A stretch of DNA of 64,000 bases from Gloeocapsopsis crepidinum LEGE 06123 (GTDB taxonomy: Bacteria > Cyanobacteriota > Cyanobacteriia > Cyanobacteriales > Chroococcidiopsidaceae): NCBI RefSeq assembly GCF_015207655.1, contig NZ_JADEWN010000003.1, positions 62,001-126,000 on the forward strand, given 5' to 3'. Below the pieces are notes generated by a model that worked only from the letters and a program-made list of their open reading frames with translations, was not told the DNA's origin and ran no database searches. The position numbers and the translations under genes are program-made. The stretch's first letter is position 1. Each line of letters begins with the position of its first letter. This document shows positions 1 through 64,000 of the stretch, in pieces.

Positions 1-193
1 TGTGGGCGATCGCCAACTGCAACGCATTTTGACTATTTATCGCCGTCAGCACACAACAACCATAAACTTTAATAATCTCAGTTGTTAATGTCAAACTATC
101 TAGATCGCTATCAACGACTAAAACAAGCGAATTTTCTCGGTCGGGAAAGAAATAATCTTCTGGTGAAAAATGTTTTAAGTTCACAGTAAGCAT
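1..193 (-). CDS. Response regulator, N-terminal part (cut by window edge)
   Basis: Reading leftward from an ATG at 191-193, about 64 codons stay open to the window edge. The translation has about 25 leading residues, then the start of a receiver domain: a hydrophobic strand with VLVVDSDLDSL, where Asp residues would form the acidic pocket, then a helix and TAINSQNALQLA, as in REC domains. The phosphoacceptor Asp and any output domain lie outside the window. Its partner cannot be told from what is visible. The family assignment rests on one strand-helix-strand unit, so confidence is moderate. Confidence 0.65.
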   Translation of the reverse strand, partial: MLTVNLKHFSPEDYFFPDRENSLVLVVDSDLDSLTLTTEIIKVYGCCVLTAINSQNALQLAIAH

Positions 194-620
194 TGTCGTT
201 GAGTTCCTCTACACACACCACCTAAGCCCTGAAAACTGTGTGAGATCTACAGCCATGCCTTAGCGAGAACGAGGCATTTCCAAACATGTTATACCTACGC
301 TTGAGATTAGCTCGAAGTTAACTTGCCCAGCTACCGATCCTTGCATTCCAAAATAATCAGCAAGTGAATATGCTTATATTCGGGTATACGTTATAAAATA
401 ACCATTTTTGGCTATAAATACGATAACTTTATAATTATTTAACTAATAGAGTTACTTTTTTGTTGTCAATTATACTGTTTATATTGTGTAAAGCTGATTT
501 TTGTTGCGTTGGAAACAGGTAATAAAGAGTTTTGAGTTGAAAAGAATTGAGAAAAATGCTTAATTTAACACTCAAAACTTTTGACACGTCTTTGAGTTAA
601 ATTTATTTTCATTTTATTAC
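194..620. other. Non-coding region upstream of the response regulator
   Basis: This 427-base AT-rich gap lies between the start of the leftward response regulator and the end of the next leftward gene. It holds one small inverted repeat (ATGCCT at 255-260 with AGGCAT at 272-277, 11-nt loop). I saw no further gene or RNA. The response-regulator promoter is probably here, but I could not pick it out. Confidence 0.5.
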
Positions 621-2027
621 TTATTTGGGACGTATCTGCTTATGTAGTTGCTCTGCTTTTTCTAGCAATTGTTCGCTTCCAGCTTCAGCAATGCCTTTGA
701 CGTAATTAATTTTGACTTCTTCTAACATATCAATCAACAAAGATTGAATTTCTTGAATATTGTGTTTTTTTTGTAATTCGTTTTCTAAAGCATCACGTAA
801 GTTTCTCCCCAAGCGGGCGGTAAGTTCAGCACCTACAGAATCTTGCATTGAATTTGTGAGGTTGTTGTATGTCACACTAAATATAGCTTTAGCTAATCTT
901 TTAGTTTGATTTTTACCAACATTACGCAAACCTGGGATATATTGTAGTGCGCGGTTTCCAGGAAGCTGATGCAGTGTACTAGAAAGACTATGATGAATGA
1001 GATTTTCGATATCAGGTTGTACTTGGGGCAAAACATCGTAAACACCGATATGAAAAAGGCGTGAAGCGATCGCGCTCATCTCATTTACATTATTAACCTG
1101 TACATAAGGTTTGCGTAGTTCTGGATGCAACAACCATCGAAATACATCTCCCTTGCGAATTGAATTTTGCATTTGTTCAACAATTTGAATTCCTGCCATT
1201 TCCGTTAGTTCTGCCGCAAAACCAATGACAAAATCTCGTTGTGCTTCGGCACGAAGAGGGTCAAGATTCAATAAGCCAGTATGGTAAAGACGCACTGATA
1301 CCGGAAGGACACGCAATAATCGCCAAAAAGGTAACAGTAAAAACAAGTCGTACCAGCGCCTTAACGTTGCTTCTAGCCAACTTAAGTAAGGATAACGATG
1401 ACGAATTGCTCTCACCCGTGCAAAAAGATCGAGCGCAAAAATCAGTACAAATGGCAAATCGAGTAGCCAAAAATGGTTTGTTGGTGTATCAAGTCGGTTA
1501 ACACTGCGATAGTAATTGGTTTGCATCAAGGGGCGAATTTGCGTATCCCAAAATTCCATTTCCTGCTGCCAGCCTGCTTGCGTGAGATATAGTGGACTCC
1601 AAAATCTTGCAAAAGCATCTCTAGCTAAAGTTTCCCCAGTGCGCACTCGTAGACGTTGCTTGATTGTTTCAAACTGACTACTTTTGTAAGCTGCTGCAAA
1701 AGGATTATCTTCAATCAGTGTTTGACTCAGGACACGTATTTGCGCAAGTGAACTTGCAGTTTTAGGTGATTGCAATCCGGTGACAATAACTTGTGCCTCT
1801 AAAGCTGCGACTTGGGCAAGATAATTTTCAGTTTCAGGATGCGGTTGAATACCTTTGACCGGATCGTAAAGCCGTGTCAAGCTAGGAATGACTTGTAAAT
1901 AAAAGTCGCGACTATACAAGTACGTTAGGTCAAAAAGAACTAACAGCAAATTAATCAAGGCGAGAATCGCAATCCCACGTTCTCGCCAAGGGTAGCGTCG
2001 CTCGAAATATGGTTTAATTCTTGCCAT
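621..2027 (-). CDS. Conserved cyanobacterial membrane protein, function unknown
   Basis: A 468-residue protein that I do not recognise at family level. A basic N-terminus (MARIKPYFERRYPWRER) precedes a strong transmembrane segment at about residues 18-37. Two further hydrophobic stretches lie near 187-208 and 226-248, the second with Arg interspersed, as in a membrane-interface helix. Between the first and second segments is a soluble, probably exported, region of about 150 residues. The C-terminal half (about 250-468) is soluble and helical with many Asn and Gln. Long reading frame, normal codon use and HIP1 sites inside (e.g. near 1066) support a real resident gene. No enzymatic motif was seen. 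An ion-channel-like arrangement is possible but unsupported. Confidence 0.75.
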   Translation of the reverse strand: MARIKPYFERRYPWRERGIAILALINLLLVLFDLTYLYSRDFYLQVIPSLTRLYDPVKGIQPHPETENYLAQVAALEAQVIVTGLQSPKTASSLAQIRVLSQTLIEDNPFAAAYKSSQFETIKQRLRVRTGETLARDAFARFWSPLYLTQAGWQQEMEFWDTQIRPLMQTNYYRSVNRLDTPTNHFWLLDLPFVLIFALDLFARVRAIRHRYPYLSWLEATLRRWYDLFLLLPFWRLLRVLPVSVRLYHTGLLNLDPLRAEAQRDFVIGFAAELTEMAGIQIVEQMQNSIRKGDVFRWLLHPELRKPYVQVNNVNEMSAIASRLFHIGVYDVLPQVQPDIENLIHHSLSSTLHQLPGNRALQYIPGLRNVGKNQTKRLAKAIFSVTYNNLTNSMQDSVGAELTARLGRNLRDALENELQKKHNIQEIQSLLIDMLEEVKINYVKGIAEAGSEQLLEKAEQLHKQIRPK

Positions 2028-2355
2028 TAATTTGATCGCAGGGCGCGAGAGTAGGAGTGAGTGGCTGCTTTGGATACTTGATCGCTGCTCTTACAAGCTC
2101 TAGTGCCCACAATATCTAAGGTTTGTATTTTTGAAAGACAAACGGTATGAGGCAAGTGAAGTTCACCCTGTTTTAGTATAGCTATTGCAATTTACTAACA
2201 AACCTGGTAATGTTTACCATATAATGGAACTTTAAAAGAAAGCAAAATTAAAGTTTAATTCCCCAGTATGAAAATATAGTACTAAGTTGTAAAAGCAATG
2301 TCGAGAGCTTAGTAAAAACTCAACATTCTTTGTGCAAACAGAATCAGCACAGCTT
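2028..2355. other. Divergent intergenic region
   Basis: About 330 bases between two divergent genes, rich in A/T in its right half. It should hold promoters for both directions. I saw no clear operator, hairpin or small gene in it. Confidence 0.4.
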
Positions 2356-2805
2356 ATGAGCCAAATTGCAATTAAAACTGCAAGTCCGCAAGAATGGCAA
2401 AGTATTCAAGAAATCCGGCGTGCGGTCTTTCAAGAAGAACAAGGAGTCGATCCGGCATTAGAATTTGACGGTAAAGACGAAATCGCTCAGCAGATTATTG
2501 CTTACATAGATACCCAGCCAGTAGGAACTGCGCGTGTGAGATATTTAGATGCGAAAACAGCAAAAATAGAACGACTAGCAGTGTTATCAATTGCCAGAGG
2601 ACAAGGAATTGGTAAGCGATTGATGCAAAAAGCTATAGAACTAGCGATAGAAAAAAAGATTCAAGAAGTCGTGATTCATGCTCAAGAATATATAAAAGTA
2701 CTGTATCAACAACTCGATTTTATTCAAGAGGGAGAAACATTTGATGAAGCGGGGATTCCTCATGTAAAAATGAGGAAAAAATTAACGATCAACAAGTGTG
2801 ATTAG
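2356..2805 (+). CDS. GNAT family N-acetyltransferase (YjcF/ElaA-like)
   Basis: A GNAT fold acyltransferase, expected to move an acetyl group from acetyl-CoA to an amine; the substrate is unknown. The N-terminal segment IRRAVFQEEQGVDPALEFDG is the hallmark of the ElaA/YjcF subfamily. The acetyl-CoA pyrophosphate-binding loop is ARGQGIGKRLM (R/Q-x-x-G-x-G/A), preceded by the strand AKIERLAVL. The ATG at 2356 (MSQIAIKTAS) is preferred because it matches the usual family N-terminus. A GTG at 2332 would add eight residues. The stop overlaps the start of the glycosyltransferase gene downstream by eight bases, so the two are probably translationally coupled. Confidence 0.85.
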   Translation: MSQIAIKTASPQEWQSIQEIRRAVFQEEQGVDPALEFDGKDEIAQQIIAYIDTQPVGTARVRYLDAKTAKIERLAVLSIARGQGIGKRLMQKAIELAIEKKIQEVVIHAQEYIKVLYQQLDFIQEGETFDEAGIPHVKMRKKLTINKCD

Positions 2806-5275
2806 GCTCAAACACAATCAAGCGCGAGGGCTGCTGATTCTAGTACTGATCTGGCTTGCAGGTGCGGTAAGCGATCGCATTTGGCTGAATATAGATAACT
2901 CAGTTCCCGCTTGGGATCAAGCTGATTACCTCAACGGTTCCTTAAATTACTGGCAAGCTTTACAGCAGATACAGTGGTTTAGTCGTGAATGGTGGACAGA
3001 CTTCTGGCATCTTTCTTCAAAGATACCGCCTGGAATATACACAGTTGCTGCGATCGTACAGCAAATTTTTGGTCGAGGAATAGAGCAAGCTACACTTATT
3101 CATTTGATATTTAGTGCGATTCTCCTCACTTCTGTTTATGGATTAGGTGTACAACTATTCAGTAGAGAAATAGGCTTATGGGCAGCAGCATTGTGTCAAT
3201 TATTTCCTAGTCTTTACCGCTACAGACTAGAATTTGTCTTAGATTATCCCTTGACTGCTGTAGTAACACTCTCTTTTGTGTGTTTAACACTTTGGACTTG
3301 TAGTGCAAGCTTAATAGCACCGGTAAAATCTTGCTTATCTACTAGCAAACAATGGTTGTGGGCTGCGGCTTTTGGGATTTCCTTCGGGCTAGCGATCTTA
3401 GTCAAACAAACCGCGTTATTTTTTCTATTCGTTCCAATACTCTGGGTAGGCATTGCAACATTGTATCGACGACAATGGCAGCGTTTATTACAGTTAATCG
3501 CAAGTCTACTGCTATCAGTAGTGATATTCTATCCTTGGTATCGCACCAATTGGTTAACTGTCTTAACAAGTGGTAAACGCGCAACAATAGATTCTGCGAT
3601 TGCTGAAGGCGATCCACCTTTAAATACTCTTGCAGCTTGGACTTATTACTGGAAAATTCTACCTTATCAAGTTTCTTGGTTATTACTTTTAGTACCAATC
3701 ATCGGAATCCTTCTTTATTGGAAGCGCAAGGAAAAATATCATACCTCATTAGCTTGGTTAGGCATATTTTGGCTAGGTGCTTATTTTTTATGTTCATTAA
3801 ATATCAATAAAGACGAACGTTATGTTTTGCCTTACTTACCAGTTGTTGCCTTATTTTTAGCTTATGGTTTAACATCCTGGCGCGGACGTTGGGGAAATCG
3901 TATTCGTTGGGGTAGTGTCAGTTTGGCGGTACTACTGATGTTTCTCAATCTGTTTCCCCTAGGAGATATAAGTCAAAGTATGACACAAGTGTTGAGTCCT
4001 AAAGCAGAACACTATGCTTTGGTTGGTATTCAGTTACCGCATGCAGAAGTGATCGAAGAAATCATTCAACAAGCACCTTATCTACGCTCAACCTTAGGAG
4101 TTTTACCATCTACTCCACAGATCAATCAACACAACTTTAATTACTATGGGGCATTACGAGACTTCCAAGTTTATGGGCGACAAGTCGGAACGCGATCGCA
4201 GCAAATAGCACAAGATGCACGATCGCTTGATTGGTTCTTAACAAAAACTGGCGATCAAGGTTCAGTTCCCGCAGCCCAAGCAGAAATGGTGCAAACGATT
4301 GAGCGATCGCCTGATTTTAAAATTCACAAAAGTTGGGCATTACCTGACGGTAGCACGTTAAATCTATATCGCGATCGCACTCCGGAGGTTGAAGTTACTT
4401 CAGTGCAAACGCCATCAGCAAATGTGAAATTATTGCAAGTTATAGTACCTCAACAAATACAGCCTGGGATACCTGCGCCTGTCACCTATCAATGGATTGG
4501 TTCGTGGGATGAGTTGCAGTCTGGTTTAGTGTTACTTGATTGGTATCAGGATACCAATTCAACTCAGTGGATACACGATCATGCAGTCGGAATGGGAAAT
4601 CTGCATTCAGTCGATCAAACTCATCAAGGCACATTTCAAGTAATTGAACGGATGGCAATGCTACCGCCGGCAAATCTCCCCACAGGAACTTATACATTAA
4701 AAGCAACTTACTTGAACCGTAATACAGGGGAAACTTATCCAATTACGTTCCCGCCAGTGACTGTAAATATTGAACCGAATGCTGAACCTGTTGCGGCACC
4801 AGAACTCGATTTATTAACGCAGTTGCGGATTTTAGCTGCTAGTTTACCCCAAGGACCAACAGCACTAGAATGGGTTTTTGAAGAAATTGCCCGCATTAAT
4901 CAATACGATCCAACGCAAGATTATTTGACGCAAACTCAACAAGCCTTAACCTATCGCCTACAGCAGGAGTCACAAAATTTAGAGTGGGCGTATACTTTGG
5001 CTTTATCTAGAGTATTGAAGCAACAAGTCAAAGAAGCGATCGCAGCTTTAGAAAAAGTCACTCAACTCGACGCTCAAAACCCTTATGCTTATGCCTATCT
5101 TGCTTTTGTCCATCTTTATAATTGGCACGGCGTACCTGCTGCAGCTGCCCTTAAAAATGCTCGTACACTCAACTCTACTATTCCAGAAATTCAAGCCCTC
5201 AGCAGTGTTGCTGCTTTGTTGCAAGGCAATCTTATAGATGCATGGCACTATTTTACAACTTGGCAGAACACCTAA
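2798..5275 (+). CDS. GT39-like membrane glycosyltransferase with C-terminal TPR region
   Basis: An 825-residue integral membrane protein of the dolichyl-phosphate-mannose/ArnT (PMT_2) type. These enzymes transfer a sugar from a polyprenyl-phosphate donor outside the membrane. The first predicted helix (about 11-30) is followed by a loop containing WDQADYLNGS, where the acidic residues match the expected catalytic position. About ten further hydrophobic helices run to about residue 395. A soluble region (about 400-660) follows. The last 100 or so residues are TPR-like (paired helices with A-x-x-x-Y-A-Y-x-x-L-A patterns). The start is GTG, overlapping the acetyltransferase stop. The acceptor is unknown; cell-surface polysaccharide or glycoprotein is an inference. 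A TPR tail on this family is uncommon. Confidence 0.78.
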   Translation: MIRLKHNQARGLLILVLIWLAGAVSDRIWLNIDNSVPAWDQADYLNGSLNYWQALQQIQWFSREWWTDFWHLSSKIPPGIYTVAAIVQQIFGRGIEQATLIHLIFSAILLTSVYGLGVQLFSREIGLWAAALCQLFPSLYRYRLEFVLDYPLTAVVTLSFVCLTLWTCSASLIAPVKSCLSTSKQWLWAAAFGISFGLAILVKQTALFFLFVPILWVGIATLYRRQWQRLLQLIASLLLSVVIFYPWYRTNWLTVLTSGKRATIDSAIAEGDPPLNTLAAWTYYWKILPYQVSWLLLLVPIIGILLYWKRKEKYHTSLAWLGIFWLGAYFLCSLNINKDERYVLPYLPVVALFLAYGLTSWRGRWGNRIRWGSVSLAVLLMFLNLFPLGDISQSMTQVLSPKAEHYALVGIQLPHAEVIEEIIQQAPYLRSTLGVLPSTPQINQHNFNYYGALRDFQVYGRQVGTRSQQIAQDARSLDWFLTKTGDQGSVPAAQAEMVQTIERSPDFKIHKSWALPDGSTLNLYRDRTPEVEVTSVQTPSANVKLLQVIVPQQIQPGIPAPVTYQWIGSWDELQSGLVLLDWYQDTNSTQWIHDHAVGMGNLHSVDQTHQGTFQVIERMAMLPPANLPTGTYTLKATYLNRNTGETYPITFPPVTVNIEPNAEPVAAPELDLLTQLRILAASLPQGPTALEWVFEEIARINQYDPTQDYLTQTQQALTYRLQQESQNLEWAYTLALSRVLKQQVKEAIAALEKVTQLDAQNPYAYAYLAFVHLYNWHGVPAAAALKNARTLNSTIPEIQALSSVAALLQGNLIDAWHYFTTWQNT

Positions 5276-5296
5276 AATCTGTCGTACTTTATTTTA

Positions 5297-5316
5297 CCCC
5301 GATCTCTGATCTCTGC
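5297..5316. repeat. Heptamer repeat (GATC type) at 3' end of sensor kinase gene
   Basis: On the minus strand this reads AGAGATC AGAGATC GGGG. It is the same heptamer family as the in-frame insertion inside smc at 21175-21209. It lies between the convergent ends of the glycosyltransferase and the sensor kinase and touches the first base of the kinase stop codon. Confidence 0.6.
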
Positions 5317-8204
5317 TATAAATAGCGTATCAAGAGCGATTCTAGTTGAGCAATACCAATCGGCTTATTTAAACACTCTTGGGCACCAGCTTTAAGGAAG
5401 CGATCGCACTTTTCAGTTGTTTCTGTTATGACGACTATGGGAATTGTTTGATCGAGTTCTGCTTTAAGGTGTTGTATCAGAGTTACAGTTGTAACATTTT
5501 CTGATAATTGAGGATCTAATAAAATTAGTTTTGGCTTAAATTTCTCGATCTGAGCCAAAATATTATTTATCACTTTCAAGTACTTAACTTCATAGCCAAT
5601 TGCTTTAAGGTAAGATTGAATAATGCTGCCATGATTACCATTACCACTAATCAAAATTCGTGGCGAACAATTGAACAGATGACCAGCTTGTTGATTGTAG
5701 CCATATTGCTCATCTTCTGTCGGTTGAGGATAATCTGGTAACAACAAAGTAAAATCACTACCCTTGCCCAGCGTTGACTTTACAGTGACATTTCCACCGT
5801 GTAGATGCGCTAATTTACGAGTTAAAGCTAAACCTAGACCTGTTCCATCGTATTGACGATTGAAACGACTATCTAACTGCTTAAATGGTTGAAATAGTAA
5901 CTTAAGATGTTCTGAAGCAATACCAATTCCTGTATCAGAAACAGTAAAAGTGATTCCTTGAGGAACTTTTTGAACTCGAAGAGTAACTTTACCAGATGGA
6001 GTAAACTTAATTGCATTTGTTAACAGATTAAGTAACATTTGCTTAACTCGTCGTTCATCAGCAAAGCAGCAAACAGCCTGAGGATCGAGTTGACTAGTAA
6101 GTTGCAAACCTTTTTTAATTGCGCGATCGCGTACAATTGCCAAGCAAGTTTCACATAACTCAGGTACTTGAACTAACGCTAACATCAGTTCTTCTTTGCC
6201 TGCTTCAACTTTCGATAGGTCAAGAATATCATTAATCAATGATAGCAAGTGTTCGCCACTACTATAAATGCAGCTTACATATTCTTTTTGCTTTGCATTT
6301 AAAGAACCAAAAATTTCTTGATGTAGTAATTGTGATAAACCTAGAATAGCATTCAAAGGTGTGCGTAATTCATGGCTCATCGTTGCTAAAAACTCACTTT
6401 TAGCTTTACTGACGTTTTCTACAGCTTCTTTACTTTTTCGCAGTTCAATTTCTACTTGCTTGCGTTCGCTGATATCACGCACTATACTCACAACTTCATC
6501 TTCGCCACAAACAACCATTCGGGCTTCGTAATCGCGATTTTTTCCTTGAGTGGGAAGTTGATATTCAATGAGTTGCACTGTGCAATTTGTGAGTGTTTGC
6601 TTAATACCTAGCTTAATTTTTTTACTCACACTCTCTGGCAAAAAGTCTACTAAGTTTTTACCGATAAATTCATTTCCTGGTATATACAAATCAAAGTTTT
6701 TTGTTTCTTTAAAATCTAGAATACTACCATCTTTTCTAATGCGAAACATTGCATCTGGAATAGCATTTAAAAGAGCGCTATTTCTAGCTTCAGTTTTACG
6801 CAGTGCTTCTTCTGTTCGCTTACGGACAATTGCTGCCCCAATACTTCCAGCTGCTGCAATTAAAATAGCTTCTTCTGATTCCTGCCATTGTCTTTGATAG
6901 CGACATTCATCGAACCCAACAAAACCCCAGAAAGAATCCTCAATAAAAATCGGTACGACCAGAATCGAAATAATATCTTGTGGTTCTAGAACTTGTCTTT
7001 CGCTTTCTGGAAAATCTTTTACCAACCCACAAACAATGTTTCCTACACTGAGGATTTGATACCAACGAGGTAAAAAGTTGAGATACGAAAGGTTTTGTAA
7101 TTCAGGGTTATCAATCTCAGGAGTCACTGTGTTATCTGTCCATTCAAATCGCTGACTCAGTAATGGTTCACCACTATGAGGATCAGTATGATTCTCAAAA
7201 ACATAAACTCGATTCACCTGAACTGCTTTACCTAAGGTAGCAAGTGCTTTGTACACTGCTTGAGTAAAATCTTTTGTTGTCAGTAATTGATTCGTCGCCG
7301 CCGCAACACCTTCTAACAAGCGATCGCGTTGTGTCACAACAGATGACACTAATTTGCGTTCAGTAATGTCTTTTTTAATTCCTACATAGCAAACAGGTTG
7401 ATTTTGCTCATCACGCACTGTAAAAGCTTTCAGTTCTATCTGTATTAGCTTGCCACTTTTTGTGCGACTCAGTACTTCGCAGCAATAACAATTGTTTTTC
7501 ACAAGTTCTTGACAAACAGTTGAAAAAACTTGTTCGCCAAGATGAATTGCTGGTGTCTTCCCATCCAAATCTTCATCTGAGTAACCTAGTAACAACTGAT
7601 GCATTGCATTTTGTTCTAAGTAATAGCCTTGAAGATCAATAATTGCGATCGCATCATTGCAGTGAGTAACAATCTGACGAAAAGTGTTACTTTCTGCCAA
7701 AACGCTGATGCGCTGATTTTCTGCTCTACAATAACACTCTTCTAGTGGTGAATGTAAGCTAACTTTACTTGTGCTTTGTAGCTTTTGTAAATCTTCAAAA
7801 CGTTTACCTAGCCACTGCCATCTTGCATTGGCGAATTGTAGCTTTTGCAACAATATTGTACTAGTGACCTGTTCTGCTATAATATATTCTTGCACTCCTA
7901 GACTGATAGATTCGCAGATCAATGCTTGATTTTGCGCATCACCAATTGCAATTAGAGGAAAACCAGCATAAATGTAGCGTACTTGATTAACAACTTTCAA
8001 GCCATAAGCATCAAGCTTGGATATCACCAGTAGAATCACAGTTCCTGCTTGATATGATACACATTGATGTATCTTAATGTCGTCTAGACTTGCAATAGCT
8101 ATTAGCTCAATCTCTGTCTGATTGAGTTGTTGCAATGTTTTTTGAATTTGATGCCTATCTGATACGTCTGCTACCAGTACAATCTTTAGCAGTTCTGCAG
8201 TCAT
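5316..8204 (-). CDS. Hybrid sensor histidine kinase (pseudo-REC-PAS-GAF-PAS-HisKA-HATPase-REC)
   Basis: A 962-residue soluble signalling protein. Approximate domain order: a receiver-like domain at 5-125 whose usual phosphoacceptor strand reads VILLVISKLD, with no Asp at the expected place; PAS at 170-285 ending YVGIKKDITERK; GAF at 300-465; PAS at 470-580 ending VSIVRDISERK; HisKA near 600-665 with FLATMSHELRTPLNAI supplying the His; and an HATPase with a DTGIGI N-box/G1 region and a GTGLGLAL G2 box. It ends with a receiver domain (850-962) having LILLDP as likely acceptor and the conserved Lys in CLNKPIG. No transmembrane segment is seen, so it senses a cytoplasmic signal, possibly light or redox through GAF/PAS. 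There is no adjacent output regulator. The ligand is unknown. Confidence 0.9.
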   Translation of the reverse strand: MTAELLKIVLVADVSDRHQIQKTLQQLNQTEIELIAIASLDDIKIHQCVSYQAGTVILLVISKLDAYGLKVVNQVRYIYAGFPLIAIGDAQNQALICESISLGVQEYIIAEQVTSTILLQKLQFANARWQWLGKRFEDLQKLQSTSKVSLHSPLEECYCRAENQRISVLAESNTFRQIVTHCNDAIAIIDLQGYYLEQNAMHQLLLGYSDEDLDGKTPAIHLGEQVFSTVCQELVKNNCYCCEVLSRTKSGKLIQIELKAFTVRDEQNQPVCYVGIKKDITERKLVSSVVTQRDRLLEGVAAATNQLLTTKDFTQAVYKALATLGKAVQVNRVYVFENHTDPHSGEPLLSQRFEWTDNTVTPEIDNPELQNLSYLNFLPRWYQILSVGNIVCGLVKDFPESERQVLEPQDIISILVVPIFIEDSFWGFVGFDECRYQRQWQESEEAILIAAAGSIGAAIVRKRTEEALRKTEARNSALLNAIPDAMFRIRKDGSILDFKETKNFDLYIPGNEFIGKNLVDFLPESVSKKIKLGIKQTLTNCTVQLIEYQLPTQGKNRDYEARMVVCGEDEVVSIVRDISERKQVEIELRKSKEAVENVSKAKSEFLATMSHELRTPLNAILGLSQLLHQEIFGSLNAKQKEYVSCIYSSGEHLLSLINDILDLSKVEAGKEELMLALVQVPELCETCLAIVRDRAIKKGLQLTSQLDPQAVCCFADERRVKQMLLNLLTNAIKFTPSGKVTLRVQKVPQGITFTVSDTGIGIASEHLKLLFQPFKQLDSRFNRQYDGTGLGLALTRKLAHLHGGNVTVKSTLGKGSDFTLLLPDYPQPTEDEQYGYNQQAGHLFNCSPRILISGNGNHGSIIQSYLKAIGYEVKYLKVINNILAQIEKFKPKLILLDPQLSENVTTVTLIQHLKAELDQTIPIVVITETTEKCDRFLKAGAQECLNKPIGIAQLESLLIRYL

Positions 8205-8862
8205 TTACTTTTCAGTTCACATCGACAATCAGAAACCAATACTAGAGAAGGCAATCTATGTACGAGGCGATCGCACTTTTATAACTAGTATAAATAGTAA
8301 TATTTTTCACTCATGGAAAATCTATTTGATAACTAACCTGAAGATATCACTTAGTTGCATAAATCAATGTGCTATGGATCACTTTGCATCAACATTTTTT
8401 TATCAGTATAATATGCAATCCTGGATAGGATATGACATTTTTTGAATCATTTTGAGTAACAAGATTGCATAGGTTCCAATCAATACGTATTAAACTTTTG
8501 TAAATCCTTACTAGAATCTAGCAAGTGAAAGTTCGTCTATTGTTATTATCTACTTACCTCAGGTACTTTATTGAGTAAAGTTTGTTCAGGAGGTTAGCAT
8601 TATTAAATATTAGTTGTCTACAGCTTGACTCGCATTTAATAAAGTTGTTCTATCTAGTTTGATTACTCGACCTCATAAATGAACTAATACTCAAGGCTGA
8701 TTTCTCTAAAACAAACAACAAACTATATTAAGTGTACGGGTAAACGAGTCTTTTGCGCAGCTGAGTGTGAGATTTTAAATGAGACTGTTTTATATCAGCA
8801 AGTAACTTTAGTCAAGAGCAAGCAATTATTTATAGTAAAAAATAGCTGGATAAGAAAGTATC
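8205..8862. other. Long AT-rich divergent intergenic region
   Basis: About 660 bases without a credible gene. It holds a 6-bp perfect hairpin (ACTTTA 8565-8570, TAAAGT 8576-8581). An AGGAGG at about 8589 is not followed by a usable start codon. I looked for a cobalamin riboswitch because of the BtuF-like gene downstream and saw no B12-box-like sequence. Promoters for the kinase (left) and the binding protein (right) should be here. Confidence 0.4.
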
Positions 8863-9789
8863 ATGAGTCATCAAAATTTAAGAATTGTCTCTCTCATACC
8901 CAGTGCAACAGAAATTGTAGCGGCGCTAGGATTAGAAAATGTCATTGTTGGGCGATCGCATGAATGTGATTATCCGCCAGAAATAAAAGATCTTCCTGTG
9001 TGTACCGCAGCGAGGCTCAACTCAGAAGCACCCAGTAAAGAAATTCATCAAAACGTCAACCAAATTTTGCACTCAGCATTGAGCATTTACCAAGTTAAAA
9101 TAGACGTTTTAGAAAAGTTAAAACCAACACACATTATTACTCAAGACCAATGCGATGTTTGTGCTGTTAGTTTACAAGATGTTGAAGCAGCAGTAGCACA
9201 ACTGACACAAAGTCAGCCCAAGATTATTTCCCTACAGCCTAATAGCTTAGCTGACGTTTGGCATGATATCGAGCGAGTTGCTAATGCATTGGGAGTGCGA
9301 TCGCTCTTTTTAATCGAAGATCTTGAAGCGCGAGTGAATATTTGTCAGCAAAAGACAGCAAGCCTTTCTTTAGAGGAACTACCTACAGTGGCTTGCATTG
9401 AGTGGACTGATCCGCTTATGACTGCTGCTAACTGGATTCCAGAACTTGTCACGCACGCTGGGGGGCAACCGCTTTTTAGTGTAAGCGGGCAACCATCCCC
9501 AGTTCTGACTTGGGATACTCTCGTTGCAACGAATCCTGATGTGATGATCTTCATGCTGTGTGGCTTTGATTTACACCGTACTCGTCAAGAAGCAATGGCG
9601 TTAACTCAACACTCTGAGTGGGAAAAGTTACACGCAGTGCAACATGGGAGAGTTTATATTACTGACGGCAACGCGTATTTTAATCGTCCTGGACCACGCC
9701 TAGCTGATTCGTTAGAGATTCTAGCAGAAATTTTACATCCAGAGATTTTTGACTACGGTTACAAAGGAACTGCTTGGGAACCGTTGTAG
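8863..9789 (+). CDS. BtuF-like cobalamin/helical-backbone binding protein without signal peptide
   Basis: A 308-residue member of the periplasmic binding protein type III (BtuF/FhuD) fold. It starts directly with LRIVSLIPSATEIVAALGL, the usual first domain strand of this family, and has no signal peptide or lipobox in front, so it should be cytoplasmic. The second half has TWDTLVATNPDVMIFM and VYITDGNAYFNRPGPRLADS, typical of the second lobe. A CDVC pair (DQCDVCAVS) is found in the subgroup usually annotated cobalamin-binding protein. No permease or ATPase is adjacent, so a transport role is unlikely. Ligand and role are unproven. The stretch just downstream holds heptamer repeats. Confidence 0.8.
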   Translation: MSHQNLRIVSLIPSATEIVAALGLENVIVGRSHECDYPPEIKDLPVCTAARLNSEAPSKEIHQNVNQILHSALSIYQVKIDVLEKLKPTHIITQDQCDVCAVSLQDVEAAVAQLTQSQPKIISLQPNSLADVWHDIERVANALGVRSLFLIEDLEARVNICQQKTASLSLEELPTVACIEWTDPLMTAANWIPELVTHAGGQPLFSVSGQPSPVLTWDTLVATNPDVMIFMLCGFDLHRTRQEAMALTQHSEWEKLHAVQHGRVYITDGNAYFNRPGPRLADSLEILAEILHPEIFDYGYKGTAWEPL

Positions 9790-9845
9790 TTTGTGGGCGA
9801 CTTCTAATTGTATCAAGTCCGGTTAATTACTCACAATTCAAGTGG

Positions 9846-9894
9846 CTAATGACTAGTAATGAGTGATTACCAGCTAACAACTAGCCACTAGCAA
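9846..9894. repeat. Degenerate heptamer repeats (CTAGTNA type)
   Basis: Consecutive 7-mers CTAATGA, CTAGTAA, TGAGTGA, then after a gap CTAGCCA and CTAGCAA. This is typical of cyanobacterial STRR sequence. It sits between the convergent ends of the BtuF-like gene and the membrane-protein gene at 9915. Confidence 0.6.
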
Positions 9895-9914
9895 CTCAAT
9901 CATAGCCTGGTTAT

Positions 9915-10589
9915 TCAACTGGAGATGATATTACTAGTAGCTTCAATAGTCCGTTCTTCTGCTAGAGGTGGACGTACGCATAAATAAATTAAAGGACCAA
10001 AAAGCGGGATTAGTGCTGTCACCCAATAGAGGGGAGGACTATCTAGACCTCGACGAATCATATCATCTCGTAGCAAAGCCGGAAACAAAAGGCACAGCAA
10101 ACAAAAATCTAAACTCATAACATGAATAAAGCGACTTGTACGCCATTGATAGACATAATCTCCCCAATCTCCATTGCTGAAGCCGTAGGAAACAATTAAG
10201 ACTGCCGCAATCATTAATGTTATTCCAGTCCAACGCGAATCTAGTAACTTCAAGAAAGCGTTTTTCTGTCCTGGAAACGTTGTACTTGGTTCGCGTAAGG
10301 CTAAGTAAGGTAACAGTGCAAAAGCACCAACCCCAAAAGAAAGCGCTGCAAAAGGGAAAGCCGGAATTTTTTGCGTTCTGCCATCAAAAAATAGCAGGCA
10401 ACTATAAATCACGGGCCAAACACCCATAATGTAAAATAATGCAACAATTAGAGGATTGATGCCGTCGATTTCACCGATAGAAAGATTCTTAATCAGTTCA
10501 AACGTGTCAGGTTGATTCGGTGGTGCCAGGAAAAAAGCATAAATTGCTAGTCCCACCCATATTGTGGCAAAGCCAATTTTTCTCATCAT
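9915..10589 (-). CDS. Conserved cyanobacterial multi-pass membrane protein, function unknown
   Basis: A 224-residue protein with about five or six hydrophobic helices: about residues 5-20, 46-68, 78-96, 120-138, 154-170 and 188-206. The last is followed by the positively flanked ALIPLFGPLIYLCVRPP. No catalytic motif was recognised. It starts six bases after the hrcA stop on the same strand, so the two genes probably form an operon with hrcA first. Similar proteins occur widely in cyanobacteria and plastid-bearing plants, as far as I know without an assigned role. A function in heat or envelope stress is only a guess from the neighbour. Confidence 0.72.
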   Translation of the reverse strand: MMRKIGFATIWVGLAIYAFFLAPPNQPDTFELIKNLSIGEIDGINPLIVALFYIMGVWPVIYSCLLFFDGRTQKIPAFPFAALSFGVGAFALLPYLALREPSTTFPGQKNAFLKLLDSRWTGITLMIAAVLIVSYGFSNGDWGDYVYQWRTSRFIHVMSLDFCLLCLLFPALLRDDMIRRGLDSPPLYWVTALIPLFGPLIYLCVRPPLAEERTIEATSNIISS

Positions 10590-10595
10590 GGTTAA

Positions 10596-11663
10596 TTATT
10601 TTAAGGCTTCAGAGAGGTAATCAGCAGCAGCTTCGACAACAGCGATCGCTGTTTCATAATCCATGCGAGTTGGTCCTAAAACGCCTACACTACCTACAGG
10701 GACTGTTCCACGCCGATACGTTGATGAAATTAAGGTGCAAGTACGAATCGGTTGCAGGGGATTTTCTGAACCAATGCGCACGCTGACGCGATGCTTGCTA
10801 TATTCTCCTTCAGGTTCCTCGAAAATCAAAGGCCAGAGTTGATCTTGCTCTTCTTCTAGCAAATGAATGATGGTTTGAACTTGCTGTAGTTCGGCAAATT
10901 CAGGTTGACGCAATACTTCGGAAACGCCGCGAATCATGATTTGCGTTCCTGATACTTGGCGGCGACTGAGTTCTCCTAAGAAGCTTTTAAGAACATCGCC
11001 ATAGCGCTGAAATTCGCGATCTAATTGATTCCAACTTAAAGTGGCTATTTCACAGAGCGATCGCCCCCGCAATTGAGCGTTCAAAAAGTTAGATAATATC
11101 TGTAGTTCTCGTTCAACAACTTCTGAATCAAGTGGTATTTGCTCTTGAGTAACAGGCAGATCCATTAATGTCGAATGTGTCTCATAGGCATCGGTAACAA
11201 CTATCAGCATCGCCTTGCCTGGTTCTAACTGTACTAGCTGGAGATGCCGCAGTCGCCTTGTGTTAGTTTGTGGCATTGTAATTAACGTGATGCAGCCACT
11301 GACTGTAGAGAGAATTTGGGCTGCCCCTTGTAACAAAGCTTCGATACTCCAATCTTCCCACTTCAGCCGCTCGTGAAAAACTTGCTCGACCTGCTTTGCT
11401 AAAATTTCTGATGGAGAGATGAGTTGGTCTACATAAATTCGGTAGCCAGAATCTGAAGGAACTCTTCCGGCAGAAGTGTGGGGTTGGTAAAGCAGTCCTG
11501 CTTTTTCCAGGACACCCATCGTGTTACGAATTGTTGCTGAGCTAACACCGAGGTTGTACTCTTCTACCAATGCTCTAGAGCCAACTGGTTCTGCAGTGGC
11601 AATGTAGTGGCGTACTGTTGCCCAAAGAATGTGCTGTTGCCGAGCATTAAGCTGCACTTGCAT
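10596..11663 (-). CDS. hrcA: Heat-inducible transcription repressor HrcA
   Basis: HrcA represses chaperone operons (groESL, dnaK) by binding the CIRCE inverted repeat, and needs GroEL to fold into its active form. The N-terminal winged helix is clear: [17 protein letters not shown], then [12 protein letters not shown] and [19 protein letters not shown]. Next comes [20 protein letters not shown], the family signature. The central inserted dimerisation domain and a GAF-like C-terminal domain ending [20 protein letters not shown] complete it. I prefer the ATG at 11663 ([10 protein letters not shown]); a GTG at 11678 would add five residues. No groE or dnaK operon is in the window, and I found no good CIRCE copy upstream, so autoregulation is not shown. 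Confidence 0.93.
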
Positions 11664-11678
11664 AGCTGATTGAAACAC

Positions 11679-11992
11679 GAAGATATTGAGTAAGTTTAAA
11701 AAAGTTAGCGATTAGATAGTGAATTATTAATTTATTTAATATAAGATAACAAATCTCCCTACGAGTGGAAATCAGTAACAAGATGTATTTCACTTCGTGC
11801 CTTTGAGTGCTGAAAGTCAATTTTCCGAGAATTTGAACATCGGCACAGACAGTAGTGTATATGCAGTGACGCTCACTGAGGTTTGAGATTAATATCTCAT
11901 CTTACTCAAGTTAGACTAAAAATTGTATTCTACCCTACTTAATCCCAGTTGCAGCAGTAGCAAGCAATACTATTGCCAGCAGCGATCGCAGC
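11679..11992. other. Intergenic region upstream of hrcA
   Basis: About 310 bases, AT-rich on the hrcA side. There is a GAGTGCTGA near 11807 resembling one half of a CIRCE element, but no matching left half. Nothing else was recognised. Confidence 0.4.
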
Positions 11993-12352
11993 TTAATAGC
12001 GAGGAATTGTCGAATCAACTGCCAAAGAGTACGCATCAATCCCGCCAGCAACATTTTTCACATTTGTAAATCCTTGCTGCTGTAACCATTGACACATTTG
12101 AGCAGAACGGATGCCATGATGACACATGACGAGTGTTTCTACATGAGGGTCAAATCGAACAAGTATGGTATCAGCCCAGCGGGCAAATTGACTTAAAGGT
12201 AAGACATCAAAGTTAGCAATCGATGCGATCGCCACTTCCTCTGATTCGCGGACATCGATCAACTGTAAGGCTGGCATTGGTTGGGTGCGCAAGCGTTGAT
12301 CGAGTTCTTCGACGCTGATTTGCTCAATTGAATGACTAAAATGTGGTGTCAT
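11993..12352 (-). CDS. Single-domain rhodanese-like protein
   Basis: A 119-residue stand-alone rhodanese domain. LQLIDVRESEEVAIASIANF is the usual domain opening. The active-site loop is CHHGIRSAQM with Cys at about residue 77, and the C-terminus has NVAGGIDAYS as in GlpE/PspE-type and moeZ-related rhodaneses. The CxxGxRS loop fits sulfur or persulfide carriers. It has no signal peptide, so it is cytoplasmic. It is expected to carry persulfide for sulfur transfer or redox reactions; the specific partner is unknown. Confidence 0.88.
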   Translation of the reverse strand: MTPHFSHSIEQISVEELDQRLRTQPMPALQLIDVRESEEVAIASIANFDVLPLSQFARWADTILVRFDPHVETLVMCHHGIRSAQMCQWLQQQGFTNVKNVAGGIDAYSLAVDSTIPRY

Positions 12353-12508
12353 ACGCTATTTTTTCCAGCATCACAAGCATATTTTGCGGAGGTTCTAGTC
12401 CCTAAGCCAGAAAATATCCGGTTTTTAGAGTATTAAACTAAGTTTTAGCATGATTTGAATTTCAGTCAAAAGCTAATAAGTATCCCTTTGTGCGGTCTGG
12501 GGTAAAAC

Positions 12509-14230
12509 ATGATGAAGCGACGCCCATTCTTTTATTTCTTAGCAGTCAGTATAGTTGTGCTGCTATTGACAGGTATCGGTGGCTGTTACTGGTTAGTACG
12601 AGGAAGTCCGTTAACGTTATTACAGGGTGGAACGCAAGCAACACCTGAAGCAGCGATTTTTGTGCCAAAACAAGCACCTGTGATGGTGTCAATTTTAGTC
12701 AATCCAGACCGCTTGGAAAAATTGCGCCAAGCAATAGCCCGCCCTAAAGAACGACGGCGATCGCGTTTAGAGTTAGACCAAATTAAAACAACATTGCTGG
12801 CTAATACTGGCTTAGATTATCGCCGCGATGTTCAACCTTGGTTAGGCGATGAAATTACAGTTGCGGTAACAACCAGCGACTATGACAGCGATCAGTATAA
12901 CGGTCAACAGCCAGGATATCTGATGGCACTTGCGACCAAAGATGCCGAAAAAAGCCGTGAATTTTTACAGCTTGTCTTTTCCAAACAAGCGATCGCACCA
13001 ACTGATTTAGAATTTGAAGACTATAAAGGTGTGAATCTGGTTTATCACAAACCTCATGCACAGGGAGAAAGCTTACAGCCATCAACCCGTATCCTTTCAG
13101 GTGCTGTAGTCGGCGATCGCTTTGTGCTACTTGCCAATCATCCTCGGGTGATCAAAGATGCCATTAATAATGTTCAGGCTCCGGATCTCAACTTAACAAC
13201 ATCAAGTCGTTATCAGCAAGCTTTAAGTCAGTTACCACCTCGGCGACTGGGTTTAGCTTTTCTCAATCTTCCTGGGGTAATTTCATGGCAAGGATTAGAC
13301 ACTGCCCGAACTTATGAAAGCCAAATTATTGCGTTAGAAGCAAACCGTAAAGGACTGTTAACCGAAACAACACTTCTTGCTGCATCACCTCAAGAAGTTG
13401 CTCTTACACCAGAGTTGACCGACCCTGTTGGTGCTTTAAAGTACATTCCCGCAACAAGCGGCTTGGCGATCGCTGGAACTGATTTGAGTAACTTAAATAA
13501 CACGGCACTCAGCAAACTATGGAAACAAGTTGCACAAATATCAACTTCTGGCTACGATGCAATTTCACGTTTGATTAACCAACCATTGGCGAACCTACAG
13601 CAACGCTGGGGTATCAATTTAGAAGAAGATATTTTTAGCTGGGTGCAAGGAGAATATGCGATCGCACTTTTACCTCACGCCGATACATCAACTTCAGATT
13701 GGATTTTTGTTACTGAAAAATCCCCAGCTACAACTGAAGGCATTTCGCGATTAGATACACTGGCACGACAACGCGGATATGATATCACCACACTACCACT
13801 AGGAGATCAAAAAATTGCTGCATGGACGCAGCTAACAACAGCTCCACTTGCAAAAGCAAACTCTGAAGCAGGCGCAATTACAATCAAAGCAAAGGTACTA
13901 GGTGTTCATGGATCAACAGATAAATATGAAATTTTGACGACTTCGGTAGATGCTATGGATGCAGCATTTAAAGCCGATCAAGCTGGTTCGTTGCTCAATG
14001 ATGCGAAATTTCAAGCTAGTATTGAAGCCATACCACAGCCTAATGCAGGTTATGTGTATCTTGATTGGACAACGACTCAATCACTGCTAGAACGTCAGTT
14101 ACCCGCACTGAAGCTGGTGGAAGTCATCGCTAAACCTTTGTTTGATAATTTGCGATCGCTGAGTGTCAGTAGTTACGGTAGTGAACCAGGATTACTCAAA
14201 GGTGGTGTATTTTTCCGCTTGAATGAGTAG
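12509..14230 (+). CDS. DUF3352 domain protein, membrane-anchored
   Basis: A 573-residue protein with one N-terminal membrane anchor at about residues 8-29, followed by a long soluble, probably periplasmic or lumenal part. The region starting at PEAAIFVPKQAPVMVSILVN and running to the C-terminus matches the cyanobacterial DUF3352 family: repeated blocks of YVYLDW, GLAIAGTDLS and similar. These proteins are common in cyanobacteria and have no established function that I know of. The Cys in GIGGCYW gives a weak lipobox, so it could be a lipoprotein. The start is ATG at 12509, with a second Met next to it. Confidence 0.8.
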   Translation: MMKRRPFFYFLAVSIVVLLLTGIGGCYWLVRGSPLTLLQGGTQATPEAAIFVPKQAPVMVSILVNPDRLEKLRQAIARPKERRRSRLELDQIKTTLLANTGLDYRRDVQPWLGDEITVAVTTSDYDSDQYNGQQPGYLMALATKDAEKSREFLQLVFSKQAIAPTDLEFEDYKGVNLVYHKPHAQGESLQPSTRILSGAVVGDRFVLLANHPRVIKDAINNVQAPDLNLTTSSRYQQALSQLPPRRLGLAFLNLPGVISWQGLDTARTYESQIIALEANRKGLLTETTLLAASPQEVALTPELTDPVGALKYIPATSGLAIAGTDLSNLNNTALSKLWKQVAQISTSGYDAISRLINQPLANLQQRWGINLEEDIFSWVQGEYAIALLPHADTSTSDWIFVTEKSPATTEGISRLDTLARQRGYDITTLPLGDQKIAAWTQLTTAPLAKANSEAGAITIKAKVLGVHGSTDKYEILTTSVDAMDAAFKADQAGSLLNDAKFQASIEAIPQPNAGYVYLDWTTTQSLLERQLPALKLVEVIAKPLFDNLRSLSVSSYGSEPGLLKGGVFFRLNE

Positions 14231-14301
14231 CAAACTTTCTCTGACTTTCTACGAGGCTACCCAAGCAAATCAAGAGTTTTGAGTTCTCAATTGCTTGCAA
14301 T

Positions 14302-15510
14302 CTACAATTCACTGACAAAATCAAACAACTGATGAGCAAGTTGTAGTTTACTACAATGGGGGATTTCTATTTGACGTTCTTGATGATCTAAAAACACTGC
14401 TGAGTTAAAATCGCTGCCAAAACCAACGTTCGGTTTATCAATTGGATTTGCTACAATCGCATCCAGTTTCTTTTGCTGTAATTTTTGCCGCGCAGGAGTG
14501 ACAATATCTCTAGTTTGCGCGGCAAAACCAATTAGGCGTTGGTGGGGTTGTTTGCGGCGTCCCAGTTCTGCCACGATGTCGGGGACGGGTGCTAAGGGTA
14601 ACTGTTCTGGAAGTGATCGCTTTGGTAATTTTTCTTGACTATACTCAGCAGGTTTCACATCAGCGACAGCGGCAGACATTACGGTTATATCAGCATCAGC
14701 AAAGTTCTCCAGCATGGCTTGCTGCATTTGCTCTGCATTGACAACTGCGATCGCGCGAATTCCTTGCGGTACAATCCACTCAATCGGTGCATGAACTAAA
14801 GTCACAATTGCCCCGCGATGTCGTGCTGCTTGCGCTAAAGCTAACCCCATTTTCCCTGTCGAGGGATTACCGATAAACCGCACCGGATCTAAATATTCGC
14901 GCGTTCCCCCTGCACTAATTAATACACGTTTGCCAAGTAAGTCGCGCTTGCCAGATGTATAAAGTAAAGATTGAACTCCAGTGATAATTTCTGCTGGTTC
15001 TGCCATTCGTCCTGCACCAACGCGATCACACGCGAGCAAACCATAACCAGGTGCTAACTCATGAAACCTTGAATCTGTCAAGAGTTGTTGCCAATTGCGT
15101 TGCACGGCGACTTGTTGCCACATTTCAGTATTCATTGCTGGTGCCAACAGCACAGGACATTTAGACGCAAGAACCGTATTTGTTAACAAATTGTCTGCGA
15201 TACCGTAGCTTAACTTAGACAGCGTATTGGCACTCAGTGGTGCAATCAAAAAAACATCTGCCCACTCACCAAGTTCAATATGCAATGGACGTGGATGAGG
15301 TTGCCAAAAATCTGCATCTGTGTATGCTGGATGACGCGATAGCGTAGCAACTGTTAGCGGTGTAATAAACTGCTGCGCTGAATCTGTCAGAATCACCCGC
15401 ACTTGCATCCCAGCCTTAAACAGCGTGGAAATCACTTCACAAACTTTATAAGCTGCAATTCCCCCACCAATACCAATTAATACCCGTTGCCCTTGTTCAA
15501 AACTAATCAC
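14302..15510 (-). CDS. coaBC: Bifunctional phosphopantothenoylcysteine decarboxylase/phosphopantothenate-cysteine ligase
   Basis: CoaBC makes 4'-phosphopantetheine for coenzyme A: the CoaB half joins cysteine to phosphopantothenate and the CoaC half decarboxylates the product using FMN. The CoaC half (about 1-190) has the flavin motif IGGGIAAYK, a catalytic His in [10 protein letters not shown], the PAMN motif, and an active-site Cys in [12 protein letters not shown]. The CoaB half (about 195-402) has [18 protein letters not shown] and NPSTGKMG for nucleotide and substrate binding, and [11 protein letters not shown] with KLPK. The only available start is a GTG at 15510, preceded in frame by a stop. 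That GTG lies inside a heptamer repeat. The gene is followed on the same strand by nothing within 70 bases and preceded by the DUF2555 gene. Confidence 0.93.
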
Positions 15511-15525
15511 TAGTCACTAACCACT
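15502..15525. repeat. Heptamer repeat covering the coaBC start codon
   Basis: Plus-strand units ACTAATC, ACTAGTC, ACTAACC and a partial ACTC. The minus-strand GTG start of coaBC (15508-15510) is formed at the junction of the first two units. Confidence 0.65.
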
Positions 15526-15529
15526 CTTT

Positions 15530-15562
15530 CCCTCGCCCCTCACCCCTCGCTCCTCACCCCTC
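15530..15562. repeat. Heptamer repeat (GGGGTGA type) between DUF2555 gene and coaBC
   Basis: On the minus strand the units are GGGGTGA, GGAGCGA, GGGGTGA and GGGGCGA plus flanking G. The same unit family occurs in putA (18320-18350) and between urtB and urtC (45520-45547). It ends two bases before the DUF2555 stop codon. Confidence 0.7.
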
Positions 15563-15563
15563 T

Positions 15564-15779
15564 TCAAGCCTCATCATACGGCTCTAAGTCTAATAGATAA
15601 ATATACGGTTCGACTAACTCAGGGCGCTGAAAAGCGATCGCGCGGAGTAAATGCCAATCTTTCAAACCATCAAAGACATTCGTGTAGTCGTCCCGTTCTA
15701 ACCGTGTAGCTAGGTTTTCGACATCAGTAGCAGTGATAGTAGCGATATCTTGCTTTGATAGGCTCAAAGTTTCTCTCAT
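15564..15779 (-). CDS. DUF2555 family small protein
   Basis: A 71-residue cytoplasmic protein of the cyanobacterial DUF2555 family. It has an N-terminal Ser/Thr-rich stretch, then VENLATRLERDDYTNVFDGL and WHLLRAIAFQRPELVEPYIY, ending in acidic LDLEPYDEA. The ATG at 15779 is chosen because GGGAGG sits about seven bases before it on the minus strand. An upstream TTG at 15800 would place that ribosome site inside the gene. It lies upstream of coaBC on the same strand, separated by about 50 bases of heptamer repeats, and may be cotranscribed. Function unknown. Confidence 0.82.
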   Translation of the reverse strand: MRETLSLSKQDIATITATDVENLATRLERDDYTNVFDGLKDWHLLRAIAFQRPELVEPYIYLLDLEPYDEA

Positions 15780-15908
15780 TGACACACCTCCCTTGAGCAA
15801 TTTTTGAAACTGGTATCAGGTTCAGTATTTATGTCCAACCTCATTTATCTTACTAATTCAAGCTCAGTAGATGTATAAAACATCAGCAGCGATCGCCAGA
15901 ATTTCGGA

Positions 15909-16553
15909 TTAATTTAAGAAACTTTTTTTACTTTCTCCAGATAATTTTGTTACAACGAAATTACGAATGACTGGAATCGCTTCTGGACGAATTTCATGCC
16001 CCATCTCAAATTCATGATACTGTACTGCCACACCCGACTGCATTAATTGCTCTCGCGCAGAGATAGCTGCACTTAAAGGGACAACATAATCTTGACGTCC
16101 ATGTACAAGTAGAACAGGAGGATATGTAACAGTTGTTAACTGATTCATGGGGTGCAAATAGCCACTTAAACTAGTTAAACCAGCTAAAGGTAAAGTTAGC
16201 CCTACATCCAAAGTCATTGCTCCGCCTTGAGAAAATCCACTCAAAATTGTGCGCGATAATGGAACCGCAGTCGTACTTTCGAGCGACTGTAGCCACTCCA
16301 TTAACAATTGGCGACTTTCTGCTAGCCCCTGTCCTTGGTTTTCGCGCTCTAGGTTATACCACATTCTTCCTGTAGAAACATAAGGGTGTGGGAAAGGTGC
16401 ATTGGGAAACAAAAATTGGTAGTCGGGCAGGTTTAATAGTTGCGATAGCGGGGCTAAATCTTGAGCATTCGCGCCCCAACCATGCAAGAAAACAATCACT
16501 CCCTTAGGTGGTTCCCCTGTGATTGAGGGAACTGTAATAACTTCTAAAGACAC
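15909..16553 (-). CDS. Alpha/beta hydrolase, carboxylesterase/phospholipase family
   Basis: A 214-residue serine hydrolase of the acyl-protein-thioesterase/YpfH-like carboxylesterase group. IVFLHGWGANAQDL supplies the oxyanion region. The nucleophile elbow is GFSQGG with Ser at about residue 108. The acid is probably the Asp in HGRQDYVVP and the His is in EMGHEI. No signal peptide is present, so it is cytoplasmic. The substrate is unknown; short acyl esters are usual for the family. It stands alone, with a heptamer-type repeat (GGTTAAT GGTTCAT GGTTGCT) about 110 bases upstream near 16663-16683. Confidence 0.88.
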   Translation of the reverse strand: MSLEVITVPSITGEPPKGVIVFLHGWGANAQDLAPLSQLLNLPDYQFLFPNAPFPHPYVSTGRMWYNLERENQGQGLAESRQLLMEWLQSLESTTAVPLSRTILSGFSQGGAMTLDVGLTLPLAGLTSLSGYLHPMNQLTTVTYPPVLLVHGRQDYVVPLSAAISAREQLMQSGVAVQYHEFEMGHEIRPEAIPVIRNFVVTKLSGESKKSFLN

Positions 16554-16751
16554 CTTACTCCTTAAATTAAACTCCTCTACCAGATCCTAGCGAAGTCTCC
16601 ACCCATAATAAAATTGCAACTAAGCAGGTGGGCATGATTATTGATTGCACGTAGAGATGCTGGTTAATGGTTCATGGTTGCTCCATTGAGCATTGATCTT
16701 TGAGCTATAACAGCCTCTAAGTTACGATTATTTTCACGCAGTTACTGGAGA

Positions 16752-19727
16752 TTAGTCAGCACCTTCAATCGGGGCAAAGCCCTGACGTTGAATATTTTCA
16801 GTAATGTGGCGGGGTTCGAGGAATTGCAGAAGATAATCAGGTCCTCCGGCTTTGGAACCGACACCAGAAAGCTTAAAGCCACCAAAAGGTTGTCTGGCTA
16901 CGATCGCACCTGTAATTGTGCGGTTGATATACAAGTTACCAACTTCAAATTCTTGCTGTGCTATTTCAATATGCGAAGGAGTCCGCGAGTAAATTCCTCC
17001 AGTTAAAGCGTAGTTTGTGCCGTTAGCAACTGCGATCGCTTCGGCGAAATCTTTCACGCGAATTACAGCAACTACTGGACCAAAAATTTCTTCTTGAGCA
17101 ATTGTTGCAGTGGGTGAAACTTCACTAAAAACAACAGGTCCAATAAAATATCCGGTATCTGGTGCTGAAAGTTCGACTGCAACTTCAGCTTCTGCACGTC
17201 CTTTTTCGATATATTCTTTAATTCGTGCTTGAGCTGTAGCATCAATTACAGGACCTACTTGCGTACTCGGTAACTCTGCGGCACCGATATTTAGCGATCG
17301 CGTTGCTTCGGCGACTCTTTGAATAAAAGTTTCATAAATCGGTTCAAGCACAATCACTCGCGAACACGCCGAACATTTTTGTCCGCTGTAACCAAATGCA
17401 GATTGCACAACACCCGCAACAGCTTGATCTAGATCGGCACTTTCATCAACAATAATTGCATTTTTTCCGCCCATCTCGGCAATGACACGTTTTAAGTGCT
17501 TTTGCCCAGGTTTTAAAATTGCTGCATCAGCATAAATGCGACAACCAACTTCTTGCGAACCTGTAAATGCGATTAAGTGAGTATCAGGGTGATTGACAAA
17601 GTAAGCTCCAACTTGCGAACCTTTACCAGGAACGTATTGAAATACACCTTTGGGAATTCCTGCATCAACTAAAATCTCTGCGATTTTAGCAGCAATGACT
17701 GAGGATGTTTCCGCAGGTTTGAGTAAAGTACAATTTCCTGTGACTAAGGCGGCGACAGTCATTCCAGTTGCGATCGCTAACGGAAAATTCCAAGGTGAAA
17801 TGACTATTGCAATGCCTCGTGGTTGGTAGTGATAGCGGTTATTCTCTCCAGGAATATCATAGTTGACTCCCCCATCTAACCGTTCCATTTCATCCGCATA
17901 GTAACGGCAAAAGTCGATTGCTTCTGAAACTTCAGCATCTGCTTCGCGTACAGGTTTACCAACTTCTAAAACAATCCAACACGATAATTCCGCACGGCGT
18001 TGTTCCATCAAATCAGCTGCTTTCCGCAGAATTTTTGCGCGATCGCTTGCAGGTGTACGTTTCCACGCGGGGAATGCAGCTTTGGCAGCTTGCATGGCTT
18101 GTTCAGCTTGTTCAACCGATAATAAACCTACTTTACCGATAATTTCACTGGAGTTAGAAGGATTGAGCGAATCAATGCTTTCTTTGGTGTTAACGTACTC
18201 GCCATTAATTAACGGTAGGTAAGTTTTACCGAGTTGCTGATGTACAGATGCAAATGCTTGTTGCGATCGCTCTCTTTGTTCCATTTTAGAAAAATCCACA
18301 TCTGCGACGTTGGGAAAGAGGGGTGAGGAGCGAGGAGTGAGGGGTGAGGGTTTGGATGATACTTTAGGGGGGGCGATGAGTTCTTCTACGGGGCGTTCTT
18401 CCATATTTTGGCGGAGGAAGGAACTATTGGCTGTATTTTCGAGTAAGCGGCGAATTAAATATGCCATCCCTGGAAGTAATTCACCGTAGGGACAATATAC
18501 CCGTACGCGATAGCCACGTTCTACAAGGGCTTTGGCAAGTTTGTCGCCCATACCGTAGAGAACTTGCATTTCAAACCGACGGCGGGGAATATTCAAAGTT
18601 TCCGCTATGGCAATTGCATGGGCTTGCGATCGCACATTATGACTGCCGATTGCTGAATAAATATATTCGTGATTTTCGAGTAATATTTGAGTTAATTTCT
18701 CAAAATTCACATCTGTTGCTGCTTTATCATTAAAGACTGGCTGTTCCCAATCTTTTTGAGCCGCTTTAATTGTTTCTTGATCCCAATACGCACCTTTGAC
18801 TAAGCGCACTGTGAGTGGATAGCCACGCTGTTTTACCCAAGAAATCAAATCACGGACATCTTGTTCGCTGTCACGCAAATAAGCTTGAATTGTAATCCCG
18901 ATATCGGTACGAGTACGAAACTCGTCTTCAAGTAATAATTCTTTAAGGATCGCGAGTGTAATATCTTTGTAAGCGTACTGTTCCATATCAAAGTGAACTG
19001 CTACGCCTAATTCTGCCGCACGCCGTAAAAGAATCCGAATGCGCGAACTCACTTTTGCTTCGCTACCTTGTGCATCTAATGGATCGAACTGCGAGTAAAA
19101 CGCGGTCAGTTTGACTGAAACTTGAACTTTTGATATGGGTTGATTATCAGCTTGATCGATTTGTGCGACATTAGACCAACTCTTAGCAGCTTCTGCTAGC
19201 TGTTCCATTAATTCTAAGTAGCGATCGAGATAGTACTGCGCCTCAACTTCAGTAATGACGGCTTCACCTAGAATGTCAATCGTGAACGCCATTTTTTCTT
19301 TACGCAGGCGCTCAATTGTCTTGAGAACTTGTTTAATATTTTCTCCAGCAATGTACTTATGTGCCAGTGCCTCTACTGCTGTTGATACGGTTGTAGCCGC
19401 AACTTGTCCTGGCATAGAATCAGGAGAAGCAAAGTTGAGCATTCCTTTCAGTGCTGTGGGGAGTTCAACTGAGGGATCTCCGAGGTACTCTTGTAAGTGG
19501 GCGGCAATTTCCGATTTACTGTGCAGTGCGGGTAAACAGTCAATGAAGCGAAATAACTGTACGCGCAACCCTGGATTACTCATTGCCCAGGCTAGAAGTT
19601 TATCATCCCAGCGCATTTGGTCGCGTAACCCTGCAAAGAACGAGCGATCGCGTGTCGCGGCTAGAAGTTGTCGGGCGATTTCCTGCGTTTTAGCTTCGTA
19701 ATTACTTTTTTCTACTTGTAATACCAC
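16752..19727 (-). CDS. putA: Bifunctional proline dehydrogenase/glutamate-semialdehyde dehydrogenase (PutA-type)
   Basis: This 991-residue enzyme would oxidise proline to glutamate in two steps. The FAD-dependent proline dehydrogenase barrel (about 150-440) shows VKLTAFYSQFDPLD, MEQYAYKDITL, VRLVKGAYWD and FEMQVLYGMGDKL. The NAD-dependent aldehyde dehydrogenase (about 535-985) shows VISPWNFPLAIATG, a Glu in AEMGGKNAIIVDE, the catalytic Cys in GYSGQKCSACSR and EEIFGPVVAV. It lacks the ribbon-helix-helix DNA-binding domain of enteric PutA, so it is not a self-repressor. The linker around residues 459-470 is encoded by a heptamer DNA repeat (18320-18350) and looks like an in-frame insertion between the two domains. 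No proline transporter is adjacent. Confidence 0.93.
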   Translation of the reverse strand: MVLQVEKSNYEAKTQEIARQLLAATRDRSFFAGLRDQMRWDDKLLAWAMSNPGLRVQLFRFIDCLPALHSKSEIAAHLQEYLGDPSVELPTALKGMLNFASPDSMPGQVAATTVSTAVEALAHKYIAGENIKQVLKTIERLRKEKMAFTIDILGEAVITEVEAQYYLDRYLELMEQLAEAAKSWSNVAQIDQADNQPISKVQVSVKLTAFYSQFDPLDAQGSEAKVSSRIRILLRRAAELGVAVHFDMEQYAYKDITLAILKELLLEDEFRTRTDIGITIQAYLRDSEQDVRDLISWVKQRGYPLTVRLVKGAYWDQETIKAAQKDWEQPVFNDKAATDVNFEKLTQILLENHEYIYSAIGSHNVRSQAHAIAIAETLNIPRRRFEMQVLYGMGDKLAKALVERGYRVRVYCPYGELLPGMAYLIRRLLENTANSSFLRQNMEERPVEELIAPPKVSSKPSPLTPRSSPLFPNVADVDFSKMEQRERSQQAFASVHQQLGKTYLPLINGEYVNTKESIDSLNPSNSSEIIGKVGLLSVEQAEQAMQAAKAAFPAWKRTPASDRAKILRKAADLMEQRRAELSCWIVLEVGKPVREADAEVSEAIDFCRYYADEMERLDGGVNYDIPGENNRYHYQPRGIAIVISPWNFPLAIATGMTVAALVTGNCTLLKPAETSSVIAAKIAEILVDAGIPKGVFQYVPGKGSQVGAYFVNHPDTHLIAFTGSQEVGCRIYADAAILKPGQKHLKRVIAEMGGKNAIIVDESADLDQAVAGVVQSAFGYSGQKCSACSRVIVLEPIYETFIQRVAEATRSLNIGAAELPSTQVGPVIDATAQARIKEYIEKGRAEAEVAVELSAPDTGYFIGPVVFSEVSPTATIAQEEIFGPVVAVIRVKDFAEAIAVANGTNYALTGGIYSRTPSHIEIAQQEFEVGNLYINRTITGAIVARQPFGGFKLSGVGSKAGGPDYLLQFLEPRHITENIQRQGFAPIEGAD
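18320..18350. repeat. Heptamer repeat inside putA coding sequence
   Basis: Units GGGGTGA, GGAGCGA, GGAGTGA, GGGGTGA plus GGG on the plus strand. It is read in frame on the minus strand as a Pro/Ser/Leu-rich linker (SPLTPRSSPL) between the two enzymatic domains. Confidence 0.75.
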
Positions 19728-19879
19728 TGGTAATAAACTCCTAGTTCCGACTAGTCTTGTCGAAAATCCTCTATAACTTTATTTTCGCTTTTTCAGGTAC
19801 TTGTGTGCAGTTAATTATCGTTAACTTCCCAAGATTTATCCCCAAAATAGTAGCTGAAGAATACTGGTAAACCTATCGC

Positions 19880-20536
19880 TTAAGCGGCTACTGAAGTGTG
19901 CTGAATTTTACAGATAGCTTTTAATACTTGTAGTAACTGTAGCGATCGCTCAGAGTCGAGTAAATTTAGCTCTGGTAAGAGTTGATACGTAGGATGATTA
20001 TTTTGTTGAAGATAAACAAATTGATAACGAAGTCCATTTGTTGTCAATCCCCACACAGATTTTTGATTTTCTAAGCTTTTGGATGTGTAAGTCAGTAGCT
20101 GAGGCAACCCTTCTAAAGCTTCAACACTACTGTTTTTTGCTTCAATGACTAGTATCCAGAGTAATGAACTTGCTTTTTGTACTGTATTATTAACAGCTAA
20201 AATGTCCATTCTTCCCTTAATTAAAGTATCTTCGTCTTCAATGAAGATATCTGCAATGTTTTCTTCTAATGTTATTTTGATACTCGGTTGATAAAATCCT
20301 GATAGCCAGAGTAAGGGAGAAAGAAATAAAAACTTTACTTGTCCCTCAGAAATCTTTTCTTCGGCATAATAGCTATCGAAATTATTGCGAATTTTATCTA
20401 GTTCTTGTTGTTCGTAGCTAGTTAATGTTTCTAATGATAATAAATCAGTAAAAGACTTATTAGGTTGGCGTTCGAGTTTTAAAATCTGGTGAACTTGTTT
20501 TAAAGAAAGATTTCTGGCATCAAGTGTTCTCATCAC
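19880..20536 (-). CDS. PD-(D/E)XK nuclease-like protein, HsdR N-terminal type
   Basis: A 218-residue protein resembling the N-terminal nuclease domain of type I restriction subunits (HSDR_N). After a helical N-terminus with LLSPLLWLSGFY, the core has the strand-turn pattern GRMDILAV then LLWILVIEAKN, giving the D...ExK catalytic arrangement. ALEGLPQLLTYT and GLTTNGLRYQFVYL follow, as in that domain family. There is no helicase, specificity or methylase gene next to it, so it is a stand-alone copy. Such orphans are frequent in cyanobacteria. Whether it cuts DNA is unknown. Confidence 0.7.
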   Translation of the reverse strand: MMRTLDARNLSLKQVHQILKLERQPNKSFTDLLSLETLTSYEQQELDKIRNNFDSYYAEEKISEGQVKFLFLSPLLWLSGFYQPSIKITLEENIADIFIEDEDTLIKGRMDILAVNNTVQKASSLLWILVIEAKNSSVEALEGLPQLLTYTSKSLENQKSVWGLTTNGLRYQFVYLQQNNHPTYQLLPELNLLDSERSLQLLQVLKAICKIQHTSVAA

Positions 20537-20898
20537 AATTGAATTCTTGCAAAAGAATTTAATACTATTTAGGAGGTATATTCTTTTTATATAGTAGCGC
20601 TATGCCAGTTTTGTTTGAGTTACAAGATTTTTTTTGGGAAACTACTAAGTACGCATTCCTCGTAGAGGTTGCCATTATCCACAGGTGTTAAGCTAGGACG
20701 CAAAGATATAGAGAGAATCCTGCAAATAAAATATAGCTGTGTAGTAATGATTACTGCTTAAAGAAGGTATTAGTACGTGCAGCAGGATCAAATATGACAA
20801 GTGTGGAGTAAGTCATTTTCTTTTTTGTAAATCCGTGCTAACCTGCTACGGCATTACCCTGATACACTTGTACTTCAAGGCTTAGCTCACCAGCGCCT
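20537..20898. other. Intergenic region upstream of smc
   Basis: About 360 bases between divergent genes. A single TTATCCACA (20675-20683) matches the DnaA box consensus but stands alone. No gene or RNA was recognised. Confidence 0.4.
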
Positions 20899-23800
20899 AT
20901 GGTTCATATCAAGCGCCTGGAATTGTCGAACTTCAAATCTTTCGGTGGCACAACTCAAATCCCGCTGCTACCAGAGTTTACTGTTGTCTCTGGACCAAAT
21001 GGTTCGGGTAAATCAAACATCTTAGATGCTTTGTTATTTGGCTTAGGACTTGCCAGTTCTAAGGGAATGCGGGCTGAACGATTGCCAGATTTAGTCAACC
21101 ACACGCAAGCGACTCGCGGACGTACTGTTGAAGCGAGTGTAACTGTGACGTTTGATTTGGAGGGGTTAGAAGAAGGAGATCGGGGATCAGAGATCGGCGA
21201 TCGGGGAACTAGTACAACACTGGATGAAGGCAATCAGAACGAAGCCCCGCAAAACTTTCGTTTAGATGAACTTAGTGTCACTCGTAAGTTGCGCGTAACT
21301 CAGCAGGGAACTTATACATCGACTTATTACATCAATGGCGAAGCTTGTACGCTTACTGAATTGCACGAACAACTGAATCGCTTGCGCATTTATCCTGAAG
21401 GTTACAATGTTGTCCTGCAAGGAGATGTGACTAGCATTATTTCAATGAACTCGCGCGAACGGCGAGAAATTATTGATGAACTTGCGGGTGTTGCCACATT
21501 TGACCGCAAAATTACGCAAGCAAAGGAAACTCTCGATCAAGTTAAAGATCGCGAGGAACGCTGTCAGATTGTTGAACAAGAATTAATTACGCAACGCGAT
21601 CGCTTGTCGCAAGACCGGATCAAAGCAGAGAAATATCAACAACTGCGTACCGAATTACACCAAAAATCTCAATGGGAAGTCGTCTTAGTTTGGCGATCGC
21701 TCCAGAATCAACAAGAATACTTGGCGACTCAAATTCAAGCGGGCGATCGCACTTTAGCAGAACTCTCGCAACAACACGCTACGCTGACAAGTGAAATTCA
21801 ACAAGTAACAACTGAGCTTGAGCAACTGAATCGTCAAGTAAAAGCTTTAGGCGAAGAGGACCTCTTAAAACTGCAATCGCACTTAGCAACTCAAGAAGCT
21901 GAATATCGACAACTACAACGACAATACCAAGAAAACGTCCAAACAGATTTTAAAACTAAATGCAGTATACAACAAAAACAATCTGAGCTGCAAGAGTATG
22001 ACAACAAACTTGAGCAACTGAACCAAGAACAAAATTCTAAAGCTGAGGCAATTGTTGCTTTACAAGCCGAACGCGATGCAGCACAACACAAACTAGAGCA
22101 AAGCCGAGAAGACGCAAACGCGATCGCTGACGCAGCAGATGTGTGGGTACAACAGCAAACTGCCTTGAACCGCGAAATCGAAGCACTCCTGCAAGCAACT
22201 GAACCGCAATCAAGAACGCAAGCTCAACTACGCGAACGCACAAATCAACTGCAACGACAATTGCACGACCAAAAGCAAATTATTGACAAGATTGAACCAG
22301 AAATTGCAGTTAAACAACAGCAACTCGTGGCAGAAGAACAACAGGCGATCGCCTTTGCAACTCAAGTAGAAACGTTAGCGCGATCATTGACAGCAGCCGA
22401 ACAAGAATTGCAGATTCAACAAGATACCTTCAAGCGGCTACTTGCAGAACAGCGGGATAAACAACGACAATCAGACAAATTAGAAGCACAAGCCCAAGCG
22501 TTACAAGAAACACAAGGTACAGGTGCTACTAAAGTTATCTTGCAATCAGGATTGAGTGGTGTTTGTGGTTTAGTCGCACAGTTAGGTAAAGTTGAACCCC
22601 GCTATCAATTGGCATTAGAAACTGCCGCTGGGGCGCGATTAGGACAATTAGTTGTTGAGGATGATGCAGTCGCCGCCACAGCAATTGAAATCCTCAAGCA
22701 AAAACGGGCTGGAAGAGCGACATTTTTACCACTGAATAAGATTCAACCTTTACGCTTTTCACCCACGACTGCGCTGCGTTATGCGGAGGGATTTGTCAAT
22801 TACGCAATTGACTTAATTGAGTGCGATCGCCGCTATCGTGATGTCTTTGGTTATGTTTTTGGTAGCACTGTCGTTTTTACAACTTTAGATTCGGCAAGAA
22901 AACACCTAGGGCAATATCGCATTGTCACGCTTGAAGGCGAACTTCTAGAGACAAGTGGCGCCATGACGGGTGGTAGTATAACTCAACAACGTTCCGGTTT
23001 ACACTTTGGTACGAGTGAAGCTGCTGAATCTGATGAAGCAAAACAACTAACGCATCGCCTGCAAGAAATTGCGCTGATCTTAAAACGATGTGAATCTAAT
23101 ATTGAAGCACTCACCCTCAAAACAAAACATCTATCACAAGAATTTACTGAAGTGCGTCAACAGTGCCGCGAACATCAGTTACGTGCAGAACAGCTACGTA
23201 AAGAAATTCAAGGATTAACTCAGCAACTTCAACAAACGGAGTCACAATTGCGGCAAACTGAAGAACAGTTGAATAGTACGCGATCGCAACTCGAAGTTTT
23301 AGATGACAAACTTCCTGCCCAAGAAGCGCAATTGCAACAAAAACGACAACTATTAGCTGAGTTAGAACAATCGCAAACTAACAGTCAATGGCAACAAATC
23401 CAGATCAAGATTAAAAGCCAAGAACAACAACTACAAGAACGCTTGCAAACTCTCCTCAAAGCCGAACAACGCCATACTGAATTAGTAAACGCTGCAATTC
23501 TCATCCAAGGAAAAATTACCGAATGTCAACAACGCATCCAAGAATATCAACAACAGCAATTTTCTATTAGCAATCAGCAATCTTCTATTAGTGCTCAAAT
23601 CGATACTCTAGCAACACAAATTGCCCAAACGAAAGAATCTTTACAGCAAATTGAAGACAAACTAGGTACGCAAAAGCAACTGCGCGATCGCGCCGAAGCC
23701 GAATTACGCGATCGCCAGAATCAATACCAACAACTAGAGTGGCAACAGCAAAAACTTCAGGAAGAACAACAAACTCGTCGGGAAGAGTTAAAGCTATTAC

Positions 23801-24528
23801 AAGCACAAATTCACGAACAAATGGCAGATTTACCCAATCCCTTGCCAGAAGTGCCTGATAAAGTAGATTTAGAACAACTGCAACGCGAAGTGCGATCGCT
23901 CACCAAACGCCTACAAGCACTTGAACCTGTTAACATGCTTGCGTTAGAAGAATACGAACGTACGACTGCCCGTTTAGAAGAATTAAGTCAAAAATTGCTA
24001 ACTTTAGAAGCTGAACGTACCGAATTACTTTTGCGGATAGAAAACTTTACTACACTGCGCCAACGTGCTTTTAAAGAAGCCTTCGATGCGGTTAATCAAA
24101 ACTTCCAAAGTATTTTTGCAACGCTTTCTGATGGTGATGGATACTTACAACTCGACAATCCCGAAGATCCCTTTAATAGTGGGTTAAATCTTGTCGCACA
24201 CCCGAAAGGAAAACCTGTACAACGACTAGCTTCAATGTCTGGCGGAGAAAAATCACTCACTGCATTAAGCTTTATTTTTGCGCTGCAACGCTATCGTCCA
24301 TCGCCTTTCTATGCTTTCGATGAAGTTGATATGTTTCTCGATGGGGCAAATGTGGAACGATTAGCTAAAATGATAAAACAACAAGCACAACTTGCACAGT
24401 TTATAGTTGTGAGTCTGCGTAGACCAATGATAGAATCTGCCGAACGTACAATTGGAGTCACTCAAGCACGAGGAGCTTATACTCAAGTATTAGGAATAAA
24501 ATTGCAACAGTCAAACACCTCGTCATGA
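20899..24528 (+). CDS. smc: Chromosome segregation protein SMC
   Basis: SMC is the ATPase arm of the condensin complex that folds and separates chromosomes. This 1209-residue protein has the expected order. The head has Walker A GPNGSGKSN at about residue 33. A long coiled coil rich in Gln and Glu runs from about 190 to 530, a hinge begins near GLSGVCGLVAQLGKV at about 550 and ends near 690, and the return coil spans 700-1020. The C-terminal head has the signature SMSGGEKSL (about 1112) and Walker B FYAFDEVD (about 1137). It starts MVHIKRLELSNFKSFGG, the family N-terminus. Residues 92-104 (GDRGSEIGDRG) are encoded by a heptamer DNA repeat inserted in the N-terminal head between two beta strands. 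scpA and scpB are not in the window. Confidence 0.96.
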   Translation: MVHIKRLELSNFKSFGGTTQIPLLPEFTVVSGPNGSGKSNILDALLFGLGLASSKGMRAERLPDLVNHTQATRGRTVEASVTVTFDLEGLEEGDRGSEIGDRGTSTTLDEGNQNEAPQNFRLDELSVTRKLRVTQQGTYTSTYYINGEACTLTELHEQLNRLRIYPEGYNVVLQGDVTSIISMNSRERREIIDELAGVATFDRKITQAKETLDQVKDREERCQIVEQELITQRDRLSQDRIKAEKYQQLRTELHQKSQWEVVLVWRSLQNQQEYLATQIQAGDRTLAELSQQHATLTSEIQQVTTELEQLNRQVKALGEEDLLKLQSHLATQEAEYRQLQRQYQENVQTDFKTKCSIQQKQSELQEYDNKLEQLNQEQNSKAEAIVALQAERDAAQHKLEQSREDANAIADAADVWVQQQTALNREIEALLQATEPQSRTQAQLRERTNQLQRQLHDQKQIIDKIEPEIAVKQQQLVAEEQQAIAFATQVETLARSLTAAEQELQIQQDTFKRLLAEQRDKQRQSDKLEAQAQALQETQGTGATKVILQSGLSGVCGLVAQLGKVEPRYQLALETAAGARLGQLVVEDDAVAATAIEILKQKRAGRATFLPLNKIQPLRFSPTTALRYAEGFVNYAIDLIECDRRYRDVFGYVFGSTVVFTTLDSARKHLGQYRIVTLEGELLETSGAMTGGSITQQRSGLHFGTSEAAESDEAKQLTHRLQEIALILKRCESNIEALTLKTKHLSQEFTEVRQQCREHQLRAEQLRKEIQGLTQQLQQTESQLRQTEEQLNSTRSQLEVLDDKLPAQEAQLQQKRQLLAELEQSQTNSQWQQIQIKIKSQEQQLQERLQTLLKAEQRHTELVNAAILIQGKITECQQRIQEYQQQQFSISNQQSSISAQIDTLATQIAQTKESLQQIEDKLGTQKQLRDRAEAELRDRQNQYQQLEWQQQKLQEEQQTRREELKLLQAQIHEQMADLPNPLPEVPDKVDLEQLQREVRSLTKRLQALEPVNMLALEEYERTTARLEELSQKLLTLEAERTELLLRIENFTTLRQRAFKEAFDAVNQNFQSIFATLSDGDGYLQLDNPEDPFNSGLNLVAHPKGKPVQRLASMSGGEKSLTALSFIFALQRYRPSPFYAFDEVDMFLDGANVERLAKMIKQQAQLAQFIVVSLRRPMIESAERTIGVTQARGAYTQVLGIKLQQSNTSS
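21175..21209. repeat. Heptamer repeat inside smc coding sequence
   Basis: Five units: GGAGATC, GGGGATC, AGAGATC, GGCGATC, GGGGAAC. They are in frame and encode a Gly/Asp/Arg-rich loop in the SMC head. The unit family matches the intergenic copy at 5297-5316. Confidence 0.8.
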
Positions 24529-24591
24529 GGATTTGTTAATAATAGTATTGATTAATTAACCGGATTCGAGATCAGGACTCGGCAAAAGAAA

Positions 24592-25584
24592 ATGACCTCT
24601 GAACAGATTATTAGGCGTTCCGACATCTTGAACACCCAAGTGATCGCCAAAGATAATGGTAAGCGGCTAGGTGTGATCAATCAGCTATGGGTGGATATTG
24701 ACCGACGAGAGGTTGTAGCCATGGGCTTGCGAGACAACCTGATCGCGTTTGCCGGTGTGCCACGCTATATGTATCTTAATAGTGTCAACCAAATCGGTGA
24801 TGTGGTCTTAGTCGATAACGAGGATGTCATCGAAGATATCGACGTTGACGTTTACAGTAACGTAGTTAACTGTGAAGTGATTACCGAGACAGGCGAACTC
24901 TTAGGTAGAGTCCGTAATTTCAAGTTTAATGCGGAAACAGGAACACTGACTTCACTCATTATTGCTTCTTTAGGTTTGCCGCAAATCCCCGATCAGGTGA
25001 TTAGTACTTACGAAATTTCGATAGATGAAGTTGTTAGTAGTGGTCCTAATCGAATTATTGTATTTGAAGGCGCAGAAGAACGGGTAACGCAGCTTACAGT
25101 AGGTTTACTTGAACGTTTGGGTATTGGTAAAGCCCCTTGGGAACGCGAAGAGGAAGAAGCTTACTTTACTCCTACAGCAAAACCAGAAAATCAACTAGGA
25201 ACTGGCGTACCTTTACAAGCCCCAGTAAAACCCATGCGTGCAACGCAGCCTGTTGAACAAACTTGGGATGAAGACGATTACGAATACGAACCAATTCAAC
25301 CTGCGCCACGACAACAGCAGCGCTATCAACAACAGTACGAATCCATTCAGTACGCAGAGGAAGAATACGAGGATAACTGGAGTGAAGCATCAGGAAGCGA
25401 TCGCTACTCTGAACCACCCCGCTACGTCGAACCCGAACCATACAAAGAACCAGGCTACAGTGATGATTATCGCTACGAAGACGACGAATTAACGCAAGAT
25501 GTTTGGGATGATGACGAACCAAAACCAGTAAACATTCCCAAAAAAATCAAGCAACCAGAATACGAAGAAGAAGATCGCTACTAA
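24592..25584 (+). CDS. PRC-barrel domain protein with acidic disordered tail
   Basis: A 330-residue protein with two PRC-barrel domains: about 5-80 (SDILNTQVIAKDNGKRLG) and about 90-165 (VNCEVITETGELLGRVRNF). PRC barrels occur in RimM and in the H subunit of photosynthetic reaction centres and usually mediate protein or RNA contacts. From about residue 190 the chain is low complexity, rich in Glu, Asp, Tyr, Gln and Pro, and ends PEYEEEDRY, so it is probably disordered. This two-domain form is common in cyanobacteria with no assigned role. It follows smc by 63 bases on the same strand and is closed by a clear terminator. Confidence 0.85.
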   Translation: MTSEQIIRRSDILNTQVIAKDNGKRLGVINQLWVDIDRREVVAMGLRDNLIAFAGVPRYMYLNSVNQIGDVVLVDNEDVIEDIDVDVYSNVVNCEVITETGELLGRVRNFKFNAETGTLTSLIIASLGLPQIPDQVISTYEISIDEVVSSGPNRIIVFEGAEERVTQLTVGLLERLGIGKAPWEREEEEAYFTPTAKPENQLGTGVPLQAPVKPMRATQPVEQTWDEDDYEYEPIQPAPRQQQRYQQQYESIQYAEEEYEDNWSEASGSDRYSEPPRYVEPEPYKEPGYSDDYRYEDDELTQDVWDDDEPKPVNIPKKIKQPEYEEEDRY

Positions 25585-25591
25585 GTAGTCA

Positions 25592-25626
25592 TTACCCTCC
25601 ACAACTAAAGTGGGGGGTTATTTTTA
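25592..25626 (+). terminator. Rho-independent terminator after the PRC-barrel gene
   Basis: A 9-bp stem ACCCTCCAC / GTGGGGGGT (one G-T pair) with an AACTAAA loop, followed by ATTTTT. It starts 10 bases after the PRC-barrel gene stop. The opposite strand of this hairpin encodes the last residues of the short HicB-like gene. Confidence 0.8.
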
Positions 25627-25766
25627 TCAAAAAATAGTGTTTCCTGAATATTAGCAGTTACATCCTCAAAAAAATCTCCTTGAGATTGACACCCCTCTAA
25701 ATTAGGACAATAAGCATAATATCCATGTTCATCTTTTTCAATCACAACACTAATTTTGTAGGACAT
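25605..25766 (-). CDS. Short HicB-like (UPF0150) antitoxin-family protein
   Basis: A 53-residue reading frame. MSYKISVVIEKDEHGYYAYC followed by PNLEGCQSQGDFFEDVTANI is the standard partial RNase-H fold of HicB-type antitoxins. AAGGAG lies 8 bases before the ATG on the minus strand, so the start is well supported. The chain ends FFDKNNPPL, shorter than usual HicB proteins and without a DNA-binding tail. Its last codons lie in the terminator hairpin of the PRC-barrel gene. No HicA toxin gene was seen on either side; solitary members are frequent in cyanobacteria. It may be an orphan, or a gene truncated at the edge of the restriction island. Confidence 0.72.
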   Translation of the reverse strand: MSYKISVVIEKDEHGYYAYCPNLEGCQSQGDFFEDVTANIQETLFFDKNNPPL

Positions 25767-25795
25767 TAATATCTCCTTATTTGATTCATTACTTA

Positions 25796-25892
25796 TATAG
25801 CAATCCTAAATTATTTGTGAGAATCTCTCTCGATCTCTTCTCTCTGTGTCCTCTGCGTCTCTGCGGTTCGTTTCCCAAAAATCTTACAAATT
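25796..25892. repeat. Dispersed repeat, copy A (left side of restriction island)
   Basis: Begins ATAGCAATCCTAAATT and continues through a CT-rich stretch (CTCTGTGTCCTCTGCGTCT) to TTTCCCAAAAATCTTACAAA. A diverged copy in the same orientation is at 29454-29566 on the other side of the restriction gene. Confidence 0.65.
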
Positions 25893-25954
25893 AAATAAGA
25901 TCGCCATATAAGCATTAACTATTTCTGCATATCTTAGTTGTAACTGAAAAAGAT

Positions 25955-25995
25955 GGACAGGCAGGATGCCCATCCCACATAGCCTGCCCGATGCT
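25955..25995. repeat. Hairpin repeat downstream of the restriction gene
   Basis: Contains GGCAGG ... CCTGCC as an inverted repeat around GATGCCCATCCCACATA. It starts 12 bases beyond the stop codon of the restriction gene on the minus strand and is followed there by a T-rich run, so it may act as its terminator. A related element (GACAGCCGAGACGGCTATCC) is at 29373-29398 on the far side of the gene. Confidence 0.5.
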
Positions 25996-26007
25996 TTAAC
26001 ATAAACA

Positions 26008-29000
26008 CTAACTATCCATTTGTTGAACTATTTCCATTGTTGCTACGCTAACGGTACATACTCGTTGTAAAAGAGCGATAACGTGTTCTTTATAATCAGC
26101 AAAGCGATAAGTATTAAATTTCGCTGCAATAGTGGGATCTTTCGGTTTCTTCTCTTTGTATTGATCCAAAATCCATTCTAAAGCAGAACGGTTGCCGAGT
26201 CGATATTCCCAAGCCGTTTTCGGAATACCTGCAAGCGTTGTTACTTCGTCAAGGGTAATAATTCCTGTATCTTTACCAGCTTTGAGTTTTGGCTTAGGTG
26301 TCTTATCCTCTAAAGGTAGATCAATTCGGTTTAACGAGTAAGGCGCTACAGTTTCATAATTGATGTGTAAATCCATCAACTGTTTACCCCAGTTAACCCA
26401 CTGATGGAAGTCGTCATAAAAGGGCAAACGTGGAAATTCGCGTTTTAGATTCAGTTCATATTTTGTCCGATAAGCCGGATTGTGTAAAACAGCGTAGGTG
26501 TAGTGAAAGATATCTTCTTTTGTAATTGTAGTGTCGCTGTAATGATTTTGGAATTCTACTAATCCCCAGTCAGTGATATTTTCGATACGGTTTCCCTCTT
26601 TGTCGTAGCGGTAGAGTGGGAGACATTGACAACCTGCTGGCAAACAATTCAAAACAACTACATTGCTGGAAGCCATACTATGAAAATCTTTAGGTGAAGC
26701 CATTCCAGGTATAATAATGTATTTATTTTGCTCACCATCTTTATAGAGATTAAACCATTGATAAGTCATACCGTTAAAATGCTTATCAAAGTAAAGACTC
26801 ATTTTTGTAAAAGGTCTATAGAGACTTTGCTTTATATTTTTATACTCAAACTCTTTTTCTACACGTTGGTTAAGATATTTAGTAAGTTCTCTATCCCACT
26901 TAATATCTCATTTTCTTTGTTGTATACCAGCCAATTCATCTTTATATACATCTACGCAATACTTCATCTTTTCAATAAGATTCTGCTCTGATAAATCATA
27001 AACCCATTCATCACGTTGAGTTTTTATTCCAGAGGTAAATAATTTGAATACTGCTTGTTCTGAATGCCCAGCTTTTACATCTTTATCAATTAATGGCAAA
27101 AGATTATCAAAGTCATTATCAGCTTGATTAATCCAATTATGTTTCTTATCTGGGATAATGTGTTCAAAATTAAATTCCTGAAACTTTCTCTCGACTAAGC
27201 AGCTAATCTTATTACCCCTCGTTTCATGGATGTGAAAAGGGTTACTATAAAATATTTTCGAGCCTATAGTATTTTTTTGATTAAACAAAAAAACTATAGT
27301 TATTCCTGTCATAGCACTTGTACCAAAAATAGTATGTTTCTCTGAAATAAAAACTCCATCTTTTCCAGAGATTGCCCTGACATTGCCTCCTAAATCAATA
27401 AAATAAGCAAAAGAAAACTCATCTTGAATGCATTTTCTAAATCCATCAAATGCAAGAGCATCTAAAAATGAAGAGTTGGTAATAAAGCAAATAATTCCTT
27501 CATCTACTCTATCACTGGCCCATCGATAAAAGCGAGTATACATATCATAAACAGAAATTTGATTTTGAGCTTTTCCGTACTTAACGTAAGTATCTTTAAT
27601 CCGTTTATCGATCGCTTCATAAGTACGATTGGCATTATTTTGATTAAAATTTTCTTGCTTGGCATTGTAAGGAGGATTGCCAATAATCACAGAAATCGTA
27701 CGGTCATTTTGGCGTTTAATTCTTTCAGTATTTTCTATACTCAAGGCAAACAAATCACCTTGCTTACCTGCAAAAGATGTATGCTCAAGCGTAGCAACAA
27801 AACAGATGTTATTAAACTCTTGATATTCACCCATTTTTTGCTTATAGGTGTACTCAATATTCAAGTTGGCAATATAATAAGGTAAAATTGCAACTTCATT
27901 GCAATGAATTTCATTTTTGTATTTATAGGGCAATGTACTTTTAGGTAAATACTCAATTAATTCAGTAACAAAAGTACCTGTACCAGTTGCAGGAGCTAAA
28001 ATTTCTACATTTTTATCCGATAACAACTTGCCAAAATGTTTATGCGTTAGATAATCGACACTCTCAATCATGAACCGCACAATTTCATTTGGAGTATAGA
28101 CAATTCCTAATCTATCCGCTGCTTTAGGATTATACGCTTTATAAAAATTCTCATAAACTGCTTTGAGAAACTTTTGCTTTTCGTGGTGATTGTAAATATT
28201 AGCAGCAGTTCGTCTAATGACTCCGTAATAACGTTCAATCGTACCTAAAATATTTCGACGATTACTTCCTGTAAAAAAGGTATCGATGACACGCTGTAAC
28301 TCACAAGCAACATTATTTTCTCTATGAAACTGCGATTCATTAAATATATTGATAAAAATATCTTCTGTGAGAATGTGCTGAATCATCATTTCTCGCACAT
28401 CCAATAATGTAATCTCAGGATTAATAGATTCTTGACATATCTTCCAAAAATTATCTCTACACTTACAAAACTCCGCATTCGTTTCTTGTTGCCGATCAAT
28501 CATATCTCTTAGAGTGACAAGAATCGTCGGCAAATCTTGCTTGAATATCTCAATAGCAGCGCGAAAATCTTTAACTTCAGGGCGAACGTAATTAACAAAT
28601 GTTGTAATTGCACTATCTAACGCTTCCGCATCTCTCATGGAAACGCGCATTGCTTCACTACCACTCTGAATTAAAACTGCTGTCTGGGAATCTTCAAACA
28701 GAATATTACTATCGGGATAACCTTTACTGAGTTTTTTATCAATTTCTGTATTTAAATTGTCGTATTGATCTTTACTTTCCCAATATCCCCAATCTAGACG
28801 CAAAGCATCTTTAACAGTACCATCAGGATAAACTACCTTACCATTCTTCGTTTTATAATCAAGTTCAGGAACTAATAAAAATTCTCTCGGTTTACAATAC
28901 TCATTTAGTAAGTTTTGAAAAGCTGTTCTAATAGATGTTTCTTTACGCGAACCGCCATACTGAATAAACCTATCAACTTCTGCATGATATTTATTGATTA

Positions 29001-29013
29001 ACAACAATGACAT
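26008..29013 (-). pseudogene. Type ISP/IIG restriction-modification enzyme split by an in-frame TGA
   Basis: A 1001-codon frame interrupted once, by TGA at 26908-26910 (codon 702). It would otherwise be a single polypeptide joining nuclease, adenine-N6 methyltransferase and target recognition. The nuclease motif LDWGYWESKD is at about 73-82, giving D...ExK. The methylase motif I is LAPATGTGTFV (about 339-349, with Ala where Asp is usual), and motif IV is NPPY at 446-449. After the stop the same frame continues with IKWDRELTKYL, then LYRPFTKMSLYFDKHFNGMT, the conserved start of the type ISP recognition region, and runs another 299 codons. There is no helicase domain, so it is closer to the short single-chain enzymes. 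Unless the TGA is read through, the 701-residue product lacks most of its recognition domain. The gene is AT-rich, has no HIP1 site that I saw, and is flanked by repeats; it was probably acquired horizontally. Confidence 0.85.
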
Positions 29014-29372
29014 AACTTAGAAATTATAATTTATAGTTATGTCAAAACTAACCTGATGAAAGTAAAGCTTCTTCAGAAGAAATACGTTATTAATTACAAA
29101 AACAAAAGATTGCGTTTACTTCTTTTTTAAATAGGATATGAGAAGAGAATTTAATGTTATAAGCTTGCTAAATCCGTAAAGATACGTTTATATTTTTTTA
29201 TGAAATGGGTAAATAATAAATATCCGTAGTCATACTTAAGTAGCTTTGACTAGCTTACAGAGAACTTCATAAAACCTTAATAGTAAATTTTCTGATATTG
29301 GCAATAAATAAAAAAAATACGGTGGGATCTAAAGTTATTTTTTTTACATTGATTTTTCCGTATTAGTTGGTA

Positions 29373-29398
29373 TAGACAGCCGAGACGGCTATCCCACA
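29373..29398. repeat. Hairpin repeat upstream of the restriction gene
   Basis: GACAGCCGAGACGGCTATCC followed by CACA. The inner AGCC/GGCT can pair. It resembles the element at 25955-25995 in layout and shares the end ATCCCACA. Confidence 0.5.
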
Positions 29399-29453
29399 TT
29401 TAATTCAGTAGAATTATAATTTAGTAACGAGTCAGAAATTCTTATTTCAGCAA

Positions 29454-29566
29454 ATATAGCAATCCTAAATTGTTTGTGAAAATCTCTTTCTATGTCTTTT
29501 CTTTGCGTACTTTGTGTCTACCCTACGGGAAGGCTATGCCAATTTGGTTTTCTAAAAAACATTACA
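29454..29566. repeat. Dispersed repeat, copy B (right side of restriction island)
   Basis: Begins ATAGCAATCCTAAATTGTTT, passes through a CT-rich stretch, and ends TTTTCTAAAAAACATTACAA. It is a diverged copy of 25796-25892. An inserted CCCTACGGGAAGGCTATGCC segment belongs to another common cyanobacterial repeat; a related stretch is at about 62920. Confidence 0.6.
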
Positions 29567-29609
29567 ATATCGATAGATTAAACTCTATATTAAACCCAAG
29601 AAAAGCTTA

Positions 29610-29640
29610 TTTATTAAGTTATAAAATGCTTTATTAACTT
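29610..29640 (+). promoter_or_regulatory. Candidate operator: direct repeats upstream of apcD4-like gene
   Basis: TTTATTAAGTT (29610-29620) and TTTATTAACTT (29630-29640) match at 10 of 11 positions and are spaced exactly 20 bp, about two helical turns, which suits a dimeric response regulator. They lie about 80-110 bases before the apcD4-like ATG. The bases around them are AT-rich, so chance similarity is possible. Confidence 0.35.
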
Positions 29641-29721
29641 GTGAGAATTTTTGCTGACTTTTCTAGAAATAACAGGTACAAAAAAGATAATTAAAGTTCT
29701 CAATTAGATGGAGGACAACAA

Positions 29722-30198
29722 ATGAGCATAGTAGCACAAGTAATAGCTCAATCTGATGATGCTAATCGGTTTTTAAGCAACACTGAGCTAGACAAGCTAC
29801 AAGACTTTTTCAGAACAGGAGAACAACGGCTAAAAGTTGCTCAAATCTTGACACAAAATGAACAAAAAATTGTGGAAGAAGGTAGCCGCCGCTTTTGGCA
29901 AGTAGTTCCGAATACACCAAGTAATAGCGGCGATCCTAAAAAGACAGCACTATGTCAAAGAGATCAAAGCTGGTATTTACGATTAATTAGCTACGCTGTC
30001 TTAGCGGGAAATATGAAACCCCTCGAAGATATTGGCGTAGATGGAATGCGAGAAATGTATACTTCTTTAGGTGTTCCTGTCGGTAATATTGGCAATTGTA
30101 TGCGTTGCCTCAAAGAAGTTGCAAGTAACATGATGAGTAGCGAAGAGGCGGCGATCGCCAAGCCTTATTTTGATTATCTGATTCGCGCAATGTATTAA
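29722..30198 (+). CDS. apcD4: Allophycocyanin alpha-type subunit, ApcD4-like
   Basis: A 158-residue phycobiliprotein alpha-type subunit. The bilin-binding Cys is at 78 in ALCQRDQSWYLRLISYAVLA, as in the ApcA/ApcD family. GDPKKT replaces the usual GGNAYG stretch before it. Trp residues at about 59 and 84 and a Cys pair at 126 and 129 (NCMRC) differ from standard ApcA. Paired with an apcB3-like gene and facing isiX, it fits ApcD4 of the low-light (LoLiP) cluster, where ApcD4/ApcB3 form far-red-absorbing allophycocyanin. Start: GGAGG lies eight bases before the ATG. The ApcD4 assignment rests on sequence character plus context. A hairpin with a T-run follows the stop. Confidence 0.82.
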   Translation: MSIVAQVIAQSDDANRFLSNTELDKLQDFFRTGEQRLKVAQILTQNEQKIVEEGSRRFWQVVPNTPSNSGDPKKTALCQRDQSWYLRLISYAVLAGNMKPLEDIGVDGMREMYTSLGVPVGNIGNCMRCLKEVASNMMSSEEAAIAKPYFDYLIRAMY

Positions 30199-30203
30199 CT
30201 CTA

Positions 30204-30229
30204 CTCCTAATTTCTAGGAGCATTTTTTT
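30204..30229 (+). terminator. Terminator-like hairpin between apcD4-like and apcB3-like genes
   Basis: Perfect 6-bp stem CTCCTA / TAGGAG with a 5-nt loop, followed by CATTTTTTT, six bases after the apcD4-like stop. It may be a partial terminator setting the ratio of alpha to beta transcripts, or may stabilise the 3' end. Confidence 0.7.
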
Positions 30230-30290
30230 ACGCCATTCATTTTTTGAAACTCATTTCTGCAATCTTTTACTAATTTAGTTTGAGAAGACA

Positions 30291-30776
30291 ATGCAAGATA
30301 CGATTACTTCGCTTATCAATCCTGCAGATCAACGCGGTAAATATCTGGAAACTGAGGAATTGGAAAAACTCAGAAGATATTTCCAATCAGGTGAAACACG
30401 TGTCAAAGCTGCATCTGCAATTAGTAACAATGCTGCTAACATTATCCGCGAATCTGTAGCAAATTCGTTGCTGTACGGTGATATTACCTGCCCTGGTGGG
30501 AATATGTATCCTACTCGGCGTTACGCTGCTTGTATCCGCGATTTAACTCTATTTCTGCGTTATGCTACTTATGCGATGCTAGCTGCTGATCCTTCAATTT
30601 TGGATGAGAGAGTGCTTGATGGACTGAAGGAAACTTACAATTCGTTAGGTGTTCCTATCCAACCAACTGTACAGGCAATTCAAGCAATGAAGGAAGTGAC
30701 AACTCGCTTGGTTGGTGCTGAAGCGGGTGGAGAAATTGGGATGTATTTTGACCATATTTGTAATGGTTTAAGTTAA
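30291..30776 (+). CDS. apcB3: Allophycocyanin beta subunit, ApcB3-like
   Basis: A 161-residue allophycocyanin beta chain, the standard ApcB length. It starts [20 protein letters not shown]. The site of the gamma-N-methylasparagine is kept as Asn71 in [14 protein letters not shown], and the bilin Cys is residue 81. [20 protein letters not shown] and the C-terminal [11 protein letters not shown] are typical ApcB. It lies 92 bases after the apcD4-like gene, on the same strand. As the partner of ApcD4 it should form the far-red-absorbing allophycocyanin of the low-light antenna. A standard apcB is expected elsewhere in the genome. The name apcB3 is given from context. Confidence 0.85.
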
Positions 30777-30792
30777 AACGTTTGTTTCTTCC

Positions 30793-30829
30793 ATGCCCCC
30801 TAAATCCCTCAGAGTTGGGGGTAGGGGGC
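30793..30829. repeat. Hairpin-forming dispersed repeat after apcB3-like gene
   Basis: An inverted repeat GCCCCCTA ... TAGGGGGC around a C- and G-rich loop. It belongs to the CCCCCTAAATCCC / GGGGG class of cyanobacterial dispersed repeats and lies 17 bases after the apcB3-like stop. Confidence 0.6.
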
Positions 30830-30883
30830 AAATATAAGATTTTAGGTTGATTGAACAGAATATATACACTAGGCAATCCTAAC

Positions 30884-30918
30884 GGGAGATGGATTTTCAT
30901 CCATCTCCCTATTTTTTA
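30884..30918 (+). terminator. Strong terminator between convergent apcB3-like and isiX-like genes
   Basis: Perfect 11-bp stem GGGAGATGGAT / ATCCATCTCCC with a TTTC loop, followed by TATTTTTTAT. The T-run faces the plus strand, so it ends apc transcription two bases before the isiX-like stop codon. It can also fold in the opposite transcript. Confidence 0.85.
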
Positions 30919-30919
30919 T

Positions 30920-32302
30920 CTATTTGCCATACCTGAAGGTTTCCCGTTGTGAACTCTTACGAGTTTGATAAGTTGTTTCGTAGAGTTTACGTGGCATCGA
31001 CTGTGGGTATTTTAAATTTGATTGTTCCTCAGTTGGAGTTTCATAAAATGGATTTGCGTGATTTTTGGGATAGTTAAATTCGTAAAGAACTTTTTGATTT
31101 TGTTGTGAGTTAATCCGACTCAGCTTACCATTCGCTTGTGAAGGATTATAAAGATTGTCATTTGCAGGTTGCTGATAAGCAAAAGCTGGTTTTTGCTCAA
31201 TTATGGGAGTTTCGTAGAATGTGTTTAAATTTGACTGCGGTTGGTAACTAAAATGTTTTTGATACGCCAAGTTGGGATTGGGTAAAATTTCTGAGAAAGC
31301 ATTTTTCCAAGATTCTAAGACTGGTTCAAAGTAGCTTGAAGCTAGCCCAAAATGCCAGAGAGAACCTTGAAGGACAACAAACGCAAGGTAAAAATAGGCG
31401 TTAGCTAACCAAATTCGTGATGTCGGTTCGGGATCGCCAGGAGTATAAAAGTGCGGTAAGAGAAATAACTTGAACTGCGATCGCACTCCGTAAAACTCTT
31501 CTGGATACACCAATGTGTTAAATCCACAGTAAAACGCCCCAGCAAATCCCGCGATCGCTAACCCAAATAGCGAATACCCTAAAATTGCATTCCCAGAAAA
31601 GATAAAGCGCCGTTTTACCCAATCAAAAGGCTCTTGAGAAATATGCCAAATTCCGCCTAAAATGAGAAGTGCAGCAGCATAAATATGACCGCCGACAACA
31701 TCTTCTAAGTTATTGACTGTGAATAAATGCAGGATGCGATCGCCAATCACCAAGGGATTGAGAGTCGGATTTGTAACAACTCGCACTGCACCAACATTAG
31801 CATCGTACAAACCGCCAAAAAATATTGCTTTAGCGGCGACAAGTAACGCACCTATTCCCAAGAAAATGAGGTGATTACCTAAAATAAACCCCAATTTCTG
31901 CGGGTCATCCCAGTTAAAATGATAGCGACGCGCTATTGGTTTCTCATCTTCTAAGCTTGGGGCGACTCTAGTTCGGTGAAACCAAGTACCAAATCCAAAA
32001 ACGAGCGATGAGATAATTAATACGACAGCAATCCTAAAATAAGGTTGGGTGTCAATCGCTTGATTATTTAATACACCCCAACCTTGAGTTGCTAAGCGAG
32101 GTAGAAAAAATAACCTTTGCTCATACATTGGTTGTGTTGGAGAATATCGCGCAATCTCCCATAAAATCAACGCACCAACACCAAAACACGCGATCGCAGC
32201 GTGTGCAATATGTGCAACAAGAAATGTTCCTGACAAGTTAATGAATCGGGCATTTCCAGCCCACCAAGGATACTTAACCTTGTTTTTGCTGGATGTTTGC
32301 AT
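30920..32302 (-). CDS. isiX: IsiX-like chlorophyll-binding antenna protein (CP43/IsiA family) with repeat-bearing tail
   Basis: A 460-residue membrane protein. Residues 1-335 have the six-helix CP43/IsiA/Pcb fold: WWAGNARFINLSG at the start, helix His residues in FLVAHIAHAAIACFG, GNHLIFLGIGALL, DVVGGHIYAAALLILGGIWH and LQGSLWHFGLASSYFEP. These His residues ligate chlorophyll. Next to apcD4/apcB3 this matches IsiX, the chlorophyll protein of the LoLiP cluster. Residues about 336-460 form a hydrophilic tail that IsiA and CP43 lack. It contains FYETP at 362-366 and 419-423, LYEF at 406-409 and LYET at 440-443, many Asn, Gln and Tyr, and a basic end. The gene is convergent to the apc pair. Its upstream region carries heptamer repeats. 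I cannot tell whether all IsiX proteins have this tail. Confidence 0.85.
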   Translation of the reverse strand: MQTSSKNKVKYPWWAGNARFINLSGTFLVAHIAHAAIACFGVGALILWEIARYSPTQPMYEQRLFFLPRLATQGWGVLNNQAIDTQPYFRIAVVLIISSLVFGFGTWFHRTRVAPSLEDEKPIARRYHFNWDDPQKLGFILGNHLIFLGIGALLVAAKAIFFGGLYDANVGAVRVVTNPTLNPLVIGDRILHLFTVNNLEDVVGGHIYAAALLILGGIWHISQEPFDWVKRRFIFSGNAILGYSLFGLAIAGFAGAFYCGFNTLVYPEEFYGVRSQFKLFLLPHFYTPGDPEPTSRIWLANAYFYLAFVVLQGSLWHFGLASSYFEPVLESWKNAFSEILPNPNLAYQKHFSYQPQSNLNTFYETPIIEQKPAFAYQQPANDNLYNPSQANGKLSRINSQQNQKVLYEFNYPKNHANPFYETPTEEQSNLKYPQSMPRKLYETTYQTRKSSQRETFRYGK

Positions 32303-32641
32303 CTTATTTAAAGCCTCAGTTTCAAAGGTTTCCTAGTCAATTACAAGAGCGTTCCGAGGAAATCCCACCTGACAAAACTGTTACAAACCTTAACTAAATA
32401 GGTGAAAATGACCGTAACTTAAAGGTTGGTAACTGGTCAATGGTAATTGGTACTAATATCTATTCCCTATTACCAATTACCTAACCTAAAAAGTGTAACT
32501 TTTAATCATGTCCATCTACTTAGTGTCATTATTATGAGCTATTAGAAATATCGCAATTAATTGCAGTATTTTTTAATGTTGTGCAATTTTTTGTAATCTA
32601 AACAATTGGCTAAAAGCTAAACGCTAACAACTAATCGCCAT
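32303..32641. other. Intergenic region upstream of isiX-like gene
   Basis: About 340 bases holding the promoter side of the isiX-like gene and the 3' end of the dacB-like gene. Heptamer units run from 32428 to 32455, and a 10-bp perfect inverted repeat covers 32442-32481. No gene was seen. Confidence 0.45.
32428..32481. repeat. Heptamer repeat with 10-bp inverted repeat
   Basis: Units GGTAACT, GGTCAAT, GGTAATT, GGTACTA (32428-32455). GGTAATTGGT (32442-32451) pairs perfectly with ACCAATTACC (32472-32481), giving a hairpin with a 20-nt loop about 125-180 bases before the isiX-like start. Confidence 0.6.
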
Positions 32642-34108
32642 TCAACACCGCCGCAATCGAGTCAACAGTATCACAATCTCATCAATTGTTTGGCGAATTT
32701 CTGCTGCTGGTAAATTCGATTGATTCACAAGAATACTGAAAATCAATGGCTCATAACTAGTCGCATTGAGATATCCTGATAAAGTAACAATACCGCTCAT
32801 TGAGCCAGTTTTTGCTTGGACAATGCCTTGCGCGGGGGTGTTCTGAAAGCGACTTTTCAAAGTACCACTGATTCCTGCAACTGGTAAAGAATCACGGTAG
32901 ACAGTGGAACTCGCCATAACTCTTAAAGTTTGCACTAAAGCTTCTGGACTTGCCAGATTATGACGCGACAATCCTGATCCATCTGCTAATACATAACTAT
33001 TTGGATCGACACCTAATGTTGTTAAGGTATTGCTAACAATCTCTAAACCATTATGACCTGTAAAGTCACTACTTGTTGCGATCGCCTCTGGTACTCTTGA
33101 AAGCGCAATCGCTCTCAATAATGCCTCAGCATACAGATTATTACTATTCTGATTTGTCTCAATCAAAAGTTGGGCTATCGGTGGTGATGTGATTGCAGCT
33201 AGTTCCTGCACATTTTCCTGACTCGAACGAGTGATAACTAATTGCTGAGTTGTAATCCCTGCATTTGCTAACGCAAGACGAAAACGCCGTAAAAAATGTT
33301 GTGTCGGTTCAACAACTGCTAAACTGACTGATTGCGGTTCAGCATCGACACTCAAGTTTCCTTTGATCTGAAGTACTGTACCTTTTAAGTCGCGGCTGAC
33401 ACTTGTTGTTGACGTTTCCTGTGCAGGAACTGTGACAGTCTCATTTTCAACTCGCCACCACACCGCTTCGATAGGATCAGTCCATTGTATTCTTAAGGGT
33501 TGACCGATCTGTTGCGGCAATAATTTTAGCTCTACCGCATTTTGATTCAAAATAAAGTTACCAACTGGCGCACCATAATCTGCTTGGATATCTTCCCATT
33601 CCCAAGTAGGATTTACCACCGCACCCTGAAAGTAACTATCTTCTGCAATGAGTTGGTTAACTTGACGAATACCACGCCGACTTAACTGTTGAACTAATTC
33701 TTGTAGCTGAGTGTTGGTAAAACTAGGATCTCCGCGCCCGACTATCCGTAAATTGTCACTACTGCCATAAACTGAGGTACGAATTTGAAATTGCGAACCC
33801 AATCGCTGCAAAGCGGCTGCAGTTGTAAATAATTTGGCATTGGAAGCTGGAATGAAAAACTTTTGCGCATCTCGGCTATAGAGGTTTTGTGCAGAAGACA
33901 ATGTTTGAATGGAAATGCCCCAGCGCAACCGACTAAATTGAGGACGATTAGTGATATTCTCAATCGCTGTCCCAACTTGTGCAGGGCAAAGCTGTTGGGG
34001 AGATTGCTGTTTAACTGCACTTTGTGTTTGGGCAATTGCAGATCTGATACCGAATTGAGCAAAAAATAGGAGTAATAAGCTAATATACTTAAGCTTCACG
34101 CGAGCCAT
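32642..34108 (-). CDS. dacB: D-alanyl-D-alanine carboxypeptidase/endopeptidase, PBP4 type
   Basis: A 488-residue periplasmic penicillin-binding protein of peptidase family S13. It trims or cleaves peptidoglycan cross-links. A signal peptide (about 1-27, ending AIAQ) is followed by the catalytic SxxK in PASNAKLFTT with Ser at about 89. The SxN motif is in DGSGLSRHN and the KTG motif in QAKTGSMSG near the C-terminus. The large insert between SxxK and SxN (about 110-320) is typical of class C PBP4. It stands alone on its strand. Start: ATG at 34108, right before a basic signal-peptide n-region. Confidence 0.92.
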   Translation of the reverse strand: MARVKLKYISLLLLFFAQFGIRSAIAQTQSAVKQQSPQQLCPAQVGTAIENITNRPQFSRLRWGISIQTLSSAQNLYSRDAQKFFIPASNAKLFTTAAALQRLGSQFQIRTSVYGSSDNLRIVGRGDPSFTNTQLQELVQQLSRRGIRQVNQLIAEDSYFQGAVVNPTWEWEDIQADYGAPVGNFILNQNAVELKLLPQQIGQPLRIQWTDPIEAVWWRVENETVTVPAQETSTTSVSRDLKGTVLQIKGNLSVDAEPQSVSLAVVEPTQHFLRRFRLALANAGITTQQLVITRSSQENVQELAAITSPPIAQLLIETNQNSNNLYAEALLRAIALSRVPEAIATSSDFTGHNGLEIVSNTLTTLGVDPNSYVLADGSGLSRHNLASPEALVQTLRVMASSTVYRDSLPVAGISGTLKSRFQNTPAQGIVQAKTGSMSGIVTLSGYLNATSYEPLIFSILVNQSNLPAAEIRQTIDEIVILLTRLRRC

Positions 34109-34271
34109 TACTGATAGTTGGACAAATATTATTTTGTGAGTATGCCACGAACCTGCAGCAATTTCTGCGATTTCTACATGAATAAATTACAGTGAAGTTT
34201 GACGCGAAAACTGCTGCGATCGCAAAGTAGTAAAATTTTGTGTATTTCAGTAGCTGTAATTTGTAGCAATT

Positions 34272-34958
34272 ATGGGAATACTACGACGAAATTACAAAAA
34301 ATACTATCCAGAGACGCAATTGTATTCAAGAAGTTCAAATAGATTTTTATCAAAATTTGCGATCGCATTTTCTACTTTGGCAATTATTTTTAGTTCCCTG
34401 ACACTCGCCCGAGTGTTTACGCTACAACGCGAAGTAGAATCCTTGGAAGATTCAATCCGGCGATTAACTACTCTACCATCACCAGTTCCTTCTACTAACT
34501 TACCTAATACAACAGATAGCAATATCCCATCACCACCACCAGTTGTCGTACCATATTCCACGACAGCACCGTTACCCACAAGGACACTACCACCAGGTCA
34601 GTTTGTACAGTCTGCTTTAAACAATCAAGGGCAAGTCGAATTATTACAAGTGAACCGAAGTCCTCATCAAGCTAATGTTGTCAATGTGCAAATACGCATC
34701 CGTGCGCTAAAACTCAATATTCCCATGTCAGAATACATTGACTTGAGTAATACAACAGCACGCAATCCAACAACAAATGAAACTTATAAAGCGATTAGTG
34801 GTGAATCAACAGGTGTTGTGTCTTTGGGTGCAATGCAAAGTGCTAATCAACCCGTGGTTGATGCTTATGTATGGTTACAAGTACCAACCCAGATAGAAGT
34901 AATTGATATTTATATCCCTAACACTAAACCTTTTGAGAATGTACCAATTGCAAGTTAA
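34272..34958 (+). CDS. Single-pass exported protein of unknown function
   Basis: A 228-residue protein. The N-terminus is basic with Tyr and Arg (RRNYKKYYPETQL), followed by one transmembrane helix at about 28-47. A Pro/Thr/Ser-rich linker (about 65-110: PSPVPSTNLP, PSPPPVVVP) leads to a compact beta-rich C-terminal domain (about 110-225: NNQGQVELLQVNR, VVNVQIRIRALKLN, YVWLQVPTQIEVIDIYIPN). I do not recognise the domain. It is probably anchored in the plasma or thylakoid membrane with the domain outside. It lies divergent from the dacB-like gene, so a role at the cell wall is possible but not shown. Confidence 0.72.
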   Translation: MGILRRNYKKYYPETQLYSRSSNRFLSKFAIAFSTLAIIFSSLTLARVFTLQREVESLEDSIRRLTTLPSPVPSTNLPNTTDSNIPSPPPVVVPYSTTAPLPTRTLPPGQFVQSALNNQGQVELLQVNRSPHQANVVNVQIRIRALKLNIPMSEYIDLSNTTARNPTTNETYKAISGESTGVVSLGAMQSANQPVVDAYVWLQVPTQIEVIDIYIPNTKPFENVPIAS

Positions 34959-34983
34959 ACAGATGTCCGGCATAAATAATTAA

Positions 34984-35032
34984 AGCCCGCAGACTGAAGT
35001 CTGGGGCTACACATAAGTGTGCGCAGGCACAC
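34984..35032. repeat. Two adjacent hairpins between convergent genes
   Basis: First AGCCC-CAGACT / AGTCTG-GGGCT (34984-35008), then the perfect GTGTGC / GCACAC (35017-35032). They lie between the convergent ends of the exported-protein gene and ilvB. The first has the sequence of a common cyanobacterial dispersed repeat (GCAGACTGAAGTCTG). It probably stops transcription in both directions. Confidence 0.65.
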
Positions 35033-35057
35033 TGTTTGCTATGTTGCTAGGCAATTT

Positions 35058-36995
35058 TTACAGTTTAGTGCCACACTCTGGACAGAATTTGTTGGTAGTG
35101 ACGTTCTTTGCACCACAATCGCTGCAATAGATGAGTTCTGCCACTGTGTCCTCCTTTGGGCGTTCCGGTAAGCCAATCATCTGGGCATTGCTTTTTCCAG
35201 GAGCAACCATTGGATAGCAGTTCTCATCTCTGGTAACATGAGCATCGACTAACACTGGACCATCATGTGCTAACATTTCGGTGATCGCATCTTGTAATTG
35301 ATCGCGACTGTGAATGACTATCCCTTTGATCCCATACGCTTTTGCCAGCAACTCAAAATCTGGCATCGATGGTTCCATATTTGAAGAAGAGTAACGTTCG
35401 CCATAAAATGCTTGTTGCCACTGGCGCACCATACCTTGCCAACCATTATTAATAATGATAGTCTTGACATTGATACCATATTGTGCAAGCGTACCCAACT
35501 CTTGAAGATTCATCTGGAAACTTGCATCGCCACTGATACAAATCACTTGCTCATTGGGTAACGCGACTTTTGCACCCATAGCAGCAGGTAAACCATAGCC
35601 CATAGTTCCCAATCCCGCACTTGAAATCCAGCGACGCGGACCATTTTTCAAAAATTGTGCAGACCACATTTGATGCTGACCAACATCTGTGGTGTAGTAA
35701 GCGTCTGGAGCTTGACGACCAACTTCAAAAATGACTTCTTGAGGTGCAATACTATGATCGTGGTGAGGTACGACTAATGGATAGTCTTCGCGCCAGCGGT
35801 TAATCCGATTAAGCCATTCTTGGGTTTGATTAGGTGTGCCAGAAATTCCCGCAGCTTGAATGCGCCGCAACAATTCCTTCAGAACATTGCGCACATCACC
35901 AACAATTGGGACATCAGGTGTGCGATTTTTACCAACTTCTGCCGGATCGATGTCAACGTGAATGACCTTAGCGTGCGAGGCGAATTCGTCTAACTTCCCT
36001 GTAACGCGATCGTCAAATCTTGCACCAACACAAACGAGTAAATCGCACTCGCTTACTGCAAAATTTGCATATGCTGTGCCGTGCATCCCCAACATTCCTA
36101 ACGCTAGCGGATGGTGTTCGTCAAACGCACCAATTCCCATCAGCGTTGTTGTCACAGGAATATTGAATAATTCGGCAAGTTGTTTAACCTCAGCGTGTGC
36201 ATTAGCTGCGATCGCACCACCACCGACATACAATAATGGCTGCCGTGCCTGACGAATTAAGTCAATTGCTTGCACGATTTGTCGAGGGTTCCCTTTCACT
36301 GTAGGGCGATACCCTGGTAACTTGACACTTCCTGGTTCGACAGGAACATAGTCAAACTCTTCTAACCCGACATCTTTGGGAACGTCAATCAAAACAGGTC
36401 CTGGGCGTCCACTACCTGCAATATAAAATGCTTCGGCGACAATTCGCGCCATATCTTTAGGATCGCGCACAACATATGAGTGCTTAACTATTGGTAAAGT
36501 GATTCCATAAATATCAGTTTCCTGAAATGCATCCGTACCAATAGCTCCACGCGGTACTTGTCCTGTAATAATCACCATCGGAATCGAGTCCATATGGGCT
36601 GTGGCGATTCCTGTTACTAAGTTAGTCGCCCCTGGACCTGAAGTACCAAAGCAAACTCCAACTTTTCCGGTAGCACGCGCATAGCCATCTGCTGCATGAG
36701 CTGCACCTTGTTCGTGTCTTACCAAAATATGCTGAATTCCCCCAGCAGCTTCGGCGCGATACAGTTCGTCGTAAATCGGCAGAATTGCCCCACCAGGATA
36801 ACCAAAAATATGGGTGACACCATGACGTTTAAGACTGTCAATGAGGGCATAACCGCCTGTTGCCCGTTGTGGTGCTGTAACTGGCGGTGCTGATACTTCC
36901 GGCTTGAGCCGAGGTTCAGCTTCTAGGGAAATGTTGTTTGATCGCGACTCTTCGTAGGGAACGCTTCGTGAACGCACTGGTAAAACCTCACGCAA
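35058..36995 (-). CDS. ilvB: Acetolactate synthase large subunit with C-terminal zinc ribbon
   Basis: This TPP- and FAD-dependent enzyme makes acetolactate or acetohydroxybutyrate, the first step to valine, leucine and isoleucine. Conserved parts: [17 protein letters not shown], the catalytic Glu in [44 protein letters not shown], and the TPP/Mg site from GDASFQMN to [12 protein letters not shown]. The first 45 or so residues precede the fold and are low complexity. The start used is TTG, and a GTG at codon 7 is an alternative. The last 23 residues form an extra zinc ribbon: Cys at about 624, 627, 638 and 641 in YCSDCGAKN and [10 protein letters not shown]. That ribbon is not part of the standard enzyme. 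The regulatory subunit ilvN is not adjacent. Confidence 0.92.
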
Positions 36996-37250
36996 TAGCT
37001 AACTTGGTCGGGTTTGCTTTTGTATTTTAAAATGCATTTTAACTCGAATTTCTATTCTAATCTTCAGTAGAATTCTTGTGTTTACATATTAGAAAAAATA
37101 CTTCTAAATAAAAATAAATATTTCTTCTCACATTTATATCGATAGACAGAACATGCAAGGTTTGATCAAACCAAAATTTTATTATCCTTCTTTCTTCTCA
37201 ACTCCTCTAGCATTCCACCACGCAAATACCTTCAAGGCACAACAAGCTCA

Positions 37251-38507
37251 TCAAGCATCTCGCAACACGCGGCGAGTATTTTTCCAAGCCCAAAACCCAA
37301 CAATAATCACAAAAAGACTCATACTCAAAAGCACAGTGCGTAAACCTAAGGCATCTGCCAAAGGTCCTGTAATTGCTAGTGGCAAACTTAAGGCAATATT
37401 GACTGCATTGTTTTGAAACCCAAACACTTTACCATGCATTTCTGGAGGAGTTTGCTGTTGAATTAATGTTTGCATTGGAACGCCAATCAATGATGCACCT
37501 AAGCCGAGTAAAGCACTCAATCCCAATCCTAGCGGCAAATTACTTGTAAAAGTAAATACAGCAAGAACAAATGCCATACTTAAAAATCCATACAAAGGCA
37601 AAGGTTTATGGTGAAAGCGATCGCCCCAGTGTCCTAAAATTCCAGCACCCAAAGCCATCCCTACACCAGAAGCAGCCAATAAAAAACCAAATTGTGTTTC
37701 TCTTAAACCAATTTCTGCAGCAAGTTCAATTGTTAATACGGTCAGTGCAGCAAATACTGAATATAAAAGTGTTAATTGCAACATTGCATTCCATATTAAG
37801 CGATTGCGTTGCAGATAGCGCAAGCCTGCTTTAAAGTCACTCCACGGATGAACTGTTGCTACCTTAATGTCCTGAGATTTTTTTTCTTTGATGGTGACAA
37901 GTTGCATAATTACACCAGAAAGTAAATACAAGCCACCAACTAACAATTCCCTACCATATTCAATGCCCCAGTTACGAGCCAAACTCAACAAAGGTTCTCC
38001 GACAGCAAACCCCACAATTAAGGCTCCCATTGTTGTTGTTGCAAATAAAGCATTTGCCGCCATTAAATTTTCTCGCCGTACCAGTAGCGGAATGACAGCT
38101 TGCTCTGCTGGTGCAAAAAACTGTGTCACTGTAGAAATGACAAATGTCAGTATCAGTAAAATCAAAAACTCCCTTGGCAACCAAGGAATAGCGATTGTGA
38201 GAATGCCACGAATTATATCTGCTGCAACCAAGACAGGTTTTTTGCGGTAGCGATCGACAAAAATTCCACCAGCCGATCCAAAGAAAATAGCAGGTAGTGT
38301 AAAAGCAAGCATGAGTGTTGATCGCATTGAGTTTTCCATGCCTGGGGTTGTTTGATAATCACCCAAAAGCGCAATCAGCAAAACAAAGAAAACTTTATCG
38401 GCAATTTGAGAGAATAACTGCCCAATCCACATCAATATAAAAGGGCGATTCTTGAGTAAGGCGCGGAAGCCTCTACCAAAATCGGGTGGTTCTTCAACAG
38501 GAAACAT
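37251..38507 (-). CDS. MFS transporter
   Basis: A 418-residue major facilitator with about 12 hydrophobic helices. NRPFILMWIGQLFSQIADK at the N-terminus, the helix 2-3 loop GGIFVDRYRKKPVLVAADI (the MFS motif A variant), and the second-half copy AGILGHWGDRFHHKPLPLYG place it in the drug/efflux type MFS group (MFS_3-like). It probably exports a small molecule from the cytoplasm; the substrate is unknown. ATG at 38507. The gene at 38545 ends 37 bases upstream on the same strand, so the two may be cotranscribed. Confidence 0.87.
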   Translation of the reverse strand: MFPVEEPPDFGRGFRALLKNRPFILMWIGQLFSQIADKVFFVLLIALLGDYQTTPGMENSMRSTLMLAFTLPAIFFGSAGGIFVDRYRKKPVLVAADIIRGILTIAIPWLPREFLILLILTFVISTVTQFFAPAEQAVIPLLVRRENLMAANALFATTTMGALIVGFAVGEPLLSLARNWGIEYGRELLVGGLYLLSGVIMQLVTIKEKKSQDIKVATVHPWSDFKAGLRYLQRNRLIWNAMLQLTLLYSVFAALTVLTIELAAEIGLRETQFGFLLAASGVGMALGAGILGHWGDRFHHKPLPLYGFLSMAFVLAVFTFTSNLPLGLGLSALLGLGASLIGVPMQTLIQQQTPPEMHGKVFGFQNNAVNIALSLPLAITGPLADALGLRTVLLSMSLFVIIVGFWAWKNTRRVLRDA

Positions 38508-38510
38508 AAG

Positions 38511-38547
38511 ATTAGTGATTAGTGGTGCTTTGGCTAGTGATTAGTTA
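38511..38547. repeat. Heptamer repeat between the MFS and hydrolase-like genes
   Basis: Units ATTAGTG, ATTAGTG, then after a short gap CTAGTGATTAGTT. The last bases overlap the stop codon of the hydrolase-like gene (38545-38547). Confidence 0.55.
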
Positions 38548-39111
38548 TAGCAATTTCTCCCTTGCTTCCTTTACCTGTCCATATTGCTTTAACAGCATAA
38601 TCAAAAATTCAGCAGCACTCAGGTGCGCTAAGGTTTGCGAGTCTTTTGTATAGCAGCCAGAGACGTTGTGCGGCGATCGCCATAATGTTAAATGGTCGAC
38701 TGCAGGTTCAGCATAGAAATTATGACTACCACTTCCCAGCATGGCAGAACTCCAGTGTGTAAAGTAATCATGACTGAGGCGATGTAGAGGAAAGTTGCCA
38801 AAAAGTGGAACTCCCCAACCATCGATCGCAATTAAAGCTAAAACTTGCCCACCTAAGCTTTGCCAAACACTGGCAGCTAAAATTGCACCGACTACTCCGG
38901 CACTAAATGCAATAAAGACGACTGGCGATCGCCGCTGGGAATTGCCAAGCTGTGCTTGCAAAAACTGTAAAAGGTGTAGTGATAACACTGCATAGTCGTG
39001 GTTAGGGTAAATCAGGAAATTGTAGGTATCGCTTGCAGTTGCGTTTAGCCCTTGTACAAATTCTTGTGTCAGATGGGGTGCGTGAATGCCTGGACAAATA
39101 ACAATGTGCAT
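38545..39111 (-). CDS. Alpha/beta hydrolase-like protein of unknown substrate
   Basis: A 188-residue protein with the outline of an alpha/beta hydrolase. It has a starting strand MHIVICPGIHAP, a nucleophile-elbow candidate FIAFSAGVVGA (A-x-S-x-G), an acid candidate in LIAIDGWGVPL, and a His candidate in PAVDHLTLWRSP. It is shorter than most hydrolases and lacks a cap domain. No signal peptide is present. I know similar proteins in cyanobacteria only as hypothetical. The triad is inferred from spacing, so it could be an inactive relative. Confidence 0.65.
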   Translation of the reverse strand: MHIVICPGIHAPHLTQEFVQGLNATASDTYNFLIYPNHDYAVLSLHLLQFLQAQLGNSQRRSPVVFIAFSAGVVGAILAASVWQSLGGQVLALIAIDGWGVPLFGNFPLHRLSHDYFTHWSSAMLGSGSHNFYAEPAVDHLTLWRSPHNVSGCYTKDSQTLAHLSAAEFLIMLLKQYGQVKEAREKLL

Positions 39112-39215
39112 CAGTCTTTAGATGTAAATAAGATAAAGATTCCGTAAAGATACTCTAGCGATCTCAGTAGGCAGACAGCACAATTTGAGGAGGGAATTAC
39201 ATAAATGGAGCAAAG

Positions 39216-42200
39216 ATGAACACAACTATGAGCCAAGGGCAAGAAGCTAATGCCAAAAGTTCATCAGTAGATATCATCAATACTCCATTGCCAAATGAAG
39301 TTGCAAGGCTGCAAGCACTTAACCAGTATCACATTCTAGATACCACTCCTGAAGCAGCCTTTGATGAAATTACTAGCTTAGCTGCATACATTTGTCAGAC
39401 ACCCATCGCCTACATCAGCTTAGTCGATGCTCAACGCCAGTGGTTCAAATCAAAAGTGGGAATTGCAACAACAGAAACTCCGCTTCAGATTGATTTTTGT
39501 ACTCATACTATCCAGCAATCCGAAGCTTTGGTTGTTTCAGATACGTTAGCAGATAAACGCTTTGCTACTAATCCACTTGTGACTTCAGAACCTTACATTC
39601 GCTTTTATACAGGTATTCCTCTCATTACAGTCGAAGGTTACTGCCTAGGTACGCTGTGCGTCATGGATTACGTACCGCGAGAACTTACTTTTGCTCAAGT
39701 AGAAGCATTACAAAAACTTGCTAGTCAGGCAATGCAACTGATTGAGTTACGCCGTAATTTAGGAAATTTAGCAAGTGCTACTACTCGACCTCAACAAACA
39801 AAAAGTAAATATTTTCTCAAAAATGTTGCAGCAGGTTTTGGCATAGCTTCTCTTATTTTAATGATTGTTGGCTTCTTTTCCTACCGAAATCTTAATAGGC
39901 TAATTAGTACTCATACTCAAGCAACAAACTCACATGAGGTATTAGAAAAACTAGAAAATGTGATTTCTCAAATAAAAGATGTAGAAACTGGACAGCGTGG
40001 TTATGTCATTACTGGTAAAGAAAATTATTTAGAACCATATAATATAGCTACTTCTTCTATTGGACAAAAACTTGAAGAATTGAGATACTTTATAGGTTCT
40101 GACCCAAAGTATCAGCAACAACTAGACAAACTTGAGTCACTTATTCAGCAAAGAATTGCTGTCAGTCAGTATGTGATTAATACACGAAAAAAGTTTGGCT
40201 TTGAAACTGCAAAACAATTAGTATTAGCAGGTAGAGGTAACTATCTCATGGAGCAAATCCGCAAAACGGTGCGTGAGATTGAACAAAAAGAAGATGCTAT
40301 CTTTCAGGAGCGATCGCTACAAGCTCAAGAAAATGCTCGCTTTGCTGTTTCTACTTTTACTGCTGGTATTTTACTCAATCTTGGTTTATTTTCAGCAGTT
40401 TACTATCTAACATATCGAGAGATTAAACAACGAAAGCGAACTGAAGTCGTACTCGAACAAGAACGCGACTTTACATCAGCCGTGCTGAATACAAGTAGTG
40501 CTTTAGTATTTGTTACTGATACTCAAGGGAGAATCGTTCGTTTCAATCAAGCTTGTGAAACACTCACTGGCTACTCTTTTAGTGAAGTTAGAAGTAAAAA
40601 TTTTTGGGATTTATTGATTCCAACAGAAGATATAGTGCAAGTCAAAATGCTCTTTCATCAACTCCAAACAAGTTTGTCACATCAATGTGAGAATTACTGG
40701 CTAACAAAAAATGGCGATCGCCGCTTAATTGCTTGGTCAAATACGACACTGCTTGATGCGGATGGAGATGTTGAATATATCATCAGTACTGGTATTGACA
40801 TCACCGAGGAAAAGCAAGTCAAAGAAGCCTTACAACAAACAAACACGCTTCAAACAGCAATTTTGAATAGTACAAGCTATATGGTTATTTCTACTGATAT
40901 AGATGGTACTATTTGTACTTTTAATCATGCCGCTCAAAAATTACTAGGTTACTCGGCTGAAGAAGTTGTTGGCAAAACAACACCAGTCATTTTTCACGAT
41001 CTTCAAGAAGTCGTGCAACGAGCACAAGTGTTATCATCTCAGGGAATAGACATTACTCCTGGATTTGACGTCTTTGTTGCCCAAGCGCGGCGGGGAGAAA
41101 TCGACGAGCAAGAATGGACTTATATCCGTAAAGACGGTAGTCGCTTTCCTGTACTTTTATCAATCACAGCTTTAGGCAATGTTGATGGCAACATCACTGG
41201 ATTTCTCGGAATTGGTAGCGACATTAGCGATCGCAAGCAGACGCTAGAAGCATTACGTACGAGCCAAGCTAGTCTTAATTTAACATTAGAAGCTGCTCAG
41301 ATGGGGACTTGGAACTGGGATATGCTCACTCACGAAGTGACTTTTTCCGAACGACTAAGCTTCATCTTTGGGTTTCCTCCAGGTACTCATCAAGCAACTT
41401 TCCAAGATTTCATCAATATTATCCATCCTGAAGATCGCGCAATTGTTGAGCAAGATATTGCTCGTGCAGTTGAGGGAGGAGTAAATTACAATGTCGAGTT
41501 TCGCATTTTTTGGTCTGATGGCAGTTTGCGTTGGGTAGGTAGCCAAGGTCAAGTTTACTATGACAATGGTCAAGCAATACGTTTAGTGGGAGTATCAATG
41601 GATATTACTAAACGCAAGCATACTGAACAAGCACTCCAGCAAGCCAACGTCAAGTTAACTGATTGGGTGAGCGAATTAGAAGAGCGTAACCGCGAAATTA
41701 CTTTTCTAGGAGAGATGAGCGAGATTTTGCAAGCTTGCCACACTGTAGAAGAAGCTTACAAAGTTTTACCAAGTTTAATACAACCTTTATTTCCACAGAT
41801 CTCCGGCGGCATCTTTCTGATTAATGCTTCTAGGAATATGGTAGAAGCAGTCGCAACATGGGGTAGATCTATCAGCCAGACACTCTTTAAATCTGATGAT
41901 TGTTGGGCGCTGCGGCGCGGTAGGGTACACTGCATGGATACGCACACAGGTTTAGTTTGTCAGCATCTTGAGCATGCGGCTTCAAGTACAGCATATCTGT
42001 GCGTACCAATGATGGCACAAGGCGAAGCCCTCGGACTACTACACTTAAGTTCTCCAGAATTAGCATTAACTCAAGGAAAAAAACAGCTAGCGACTACAGT
42101 TGCAGAGCATATTAGTTGGGCATTAGCTAACTTAAAATTGCGAGAGAAACTTCAAAATCACAGCATTCGCGATGCGCTCACAAATTTATTCAATCGCCGT

Positions 42201-42662
42201 TATATGGAAGAATCGTTAGAACGCGAACTGTTTCGGTGCGATCGCAAGCAGCAATCTTTAGGCGTCATTATGATCGATGTCGATCATTTTAAACGCTTCA
42301 ATGACACCTTCGGTCACGAAGCCGGTGATGCTGTTTTACGTGAAATTGGGCTATTTTTGCAAAGCAATATTCGCAAATCGGACATCGCTTGTCGTTATGG
42401 TGGTGAAGAGTTAACGCTAATTTTACCCGAATCTACTTTAGAGACTGTTCAACAACGCGCAGAGCAAATTCGTGAGGGTGTGAAGCATTTACGCATTCAA
42501 CATCGCCAACAAATATTAGGCACAGTTACCCTTTCACTCGGAATTGCTTGTTTTCCTCAACACGGCTCAACTTCTACAACCTTGATTCAAGCGGCAGATG
42601 CAGCACTGTACTGTGCTAAAACCTCAGGACGCGATCGCGTCCTGACTGCTGAAATTCTATAA
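39216..42662 (+). CDS. Diguanylate cyclase: GAF-TM-CHASE3-TM-PAS-PAS-PAS-GAF-GGDEF
   Basis: A 1148-residue membrane sensor that should make cyclic di-GMP. Approximate order: GAF at 40-190 (ARLQALNQYHILDTTPE is the usual lead-in); transmembrane helix 205-225; CHASE3 extracellular domain 230-370 (VISQIKDVETGQRGYVITGK); helix 378-398; PAS at 415-535, 545-675 and 685-800, each ending in an ITE/ISDRK/ITKRK linker; a second GAF at 830-970; and GGDEF at 985-1145. The cyclase signature is GGEEL, which is compatible with activity, and the product-inhibition site RKSD lies five residues before it. There is no EAL domain. An internal GAF before the first helix is unusual, since it puts a cytoplasmic sensor ahead of the periplasmic one. 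Start could be ATG 39216 or ATG 39228. Confidence 0.92.
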   Translation: MNTTMSQGQEANAKSSSVDIINTPLPNEVARLQALNQYHILDTTPEAAFDEITSLAAYICQTPIAYISLVDAQRQWFKSKVGIATTETPLQIDFCTHTIQQSEALVVSDTLADKRFATNPLVTSEPYIRFYTGIPLITVEGYCLGTLCVMDYVPRELTFAQVEALQKLASQAMQLIELRRNLGNLASATTRPQQTKSKYFLKNVAAGFGIASLILMIVGFFSYRNLNRLISTHTQATNSHEVLEKLENVISQIKDVETGQRGYVITGKENYLEPYNIATSSIGQKLEELRYFIGSDPKYQQQLDKLESLIQQRIAVSQYVINTRKKFGFETAKQLVLAGRGNYLMEQIRKTVREIEQKEDAIFQERSLQAQENARFAVSTFTAGILLNLGLFSAVYYLTYREIKQRKRTEVVLEQERDFTSAVLNTSSALVFVTDTQGRIVRFNQACETLTGYSFSEVRSKNFWDLLIPTEDIVQVKMLFHQLQTSLSHQCENYWLTKNGDRRLIAWSNTTLLDADGDVEYIISTGIDITEEKQVKEALQQTNTLQTAILNSTSYMVISTDIDGTICTFNHAAQKLLGYSAEEVVGKTTPVIFHDLQEVVQRAQVLSSQGIDITPGFDVFVAQARRGEIDEQEWTYIRKDGSRFPVLLSITALGNVDGNITGFLGIGSDISDRKQTLEALRTSQASLNLTLEAAQMGTWNWDMLTHEVTFSERLSFIFGFPPGTHQATFQDFINIIHPEDRAIVEQDIARAVEGGVNYNVEFRIFWSDGSLRWVGSQGQVYYDNGQAIRLVGVSMDITKRKHTEQALQQANVKLTDWVSELEERNREITFLGEMSEILQACHTVEEAYKVLPSLIQPLFPQISGGIFLINASRNMVEAVATWGRSISQTLFKSDDCWALRRGRVHCMDTHTGLVCQHLEHAASSTAYLCVPMMAQGEALGLLHLSSPELALTQGKKQLATTVAEHISWALANLKLREKLQNHSIRDALTNLFNRRYMEESLERELFRCDRKQQSLGVIMIDVDHFKRFNDTFGHEAGDAVLREIGLFLQSNIRKSDIACRYGGEELTLILPESTLETVQQRAEQIREGVKHLRIQHRQQILGTVTLSLGIACFPQHGSTSTTLIQAADAALYCAKTSGRDRVLTAEIL

Positions 42663-42969
42663 CAGGGCAGGCAAGAAGATACTTACTTACTCGCTTCACA
42701 AAACCATTTTTTGTCAATCAATAAGATTAGTAACACTATCACTTCATTGACAAGCTGACATCGCCTCGTGAGAAAGCAATTCTCATCATTCATTTAGACG
42801 TGATGCTGCTCATTTGTCATGTTCTCCTCATACTGAGGTTGCTTAAGCACCAATAAATAGTATTTTTTTATACAAAAAACAAGTAGATATCACCTTAAGA
42901 TAACAAACTTGTCTCTAGATAGATGCAACTCCTCAGTTTACTAGTCCGTGGCAGGAGAATGGTCACAAA
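42663..42969. other. urt promoter region
   Basis: About 300 bases between the cyclase and urtA. The NtcA box and -10 element are in its right third. The remainder shows no gene. A four-codon frame ATG GTC ACA AAA TGA (42959-42973) ends by overlapping the urtA start as ATGA. Confidence 0.6.
42860..42901 (+). promoter_or_regulatory. NtcA-activated promoter of the urt operon
   Basis: GTA (42860-42862), eight bases, then TAC (42871-42873) is the exact NtcA consensus GTA-N8-TAC. TAAGAT (42896-42901) follows 22 bases later and fits the TAN3T -10 element. This is the class II NtcA promoter layout known from nitrogen-regulated cyanobacterial genes. It lies about 70-110 bases before urtA, whose transporter is nitrogen-regulated in other cyanobacteria. 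Confidence 0.85.
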
Positions 42970-44292
42970 ATGATAAAAAAGTTTAATAGACGTAAATTTC
43001 TTGTATATGGTTCGGCAACATTTGGGACAAGCCTATTGCTGAAAGCTTGTGCAAATGATGAAACAACGACTACTACCAGTGCCACAAATGCTTCATCACC
43101 GACGGCTACTGGCGCTAGTGGTGGCGGAGACACTATCAGAGTAGGCATTTTACACTCGCTGAGTGGCACAATGGCAATTAGCGAGCAAAGCGTTGTTGAC
43201 GCTGAACAGTTAGCGATTGAAGAAATTAATAATGCTGGCGGTGTCTTAGGCAAAAGAATTGAAGCGATCGTTGAAGATGGTGCTTCAAACTGGGACACTT
43301 TTAGAGAAAAAGCCACAAAATTAATTGACCAAGATCGAGTTGTCGCTGTATTCGGTTGTTGGACTTCTGCAAGTCGTAAAAATGTCTTACCTGTTTTTGA
43401 GCAAAAAGATCATATGCTCTGGTATCCAGTGCAATATGAAGGGCAAGAATGTTCTCGCAACATCTTTTACACAGGGGCAGCACCAAATCAACAAATCGAA
43501 CCATCTGTAGATTGGTTGCTACAAAATAAAGGCACCGATTTCTTTCTAGTTGGTTCTGACTACGTTTTCCCCCGTACTGCAAATACAATCATCAAAGCGC
43601 AAGTTGCCGAAAAAGGTGGCAGAGTTCTCGGAGAAGATTACTTACCATTAGGCAATACCGAAGTTACGCCAATTATCACCAAAATTAGACAAGCGTTACC
43701 TAATGGCGGTGTCATTTACAACACTTTGAATGGCGATAGTAATGTAGCATTCTTTAAACAGCTACAAGGTGCAGGCTTGACTCCAGATCGCTATCCTTCA
43801 ATGTCAGTCAGTATTGCAGAAGAAGAAGTCCGCGCGATTGGTGCTGACTATCTTGAAGGACATTATGCCGCATGGAACTACTTCCAAACAGTAGAAACTC
43901 CAGAAAATCAAAGATTTGTCCAAGCTTTTAGACAAAAGTACGGACAAGATCGCGTCACTAACGATCCGATGGAAGCTGCTTACATTGCAGTTTACTTGTG
44001 GAAGCAGGCTGTCGAAAAAGCAGGAACAGCAGAAGATTTAGCAAAAGTCCGTGCAGCTGCTTACGGGCAAACACTAAATGCCCCTGAAGGCACAGTCACA
44101 ATGCAACCAAACCATCATATTTCTAAAGTTGTCCGCATTGGTCAAGTCAGAAATGATGGCATGTTTGAAATTGTTAACTCTACTGATTCAGCTGTCGAAC
44201 CTATTCCTTGGAATCAATTTGTGAAAGAAACCAAGGGTTATGCCTGTGATTGGTCTGATCCTAACAAAGGTGGCAGATTCAAAGCTGCTTAG
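42970..44292 (+). CDS. urtA: Urea ABC transporter substrate-binding lipoprotein
   Basis: The periplasmic urea-binding component of the high-affinity Urt transporter. The N-terminus has a twin Arg (NRRKFLVYGS) and ends in a lipobox LLKAC with Cys at about residue 27, so it is a Tat-type lipoprotein signal. A Thr/Ser-rich linker (about 30-52) leads to the amide-binding fold: TIRVGILHSLSGTMAISE, NAGGVLGKRIEAIVEDGASN, VVAVFGCWTSASRKNVLPV and YPVQYEGQECSRNIFY, all typical of UrtA. The length of 440 is standard. It is the first gene of urtABCDE and is followed by a hairpin that may keep its mRNA level above that of the membrane components. Confidence 0.95.
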   Translation: MIKKFNRRKFLVYGSATFGTSLLLKACANDETTTTTSATNASSPTATGASGGGDTIRVGILHSLSGTMAISEQSVVDAEQLAIEEINNAGGVLGKRIEAIVEDGASNWDTFREKATKLIDQDRVVAVFGCWTSASRKNVLPVFEQKDHMLWYPVQYEGQECSRNIFYTGAAPNQQIEPSVDWLLQNKGTDFFLVGSDYVFPRTANTIIKAQVAEKGGRVLGEDYLPLGNTEVTPIITKIRQALPNGGVIYNTLNGDSNVAFFKQLQGAGLTPDRYPSMSVSIAEEEVRAIGADYLEGHYAAWNYFQTVETPENQRFVQAFRQKYGQDRVTNDPMEAAYIAVYLWKQAVEKAGTAEDLAKVRAAAYGQTLNAPEGTVTMQPNHHISKVVRIGQVRNDGMFEIVNSTDSAVEPIPWNQFVKETKGYACDWSDPNKGGRFKAA

Positions 44293-44302
44293 AAGCTAGA
44301 GG

Positions 44303-44340
44303 CTAGGGACTAGAGGCTTTTAGTCTTTAGTTCCTAGTTT
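44303..44340 (+). terminator. Attenuator-like hairpin between urtA and urtB
   Basis: CTAGGGACTAGAG (44303-44315) pairs with CTTTAGTTCCTAG (44325-44337) at 11 of 13 positions, followed by TTTGTTTT. Its arms have the CTAG heptamer-repeat character. It probably stops part of the transcripts after urtA. Confidence 0.6.
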
Positions 44341-44357
44341 GTTTTAGGAGGCAAAGC

Positions 44358-45515
44358 GTGCTAATTGGATTATTTGACGGCTTGTTTAATGGCATTAGTA
44401 TTGGTGCTGTATTGTTGATTGCAGCGCTAGGGCTAGCGATTGTGTTTGGGCTAATGGGCGTGATTAATTTGGCGCATGGTGAATTGATGATGCTTGGTGC
44501 CTACACTACGTTCGTCGTGCAGAATGCTTTTAGACAATTTGGCGAACCTTTTTTTGAGATTTATATCTTTTTCGCCTTAATTGCCGCATTCTTTGTAACG
44601 GCGGGGGTGGGATTAATTCTCGAACGAGGAGTGATTCGCTATCTTTACGGGCGTCCTTTAGAAACCTTGCTTGCTACTTGGGGCGTCAGTTTAATTTTGC
44701 AGCAGTTTGTACGTAGTGTAAATTGGGTTTTGGTCATTGGTTTAGCAGTATTTTGTGTCTTGTTTTTTGGTGGTTTATGGATTTTAAATCACCGTCAAAA
44801 CCGCGCTTTTCATAAATGGGCGATCGCTGCATTATTACCGCTATCGTTAGGAATTGCGATCGCCGTTGGTAGATTTTTAGCCGATACATATCAGCTAGCA
44901 GTGACTAGACCTTGGTTTGGCGCACAAAACGTCGATGTTTCTGCACCAACTTGGCTGCGTGGCGGTTTACCGTTGGGTAACTTCCAATTACCTTATGCAC
45001 GACTGTTCATCATTGCATTAACAATCGTCTGCGTTGCTGGACTTTACTACTTTTTACAGCGATCGCCCTGGGGATTACGTATTCGCGCTGTTACTCAAAA
45101 TCGCAGCATGAGTTCGTGTTTAGGAATTCCCACCCAAAAAGTCGATGCCCTCACTTTTGCCTTAGGTTCGGGTCTAGCTGGTGTTGCGGGGTGTGCAATT
45201 AGCTATCTCGGTTCGGTAGGGCCAAATACTGGGCAAAACTACATTGTTGATACCTTTATGGTTGTTGTTGTTGGTGGTGTCGGTAAGTTAGTAGGTACAA
45301 TTGTTGCTGCATTGGCAATTGGTACTGTGAACTATCTCGTCGGTTCAGGTACGCTGGCAATTTTATTTACCCCCATTCAGCCACTTGCTGATTTCTTTAC
45401 CTTCTTTGCAACCACAAGTATGGCAAAGGTGATGGTCTTTGCTTTAATTATTGCCTTTTTACAAGTGCGTCCTGGCGGTATATTCCCTCAGAAAGGACGT
45501 ACTGTTGATGCGTGA
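44358..45515 (+). CDS. urtB: Urea ABC transporter permease UrtB
   Basis: A LIV-H-type inner-membrane permease of the urea transporter, 385 residues. It starts LIGLFDGLFNGISIGAVLLI. GLMGVINLAHGELMMLGAYT is the conserved branched-chain-type permease segment, and GLRIRAVTQNRSMSSCLGI is the coupling loop that contacts the ATPase. YIVDTFMVVVVGGVGKLVGT follows. About eight to ten helices are predicted. GTG start at 44358 with AGGAGG nine bases upstream. It lies between urtA and urtC in the usual order. The gap to urtC holds a heptamer repeat. Confidence 0.94.
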   Translation: MLIGLFDGLFNGISIGAVLLIAALGLAIVFGLMGVINLAHGELMMLGAYTTFVVQNAFRQFGEPFFEIYIFFALIAAFFVTAGVGLILERGVIRYLYGRPLETLLATWGVSLILQQFVRSVNWVLVIGLAVFCVLFFGGLWILNHRQNRAFHKWAIAALLPLSLGIAIAVGRFLADTYQLAVTRPWFGAQNVDVSAPTWLRGGLPLGNFQLPYARLFIIALTIVCVAGLYYFLQRSPWGLRIRAVTQNRSMSSCLGIPTQKVDALTFALGSGLAGVAGCAISYLGSVGPNTGQNYIVDTFMVVVVGGVGKLVGTIVAALAIGTVNYLVGSGTLAILFTPIQPLADFFTFFATTSMAKVMVFALIIAFLQVRPGGIFPQKGRTVDA

Positions 45516-45519
45516 AGAA

Positions 45520-45547
45520 GGGGCGAGGAGTGAGGAGTGAGGGGAAG
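45520..45547. repeat. Heptamer repeat between urtB and urtC
   Basis: Units GGGGCGA, GGAGTGA, GGAGTGA, GGGGAAG on the plus strand, the same family as the putA insertion. It is G-rich in the operon mRNA, starting five bases after the urtB stop. Confidence 0.7.
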
Positions 45548-45577
45548 AGGAAATAAGGAAATTAAGGAGAGGTAGCA

Positions 45578-46732
45578 GTGGATGCAGTTTCGCGCATTGG
45601 GGCTAGAGGTAAGCGACAGGCATTTTGGATAGAAGCAGCAATTGTAGGCGCGATCGCATTGTTTTTAATCATTGTGATGCCTGTGGTATTGAGTAACTTT
45701 CGTCTTAACTTACTGGGGCGATTTTTATCATTAGCAATTGTTGCTTTAGGAATTGATTTAATCTGGGGATACACTGGCTTATTAAGCTTAGGACACGGCA
45801 TTTTTTTTGCATTAGGTGGGTATGCGATCTCCATGCATATCAAACTCGAAGATGCTGATGGTGGATTGCCAGACTTTATGAGTTTATATGGCGGTACTGA
45901 ATTACCCTGGTTCTGGGAACCTTTTTATTCTTTCCCCTTTGCAACTTTTGCTGTTGTAACTATTCCAGCACTTCTGGCTGGAGTTCTTGGGTATTTAGTC
46001 TTCCGCAATCGCATCAAAGGCGTCTATTTTTCTATCCTTACCCAAGCAGCAACCATTGTCTTTTTTAACTTTTTCAATGGACAACAGAAGTTATTTAACG
46101 GAACTAATGGTTTAACGAATTTCCAAACACTATTAGGCGCATCAGTTAACACTCAATCTACCCAGTTTGTTTTTTATAGCCTGACAATTATCCTACTCGT
46201 TGGTGCTTATGCCCTTTGTCGTTGGTTAACAAGCGGACGCTTTGGACGCTTACTCATGGCAATTCGCGATGATGAAAGTCGCGTACGGTTTTCGGGTTAC
46301 AATCCCACAGAATTTAAAGTACTTGTTTTCGCCGTTTCTGGTGCACTAGCAGGTATCGCTGGAGCAATGTACACTCTTCAAAGTGGTTCTGTTTCGCCTA
46401 GATTAATGGATGTTGCTTTCTCAATTGAAATGGTAATTTGGGTAGCAATTGGTGGCAGAGGAACACTTGTTGGTGCAATTTTAGGTGCACTATTAGTAAA
46501 CTATGCTCGTAGTTTCTTAAGCGAACAATTTGCTGAAATTTGGTTATTTTTCCAAGGTGCACTCTTTTTAATCGTTGTTACAGTTCTACCAGATGGAATT
46601 GTTGGTTGGCTAAAAAGTCAAGGAATTCAAAGCTTAAGAGGTCGCAAACAAGCTTTCACCTATCCCAGCTTAGAAGAAGATCCAGAAATCCAACAAGAAC
46701 GACAAGAACTAGAAACAAAAAGTAGCGAATAA
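45578..46732 (+). CDS. urtC: Urea ABC transporter permease UrtC
   Basis: The second (LIV-M-type) permease of the urea transporter, 384 residues. LGIDLIWGYTGLLSLGHGIF is the hallmark motif, followed by GGYAISMHIKLEDADG. The coupling loop is MAIRDDESRVRFSGYNPTEF, with AIGGRGTLVGAILGALLVNY near the C-terminus. GTG start at 45578 behind AGGAGAGG. The C-terminal tail (about 350-384) is charged with Glu and Arg. Together with UrtB it forms the membrane channel driven by UrtD and UrtE. Confidence 0.94.
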   Translation: MDAVSRIGARGKRQAFWIEAAIVGAIALFLIIVMPVVLSNFRLNLLGRFLSLAIVALGIDLIWGYTGLLSLGHGIFFALGGYAISMHIKLEDADGGLPDFMSLYGGTELPWFWEPFYSFPFATFAVVTIPALLAGVLGYLVFRNRIKGVYFSILTQAATIVFFNFFNGQQKLFNGTNGLTNFQTLLGASVNTQSTQFVFYSLTIILLVGAYALCRWLTSGRFGRLLMAIRDDESRVRFSGYNPTEFKVLVFAVSGALAGIAGAMYTLQSGSVSPRLMDVAFSIEMVIWVAIGGRGTLVGAILGALLVNYARSFLSEQFAEIWLFFQGALFLIVVTVLPDGIVGWLKSQGIQSLRGRKQAFTYPSLEEDPEIQQERQELETKSSE

Positions 46733-46846
46733 ATAGCAAAGTTTATACCCGCAAAACCTCTTTTCTCTTTATCTATGTGCCGCTGTGGTTCGTCTATATC
46801 TATATAAATAACAAAGAAATACCAAAATAATCAGCAGAAATATACT

Positions 46847-47641
46847 ATGCAAAAAATCTTAGAAATTGAAGATGTAACAGTAAGCTTTGATGGTTTTAAA
46901 GCATTAAACGATCTTAATTTTAACTTAGATGTCGGCGAACTGCGAGTTCTTATCGGTCCAAACGGAGCCGGAAAAACGACATTTTTAGACGTGATTACGG
47001 GTAAAACTAAACCAACAAAAGGAAGAGTTTTATTCAAAGGACGTAACTTGCGATCGCTCAGCGAACATCAAATTGCTAGACTTGGAATTGGTCGTAAGTT
47101 TCAAACTCCGCGTGTTTATCTCAATTTAACGCCAAGAGAAAATCTCGAACTTACTAGCAACCGCAAAAAAAATGTTTGGTCAACTTTAGTTGGTAAACCA
47201 AAAAATGCTGAACGTAACTCAGTAGCAGGTTTACTCGAAACAATTGGTTTAAGTTCCCGCGCTGATATTCCCGCTGGTTTACTTTCACATGGCGAAAAAC
47301 AGCGTTTAGAAATTGGGATGTTAGTTGCGCAATCACCCGATTTACTCCTTGTAGATGAACCTGTTGCAGGATTAACAGATGAAGAAACTGAAAATATTGG
47401 CGATTTATTACTCGCTTTAGCCGAAAGTCATTCGATTTTGGTGATTGAACATGATATGGAATTCGTTCGCCAAATTGCACGAAAAGTCACTGTTCTGCAT
47501 CAAGGTTCAGTACTGTGTGAAGGAAACATCGATCAAGTTCAAAACGATCCTAAAGTTATTGAAGTGTATTTAGGACAGCCGATGGATGACTCAGATACAG
47601 CACACTCACTCGAACTCGAAGCTTCAGGATCAGAACTGTAA
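46847..47641 (+). CDS. urtD: Urea ABC transporter ATP-binding protein UrtD
   Basis: The LivG-type ATPase of the urea transporter, 264 residues. Walker A is GPNGAGKTT at about 37-45, the ABC signature reads LSHGEKQRLEIG, and Walker B is LLLVDEPVAG. LTDEETENIGDLL after Walker B is typical of the LivG branch. The shortened tail lacks the long C-terminal extension seen in some LivG proteins. The 114-base gap from urtC contains a CT-rich stretch resembling the dispersed repeat at 25796. AGAAAT precedes the ATG and gives a weak ribosome site. Confidence 0.94.
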   Translation: MQKILEIEDVTVSFDGFKALNDLNFNLDVGELRVLIGPNGAGKTTFLDVITGKTKPTKGRVLFKGRNLRSLSEHQIARLGIGRKFQTPRVYLNLTPRENLELTSNRKKNVWSTLVGKPKNAERNSVAGLLETIGLSSRADIPAGLLSHGEKQRLEIGMLVAQSPDLLLVDEPVAGLTDEETENIGDLLLALAESHSILVIEHDMEFVRQIARKVTVLHQGSVLCEGNIDQVQNDPKVIEVYLGQPMDDSDTAHSLELEASGSEL

Positions 47642-47668
47642 TTTAACGCATTCAACAAAATAGCAAAT

Positions 47669-48424
47669 ATGAGTTACACCCGTGATGCGATCGCCCCAGA
47701 TGCAACTGCAGTTAGTCAAGACAAAACGCTGCAAGTCTCTGACCTTAATGTTTACTATGGCGAAAGTCATATCCTCCGCAATGTCGATTTAAGCGTTCCT
47801 GCAGGGCAAATGGTGTGTCTCATTGGACGCAATGGTGTTGGCAAAACGACACTACTCAAATCTATTATGGGATTAATTCGTCCCCGTAGCGGTGCGATCG
47901 CCTTTGACGGTGCAGTGATTAACTCAAAAACTCCCGATCAACGTGCCAAATTAGGAATTGGTTATGTTCCCCAAGGAAGAGAAATTATCCCTCGCTTAAC
48001 TGTAAAAGAAAATCTACTCCTCGGACTCGAAGCACGACGTAATAGCAAACATAGTAAGGAAATTGCTGCAGAAATTTTTGAATTATTTCCCGTATTGAAA
48101 ACAATGCTATCGCGCATGGGCGGTGACTTGAGTGGCGGACAACAACAACAACTTGCGATCGCGCGGGCGTTAATGGGACAACCACGATTACTTGTCTTAG
48201 ATGAACCCACTGAAGGTATTCAACCATCAATCATATTAGAGATCGAAGCAGCTGTGCGGCGAATTATTGCTACTACAGGAATTTCAGTTTTATTGGTTGA
48301 ACAACATCTTCATTTTGTACGCCAAGCAGATTACTACTATGCAATGCAAAAAGGCGGTATTGTTGCTTCCGGAAGTACGAGCGAACTAAGTCAAGATGTG
48401 ATTCAAAGATTTTTAGCTGTCTGA
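47669..48424 (+). CDS. urtE: Urea ABC transporter ATP-binding protein UrtE
   Basis: The LivF-type ATPase of the urea transporter, 251 residues. Walker A is GRNGVGKTT at about 53-61, the signature is LSGGQQQQLAIAR, and Walker B is LLVLDEPTEGIQ, followed by the LivF-type PSIILEIE. The first 20 or so residues are an extra leader before the core starts at LQVSDLNVYYGE, so an internal start is conceivable but no better one is seen. It closes urtABCDE. No urease genes are in the window. Confidence 0.94.
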   Translation: MSYTRDAIAPDATAVSQDKTLQVSDLNVYYGESHILRNVDLSVPAGQMVCLIGRNGVGKTTLLKSIMGLIRPRSGAIAFDGAVINSKTPDQRAKLGIGYVPQGREIIPRLTVKENLLLGLEARRNSKHSKEIAAEIFELFPVLKTMLSRMGGDLSGGQQQQLAIARALMGQPRLLVLDEPTEGIQPSIILEIEAAVRRIIATTGISVLLVEQHLHFVRQADYYYAMQKGGIVASGSTSELSQDVIQRFLAV

Positions 48425-48963
48425 ATTTTATTCATTAGCATCAGTTAGTCAAATCTAATCCAAGTAGTTTGATTAGATAAATTAAACTCTAGCTTTTTGT
48501 TTGCTTGGTGCGATCGCTCAACAAAAAATCCTGGAATGGCTTTATCCAAGTAGCTAGAAGTAGGGTAACACCCAGTAGCTCAAGTATAAAACTTCCAGGA
48601 TACGAATATGCGTTGCGATTTGTTTTTCCTGCTATTAGCTATATTAGTTGTTTACGAACAAATCAACTTCTAACTAAAGAATAATTTTATAATAAAGTCT
48701 TTATGTAGTCCCGATCGCATTAAATGCGTACTATTTAAAGCTCTTCAAAGCAACAACAGAAACTATTACGCTCTAAATCCAGAATAAATTTCTGTTTTAT
48801 TATTTTGCAATTATTTGTATTCTCAGACACAGATATTTATTAAATAGATATTTAACTATAGTGATACTTGCCAAAAACAAATTATTGAACTAAGGAAAGA
48901 TTAACAACGCTTGCTAAAGCAGCATCATTCAAGGTATAGCACTGTATAGGAATAAATTAAATA
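48425..48963. other. Long intergenic region after urtE
   Basis: About 540 AT-rich bases. An 8-bp inverted repeat ATCTAATC / GATTAGAT (48453-48460 and 48471-48478) soon after urtE might be its terminator, though it lacks a T-run. A 21-codon frame at 48608-48673 encodes a hydrophobic peptide but has no convincing ribosome site. Nothing else was recognised. Confidence 0.4.
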
Positions 48964-49146
48964 ATGTCACTGTTAGACTACTTAGTTGTCATTACAATAT
49001 TGTTGACTTTATTTCCTTTAGCAATAACCAAAATGAAATCTGCATTGGTGCAGGAAGACATTAAAACTTTTTCTGTGTGGGTTTTTGTCACTTGTTTTCT
49101 TGCAGGCTTACCGTTTATGGTCATGACTCTGGCAACGGCAACCTAA
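48964..49146 (+). CDS. Small two-helix membrane protein, unknown
   Basis: A 60-residue frame predicted to form two transmembrane helices (about 4-22 and 38-58) joined by a short charged loop, KMKSALVQEDIKTF. I do not recognise it. The layout resembles small accessory subunits of photosynthetic or respiratory complexes, but no family match can be claimed. The ribosome site is weak: AGGA about 16 bases before the ATG. Its hydrophobic pattern and isolated position favour a real gene over chance. Confidence 0.5.
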   Translation: MSLLDYLVVITILLTLFPLAITKMKSALVQEDIKTFSVWVFVTCFLAGLPFMVMTLATAT

Positions 49147-49234
49147 AAAATTACGCATACTTATCAAGATATCACTCAATCCAATGCTGCTAAGTGGGTA
49201 AGATAGAAAAGTACTGACCCCTGAAGTAGCACAA

Positions 49235-50506
49235 ATGACTTCCACTGTCTTGCTCCCACGGTTAAACGCTCCGACTTTGCATCGATTGCCCAACGGTCTG
49301 ACGATCGTAGCAGAGCAAATGCCGATAGAAGCCGTCAATCTCAGCTTGTGGGTCAATGTTGGTTCTGCGGTAGAATCAGATGCAATCAATGGTATGGCTC
49401 ATTTCTTAGAGCACATGGTATTTAAAGGCACACAACGCTTGTGCAGTGGTGAATTTGAGCGACTGATCGAAGAAAGGGGTGCGGTCACAAATGCGGCAAC
49501 AAGCCAAGACTATACTCATTATTACATCACAACAGCACCAAAAGATTTTGCTCAGTTAGCACCCCTACAAATTGACGTTGTTCAAAATTGTATGATTCCT
49601 GACGATGGCTTTGAGAGAGAACGATTAGTTGTTCTTGAGGAAATTCGTCGTTCTGATGATAATCCTCGCCGTCGGACGTTTCAACGTGCTATGCAAACAG
49701 CATTTGAGTGCTTACCATATCGCCGTCCTGTCATTGGTTCAGCAGAAGTTATTTCTCAGCTAACACCCCAGCAGATGCGCGACTTTCATCAGACATGGTA
49801 TCAACCACGCTCAATGACAGCTGTTGCAGTCGGTAATTTACCTGTAGAAGAACTGATTGAAGTGGTTAGTGATAGTGTCCAAACAAACCTGTCACATACA
49901 CCTCAAGAATATAGCCCTACAACTACTTCCGAGTCACCCTTTAAAGAAATTGTCCGCCGAGAATATGTAGATGAAAGTTTACAACAAGCACGCTTAGTCG
50001 TGGTGTGGCGAGTTCCAGGTTTGATCCAAATGGAGCAAACTTATGCTCTGGATGTACTAGCGGCAATTTTAGGACACGGTCGCACTTCACGGCTAGTGCG
50101 CGAACTCAGAGAAGAAAAAGGCTTAGTTTCTCATATATCTGTCAGTAACATGACACAGCAACTTCAGGGAACCTTTTATATCTCTGCGGCATTACCTGTT
50201 GAAAATATTCCTGTTGTGGAAGCAGCGATCGCCCAACATATCCAAACAATCCAAACTCAACCTGTCCAAGAATCAGAAATTGCCCGGATTCGTACTCAGG
50301 TGGCAAATCGCTTTATTTTTGGCAACGAAACTCCTAGCGATCGCGCTAGTCTCTATGGCTACTATCACTCAATGGTTGGCGATTTAGAGCCTGCTTTTGA
50401 GTATCCAACTAAAATTCAAAGAGTAGATGCTACTGATATACTCGCCGCAGCGCAACAGCATCTATCGGCAAATGCTTATGGAGTTGTTATTCACAAACCA
50501 GCATGA
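49235..50506 (+). CDS. M16 family zinc peptidase
   Basis: A 423-residue member of the insulinase/processing-peptidase family. The inverted zinc motif is HFLEH (His56, Glu59, His60), followed by MVFKGT. The third ligand is probably a Glu in LEEIRRSDDNPRRR. The C-terminal half carries the inactive partner domain with LDVLAAILGHGRTSRLVREL and REEKGLVS, the usual M16 signature. No signal peptide is present. Bacterial homologues degrade peptides; plastid relatives process or degrade transit peptides. The target here is unknown. The stop overlaps the next start as ATGA. Confidence 0.92.
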   Translation: MTSTVLLPRLNAPTLHRLPNGLTIVAEQMPIEAVNLSLWVNVGSAVESDAINGMAHFLEHMVFKGTQRLCSGEFERLIEERGAVTNAATSQDYTHYYITTAPKDFAQLAPLQIDVVQNCMIPDDGFERERLVVLEEIRRSDDNPRRRTFQRAMQTAFECLPYRRPVIGSAEVISQLTPQQMRDFHQTWYQPRSMTAVAVGNLPVEELIEVVSDSVQTNLSHTPQEYSPTTTSESPFKEIVRREYVDESLQQARLVVVWRVPGLIQMEQTYALDVLAAILGHGRTSRLVRELREEKGLVSHISVSNMTQQLQGTFYISAALPVENIPVVEAAIAQHIQTIQTQPVQESEIARIRTQVANRFIFGNETPSDRASLYGYYHSMVGDLEPAFEYPTKIQRVDATDILAAAQQHLSANAYGVVIHKPA

Positions 50507-51378
50507 ATTGGTCAGAAATTGCCCAGAATATAAGTAGAGTAACGGGAAAGGCATTCCTTGTCAATCAAACACGCTCAGTAAGTGGTGGCTGTATCAACCA
50601 AGGTTATGCCATTAGTAGCAATACTGATACTTACTTTGTCAAGCTCAATTCCCCTTCCCAAGTTGCCATGTTCGAGGCAGAAGCTCTAGGATTGCAACAA
50701 ATGCTTGCAACTAATACTATTCGAGTGCCTCAACCGATTTGTTGGGGAGTTGTAGGAAGTTCGTGTTATCTCGTTTTAGAGTGGATTGATCTTGGTCGAG
50801 GTAATGAATTAATCTGGGAAGAAATGGGGCGACAGCTTGCAAAGATGCATAAAACACAGCAGTTGTCAAAAAAGGCTGCCTTTGGTTGGAACATCAATAA
50901 CACCATCGGTTCAACACCCCAAATCAATGATTGGACAGCAGACTGGGCAGAGTTTTTTGCGAAACACCGTTTAGGATATCAGTTCAAATTAGCAAATCGA
51001 CGCGGCGGACATTTCCCACAGCAGCAAGCATTGTTAGCCGCTGTTCCAGAGTTATTAACGCATCAACCACAACCGTCTTTAGTTCACGGAGATTTGTGGG
51101 GAGGTAATGCAGCATGTACAACCACAGGAGAACCGATTATATTTGATCCTGCGACTTATGTAGGCGATCGCGAAGTTGATATTGCCATGACAGAGTTGTT
51201 TGGTGGTTTCCCTGCTGCTTTTTATCAAGGCTACAATACAGTTTTTCCTTTAGAAAAAGGTTATGAAAAACGTAAAACTTTGTACAATCTCTACCACATC
51301 TTGAATCATTACAATCTCTTCGGGGGTAGCTACAGTGCACAGGCTAACCGCATGATTGCTCAAATTTTAAGCAGCTAA
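50503..51378 (+). CDS. Fructosamine/ketosamine-3-kinase family protein
   Basis: A 291-residue kinase of the FN3K family, which phosphorylates fructosamine or ribulosamine adducts so that glycated proteins can be repaired. SVSGGCINQGYAI is the family nucleotide-binding segment, with the Lys in YFVKLNSPSQ. LVHGDLWGGNAACTTTGEP gives the catalytic HGDLWGGN loop, and IFDPATYVGDREVDIAMTEL the metal-binding Asp. The length is standard. The four-base overlap with the M16 peptidase suggests coupled translation, and both could serve protein or peptide quality control, which is an inference. Confidence 0.92.
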   Translation: MNWSEIAQNISRVTGKAFLVNQTRSVSGGCINQGYAISSNTDTYFVKLNSPSQVAMFEAEALGLQQMLATNTIRVPQPICWGVVGSSCYLVLEWIDLGRGNELIWEEMGRQLAKMHKTQQLSKKAAFGWNINNTIGSTPQINDWTADWAEFFAKHRLGYQFKLANRRGGHFPQQQALLAAVPELLTHQPQPSLVHGDLWGGNAACTTTGEPIIFDPATYVGDREVDIAMTELFGGFPAAFYQGYNTVFPLEKGYEKRKTLYNLYHILNHYNLFGGSYSAQANRMIAQILSS

Positions 51379-51477
51379 GGTCAGAGTTTTGAGTGTTGAG
51401 TTGTCAATAAATATTTTTTCCTATCACCAATTACCCACGATAATCTGGTTATTTAACCAGAGACAATATAAGTACTT

Positions 51478-52374
51478 ATGCAAAAATCAGTATCCGTAAA
51501 CTGGGCAACAATTCAACATAAGCTAACTCCTTACCTGTTTTTGTTACCAGCTTTACTCATCTTGGGCTTGACTGTATTTTGGCCTGCACTTCAAGCATTT
51601 TATCTCAGCTTCACGCGCTACGAATATGATTTGACACAAGCACCACAATGGGTAGGTTGGGAGAACTTTCAGCGGTTGTGGACTGATGCTGTATTTTGGC
51701 AGACGCTAGGCAATACTGTACTTTATCTTGTGTGCGTTGTACCAGTGTTAGCGATCGCACCTTTAGCACTTGCTATTTTGGTCAATCAAAAACTCTGGGG
51801 AATGCACTGGTTTAGAGCAGCATATTACACCCCAGTTGTCATTTCAATGGTTGTTGCCGGAATTGCCTGGCGGTGGATTTATGAAGGTAATGGACTACTC
51901 AATCAGATCATTCGGCAAATTGGTTTATCAGAAAAAGGCATTCCGTGGTTAACAAGTCCTCAGTGGGCACTATTTAGCGTCATGGCGGTTACTGTCTGGA
52001 AAGGGCTAGGATACTACATGGTCATTTATCTAGCTGGGTTACAAGCAATTCCCGCAGACTTGTATGAAGCTGCTGCGATCGATGGTTCTGACGGTATTCG
52101 CAAACACTGGGATATCACAGTACCGTTAATGCGACCATATCTTGTTTTAGTCGCAGTTATTTCGGCAATCTCTGCAACGAAAGTGTTTGAAGAAGTTTAT
52201 ATTATGACGCAAGGTGGACCGCGCAATAGTTCAAAGACAATTGTTTATTATCTCTACGAGCAAGCTTTCCGTAACTTAGAAATGAGTTATGCTTGCACAA
52301 TTGGGTTAGTTCTGTTTTTAGGAATTTTAGTTCTATCCATATTGAATCTAAAGTTAACAAAACAGCGCATATAA
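51478..52374 (+). CDS. Carbohydrate ABC transporter permease (MalF/UgpA type)
   Basis: A 298-residue six-helix permease. The N-terminus is LTPYLFLLPALLILGLTVFW. YYTPVVISMVVAGIAWRWIY and YEAAAIDGSDGIRKHWDITV (EAA loop that contacts the ATPase) are typical of MalF/UgpA-type sugar permeases. TQGGPRNSSKTIVYYLYEQA is the conserved C-terminal motif. The second permease, binding protein and ATPase are not adjacent: the next gene is on the other strand. Components encoded elsewhere must complete the transporter. Substrate unknown. Confidence 0.9.
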   Translation: MQKSVSVNWATIQHKLTPYLFLLPALLILGLTVFWPALQAFYLSFTRYEYDLTQAPQWVGWENFQRLWTDAVFWQTLGNTVLYLVCVVPVLAIAPLALAILVNQKLWGMHWFRAAYYTPVVISMVVAGIAWRWIYEGNGLLNQIIRQIGLSEKGIPWLTSPQWALFSVMAVTVWKGLGYYMVIYLAGLQAIPADLYEAAAIDGSDGIRKHWDITVPLMRPYLVLVAVISAISATKVFEEVYIMTQGGPRNSSKTIVYYLYEQAFRNLEMSYACTIGLVLFLGILVLSILNLKLTKQRI

Positions 52375-52398
52375 AGTTGCTAATCGCTGTTAGTTACT

Positions 52399-55300
52399 TC
52401 AAAACCGATTTTCATATTCTAAAATTGCCCGTGTTTCTCCTGTAATATCTGTGGCAGCACGTAAGCGAAATTCTTCATTGAGTCGATAATTCAGACCAAT
52501 GCGTGTTGGATCGTCGGATGTCAGAACTCGCAAAACAGAAACAGAAAGATTACCTGAGACATCAATACCAGCTTCTGCGGCTAAATCAAGTGCGGAAGTA
52601 CGTCCGCCAGATTCTGTGCCAACCGTCGGAAATAAACGTAACTCGGATAAACCAAAAGCATTACCAATATTTGTGACAGCGCTTTGGAAGTTACCTAATA
52701 AAGCTGTTCCTGCTATGTTAGCAAGCCCTAATACACTATCCCCACGTCCTAAAGTATCGATAAAACCACCACCCAGCAAAGCAACAATCTCAGATTGACT
52801 GCGAGAAGGATTGCTTGTTAGTTCTAAATTATCAAAAAGTTGACTTGCAGGACCTTGAACCTCAGCTTGGACGCGCACTGTCTCAAAACCACCTAAGTCT
52901 GTAGAGAGAGTCGCATCTGTGTCGGCAATATCGCCAGATAAAGGTGTCGTTGCAACTCGACTGCGCGTGACTTCTGGTACTCGTGTTACTAGGCGAATAT
53001 CTAATTCAGGATCGAGTCCTTGATTTGGTCTAAAGGTTGCTGTGTGTTCATAATTACGCGATAGTACAAATTGAGTCGTAAACAAATTGACACCACCACG
53101 ACGTAACCGAATTACTCCATCTGGACGCAGATCGTTGAGTGCACCGCTAACATTAAGCGAACCTGTTGCTTCTATATTGACAATGGGTGGACGAGTGACA
53201 GAAATACTATTACCCAAAGTCAACTGTAAGTTATTAAACTCTGGAACTGTAATTCCGTCTTGATTTGCACCAACTGGTGTTGCAGTCCCTGGTGTAGCAC
53301 CATTACCATTTTCTTCAGGAATAGATATTTCACCTTGTGCAAGTTCAACTTCACCGCCAATAACTGGGTTAAGGACATTTCCAGTAACAACCACATTACC
53401 ACTAGCCCCACCACGATATAATCCATCAAGATTAAGAGCTAACTGATTGAGGTCGATTGTCAGAGGATTGCCAAAATCTGGATCAGTCGGTGAAAAATTA
53501 CTGAAAATTGGCACAACTCCCTGGGCAACAACATTACCGCGTGAGAAATTACCTTGAAGACGATCGACTTGAATTCGGTCAAGATTAAAGTTAATTGTGC
53601 CTGTGACATCAGTGAGAGGTTCCGGCAAAGCTTGGGCAGTAATTGTTGCATTACTAACTGTTGCGATCCCTGTGGCAACAGGTTCTTGAGTTGTTCCGCT
53701 GACTTGAAGTTGAACTTGTCCTTGTCCTCCTTCCCACGCAACAGCGTCAGTCAGTAAATTGATTAATGCTAAGCCTTCATTCTGAACATTAATATCTAAA
53801 CTAATTTGGTCGCTATCGGGCGTAACAGTTGCAAAAGGCAGTTCTAAAGGTATGCTACCAGTAATTGTGATTGGTTCAGGACCAGCAACAACGACATTAC
53901 TACCAATATTAAATCGGGCATTAGCATAACTAAAGCTAGCAGTTGCCGACTCAACAGGTCTTTCATTGAGTGTTCCGGCACTAAGTTCCACTTCTCCGAT
54001 CGCTTGAGGATTTTCAATTGTTCCAGCTAAAGTTGCTGAACCGTTTAATTGCCCTGTGACATCTACTGGTAAATCAACAAAATCTGCCAGCATAGCAATC
54101 GGAAAATTCGTTACTTGTAATTGACCAGATTGTTCTGTACCGCCTACTTGCCCTGTAAAAGCAACAAGAGACTCATCCGATTGAATCCGCAAAGGTAATA
54201 ATGTTAAAACACCGTCCTCAAAACTACCTTGGGCAATCACTTGATCGGCATGATAAGAACCCCATTGCCAATCTTGACCTTGCAAATCGAAATTGGCGGT
54301 GACACCAGCTGGCAAAGAACCACTCACAGCCACAGTTCCACTAAATGTTCCTTGAAAATCTGCAAGTTCAGGCAATGGCGATGCATTTTGACGTTGTTGG
54401 CGCTGTTGTTGTAGTAGCGTTGTAATTTCTGAATAACGGCGAATTTGTGTGAGTAGTGGTGCGTCTGGTAAACCTACTGGTGTGGTGTTGAGAGTGTCCG
54501 CACCAGCATAGGTGGGTGGTTCTATACCGCGTTGGAAATCATCTAAATTAAAGTACCGCAATGCAGCTAAAACAGTTTGCACTTGACCGTTAGCAATATC
54601 AACTTGGGCATCAAACTCAGGTCCTGTAGGAGTTTGCGTTAAGCTACCTGCAAAAGCATAACGACTGTCTCCCTGAACAAACTCGCCTCCTGTCAGCGAT
54701 CCTGTACCATCTGCAAAACGAATTTGTCCGACAACTCGATTTCCGGTGAGAGTGCCAATAGCAGGTTCAGCGATCGCAATATTTCCAGCAACAGCGAATG
54801 TTGTCGGATTCACTGTTAAATCGCCTGTGAGTTGTCCTGAAACTGGTGCATTACCTAATATAGGAAGATTAGGCGTTAAATCTAATACTGCTAAAGGAAA
54901 ATTTTCAATATTGACTAATAAATCTTCGCCAACGCTACGCCCTCTAGCAATTGCTGCATCGCGCCGGACTAAAAAAGAAACTGGTCGATTCTCACTATCT
55001 AAGTTCAACGCAATTTGATCTTGACCGCCAGAAACGTTTAATTGCAATCCCTCAGTAGCAGTTAACTGAACATTTCCCCTTAACTGTGGGGCAAAGCCTA
55101 AATCATTAACTGCCAAGTTTTGTAGTTGTAATGCACCTACCACATTCGGTGCGGTTAAAGTTCCTGTGATATTACCAGCAAAATTTGCACTCCCTGCGAG
55201 ATTCACTGCCGCAGGCAGCTCAAAAGGTAAATCTTGTAAACTGTAATCTTGTGCTTGGACATTGAGATTTAACTCAGTAACTTCCGGCGCACCTGATGGA

Positions 55301-57615
55301 GTCACTTGCGCAAAAATAAGTCCGCTTGCTCTTAAATTTGGTGCTGTTGCTTGCTCAACAATAACGCGATCGCCAGCCCAACCCACCCTTGCTGTTAGGG
55401 GTTGTTGTACAGGTCCAATTCCTTGAGAAAAACGCAAATCTCCCACGGCGCGAACATCTGCTAAATCAAACGAATCAACTGTACCTGCGACGCGCAATTG
55501 ACCATTAAGCTGACCTTGGAGTTGTTCTGAAAAGCGTGCTAGTTGCACCTGTGAGGCATTAACTAGCGCTTGCCAACGACCTTGGGCAAGTTGAATATTC
55601 GAGGCAGTGAGTGTTCCTCCTGCAACATTTAAGCGTCCCGAACCGATTGCTTGAATTTGATTTGGCTGAAACGCTGTTGTCGTGCCAGCAAGATTAAACG
55701 ATCCTGTGAGTGCGCCTTGAAACTGCGGTGGAACTTGGGGAACTAAATTTCCGAGTTGGACACCTGATGCTTGTACTTGCGCCCGCCAACGACCTTGGGC
55801 AAGTTGAATATTTGAAGCAGTGACTGTTCCTCCCGCAACATTTAAGCGTCCCGAACCGATTGCTTGAATTTGATCCGGCTGAAACGAGGCGGTAGAACCT
55901 GCAACATTAAACGTCCCACTAATCGGTGCTTGCAGTACTGGGGGAACTTCTGTAACACGTCCTAACTCTACATTTGACGCTTGGACAGTCGCTTGCCACT
56001 GATCGTTTGTTAACTGTCCGGCAGCGCGTAGCGTACCACCAGCAAAATCAACAGTAGTATTGCGAAATAGCAAGTTTCGTGCATCAGCAATTAAAATTTG
56101 ACCGCGTGCTGGATAAGTTGCATTTGCTGCTTGCCAATTGACAATTGTTTGGGGTTGTGTTGGCGAACCAACAACATTAGCCTTTGCTTGGATTGTGCCA
56201 ATTTGAAATTCAGGTGTTGCACCATAAAGACGCGCGATCGCATCTCCAGGGATATTTCGTGCCTCGAGATTAAATCCCAAGCCTGGAGTTTCTCCAATTT
56301 TGAGTGTACCGCCACCAGTAATTTGACCGCCGACTGTCGGAACTGCTTGAATGTCTTTAAAAGCAACTACCGATGCTGTAGGAGAAAAAGCAAATCGCGC
56401 ACTGATATTTTTAAAATCTACTCGGTCGATTCGAGCTTGCTTAGTAGTGGTTACACTGCCCGATAATGTTGGCTTTTCGATGGGTCCGCTGAGTTGAACT
56501 TCTGCTCTTGCTTCACCTGCTACAGGTACTGGTAGATCTAATTCCAAAGTTTTTTGGGCATTGGCAAAACTAACCGCTGGTACTTTGGCGGCAATATTAA
56601 AACCAACTTCCGTATTTAGGACGCCGTTAGCGATCGCCGGAATACTTCCGTAACTGGTTTGAACGTTATCAAGCCAAATTTGCGTACCTTGAAAACCTAG
56701 TGAGCCATTAGAGTTATTAAATGCTTGTGGTAGTTGCTCGACTTGTGCTGTAATTCCTTTCAGTTGTGCAGTACCAAACATCTGTGGGTCTTGCCCTTGT
56801 TGCCAGCGAACATTTAAATTACCATCAACTCGTCCACCTTGGAGGTCAATTGGTAAATCAATTAAGCGCGTCACTTCTGAGGCGAGGACGTTTTGAGCTT
56901 GGATTTGTAGATTAGTGCGTTCGGTGCTAAATTGAGACTCGCCTTGAATCTCAATATTGCCTTCTGTTGCTATGCCACTAATTTGGTAGCGAATCAGCTC
57001 ATTATTATCTAAAAACTGCCCAAATCCATTTACTTGACTTACTCTAACTGGTTCTGACGATCTCGCAATAGGTTTGCCTCTTGCCTCTGGATTTGCTAAA
57101 AGAGCAACGTTGGCATTACGAAACCGAATGCGATCGAGTTCTGTACTAATCAGTCCTGTTCCTTCTTCGGTTGCTAAAGTAGTAGAAATCCAGCGCCCTT
57201 GTGCATCTTGCTCCAGATAAACGTCAGGATTAACTAATGTAACATCAAGTCTGAGTGTGCGAGTAATTAAAAGCTGTAATGGGTTAAACGCAACATCTAC
57301 GGCTGCTACTGAAGCGCGGTCTGGGTCGGTAGCCGTTGCCGGAATTGCTGAAGCACCAAAGCGTAAACCAGTTAGAGAAAAGCGTTCTACTCCTCCTAAT
57401 TCTACTGGTCGATTCAGTGTTTGTGTTAAGTTGCGTTCCACAAGTGGTGCTAACTGTTCATTCACAAAAGTCCACAACCACCAACCACCAGCGACAAGTC
57501 CCAACAACACAGGCGCACCAATAGCGATTCCAGTGCGATAACTTAATAGCGATCGCGAGTTTCTTTGAGAATGTGGTTCAGTTTGGTTATCTAAATCAGG
57601 AGGAGAATTCTTCAT
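52399..57615 (-). CDS. tamB: TamB/Tic236-like translocation and assembly protein
   Basis: A 1738-residue envelope protein. One N-terminal transmembrane helix (about 30-50) anchors it in the inner membrane. Then comes a very long chain of beta-strand repeats that would span the periplasm (VAGELRVAG-, NLAGT-like units), and a C-terminal DUF490/TamB domain (about 1370-1738). That domain includes PNQGLDPELDIRLVTRV and SQSEIVALLGGGFIDTLGRG and ends in LEYENRF with a terminal aromatic, as in the family. TamB proteins work with Omp85 proteins in outer-membrane assembly or lipid transport; plastid Tic236 is the relative. A nearly identical unit of 71 residues is repeated in tandem (DNA 55573-55672 and 55786-55885). 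No Omp85 gene is adjacent. Confidence 0.9.
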   Translation of the reverse strand: MKNSPPDLDNQTEPHSQRNSRSLLSYRTGIAIGAPVLLGLVAGGWWLWTFVNEQLAPLVERNLTQTLNRPVELGGVERFSLTGLRFGASAIPATATDPDRASVAAVDVAFNPLQLLITRTLRLDVTLVNPDVYLEQDAQGRWISTTLATEEGTGLISTELDRIRFRNANVALLANPEARGKPIARSSEPVRVSQVNGFGQFLDNNELIRYQISGIATEGNIEIQGESQFSTERTNLQIQAQNVLASEVTRLIDLPIDLQGGRVDGNLNVRWQQGQDPQMFGTAQLKGITAQVEQLPQAFNNSNGSLGFQGTQIWLDNVQTSYGSIPAIANGVLNTEVGFNIAAKVPAVSFANAQKTLELDLPVPVAGEARAEVQLSGPIEKPTLSGSVTTTKQARIDRVDFKNISARFAFSPTASVVAFKDIQAVPTVGGQITGGGTLKIGETPGLGFNLEARNIPGDAIARLYGATPEFQIGTIQAKANVVGSPTQPQTIVNWQAANATYPARGQILIADARNLLFRNTTVDFAGGTLRAAGQLTNDQWQATVQASNVELGRVTEVPPVLQAPISGTFNVAGSTASFQPDQIQAIGSGRLNVAGGTVTASNIQLAQGRWRAQVQASGVQLGNLVPQVPPQFQGALTGSFNLAGTTTAFQPNQIQAIGSGRLNVAGGTLTASNIQLAQGRWQALVNASQVQLARFSEQLQGQLNGQLRVAGTVDSFDLADVRAVGDLRFSQGIGPVQQPLTARVGWAGDRVIVEQATAPNLRASGLIFAQVTPSGAPEVTELNLNVQAQDYSLQDLPFELPAAVNLAGSANFAGNITGTLTAPNVVGALQLQNLAVNDLGFAPQLRGNVQLTATEGLQLNVSGGQDQIALNLDSENRPVSFLVRRDAAIARGRSVGEDLLVNIENFPLAVLDLTPNLPILGNAPVSGQLTGDLTVNPTTFAVAGNIAIAEPAIGTLTGNRVVGQIRFADGTGSLTGGEFVQGDSRYAFAGSLTQTPTGPEFDAQVDIANGQVQTVLAALRYFNLDDFQRGIEPPTYAGADTLNTTPVGLPDAPLLTQIRRYSEITTLLQQQRQQRQNASPLPELADFQGTFSGTVAVSGSLPAGVTANFDLQGQDWQWGSYHADQVIAQGSFEDGVLTLLPLRIQSDESLVAFTGQVGGTEQSGQLQVTNFPIAMLADFVDLPVDVTGQLNGSATLAGTIENPQAIGEVELSAGTLNERPVESATASFSYANARFNIGSNVVVAGPEPITITGSIPLELPFATVTPDSDQISLDINVQNEGLALINLLTDAVAWEGGQGQVQLQVSGTTQEPVATGIATVSNATITAQALPEPLTDVTGTINFNLDRIQVDRLQGNFSRGNVVAQGVVPIFSNFSPTDPDFGNPLTIDLNQLALNLDGLYRGGASGNVVVTGNVLNPVIGGEVELAQGEISIPEENGNGATPGTATPVGANQDGITVPEFNNLQLTLGNSISVTRPPIVNIEATGSLNVSGALNDLRPDGVIRLRRGGVNLFTTQFVLSRNYEHTATFRPNQGLDPELDIRLVTRVPEVTRSRVATTPLSGDIADTDATLSTDLGGFETVRVQAEVQGPASQLFDNLELTSNPSRSQSEIVALLGGGFIDTLGRGDSVLGLANIAGTALLGNFQSAVTNIGNAFGLSELRLFPTVGTESGGRTSALDLAAEAGIDVSGNLSVSVLRVLTSDDPTRIGLNYRLNEEFRLRAATDITGETRAILEYENRF
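55573..55885 (-). repeat. Tandem internal duplication in tamB-like gene
   Basis: About 100 bases at 55573-55672 and 55786-55885 are nearly identical (a handful of differences, mostly silent), with a period of exactly 213 bases (71 codons). Both encode QIQAIGSGRLNVAGG followed by T(V/L)TASNIQLAQGRW. Confidence 0.85.
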
Positions 57616-57799
57616 TGGGCTTTACGGGGTGTCAGCTGAAGGCAGCTAAAACGCAAAAGACAAATGGCACACTTATAAAATACCGATATCCGCATCCGGT
57701 GGCTACTAAATTATGCGATGGTAGTTGGGGTTTTTATAACAAATGTTTGCAGAAATAGTTTGTAACTGTACCATAGTTCACTAAAGAAGGAGGAGACAA

Positions 57800-58165
57800 A
57801 TGATTACTCCCATGCGTGTTTTTGTTTTGTTATTTAATGCGCGAACTGAAAATGAAGGTATTCACACCATCCGAGTAGGCGATCGCAATCGAGTTTTGAT
57901 GTTTGAATCTGAAGATGATGCCACTCGCTTTGCACTGATGCTAGAAGCCCAAGACTTTCCGACACCGACTGTTGAAGTCATGAACGCTGAGGAAATTAAA
58001 GAGTTCTGTGAAAGTGCCGATTATGATTGGGAACTGATTCCCGAAAATGGTTTAGCGCTTCCTCCAGAACAGAACATTGAGCAAACAGATTGGCAGATGG
58101 AAACTGAACCCGAATCTGATCCAGATATAGACGATATTCGTCGTAAATTGGAAGGATTATTGTAG
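57800..58165 (+). CDS. DUF3110 domain protein
   Basis: A 121-residue protein of the DUF3110 family, found in cyanobacteria and plants. MRVFVLLFNARTENEGIHTI, VLMFESEDDATRFALMLEAQ and FCESADYDWELIPEN are the core. The acidic tail (about 90-121) is low complexity with Glu, Asp and Pro. AAGGAGGAG lies about six bases before the ATG, fixing the start at 57800. Function unknown. It is 33 bases upstream of murQ on the same strand and may be cotranscribed. It diverges from the tamB-like gene. Confidence 0.85.
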   Translation: MITPMRVFVLLFNARTENEGIHTIRVGDRNRVLMFESEDDATRFALMLEAQDFPTPTVEVMNAEEIKEFCESADYDWELIPENGLALPPEQNIEQTDWQMETEPESDPDIDDIRRKLEGLL

Positions 58166-58198
58166 TACAACATATCAGGTGCAAGCGAGGCACGCAAC

Positions 58199-59116
58199 AT
58201 GACTCAGGCGGAGGGGCGGGGTTACTTATTGACAGAACAGGTCAATCTCAATAGTCGCAATTTAGATCAATTAAGTTCCTTAGAGTTGGTTGAACTTTTT
58301 AATCGCGAGGATCAACAGGCGATCGCCGCGGTTGAGAAGGCAAAACATGACCTTGCTACGGCAATTGATCGTACGGCTAAAGCTTTACATCACGGAGGAC
58401 ATTTATTCTACGTTGGTGCAGGCACTAGCGGCAGATTAGGCGTATTAGATGCTGCGGAGTGTCCGCCGACATTTTGTACTTCACCAGATCTTGTGCAAGG
58501 AATTATTGCTGGTGGCGCTGGGGCTTTAGTCCGCAGTTCGGAAGATTTAGAAGACAAAGCAGAAGATGGATATAATGCGATCGCCCAACGTCACATTACA
58601 CAACTCGATGTTGTTGTTGGTATCACAGCGGGTGGGACAACTCCTTATGTTCATGGTGCTTTGCAAGCTGCGCGCGAACGCGGTGCAACCACGATCTTTA
58701 TCGCCTGTGTCCCCAAAGAACAAGTCAGGGCTGAAGTTGATGTTGATATTCGCCTTTTGGTAGGACCAGAAATTTTAGCAGGATCAACGCGCCTTAAAGC
58801 AGGAACCGCAACGAAGTTAGCGTTAAATATTCTCTCAACTGGGGTCATGGTACAACTAGGAAAAGTCTACGGCAATCGCATGGTTGATGTTGCTGTCACT
58901 AATAGCAAGTTACGCGATCGCGCAATTCGGATTTTGCACGATTTAACAGGACTCGACCGCGCTGCTGCGGCAACGTTACTTGAACGAAGTGGAAACTGGG
59001 TCAAGCTAGCACTTTTAATGCACTGGACAGGTGTCACCAGAGAAGAAGGAAATGAACTTCTAGGACAATACAGTAGCAATCTTCGCGCAGCTGTTTCTAG
59101 CTATAAATATAGGTAA
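58199..59116 (+). CDS. murQ: N-acetylmuramic acid 6-phosphate etherase
   Basis: MurQ splits the lactyl ether of N-acetylmuramic acid 6-phosphate, giving GlcNAc-6-phosphate and lactate, for recycling of cell-wall sugar. The 305-residue SIS-domain protein has YVGAGTSGRLGVLDAAECPP (sugar-phosphate loop with the catalytic Glu), IAGGAGALVRSSEDLEDKAE, GITAGGTTPYVHGAL and GPEILAGSTRLKAGTATKLA, all standard. The length is normal. No kinase (anmK or murK) or transporter for the substrate is adjacent. Confidence 0.95.
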   Translation: MTQAEGRGYLLTEQVNLNSRNLDQLSSLELVELFNREDQQAIAAVEKAKHDLATAIDRTAKALHHGGHLFYVGAGTSGRLGVLDAAECPPTFCTSPDLVQGIIAGGAGALVRSSEDLEDKAEDGYNAIAQRHITQLDVVVGITAGGTTPYVHGALQAARERGATTIFIACVPKEQVRAEVDVDIRLLVGPEILAGSTRLKAGTATKLALNILSTGVMVQLGKVYGNRMVDVAVTNSKLRDRAIRILHDLTGLDRAAAATLLERSGNWVKLALLMHWTGVTREEGNELLGQYSSNLRAAVSSYKYR

Positions 59117-59122
59117 CTTATG

Positions 59123-60295
59123 CTACCGTGCAGCACGAACTAATAACAGTCCACCTGCTGTAAAACCGAAGAGATTGGGTAGCCAAGCTGATGTTACAGG
59201 AGTTAGAATTCCTGCTACTCCTAAGGCACTAGAGATAAACCCAAATAAATAATACGTAAAAATAATCACTACACTGACACCAAAGCTTGTTGCTTTTCCA
59301 GCGTGGCGTTGCGGTTTAGTTCCTAAAGCAGTGCCGACTAAGCCAAACACAACACAAACAAACGGAAACGCAATTTTTTGTTGAATGCGAACTCTTAGTT
59401 TACGAATTTTTTGTTCATCACCACTAAAACGAATAATTTCCAAGCGATCGCGGGCTTCTGCAATATTCATTTCATTGTAATCTCGTCCTCTGCTGGAGAT
59501 ATCTAAAGGCGCACGAGGTAGCTGCAACTGTTGATGTTCAAATCTCACAATATTGCGATAAGAACTATCTGGCGAAACAAGATAAATCGTACCATCAAAG
59601 AAGTCCCAAAGGTTTTGTTGCGGATTCCACGCCGCAGAATCTGCCATCACAATTTGATTTAAACCATCTTTAGATCGGTCAATAATTGTTAAACCTGTCA
59701 TTGTTTGACCATCAAAGCGATCTGCATAAAACAACCGCGACAAAATCCTCATTCTGTCACCATTGGCTTGTTCAACTTCTTGATATTCAGGATAAATAAT
59801 ATTTTCTTCTTGAAACGTTGGTGTTTCGCTCTTGAGCGCTTGATTTAAAGTAAGGGTCGCTTGATAATTTGATGCAGGGACAATTTGCTCGTTAAATAAA
59901 AATGTAATTCCAGTAACAACTAAACTGAGAATAATTGCAGGTAAAGCGATACGATAGACACTAATTCCACAACCCCGTAAGGCAATAAGTTCGCTATCAC
60001 TAGAAAAGCGACCGTATGTCATCAACACAGCCAATAGCGTAGACATAGGGAACGCCAACACCACAAACGAAGGAAACTGCAACAAAAACACCTGCAACGC
60101 AATTTCTAGTGGTAGTCCCGACTCTACGACTCGTCGTACTAAGTCAAATAATGTCCCGATCGCAACTCCCACTGATGAAAAAGCACCTACCCCAAATAAA
60201 AATGGTGGTAGCAGTTCCATCGCAATGTAGCGATCCATCACTGAAAACAGAGTCAGTGAGGGAATTTTAGTAGATTTGTGACTAGCGATTGTCAT
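59123..60295 (-). CDS. LptF/LptG-type lipopolysaccharide export permease
   Basis: A 390-residue permease of the YjgP/YjgQ family. LptB drives such permeases to lift lipopolysaccharide from the inner membrane onto the LptA bridge. It has the usual layout: helices at about 30-55, 70-95 and 110-130, a periplasmic beta-jellyroll domain (about 145-300), and three more helices at the C-terminus (AFPFVCVVFGLVGTALG, SFGVSVVIIFTYYLFGF, LPNLFGFTAGGLLLV). One gene is seen here where E. coli has lptF and lptG; a second copy elsewhere or a homodimer are both possible. It is downstream of lptB on the same strand, 200 bases away across heptamer repeats. Confidence 0.9.
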   Translation of the reverse strand: MTIASHKSTKIPSLTLFSVMDRYIAMELLPPFLFGVGAFSSVGVAIGTLFDLVRRVVESGLPLEIALQVFLLQFPSFVVLAFPMSTLLAVLMTYGRFSSDSELIALRGCGISVYRIALPAIILSLVVTGITFLFNEQIVPASNYQATLTLNQALKSETPTFQEENIIYPEYQEVEQANGDRMRILSRLFYADRFDGQTMTGLTIIDRSKDGLNQIVMADSAAWNPQQNLWDFFDGTIYLVSPDSSYRNIVRFEHQQLQLPRAPLDISSRGRDYNEMNIAEARDRLEIIRFSGDEQKIRKLRVRIQQKIAFPFVCVVFGLVGTALGTKPQRHAGKATSFGVSVVIIFTYYLFGFISSALGVAGILTPVTSAWLPNLFGFTAGGLLLVRAAR

Positions 60296-60469
60296 GACAC
60301 TAGGGTAATGGAAAGTAGGGAAATAAGGGAAGAACTAGTGACTAGTTGCTAGTTATACTAGTTCGGAACATTCTTAATCGAAGAAGACAGAGATAGCGTG
60401 GGTTTTGGGGTACAAATAGATAGGTAGATTTTGAAGAATTGGTATTATTAGTTGTTAACCACTCTTGAC

Positions 60470-60504
60470 ACTAATCACTAGCCACTAGCCACTAACTACT
60501 AAAC
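60470..60504. repeat. Heptamer repeat overlapping the lptB stop codon
   Basis: Units ACTAATC, ACTAGCC, ACTAGCC, ACTAACT, ACTAAAC. The minus-strand stop codon of lptB (60499-60501) lies in the last unit. Further CTAGTGACTAGTT-type units are at about 60335-60362. Confidence 0.7.
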
Positions 60505-61236
60505 CTGAAATTTGTCGCCTAAATAGTATTGCCGTACTAAAGGATCGTTGTAGAGTTCTTCAGCATTACCCGCGGCGAGGATTTGTCCTTCACGCATAAT
60601 ATAGGCACGGTCTGTAATTGCCAGTGTCTCGCGTACATTGTGGTCTGTAATTAATATACCAATTTGGCGATCGCGCAACTTCTTTACCATAGCTTGAATT
60701 TCGGCAACAGCGATCGGGTCAACACCAGCAAAAGGTTCATCTAAGAATAAAAAATTTGGTCCATTGCGTCCAGCTGCTAATGCCCTTGCTAATTCGGTAC
60801 GTCGGCGTTCGCCACCAGAAACTTGGATTCCTTTTGTGTTAGCAACTTTTTCTAGACGAAATTCCTGTAACAGTTCATTTAATCGCCATTGCCATTCACG
60901 TCGAGGGACATTTGTTTGTTGTAGAACGAGTAAGAGATTATCTTTAACACTGAGGTTACGGAAAATACTTGGTTCTTGGGCTAAATAACCAATTCCTAGT
61001 TGCGCGCGTTGATGCATTGGTAGTGCAGTGATATTCTTATCGTCTAACCACACTGTTCCTTCATTTGGTTTTTCTAAACCTGTCGCAATGTAAAATGTTG
61101 TTGTTTTTCCGGCACCATTAGGACCAAGTAACCCAACGACTTCGCCTTGCGCCACAGAAATATTGACACGGTTGACAATAACGCGCTTACCGTAAGATTT
61201 GTGGATATTTTCTAAGACAATCTTATTCACTACCAC
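60499..61236 (-). CDS. lptB: Lipopolysaccharide export ATPase LptB
   Basis: The ABC ATPase that powers LPS extraction, 245 residues. Walker A is GPNGAGKTT, followed by TFYIATGLEKPNEGTVWLDD (the LptB-type region). The Q-loop area is IGYLAQEPSIFRNLSVKDNL, the signature VSGGERRRTELARALA, Walker B FLFLDEPFAGVDPIAV and the switch His is in ITDHNVRETL. It follows the lptA-like gene by 40 bases on the same strand. The closing codons run into a heptamer repeat. Assignment is firm. Confidence 0.95.
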   Translation of the reverse strand: MVVNKIVLENIHKSYGKRVIVNRVNISVAQGEVVGLLGPNGAGKTTTFYIATGLEKPNEGTVWLDDKNITALPMHQRAQLGIGYLAQEPSIFRNLSVKDNLLLVLQQTNVPRREWQWRLNELLQEFRLEKVANTKGIQVSGGERRRTELARALAAGRNGPNFLFLDEPFAGVDPIAVAEIQAMVKKLRDRQIGILITDHNVRETLAITDRAYIMREGQILAAGNAEELYNDPLVRQYYLGDKFQV

Positions 61237-61276
61237 TCCACTAACACGCCCACAAGCAACAACCCACTGATTCAGT

Positions 61277-61771
61277 TTACGATCCTGGGCTGGGTGCTAA
61301 AGGTGGTACTGGGGGTGCACTCGGCGTTCCTGGTAGTTGATTAGGATTAGGATCGGAAACAATATAAATCGATTGCACTTGCTGGTTTGCTTTAGGTGTT
61401 GCGATAAATCGCCCTTCATCGATTAAATACGTAACATTTTCACCTCGAATGCTATTGCCCTGTTGCAAAATATACACATCACCACTCAAAATAATTCTGC
61501 GTTCTTGACTAAAATATTGTGCTTGCGCCGCAGTTGCTTGAATTTGCCGCGCTGGGTAATTCATTTGAACATTGCCGCGTGCTGTAAAAATTCCTGTTTG
61601 AGAGTTAGCTTCTTGAACATCAGAATTAATGATAAGTGAATTTTGGTCTGCGGTTTGACCTCTAGCACTTGGTAAGGGACTGTTTAAGGCGATCGCACTT
61701 AGTAAAGTAAATGGTAGCAATGCGATCGCTAAGCGATGACGTGTCAGAAACGAAGGCAAGTGGGGCATCAT
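61277..61771 (-). CDS. lptA: LptA/OstA-like periplasmic LPS transport protein
   Basis: A 164-residue exported protein with a signal peptide (about 1-38: HRLAIALLPFTLLSAIAL, cut near ARGQT). It carries an OstA domain (about 45-140): NSLIINSDVQEANSQTGIFT, ARGNVQMNYPARQIQATAAQ and RIILSGDVYILQQGNSIRGE show the beta-jellyroll repeats that stack into the LPS bridge. The tail is Pro-rich (about 145-164). Gene order lptA-lptB-lptF/G on one strand supports the role. Confidence 0.88.
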   Translation of the reverse strand: MMPHLPSFLTRHRLAIALLPFTLLSAIALNSPLPSARGQTADQNSLIINSDVQEANSQTGIFTARGNVQMNYPARQIQATAAQAQYFSQERRIILSGDVYILQQGNSIRGENVTYLIDEGRFIATPKANQQVQSIYIVSDPNPNQLPGTPSAPPVPPLAPSPGS

Positions 61772-61888
61772 AAAATTTGGATGAGAATGAGCAAGAACCC
61801 TGGCAACGCAGAACTTTATTTCATCTGACGATTACCGTTACGCTTAAGTTTCGACTTCTCAAGCATAACCAATTCAAATTTTACTCAC

Positions 61889-62293
61889 TTATTCTGATTG
61901 CGCTATTGTAATTATTGGTAGCAAGTCTGAATTTTCGTTAACTTCTTTCTGAACTATCCACTCATGAACTCTTTCTGGTCCTGCTTGCTGCAATTGTGTC
62001 AATAACTGACAACTGGAATCAATCAGTTCTTCGACATCAATACCGCCAAAAGTCGGTGAGTAGCGTTGCAGTTTATTTGTGCCTTCTCCCAGTAAAATAA
62101 CTGCTCCCCGCCAGTTACTATTACCCAAGTGATAAAGTGCGACAGCAAGTTGTAAGATCCCTTGATAAAAAGTTTTCTCTGGATCTGATGCTTCCATCCA
62201 CAAGGCTTCTAATGTATCGTGACAGGTGTAGAACTGTCGCGTATTAAATTGCTCTACACCTTGCCAAAATTCATGTGGTATTGATTCATTCAT
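61889..62293 (-). CDS. DUF309 family protein
   Basis: A 134-residue all-helical protein of the DUF309 family. The hallmark is FNTRQFYTCHDTLEALWMEA, followed by FYQGILQLAVALYHLGNSNW and GAVILLGEGTNKLQRYSP. Structures of the family show a small helical bundle; the biochemical role is not established. The start overlaps the ftrC stop by four bases (ATGA), so they are translated together. The last 20 residues extend beyond the usual domain. Confidence 0.87.
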   Translation of the reverse strand: MNESIPHEFWQGVEQFNTRQFYTCHDTLEALWMEASDPEKTFYQGILQLAVALYHLGNSNWRGAVILLGEGTNKLQRYSPTFGGIDVEELIDSSCQLLTQLQQAGPERVHEWIVQKEVNENSDLLPIITIAQSE

Positions 62294-62655
62294 CCCATGC
62301 TAGAGCGTACTTCTTGAATCGTCTCTATAGGAATATCTTGCTGTTCGCCAGCAAACTCATTATCTGGAGTCAAAAACAGCATACAGTGACACTCTTTACG
62401 TTCGCGCATGGGAACACACGGACAATTCCAAAAAGCTGCACCTGCTTCTGCTTTTTTGTCTTCATAGTGACGGCAAGGACATAAAGGCGCACCTAAATCA
62501 TCTTTATGTTTGGCAAGTCCTTCAATCACGACAGCTGTCACTGAAGGTTCAGCACAAAAGTAAGTTCCTGTGCGCTTGGCGTAAGTTTGAGCAAACTGCC
62601 ACATCGCTTCCAAACTTTTATCTGTAGATAAGTTGCTGCTATCTGTGGGTTTCAT
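62290..62655 (-). CDS. ftrC: Ferredoxin-thioredoxin reductase, catalytic beta subunit
   Basis: This [4Fe-4S] enzyme takes electrons from photosynthetically reduced ferredoxin and reduces thioredoxin, turning on light-regulated metabolism. All motif cysteines are present with canonical spacing: CPC (59-61), 16 residues, CPC (78-80), 8 residues, CHC (89-91). MWQFAQTYAKRTGTYFCAEP is the usual N-terminal helix. The length of 121 is typical. The variable alpha subunit (ftrV) is not in the window. The gene overlaps the DUF309 gene by four bases. Only oxygenic phototrophs and some anaerobes have it. Confidence 0.95.
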   Translation of the reverse strand: MKPTDSSNLSTDKSLEAMWQFAQTYAKRTGTYFCAEPSVTAVVIEGLAKHKDDLGAPLCPCRHYEDKKAEAGAAFWNCPCVPMRERKECHCMLFLTPDNEFAGEQQDIPIETIQEVRSSMG

Positions 62656-62962
62656 AATCTTAAAAGTTCGTAATCAAGACGTTTCCTGCATTTTAACGTA
62701 GGTAGACACATCATTCTAAATTCTATATGAGTTAGCCTTAGCTTAATTATTTATAATTTACTGTTTAGTAAACATTGATGCTACTGCTGTTGAGCTAATA
62801 GCAACACTAGAGCAAATGAGTAGAAATCGTACATCAATTTTTCAGATAGCAAGCATAGATTATCTGTAATGTTCTCTGTTTTGTGACCTAGCCTAACGCC
62901 TGCGGCTAACGGCAACTCTTACGGGAAGGCTAGCCTAAGGCAAGTTGTTAGGCGTTTGCGGT
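62656..62962. other. Intergenic region with imperfect inverted repeat
   Basis: About 300 bases. At 62890-62960 is a G/C-rich dispersed repeat with CCTAACGCCTGCGG near its left end and GTTAGGCG near its right, so it can fold back on itself. It includes TACGGGAAGGCTAG, related to the insert at about 29522 inside repeat copy B. The remainder is AT-rich and holds no gene that I can see. Confidence 0.5.
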
Positions 62963-64000
62963 TCAAACAGTATGTCCTACTTGCACACTCTTTTGTAGTT
63001 GAGGTTGCAAAGGCTGATTTTTATCAATTAAAAGACCCAAAAAACTATGATTAACTTGTGGCTTAACAGAATTATTTCCCCATAATAAGCAGTAGCTATC
63101 AGGAGAAATTGTATTGGTCGGCGGATTTTGACTTAACCAGATAAGACGACTTTGAGGAAAATTTGCTACTTGCAATTCATTATGATTCGTTGCAGCTAAA
63201 GCGTGTAAAACTGCTCTATTTCCCTGAACTAAGCCTGTTGCAGCTGTCCAAAGTTGTACGCTTAATTGTTGCTTTTGCGCATAAAAATGGAGTGATGCAG
63301 CAGCAATCACTGCTTGTTCAAAACTATCTTCTTCCCAAGTTGCAGTGCTATCTAAGCAAATCACAAGTTCGCGTCCTTCGGTCATCAATTCTAATTCCCT
63401 GACACGAAACTCTCCATAACGGGCACTACTACGCCAGTGAATCAATCGTAGAGGATCTCCTTTGCGATAAGGACGAAGCGATCGCGTTGATCCTTCAGTC
63501 GCTAACTGAACCCGCTGTCGATAATGTGAATTGGCATGATTTTCTTGTCCAAGACTATCAATAATCGGACACCTTGTTAGTGGTAGAACAGTAGGGTAAA
63601 CAATTGCTGTAGCAGGTATTTCTTGGTGACGACGACACCAAAATAACCCTACAGGTGCAGCAGTTCTTAGTTGTACAGTATGCCAGCGGTAAACACCCCG
63701 CTGTTGTGTTGGCTGATGATACACCCATTGATAACTTGATTGTGGTGGAATAACTTCGATGGGTGCTTGTACTGGTTGACCTAAAACAAAAGGTAATAAA
63801 TCTCGAATTTGCAGGAGATTTTTAGGACGTGTTGTGTGGTTAGCAATTTCAATTTCTACGGTTAATGCTTCACCTGCACTCACTGATTGAATGGTTGCAC
63901 GACGAATTTGGATACCGCGAAGCGATCGCACAGGTAAAATGGCGGCAATTCCTAATAAGGCAAAACCTAAGCCACTTAAAACGTATAACCATCCTGCCAT
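62963..64000 (-). CDS. DUF58 domain protein (5' end cut by window edge)
   Basis: At least 345 residues. A hydrophobic hairpin at the visible N-terminus (MAGWLYVLSGLGFALLGI) is probably the second transmembrane helix, because family members usually have one more helix before it, so the real start lies beyond 64000. The DUF58 signature is clear: LRPYRKGDPLRLIHWRSSAR, followed by a von Willebrand-like segment ELVICLDSTATWE. Proteins of this family usually go with MoxR ATPases and transglutaminase-like proteins; those would be outside this window. Function not established. Confidence 0.85.
   Translation of the reverse strand: MAGWLYVLSGLGFALLGIAAILPVRSLRGIQIRRATIQSVSAGEALTVEIEIANHTTRPKNLLQIRDLLPFVLGQPVQAPIEVIPPQSSYQWVYHQPTQQRGVYRWHTVQLRTAAPVGLFWCRRHQEIPATAIVYPTVLPLTRCPIIDSLGQENHANSHYRQRVQLATEGSTRSLRPYRKGDPLRLIHWRSSARYGEFRVRELELMTEGRELVICLDSTATWEEDSFEQAVIAAASLHFYAQKQQLSVQLWTAATGLVQGNRAVLHALAATNHNELQVANFPQSRLIWLSQNPPTNTISPDSYCLLWGNNSVKPQVNHSFLGLLIDKNQPLQPQLQKSVQVGHTV

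Follow-up and report, generated by a model that had tools for sequence, protein, structure and literature searches.

The C-terminal tail of IsiX from Gloeocapsopsis crepidinum LEGE 06123 carries a series of short tyrosine motifs whose positions are conserved among its relatives. This tail is probably a disordered multivalent linker that docks ApcD4-ApcB3 tubes to the membrane antenna through contacts between its anchors and the tube protomers. The tail itself was already known, and the conserved tyrosine-motif architecture appears to be the new detail. The gene lies in the 64,000-nucleotide stretch of contig NZ_JADEWN010000003.1 that was analyzed as a whole (hereafter the window), with the following features:

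29722..30198, plus strand: apcD4, far-red allophycocyanin alpha subunit (best PDB match 8ddy_A, E 6e-69; Ser11 present)
30291..30776, plus strand: apcB3, far-red allophycocyanin beta subunit, convergent with isiX (allophycocyanin beta family; position beside apcD4)
30920..32302, minus strand, stop codon included: isiX, 460 aa (ORF and translation; Pfam PF00421; nearest solved relatives IsiA chains)
31298..32302, minus strand: predicted six-helix chlorophyll-antenna core and short helix, residues 1-335 (AlphaFold2 helices)
30923..31297, minus strand: C-terminal tail (residues 336-460), with predicted disorder from residue 342 on (pLDDT <50 for 342-460; aligns in 46 distinct relatives including the window protein)
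31262..31264, minus strand: anchor Y347 (Tyr in 39/39 clusters)
31205..31219, minus strand: FYETP, residues 362-366, with anchor Y363 (Tyr in 39/39 clusters)
31148..31150, minus strand: anchor Y385 (Tyr in 39/39 clusters)
31076..31087, minus strand: LYEF, residues 406-409, with anchor L406-Y407 (Leu and Tyr in 39/39 clusters)
31034..31048, minus strand: FYETP, residues 419-423, with anchor F419-Y420 (Phe in 38/39 clusters, Tyr in 39/39)
30974..30985, minus strand: LYET, residues 440-443, with distal anchor Y441 (Tyr in 35/39 clusters)

The window protein is confirmed as IsiX, a PsbC/IsiA-type antenna that has six helices and ends in a tail predicted to be disordered. Residues 11-273 match PF00421 (E 8.8e-49), TIGR03041 scores 336.2 bits (cut-off 335), and among solved structures the nearest are photosystem I-bound IsiA chains (50-52% identity), the best PDB sequence match stopping at residue 334. 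An AlphaFold2 model of the monomer alone (mean pLDDT 70.7) was built from a 32-row alignment made up of the window protein, all 21 tailed proteins and 10 of the 50 tail-less proteins of the named-genome scan described below. It places the core helices at residues 24-52, 86-112, 134-161, 199-222, 237-261 and 295-321, followed by a short helix at 326-339, and its Foldseek match to 9lzj_j (E 9.2e-26, TMt 0.93) indicates an IsiA fold with all six transmembrane helices. IsiA, the iron-stress antenna that forms a ring on photosystem I, shares this core but would be expected to stop shortly past helix six, with no long hydrophilic extension, and the tail-less ORFs examined have no tyrosine tail; that of IsiX runs to 119-125 aa. 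Residues 336-460 fall in the published range of roughly 100-150 aa for IsiX extensions, and apcD4 (29722-30198) and apcB3 (30291-30776) adjoin the gene. The ORF, its coordinates and the motifs at residues 362 and 419 (FYETP), 406 (LYEF) and 440 (LYET) all lie where a preliminary description of this DNA had put them. The same description had residues 336-460 follow the sixth helix: the tail stands, but its boundary does not, as that helix ends at about 321, the short helix intervenes and the low-confidence region covers 342-460.

Several related proteins have been described, in sources available to us in part. The IsiX extension was given as nearly 100 aa (PMC4477158) and as 127 aa, together with a ruler model (PMC10038336), and IsiA2 of Halomicronema hongdechloris has a Gln- and Pro-rich one of about 150 aa, whose function its authors left unknown (PMC6416890). 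IsiX of the LoLiP cluster resembles the window protein in its IsiA-like core, its extension of about 100-127 aa and the adjacent apcD4 and apcB3 (PMC4477158; PMC10038336). The gene order differs, being apcD4-apcB3-isiX in LoLiP and convergent in the window, as reported for Chlorogloeopsis fritschii. IsiA2 likewise combines an IsiA-like core and long extension with a cluster containing apcD and apcB (PMC6416890). One extra membrane helix was suggested for IsiX (PMC4477158), whereas the model of the window protein has none in the tail. In a thermophilic Synechococcus, IsiX is induced under low or far-red light, and membrane-associated ApcD4-ApcB3 copurifies with it (PMC10038336). The extension and the idea of a tether are thus already in print, so that the preliminary reading of a multivalent docking tail tethering allophycocyanin was sound but not new. 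It remains the best-supported reading (alignable tail, invariant tyrosines, co-occurrence with ApcD4, published copurification), its weak part being FYETP, which is only clade-specific. Elsewhere in the window's own genome (L201:4416-7061, C41), a 358-aa IsiA-like ORF precedes a 512-aa protein of the family whose long C-terminal extension is another kind of tail; to go by how PDB chain 7y3f_1 is named, this protein is perhaps a fusion of IsiA and PsaL.

Homologs were collected from samples of the phylum (386 genomes), near relatives (100), order (388) and class (388) and from a scan of named genomes, in which the best 80 of 529 loci were taken, 21 of those 80 being tailed. The 79 tailed ORFs reduce to 46 distinct sequences and to 39 clusters at 90% identity. 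The best 80 loci of the named-genome scan include carriers such as Chlorogloeopsis fritschii PCC 6912, Leptolyngbya sp. PCC 6406, Nodosilinea, Hyella, Spirulina and Gloeomargarita. In the alignment of homologs that the preliminary description had proposed as a check, the tail aligns in all 46 distinct sequences, contrary to that description's refuting case of a tail missing or unalignable in every homolog, and Y347, Y363, Y385, L406-Y407 and Y420 are invariant in 39/39 clusters. F419 is kept in 38 clusters, Y411 in 36 (Phe in the other three) and Y441 in 35. Spacing is 16 residues for Y347-Y363 and 12 or 13 for Y407-Y420 throughout, 19-25 for Y363-Y385 (22 in 26/39 clusters) and 22-24 for Y385-Y407 (22 in 36/39). 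A fixed spacing along the whole tail was rejected past Y420, where the distance to Y441 varies from 21 to 107 residues (21-22 in 5/35 clusters, 36-107 with further motifs between in the other 30). An 11-residue period was also rejected, lag 11 being depleted (1 pair against 26.6 expected) and lags 12 and 22 enriched.

The conserved unit is not the one that was originally named. Exact FYETP, put forward as the repeated motif, is a clade-specific form present in 5/46 tails and twice in 2/46; even a same-genus relative (L038) has FYETS at the first copy and LYDF in place of LYEF. What recurs is a hydrophobic residue, Tyr and Glu or Gln, and the "four copies" counted earlier are too few, since the window tail has 12 tyrosines and six anchor positions that align across relatives. 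This tail holds six [FLVIMYWA]Y[EQ] triplets against a shuffle mean of 0.67, and none of 20,000 shuffles reaches six; any repeated 5-mer arises in 228/20,001 shuffles, so the second FYETP is by itself only mildly unusual. Across the 46 tails there are 236 such triplets where 27.9 +/- 5.2 are expected (maximum 45 in 500 shuffles). No tandem repeat was found in the window DNA, and one was therefore rejected as the source of the motifs, whose repetition is visible at the protein level only. A known domain or solved structure was rejected as well, searches with the tail alone finding no Pfam family up to E 1, including no recognized linker domain, and a best PDB chain at only E 1.4.

Control sequences show few such triplets. 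All 175 distinct tail-less ORFs of the PsbC/IsiA family (148 with a C-terminus of at most 120 aa, 27 with a longer one of 122-162 aa) carry zero or one C-terminal triplet, which upholds, for the ORFs examined, the earlier statement that CP43 and IsiA have nothing like it. The best of 45 other window ORFs of at least 125 aa has two triplets in a 125-aa stretch, and among 1216 other ORFs of the compared loci a single one has three and none more. Occurrence of the tail on unrelated proteins was rejected, as all 17 matches in 234 genomes of the order are IsiX-type genes (14 full-length, three short). Between the motifs the sequence drifts. In the tail profile, which comprises 24 of the 46 distinct tails (two tails longer than 190 aa are among those left out), identity to the window tail is 54% in L058, 50% in L042 and 20-31% in the remaining rows. 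In eight of ten close pairs (two with saturated tail dS were left out), dN/dS is 0.11-0.25 for the tail and 0.07-0.28 for the core, the tail exceeding the core in 7/8. The tail is constrained, but more loosely than the antenna.

The neighboring genes are predicted, from their sequences, to encode the nanotube-forming far-red allophycocyanin FRL-AP, the alpha subunit being closest to 8ddy_A. Ser11, an ApcD4-specific residue (PMC10038336, available in part), is present in the window ApcD4 and invariant in the 29 aligned ApcD4 (29 of 42 ORFs used). ApcB3 was named by its position next to apcD4, because 13 ordinary ApcB chains in the PDB outscore 8ddy_B. ORFs like ApcD4 and ApcB3 lie beside 45/46 tailed proteins, the remaining one sitting at a contig edge that cuts apcB3. 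With cut-offs of E <=1e-165 for tailed IsiX and E <=1e-75 for ApcD4, the 388 genomes of the class sample contain 30 with the former, 32 with the latter, 29 with both and 33 with either. Each of the four exceptions has a local cause: in G894 the contig ends within apcB3, in G899 it runs out before any isiX, in G884 the tail is present and the isiX core is split across two frames (L198:3739-5248), and in G068 the tail is present and the antenna missing. The tail frame of the G884 gene is still open, its split reflecting either a sequencing error or a young pseudogene. Among the 100 near relatives, ApcD4 occurs in 11/11 genomes with tailed IsiX and, outside these, in G068 only. This genetic linkage is also compatible with simple co-function without contact.

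In G068 the antenna is gone and the tail is kept. Its tail gene (L197:6107-6640) is a 178-codon ORF, 173 aa from the ATG, in which the first IsiX residues run in frame into the complete tail; compared with L071, some 900 bp of antenna sequence are missing. G543, a second species of the same genus, has the same antenna-less form in 182 codons (L213:5656-6201), and intact apcD4 and apcB3 adjoin both genes, which makes an assembly error unlikely. The G068 gene is preceded by a bilin reductase gene and followed by a histidine-kinase gene with PAS and GAF domains; further upstream, phycobiliprotein- and linker-like ORFs resemble, by eye, a phycocyanin cluster. Both antenna-less tails retain the anchor tyrosines, F419 is replaced by Leu, and five and three full [FLVIMYWA]Y[EQDN] triplets are left. 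Between the two species dN/dS is 0.43 (0.17-1.43) for the tail, 0.13 for apcB3 and 0.10 for apcD4, a tail value that leaves ongoing selection on the tail-only genes unproven. Tails have also grown. L178 (2682-3035) contains a 177-bp in-frame tandem duplication, its two copies 95% alike and identical at 53/59 residues, that doubles a 59-residue motif module, and the longest tails reach 192 and 228 aa, the latter (L060) with eight motifs.

G387, of the window's own genus, shows tail gene and ApcD4 lost together: the genome has no ApcD4 match, and at L212:10192-10995 isiX is broken and partly inverted beside an apcB3 fragment. An antenna-less remnant at this locus was rejected as a gene because the locus is scrambled, with tail and apcB3 fragment inverted and apcD4 absent. 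Separately, a Type ISP restriction-modification enzyme in the window (26008-29013, minus strand) is broken into ORFs at 26908-29013 and 26008-26802, and this stretch is mostly absent from the G387 locus.

How might such a tail work? By homology, the core would be a thylakoid chlorophyll antenna like IsiA, with the tail expected on the cytoplasmic side. The observed part of the scheme is the set of five invariant, evenly placed tyrosine anchors of the form hydrophobic-Tyr-Glu/Gln; we infer that the tail binds the tube. Every anchor would dock an equivalent site on one ApcD4-ApcB3 protomer, so that several weak contacts could sum to hold, and perhaps template, the tube beside the membrane antenna; the antenna would then deliver its energy to photosystem I. 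Phycobilisome linkers such as ApcE and CpcL tie a phycobiliprotein cylinder to a membrane complex. The IsiX tail would work in a like manner to these linkers, which are also named in the available text of PMC10038336, but differs in having no Pfam family and in its predicted disorder. The ApcD4-ApcB3 helical nanotube repeats every 72.6 A and 720 degrees, after seven protomers, with beta bilins lining its interior (PMC10038336). In toroidal allophycocyanin, linkers sit at the exposed side of the beta bilin according to the literature available in part, and ApcB3 could plausibly offer a docking surface on the side turned to the lumen, close to its exposed bilin. With each protomer the helix rises 10.4 A; at radii of 15-25 A, the gap between equivalent sites of adjacent protomers comes to about 26-40 A, which 12-22 residues are long enough to bridge. 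Several observations favor a linker: the five tyrosines stay fixed in 39/39 clusters while the rest drifts to 20-31% identity outside the nearer relatives, and to these are added the triplet excess with low controls, the co-occurrence with and joint loss of ApcD4, the antenna-less tails, the L178 duplication and, from the literature, the copurification with IsiX, the membrane association and the bilin positions given above. Against it stand the absence of Y441 in 4/39 clusters, the variable distal spacing, the poor conservation of exact FYETP and the smaller number of full triplets in tail-only genes that retain their tyrosines.

The authors of PMC10038336 proposed, in the text available, that the extension acts as a ruler inside the tube or wraps round its outside. 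A single extended tail threading the lumen lengthwise and so setting tube length would suit the lineages with longer tails, as well as the most over-represented tyrosine spacing, 22 residues (93 pairs against 24.6 expected, in a score that ignores the relatedness of rows), since 22 residues at 3.3 A each give 72.6 A, the length of the tube repeat, which may be coincidence. However, one of the spacings ranges over 19-25, the duplicated module of 59 residues is no multiple of 22, and residues 342-460 fully extended would measure about 389 A, or some 37 protomers, against 10-13 in isolated tubes. Helical anchoring is for this reason preferred over a straight ruler, which we consider unlikely. Binding of the tail to photosystem I or some other membrane complex, to help IsiX dock there while the tube is attached elsewhere, is rather improbable. 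The closest solved relatives are indeed IsiA rings on photosystem I, but IsiA docks without such a tail, none of the 175 tail-less family ORFs has the pattern, and the tail tracks ApcD4, being kept next to apcD4-apcB3 in both antenna-less genes.

Could the tail instead drive self-association of IsiX, its tyrosines acting as stickers in a disordered spacer that cluster the antenna and do not bind tubes? Its composition (Tyr 7.6%, Pro 11.0%, Gln 9.5%), spaced aromatic motifs and predicted disorder would fit. Sticker tails usually preserve composition and not exact positions, whereas single tyrosines and their spacings are fixed in IsiX tails, and this reading is very unlikely. We give least credence to the tyrosines being regulatory sites for phosphorylation or turnover and not docking anchors: the system responds to light (PMC10038336; PMC4477158, both available in part), but no kinase or protease is named in the evidence seen, and the hydrophobic residues L406 and F419, about as conserved as the tyrosines, are better suited to docking.

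If the IsiX tail is a multivalent linker of ApcD4-ApcB3 tubes, it might further represent a new linker class for phycobiliproteins: a disordered chain whose invariant tyrosine anchors match the helical lattice and which can be separated from the antenna, serving the two antenna-less species as a free, soluble linker of tubes; this wider proposal is tentative and we hold it to be doubtful as yet. Neither the tyrosine repeat nor antenna-less IsiX forms are mentioned in the available parts of the literature consulted (PMC10038336, PMC4477158, PMC6424891, PMC12279586, PMC11614940, PMC6416890 and PMC4658448; few subscription papers, without supplements). The attachment of the nanotube to the membrane was left open in the 2023 structure paper (PMC10038336, available in part), and the invariant tyrosines point out which positions mutagenesis should target. 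With the fixed spacings and the doubled module the ruler model can be tested directly, and the antenna-less genes supply a natural soluble construct for co-structure work. Were the wider proposal true, a far-red antenna tethered to the membrane would have become a soluble one in the antenna-less species.
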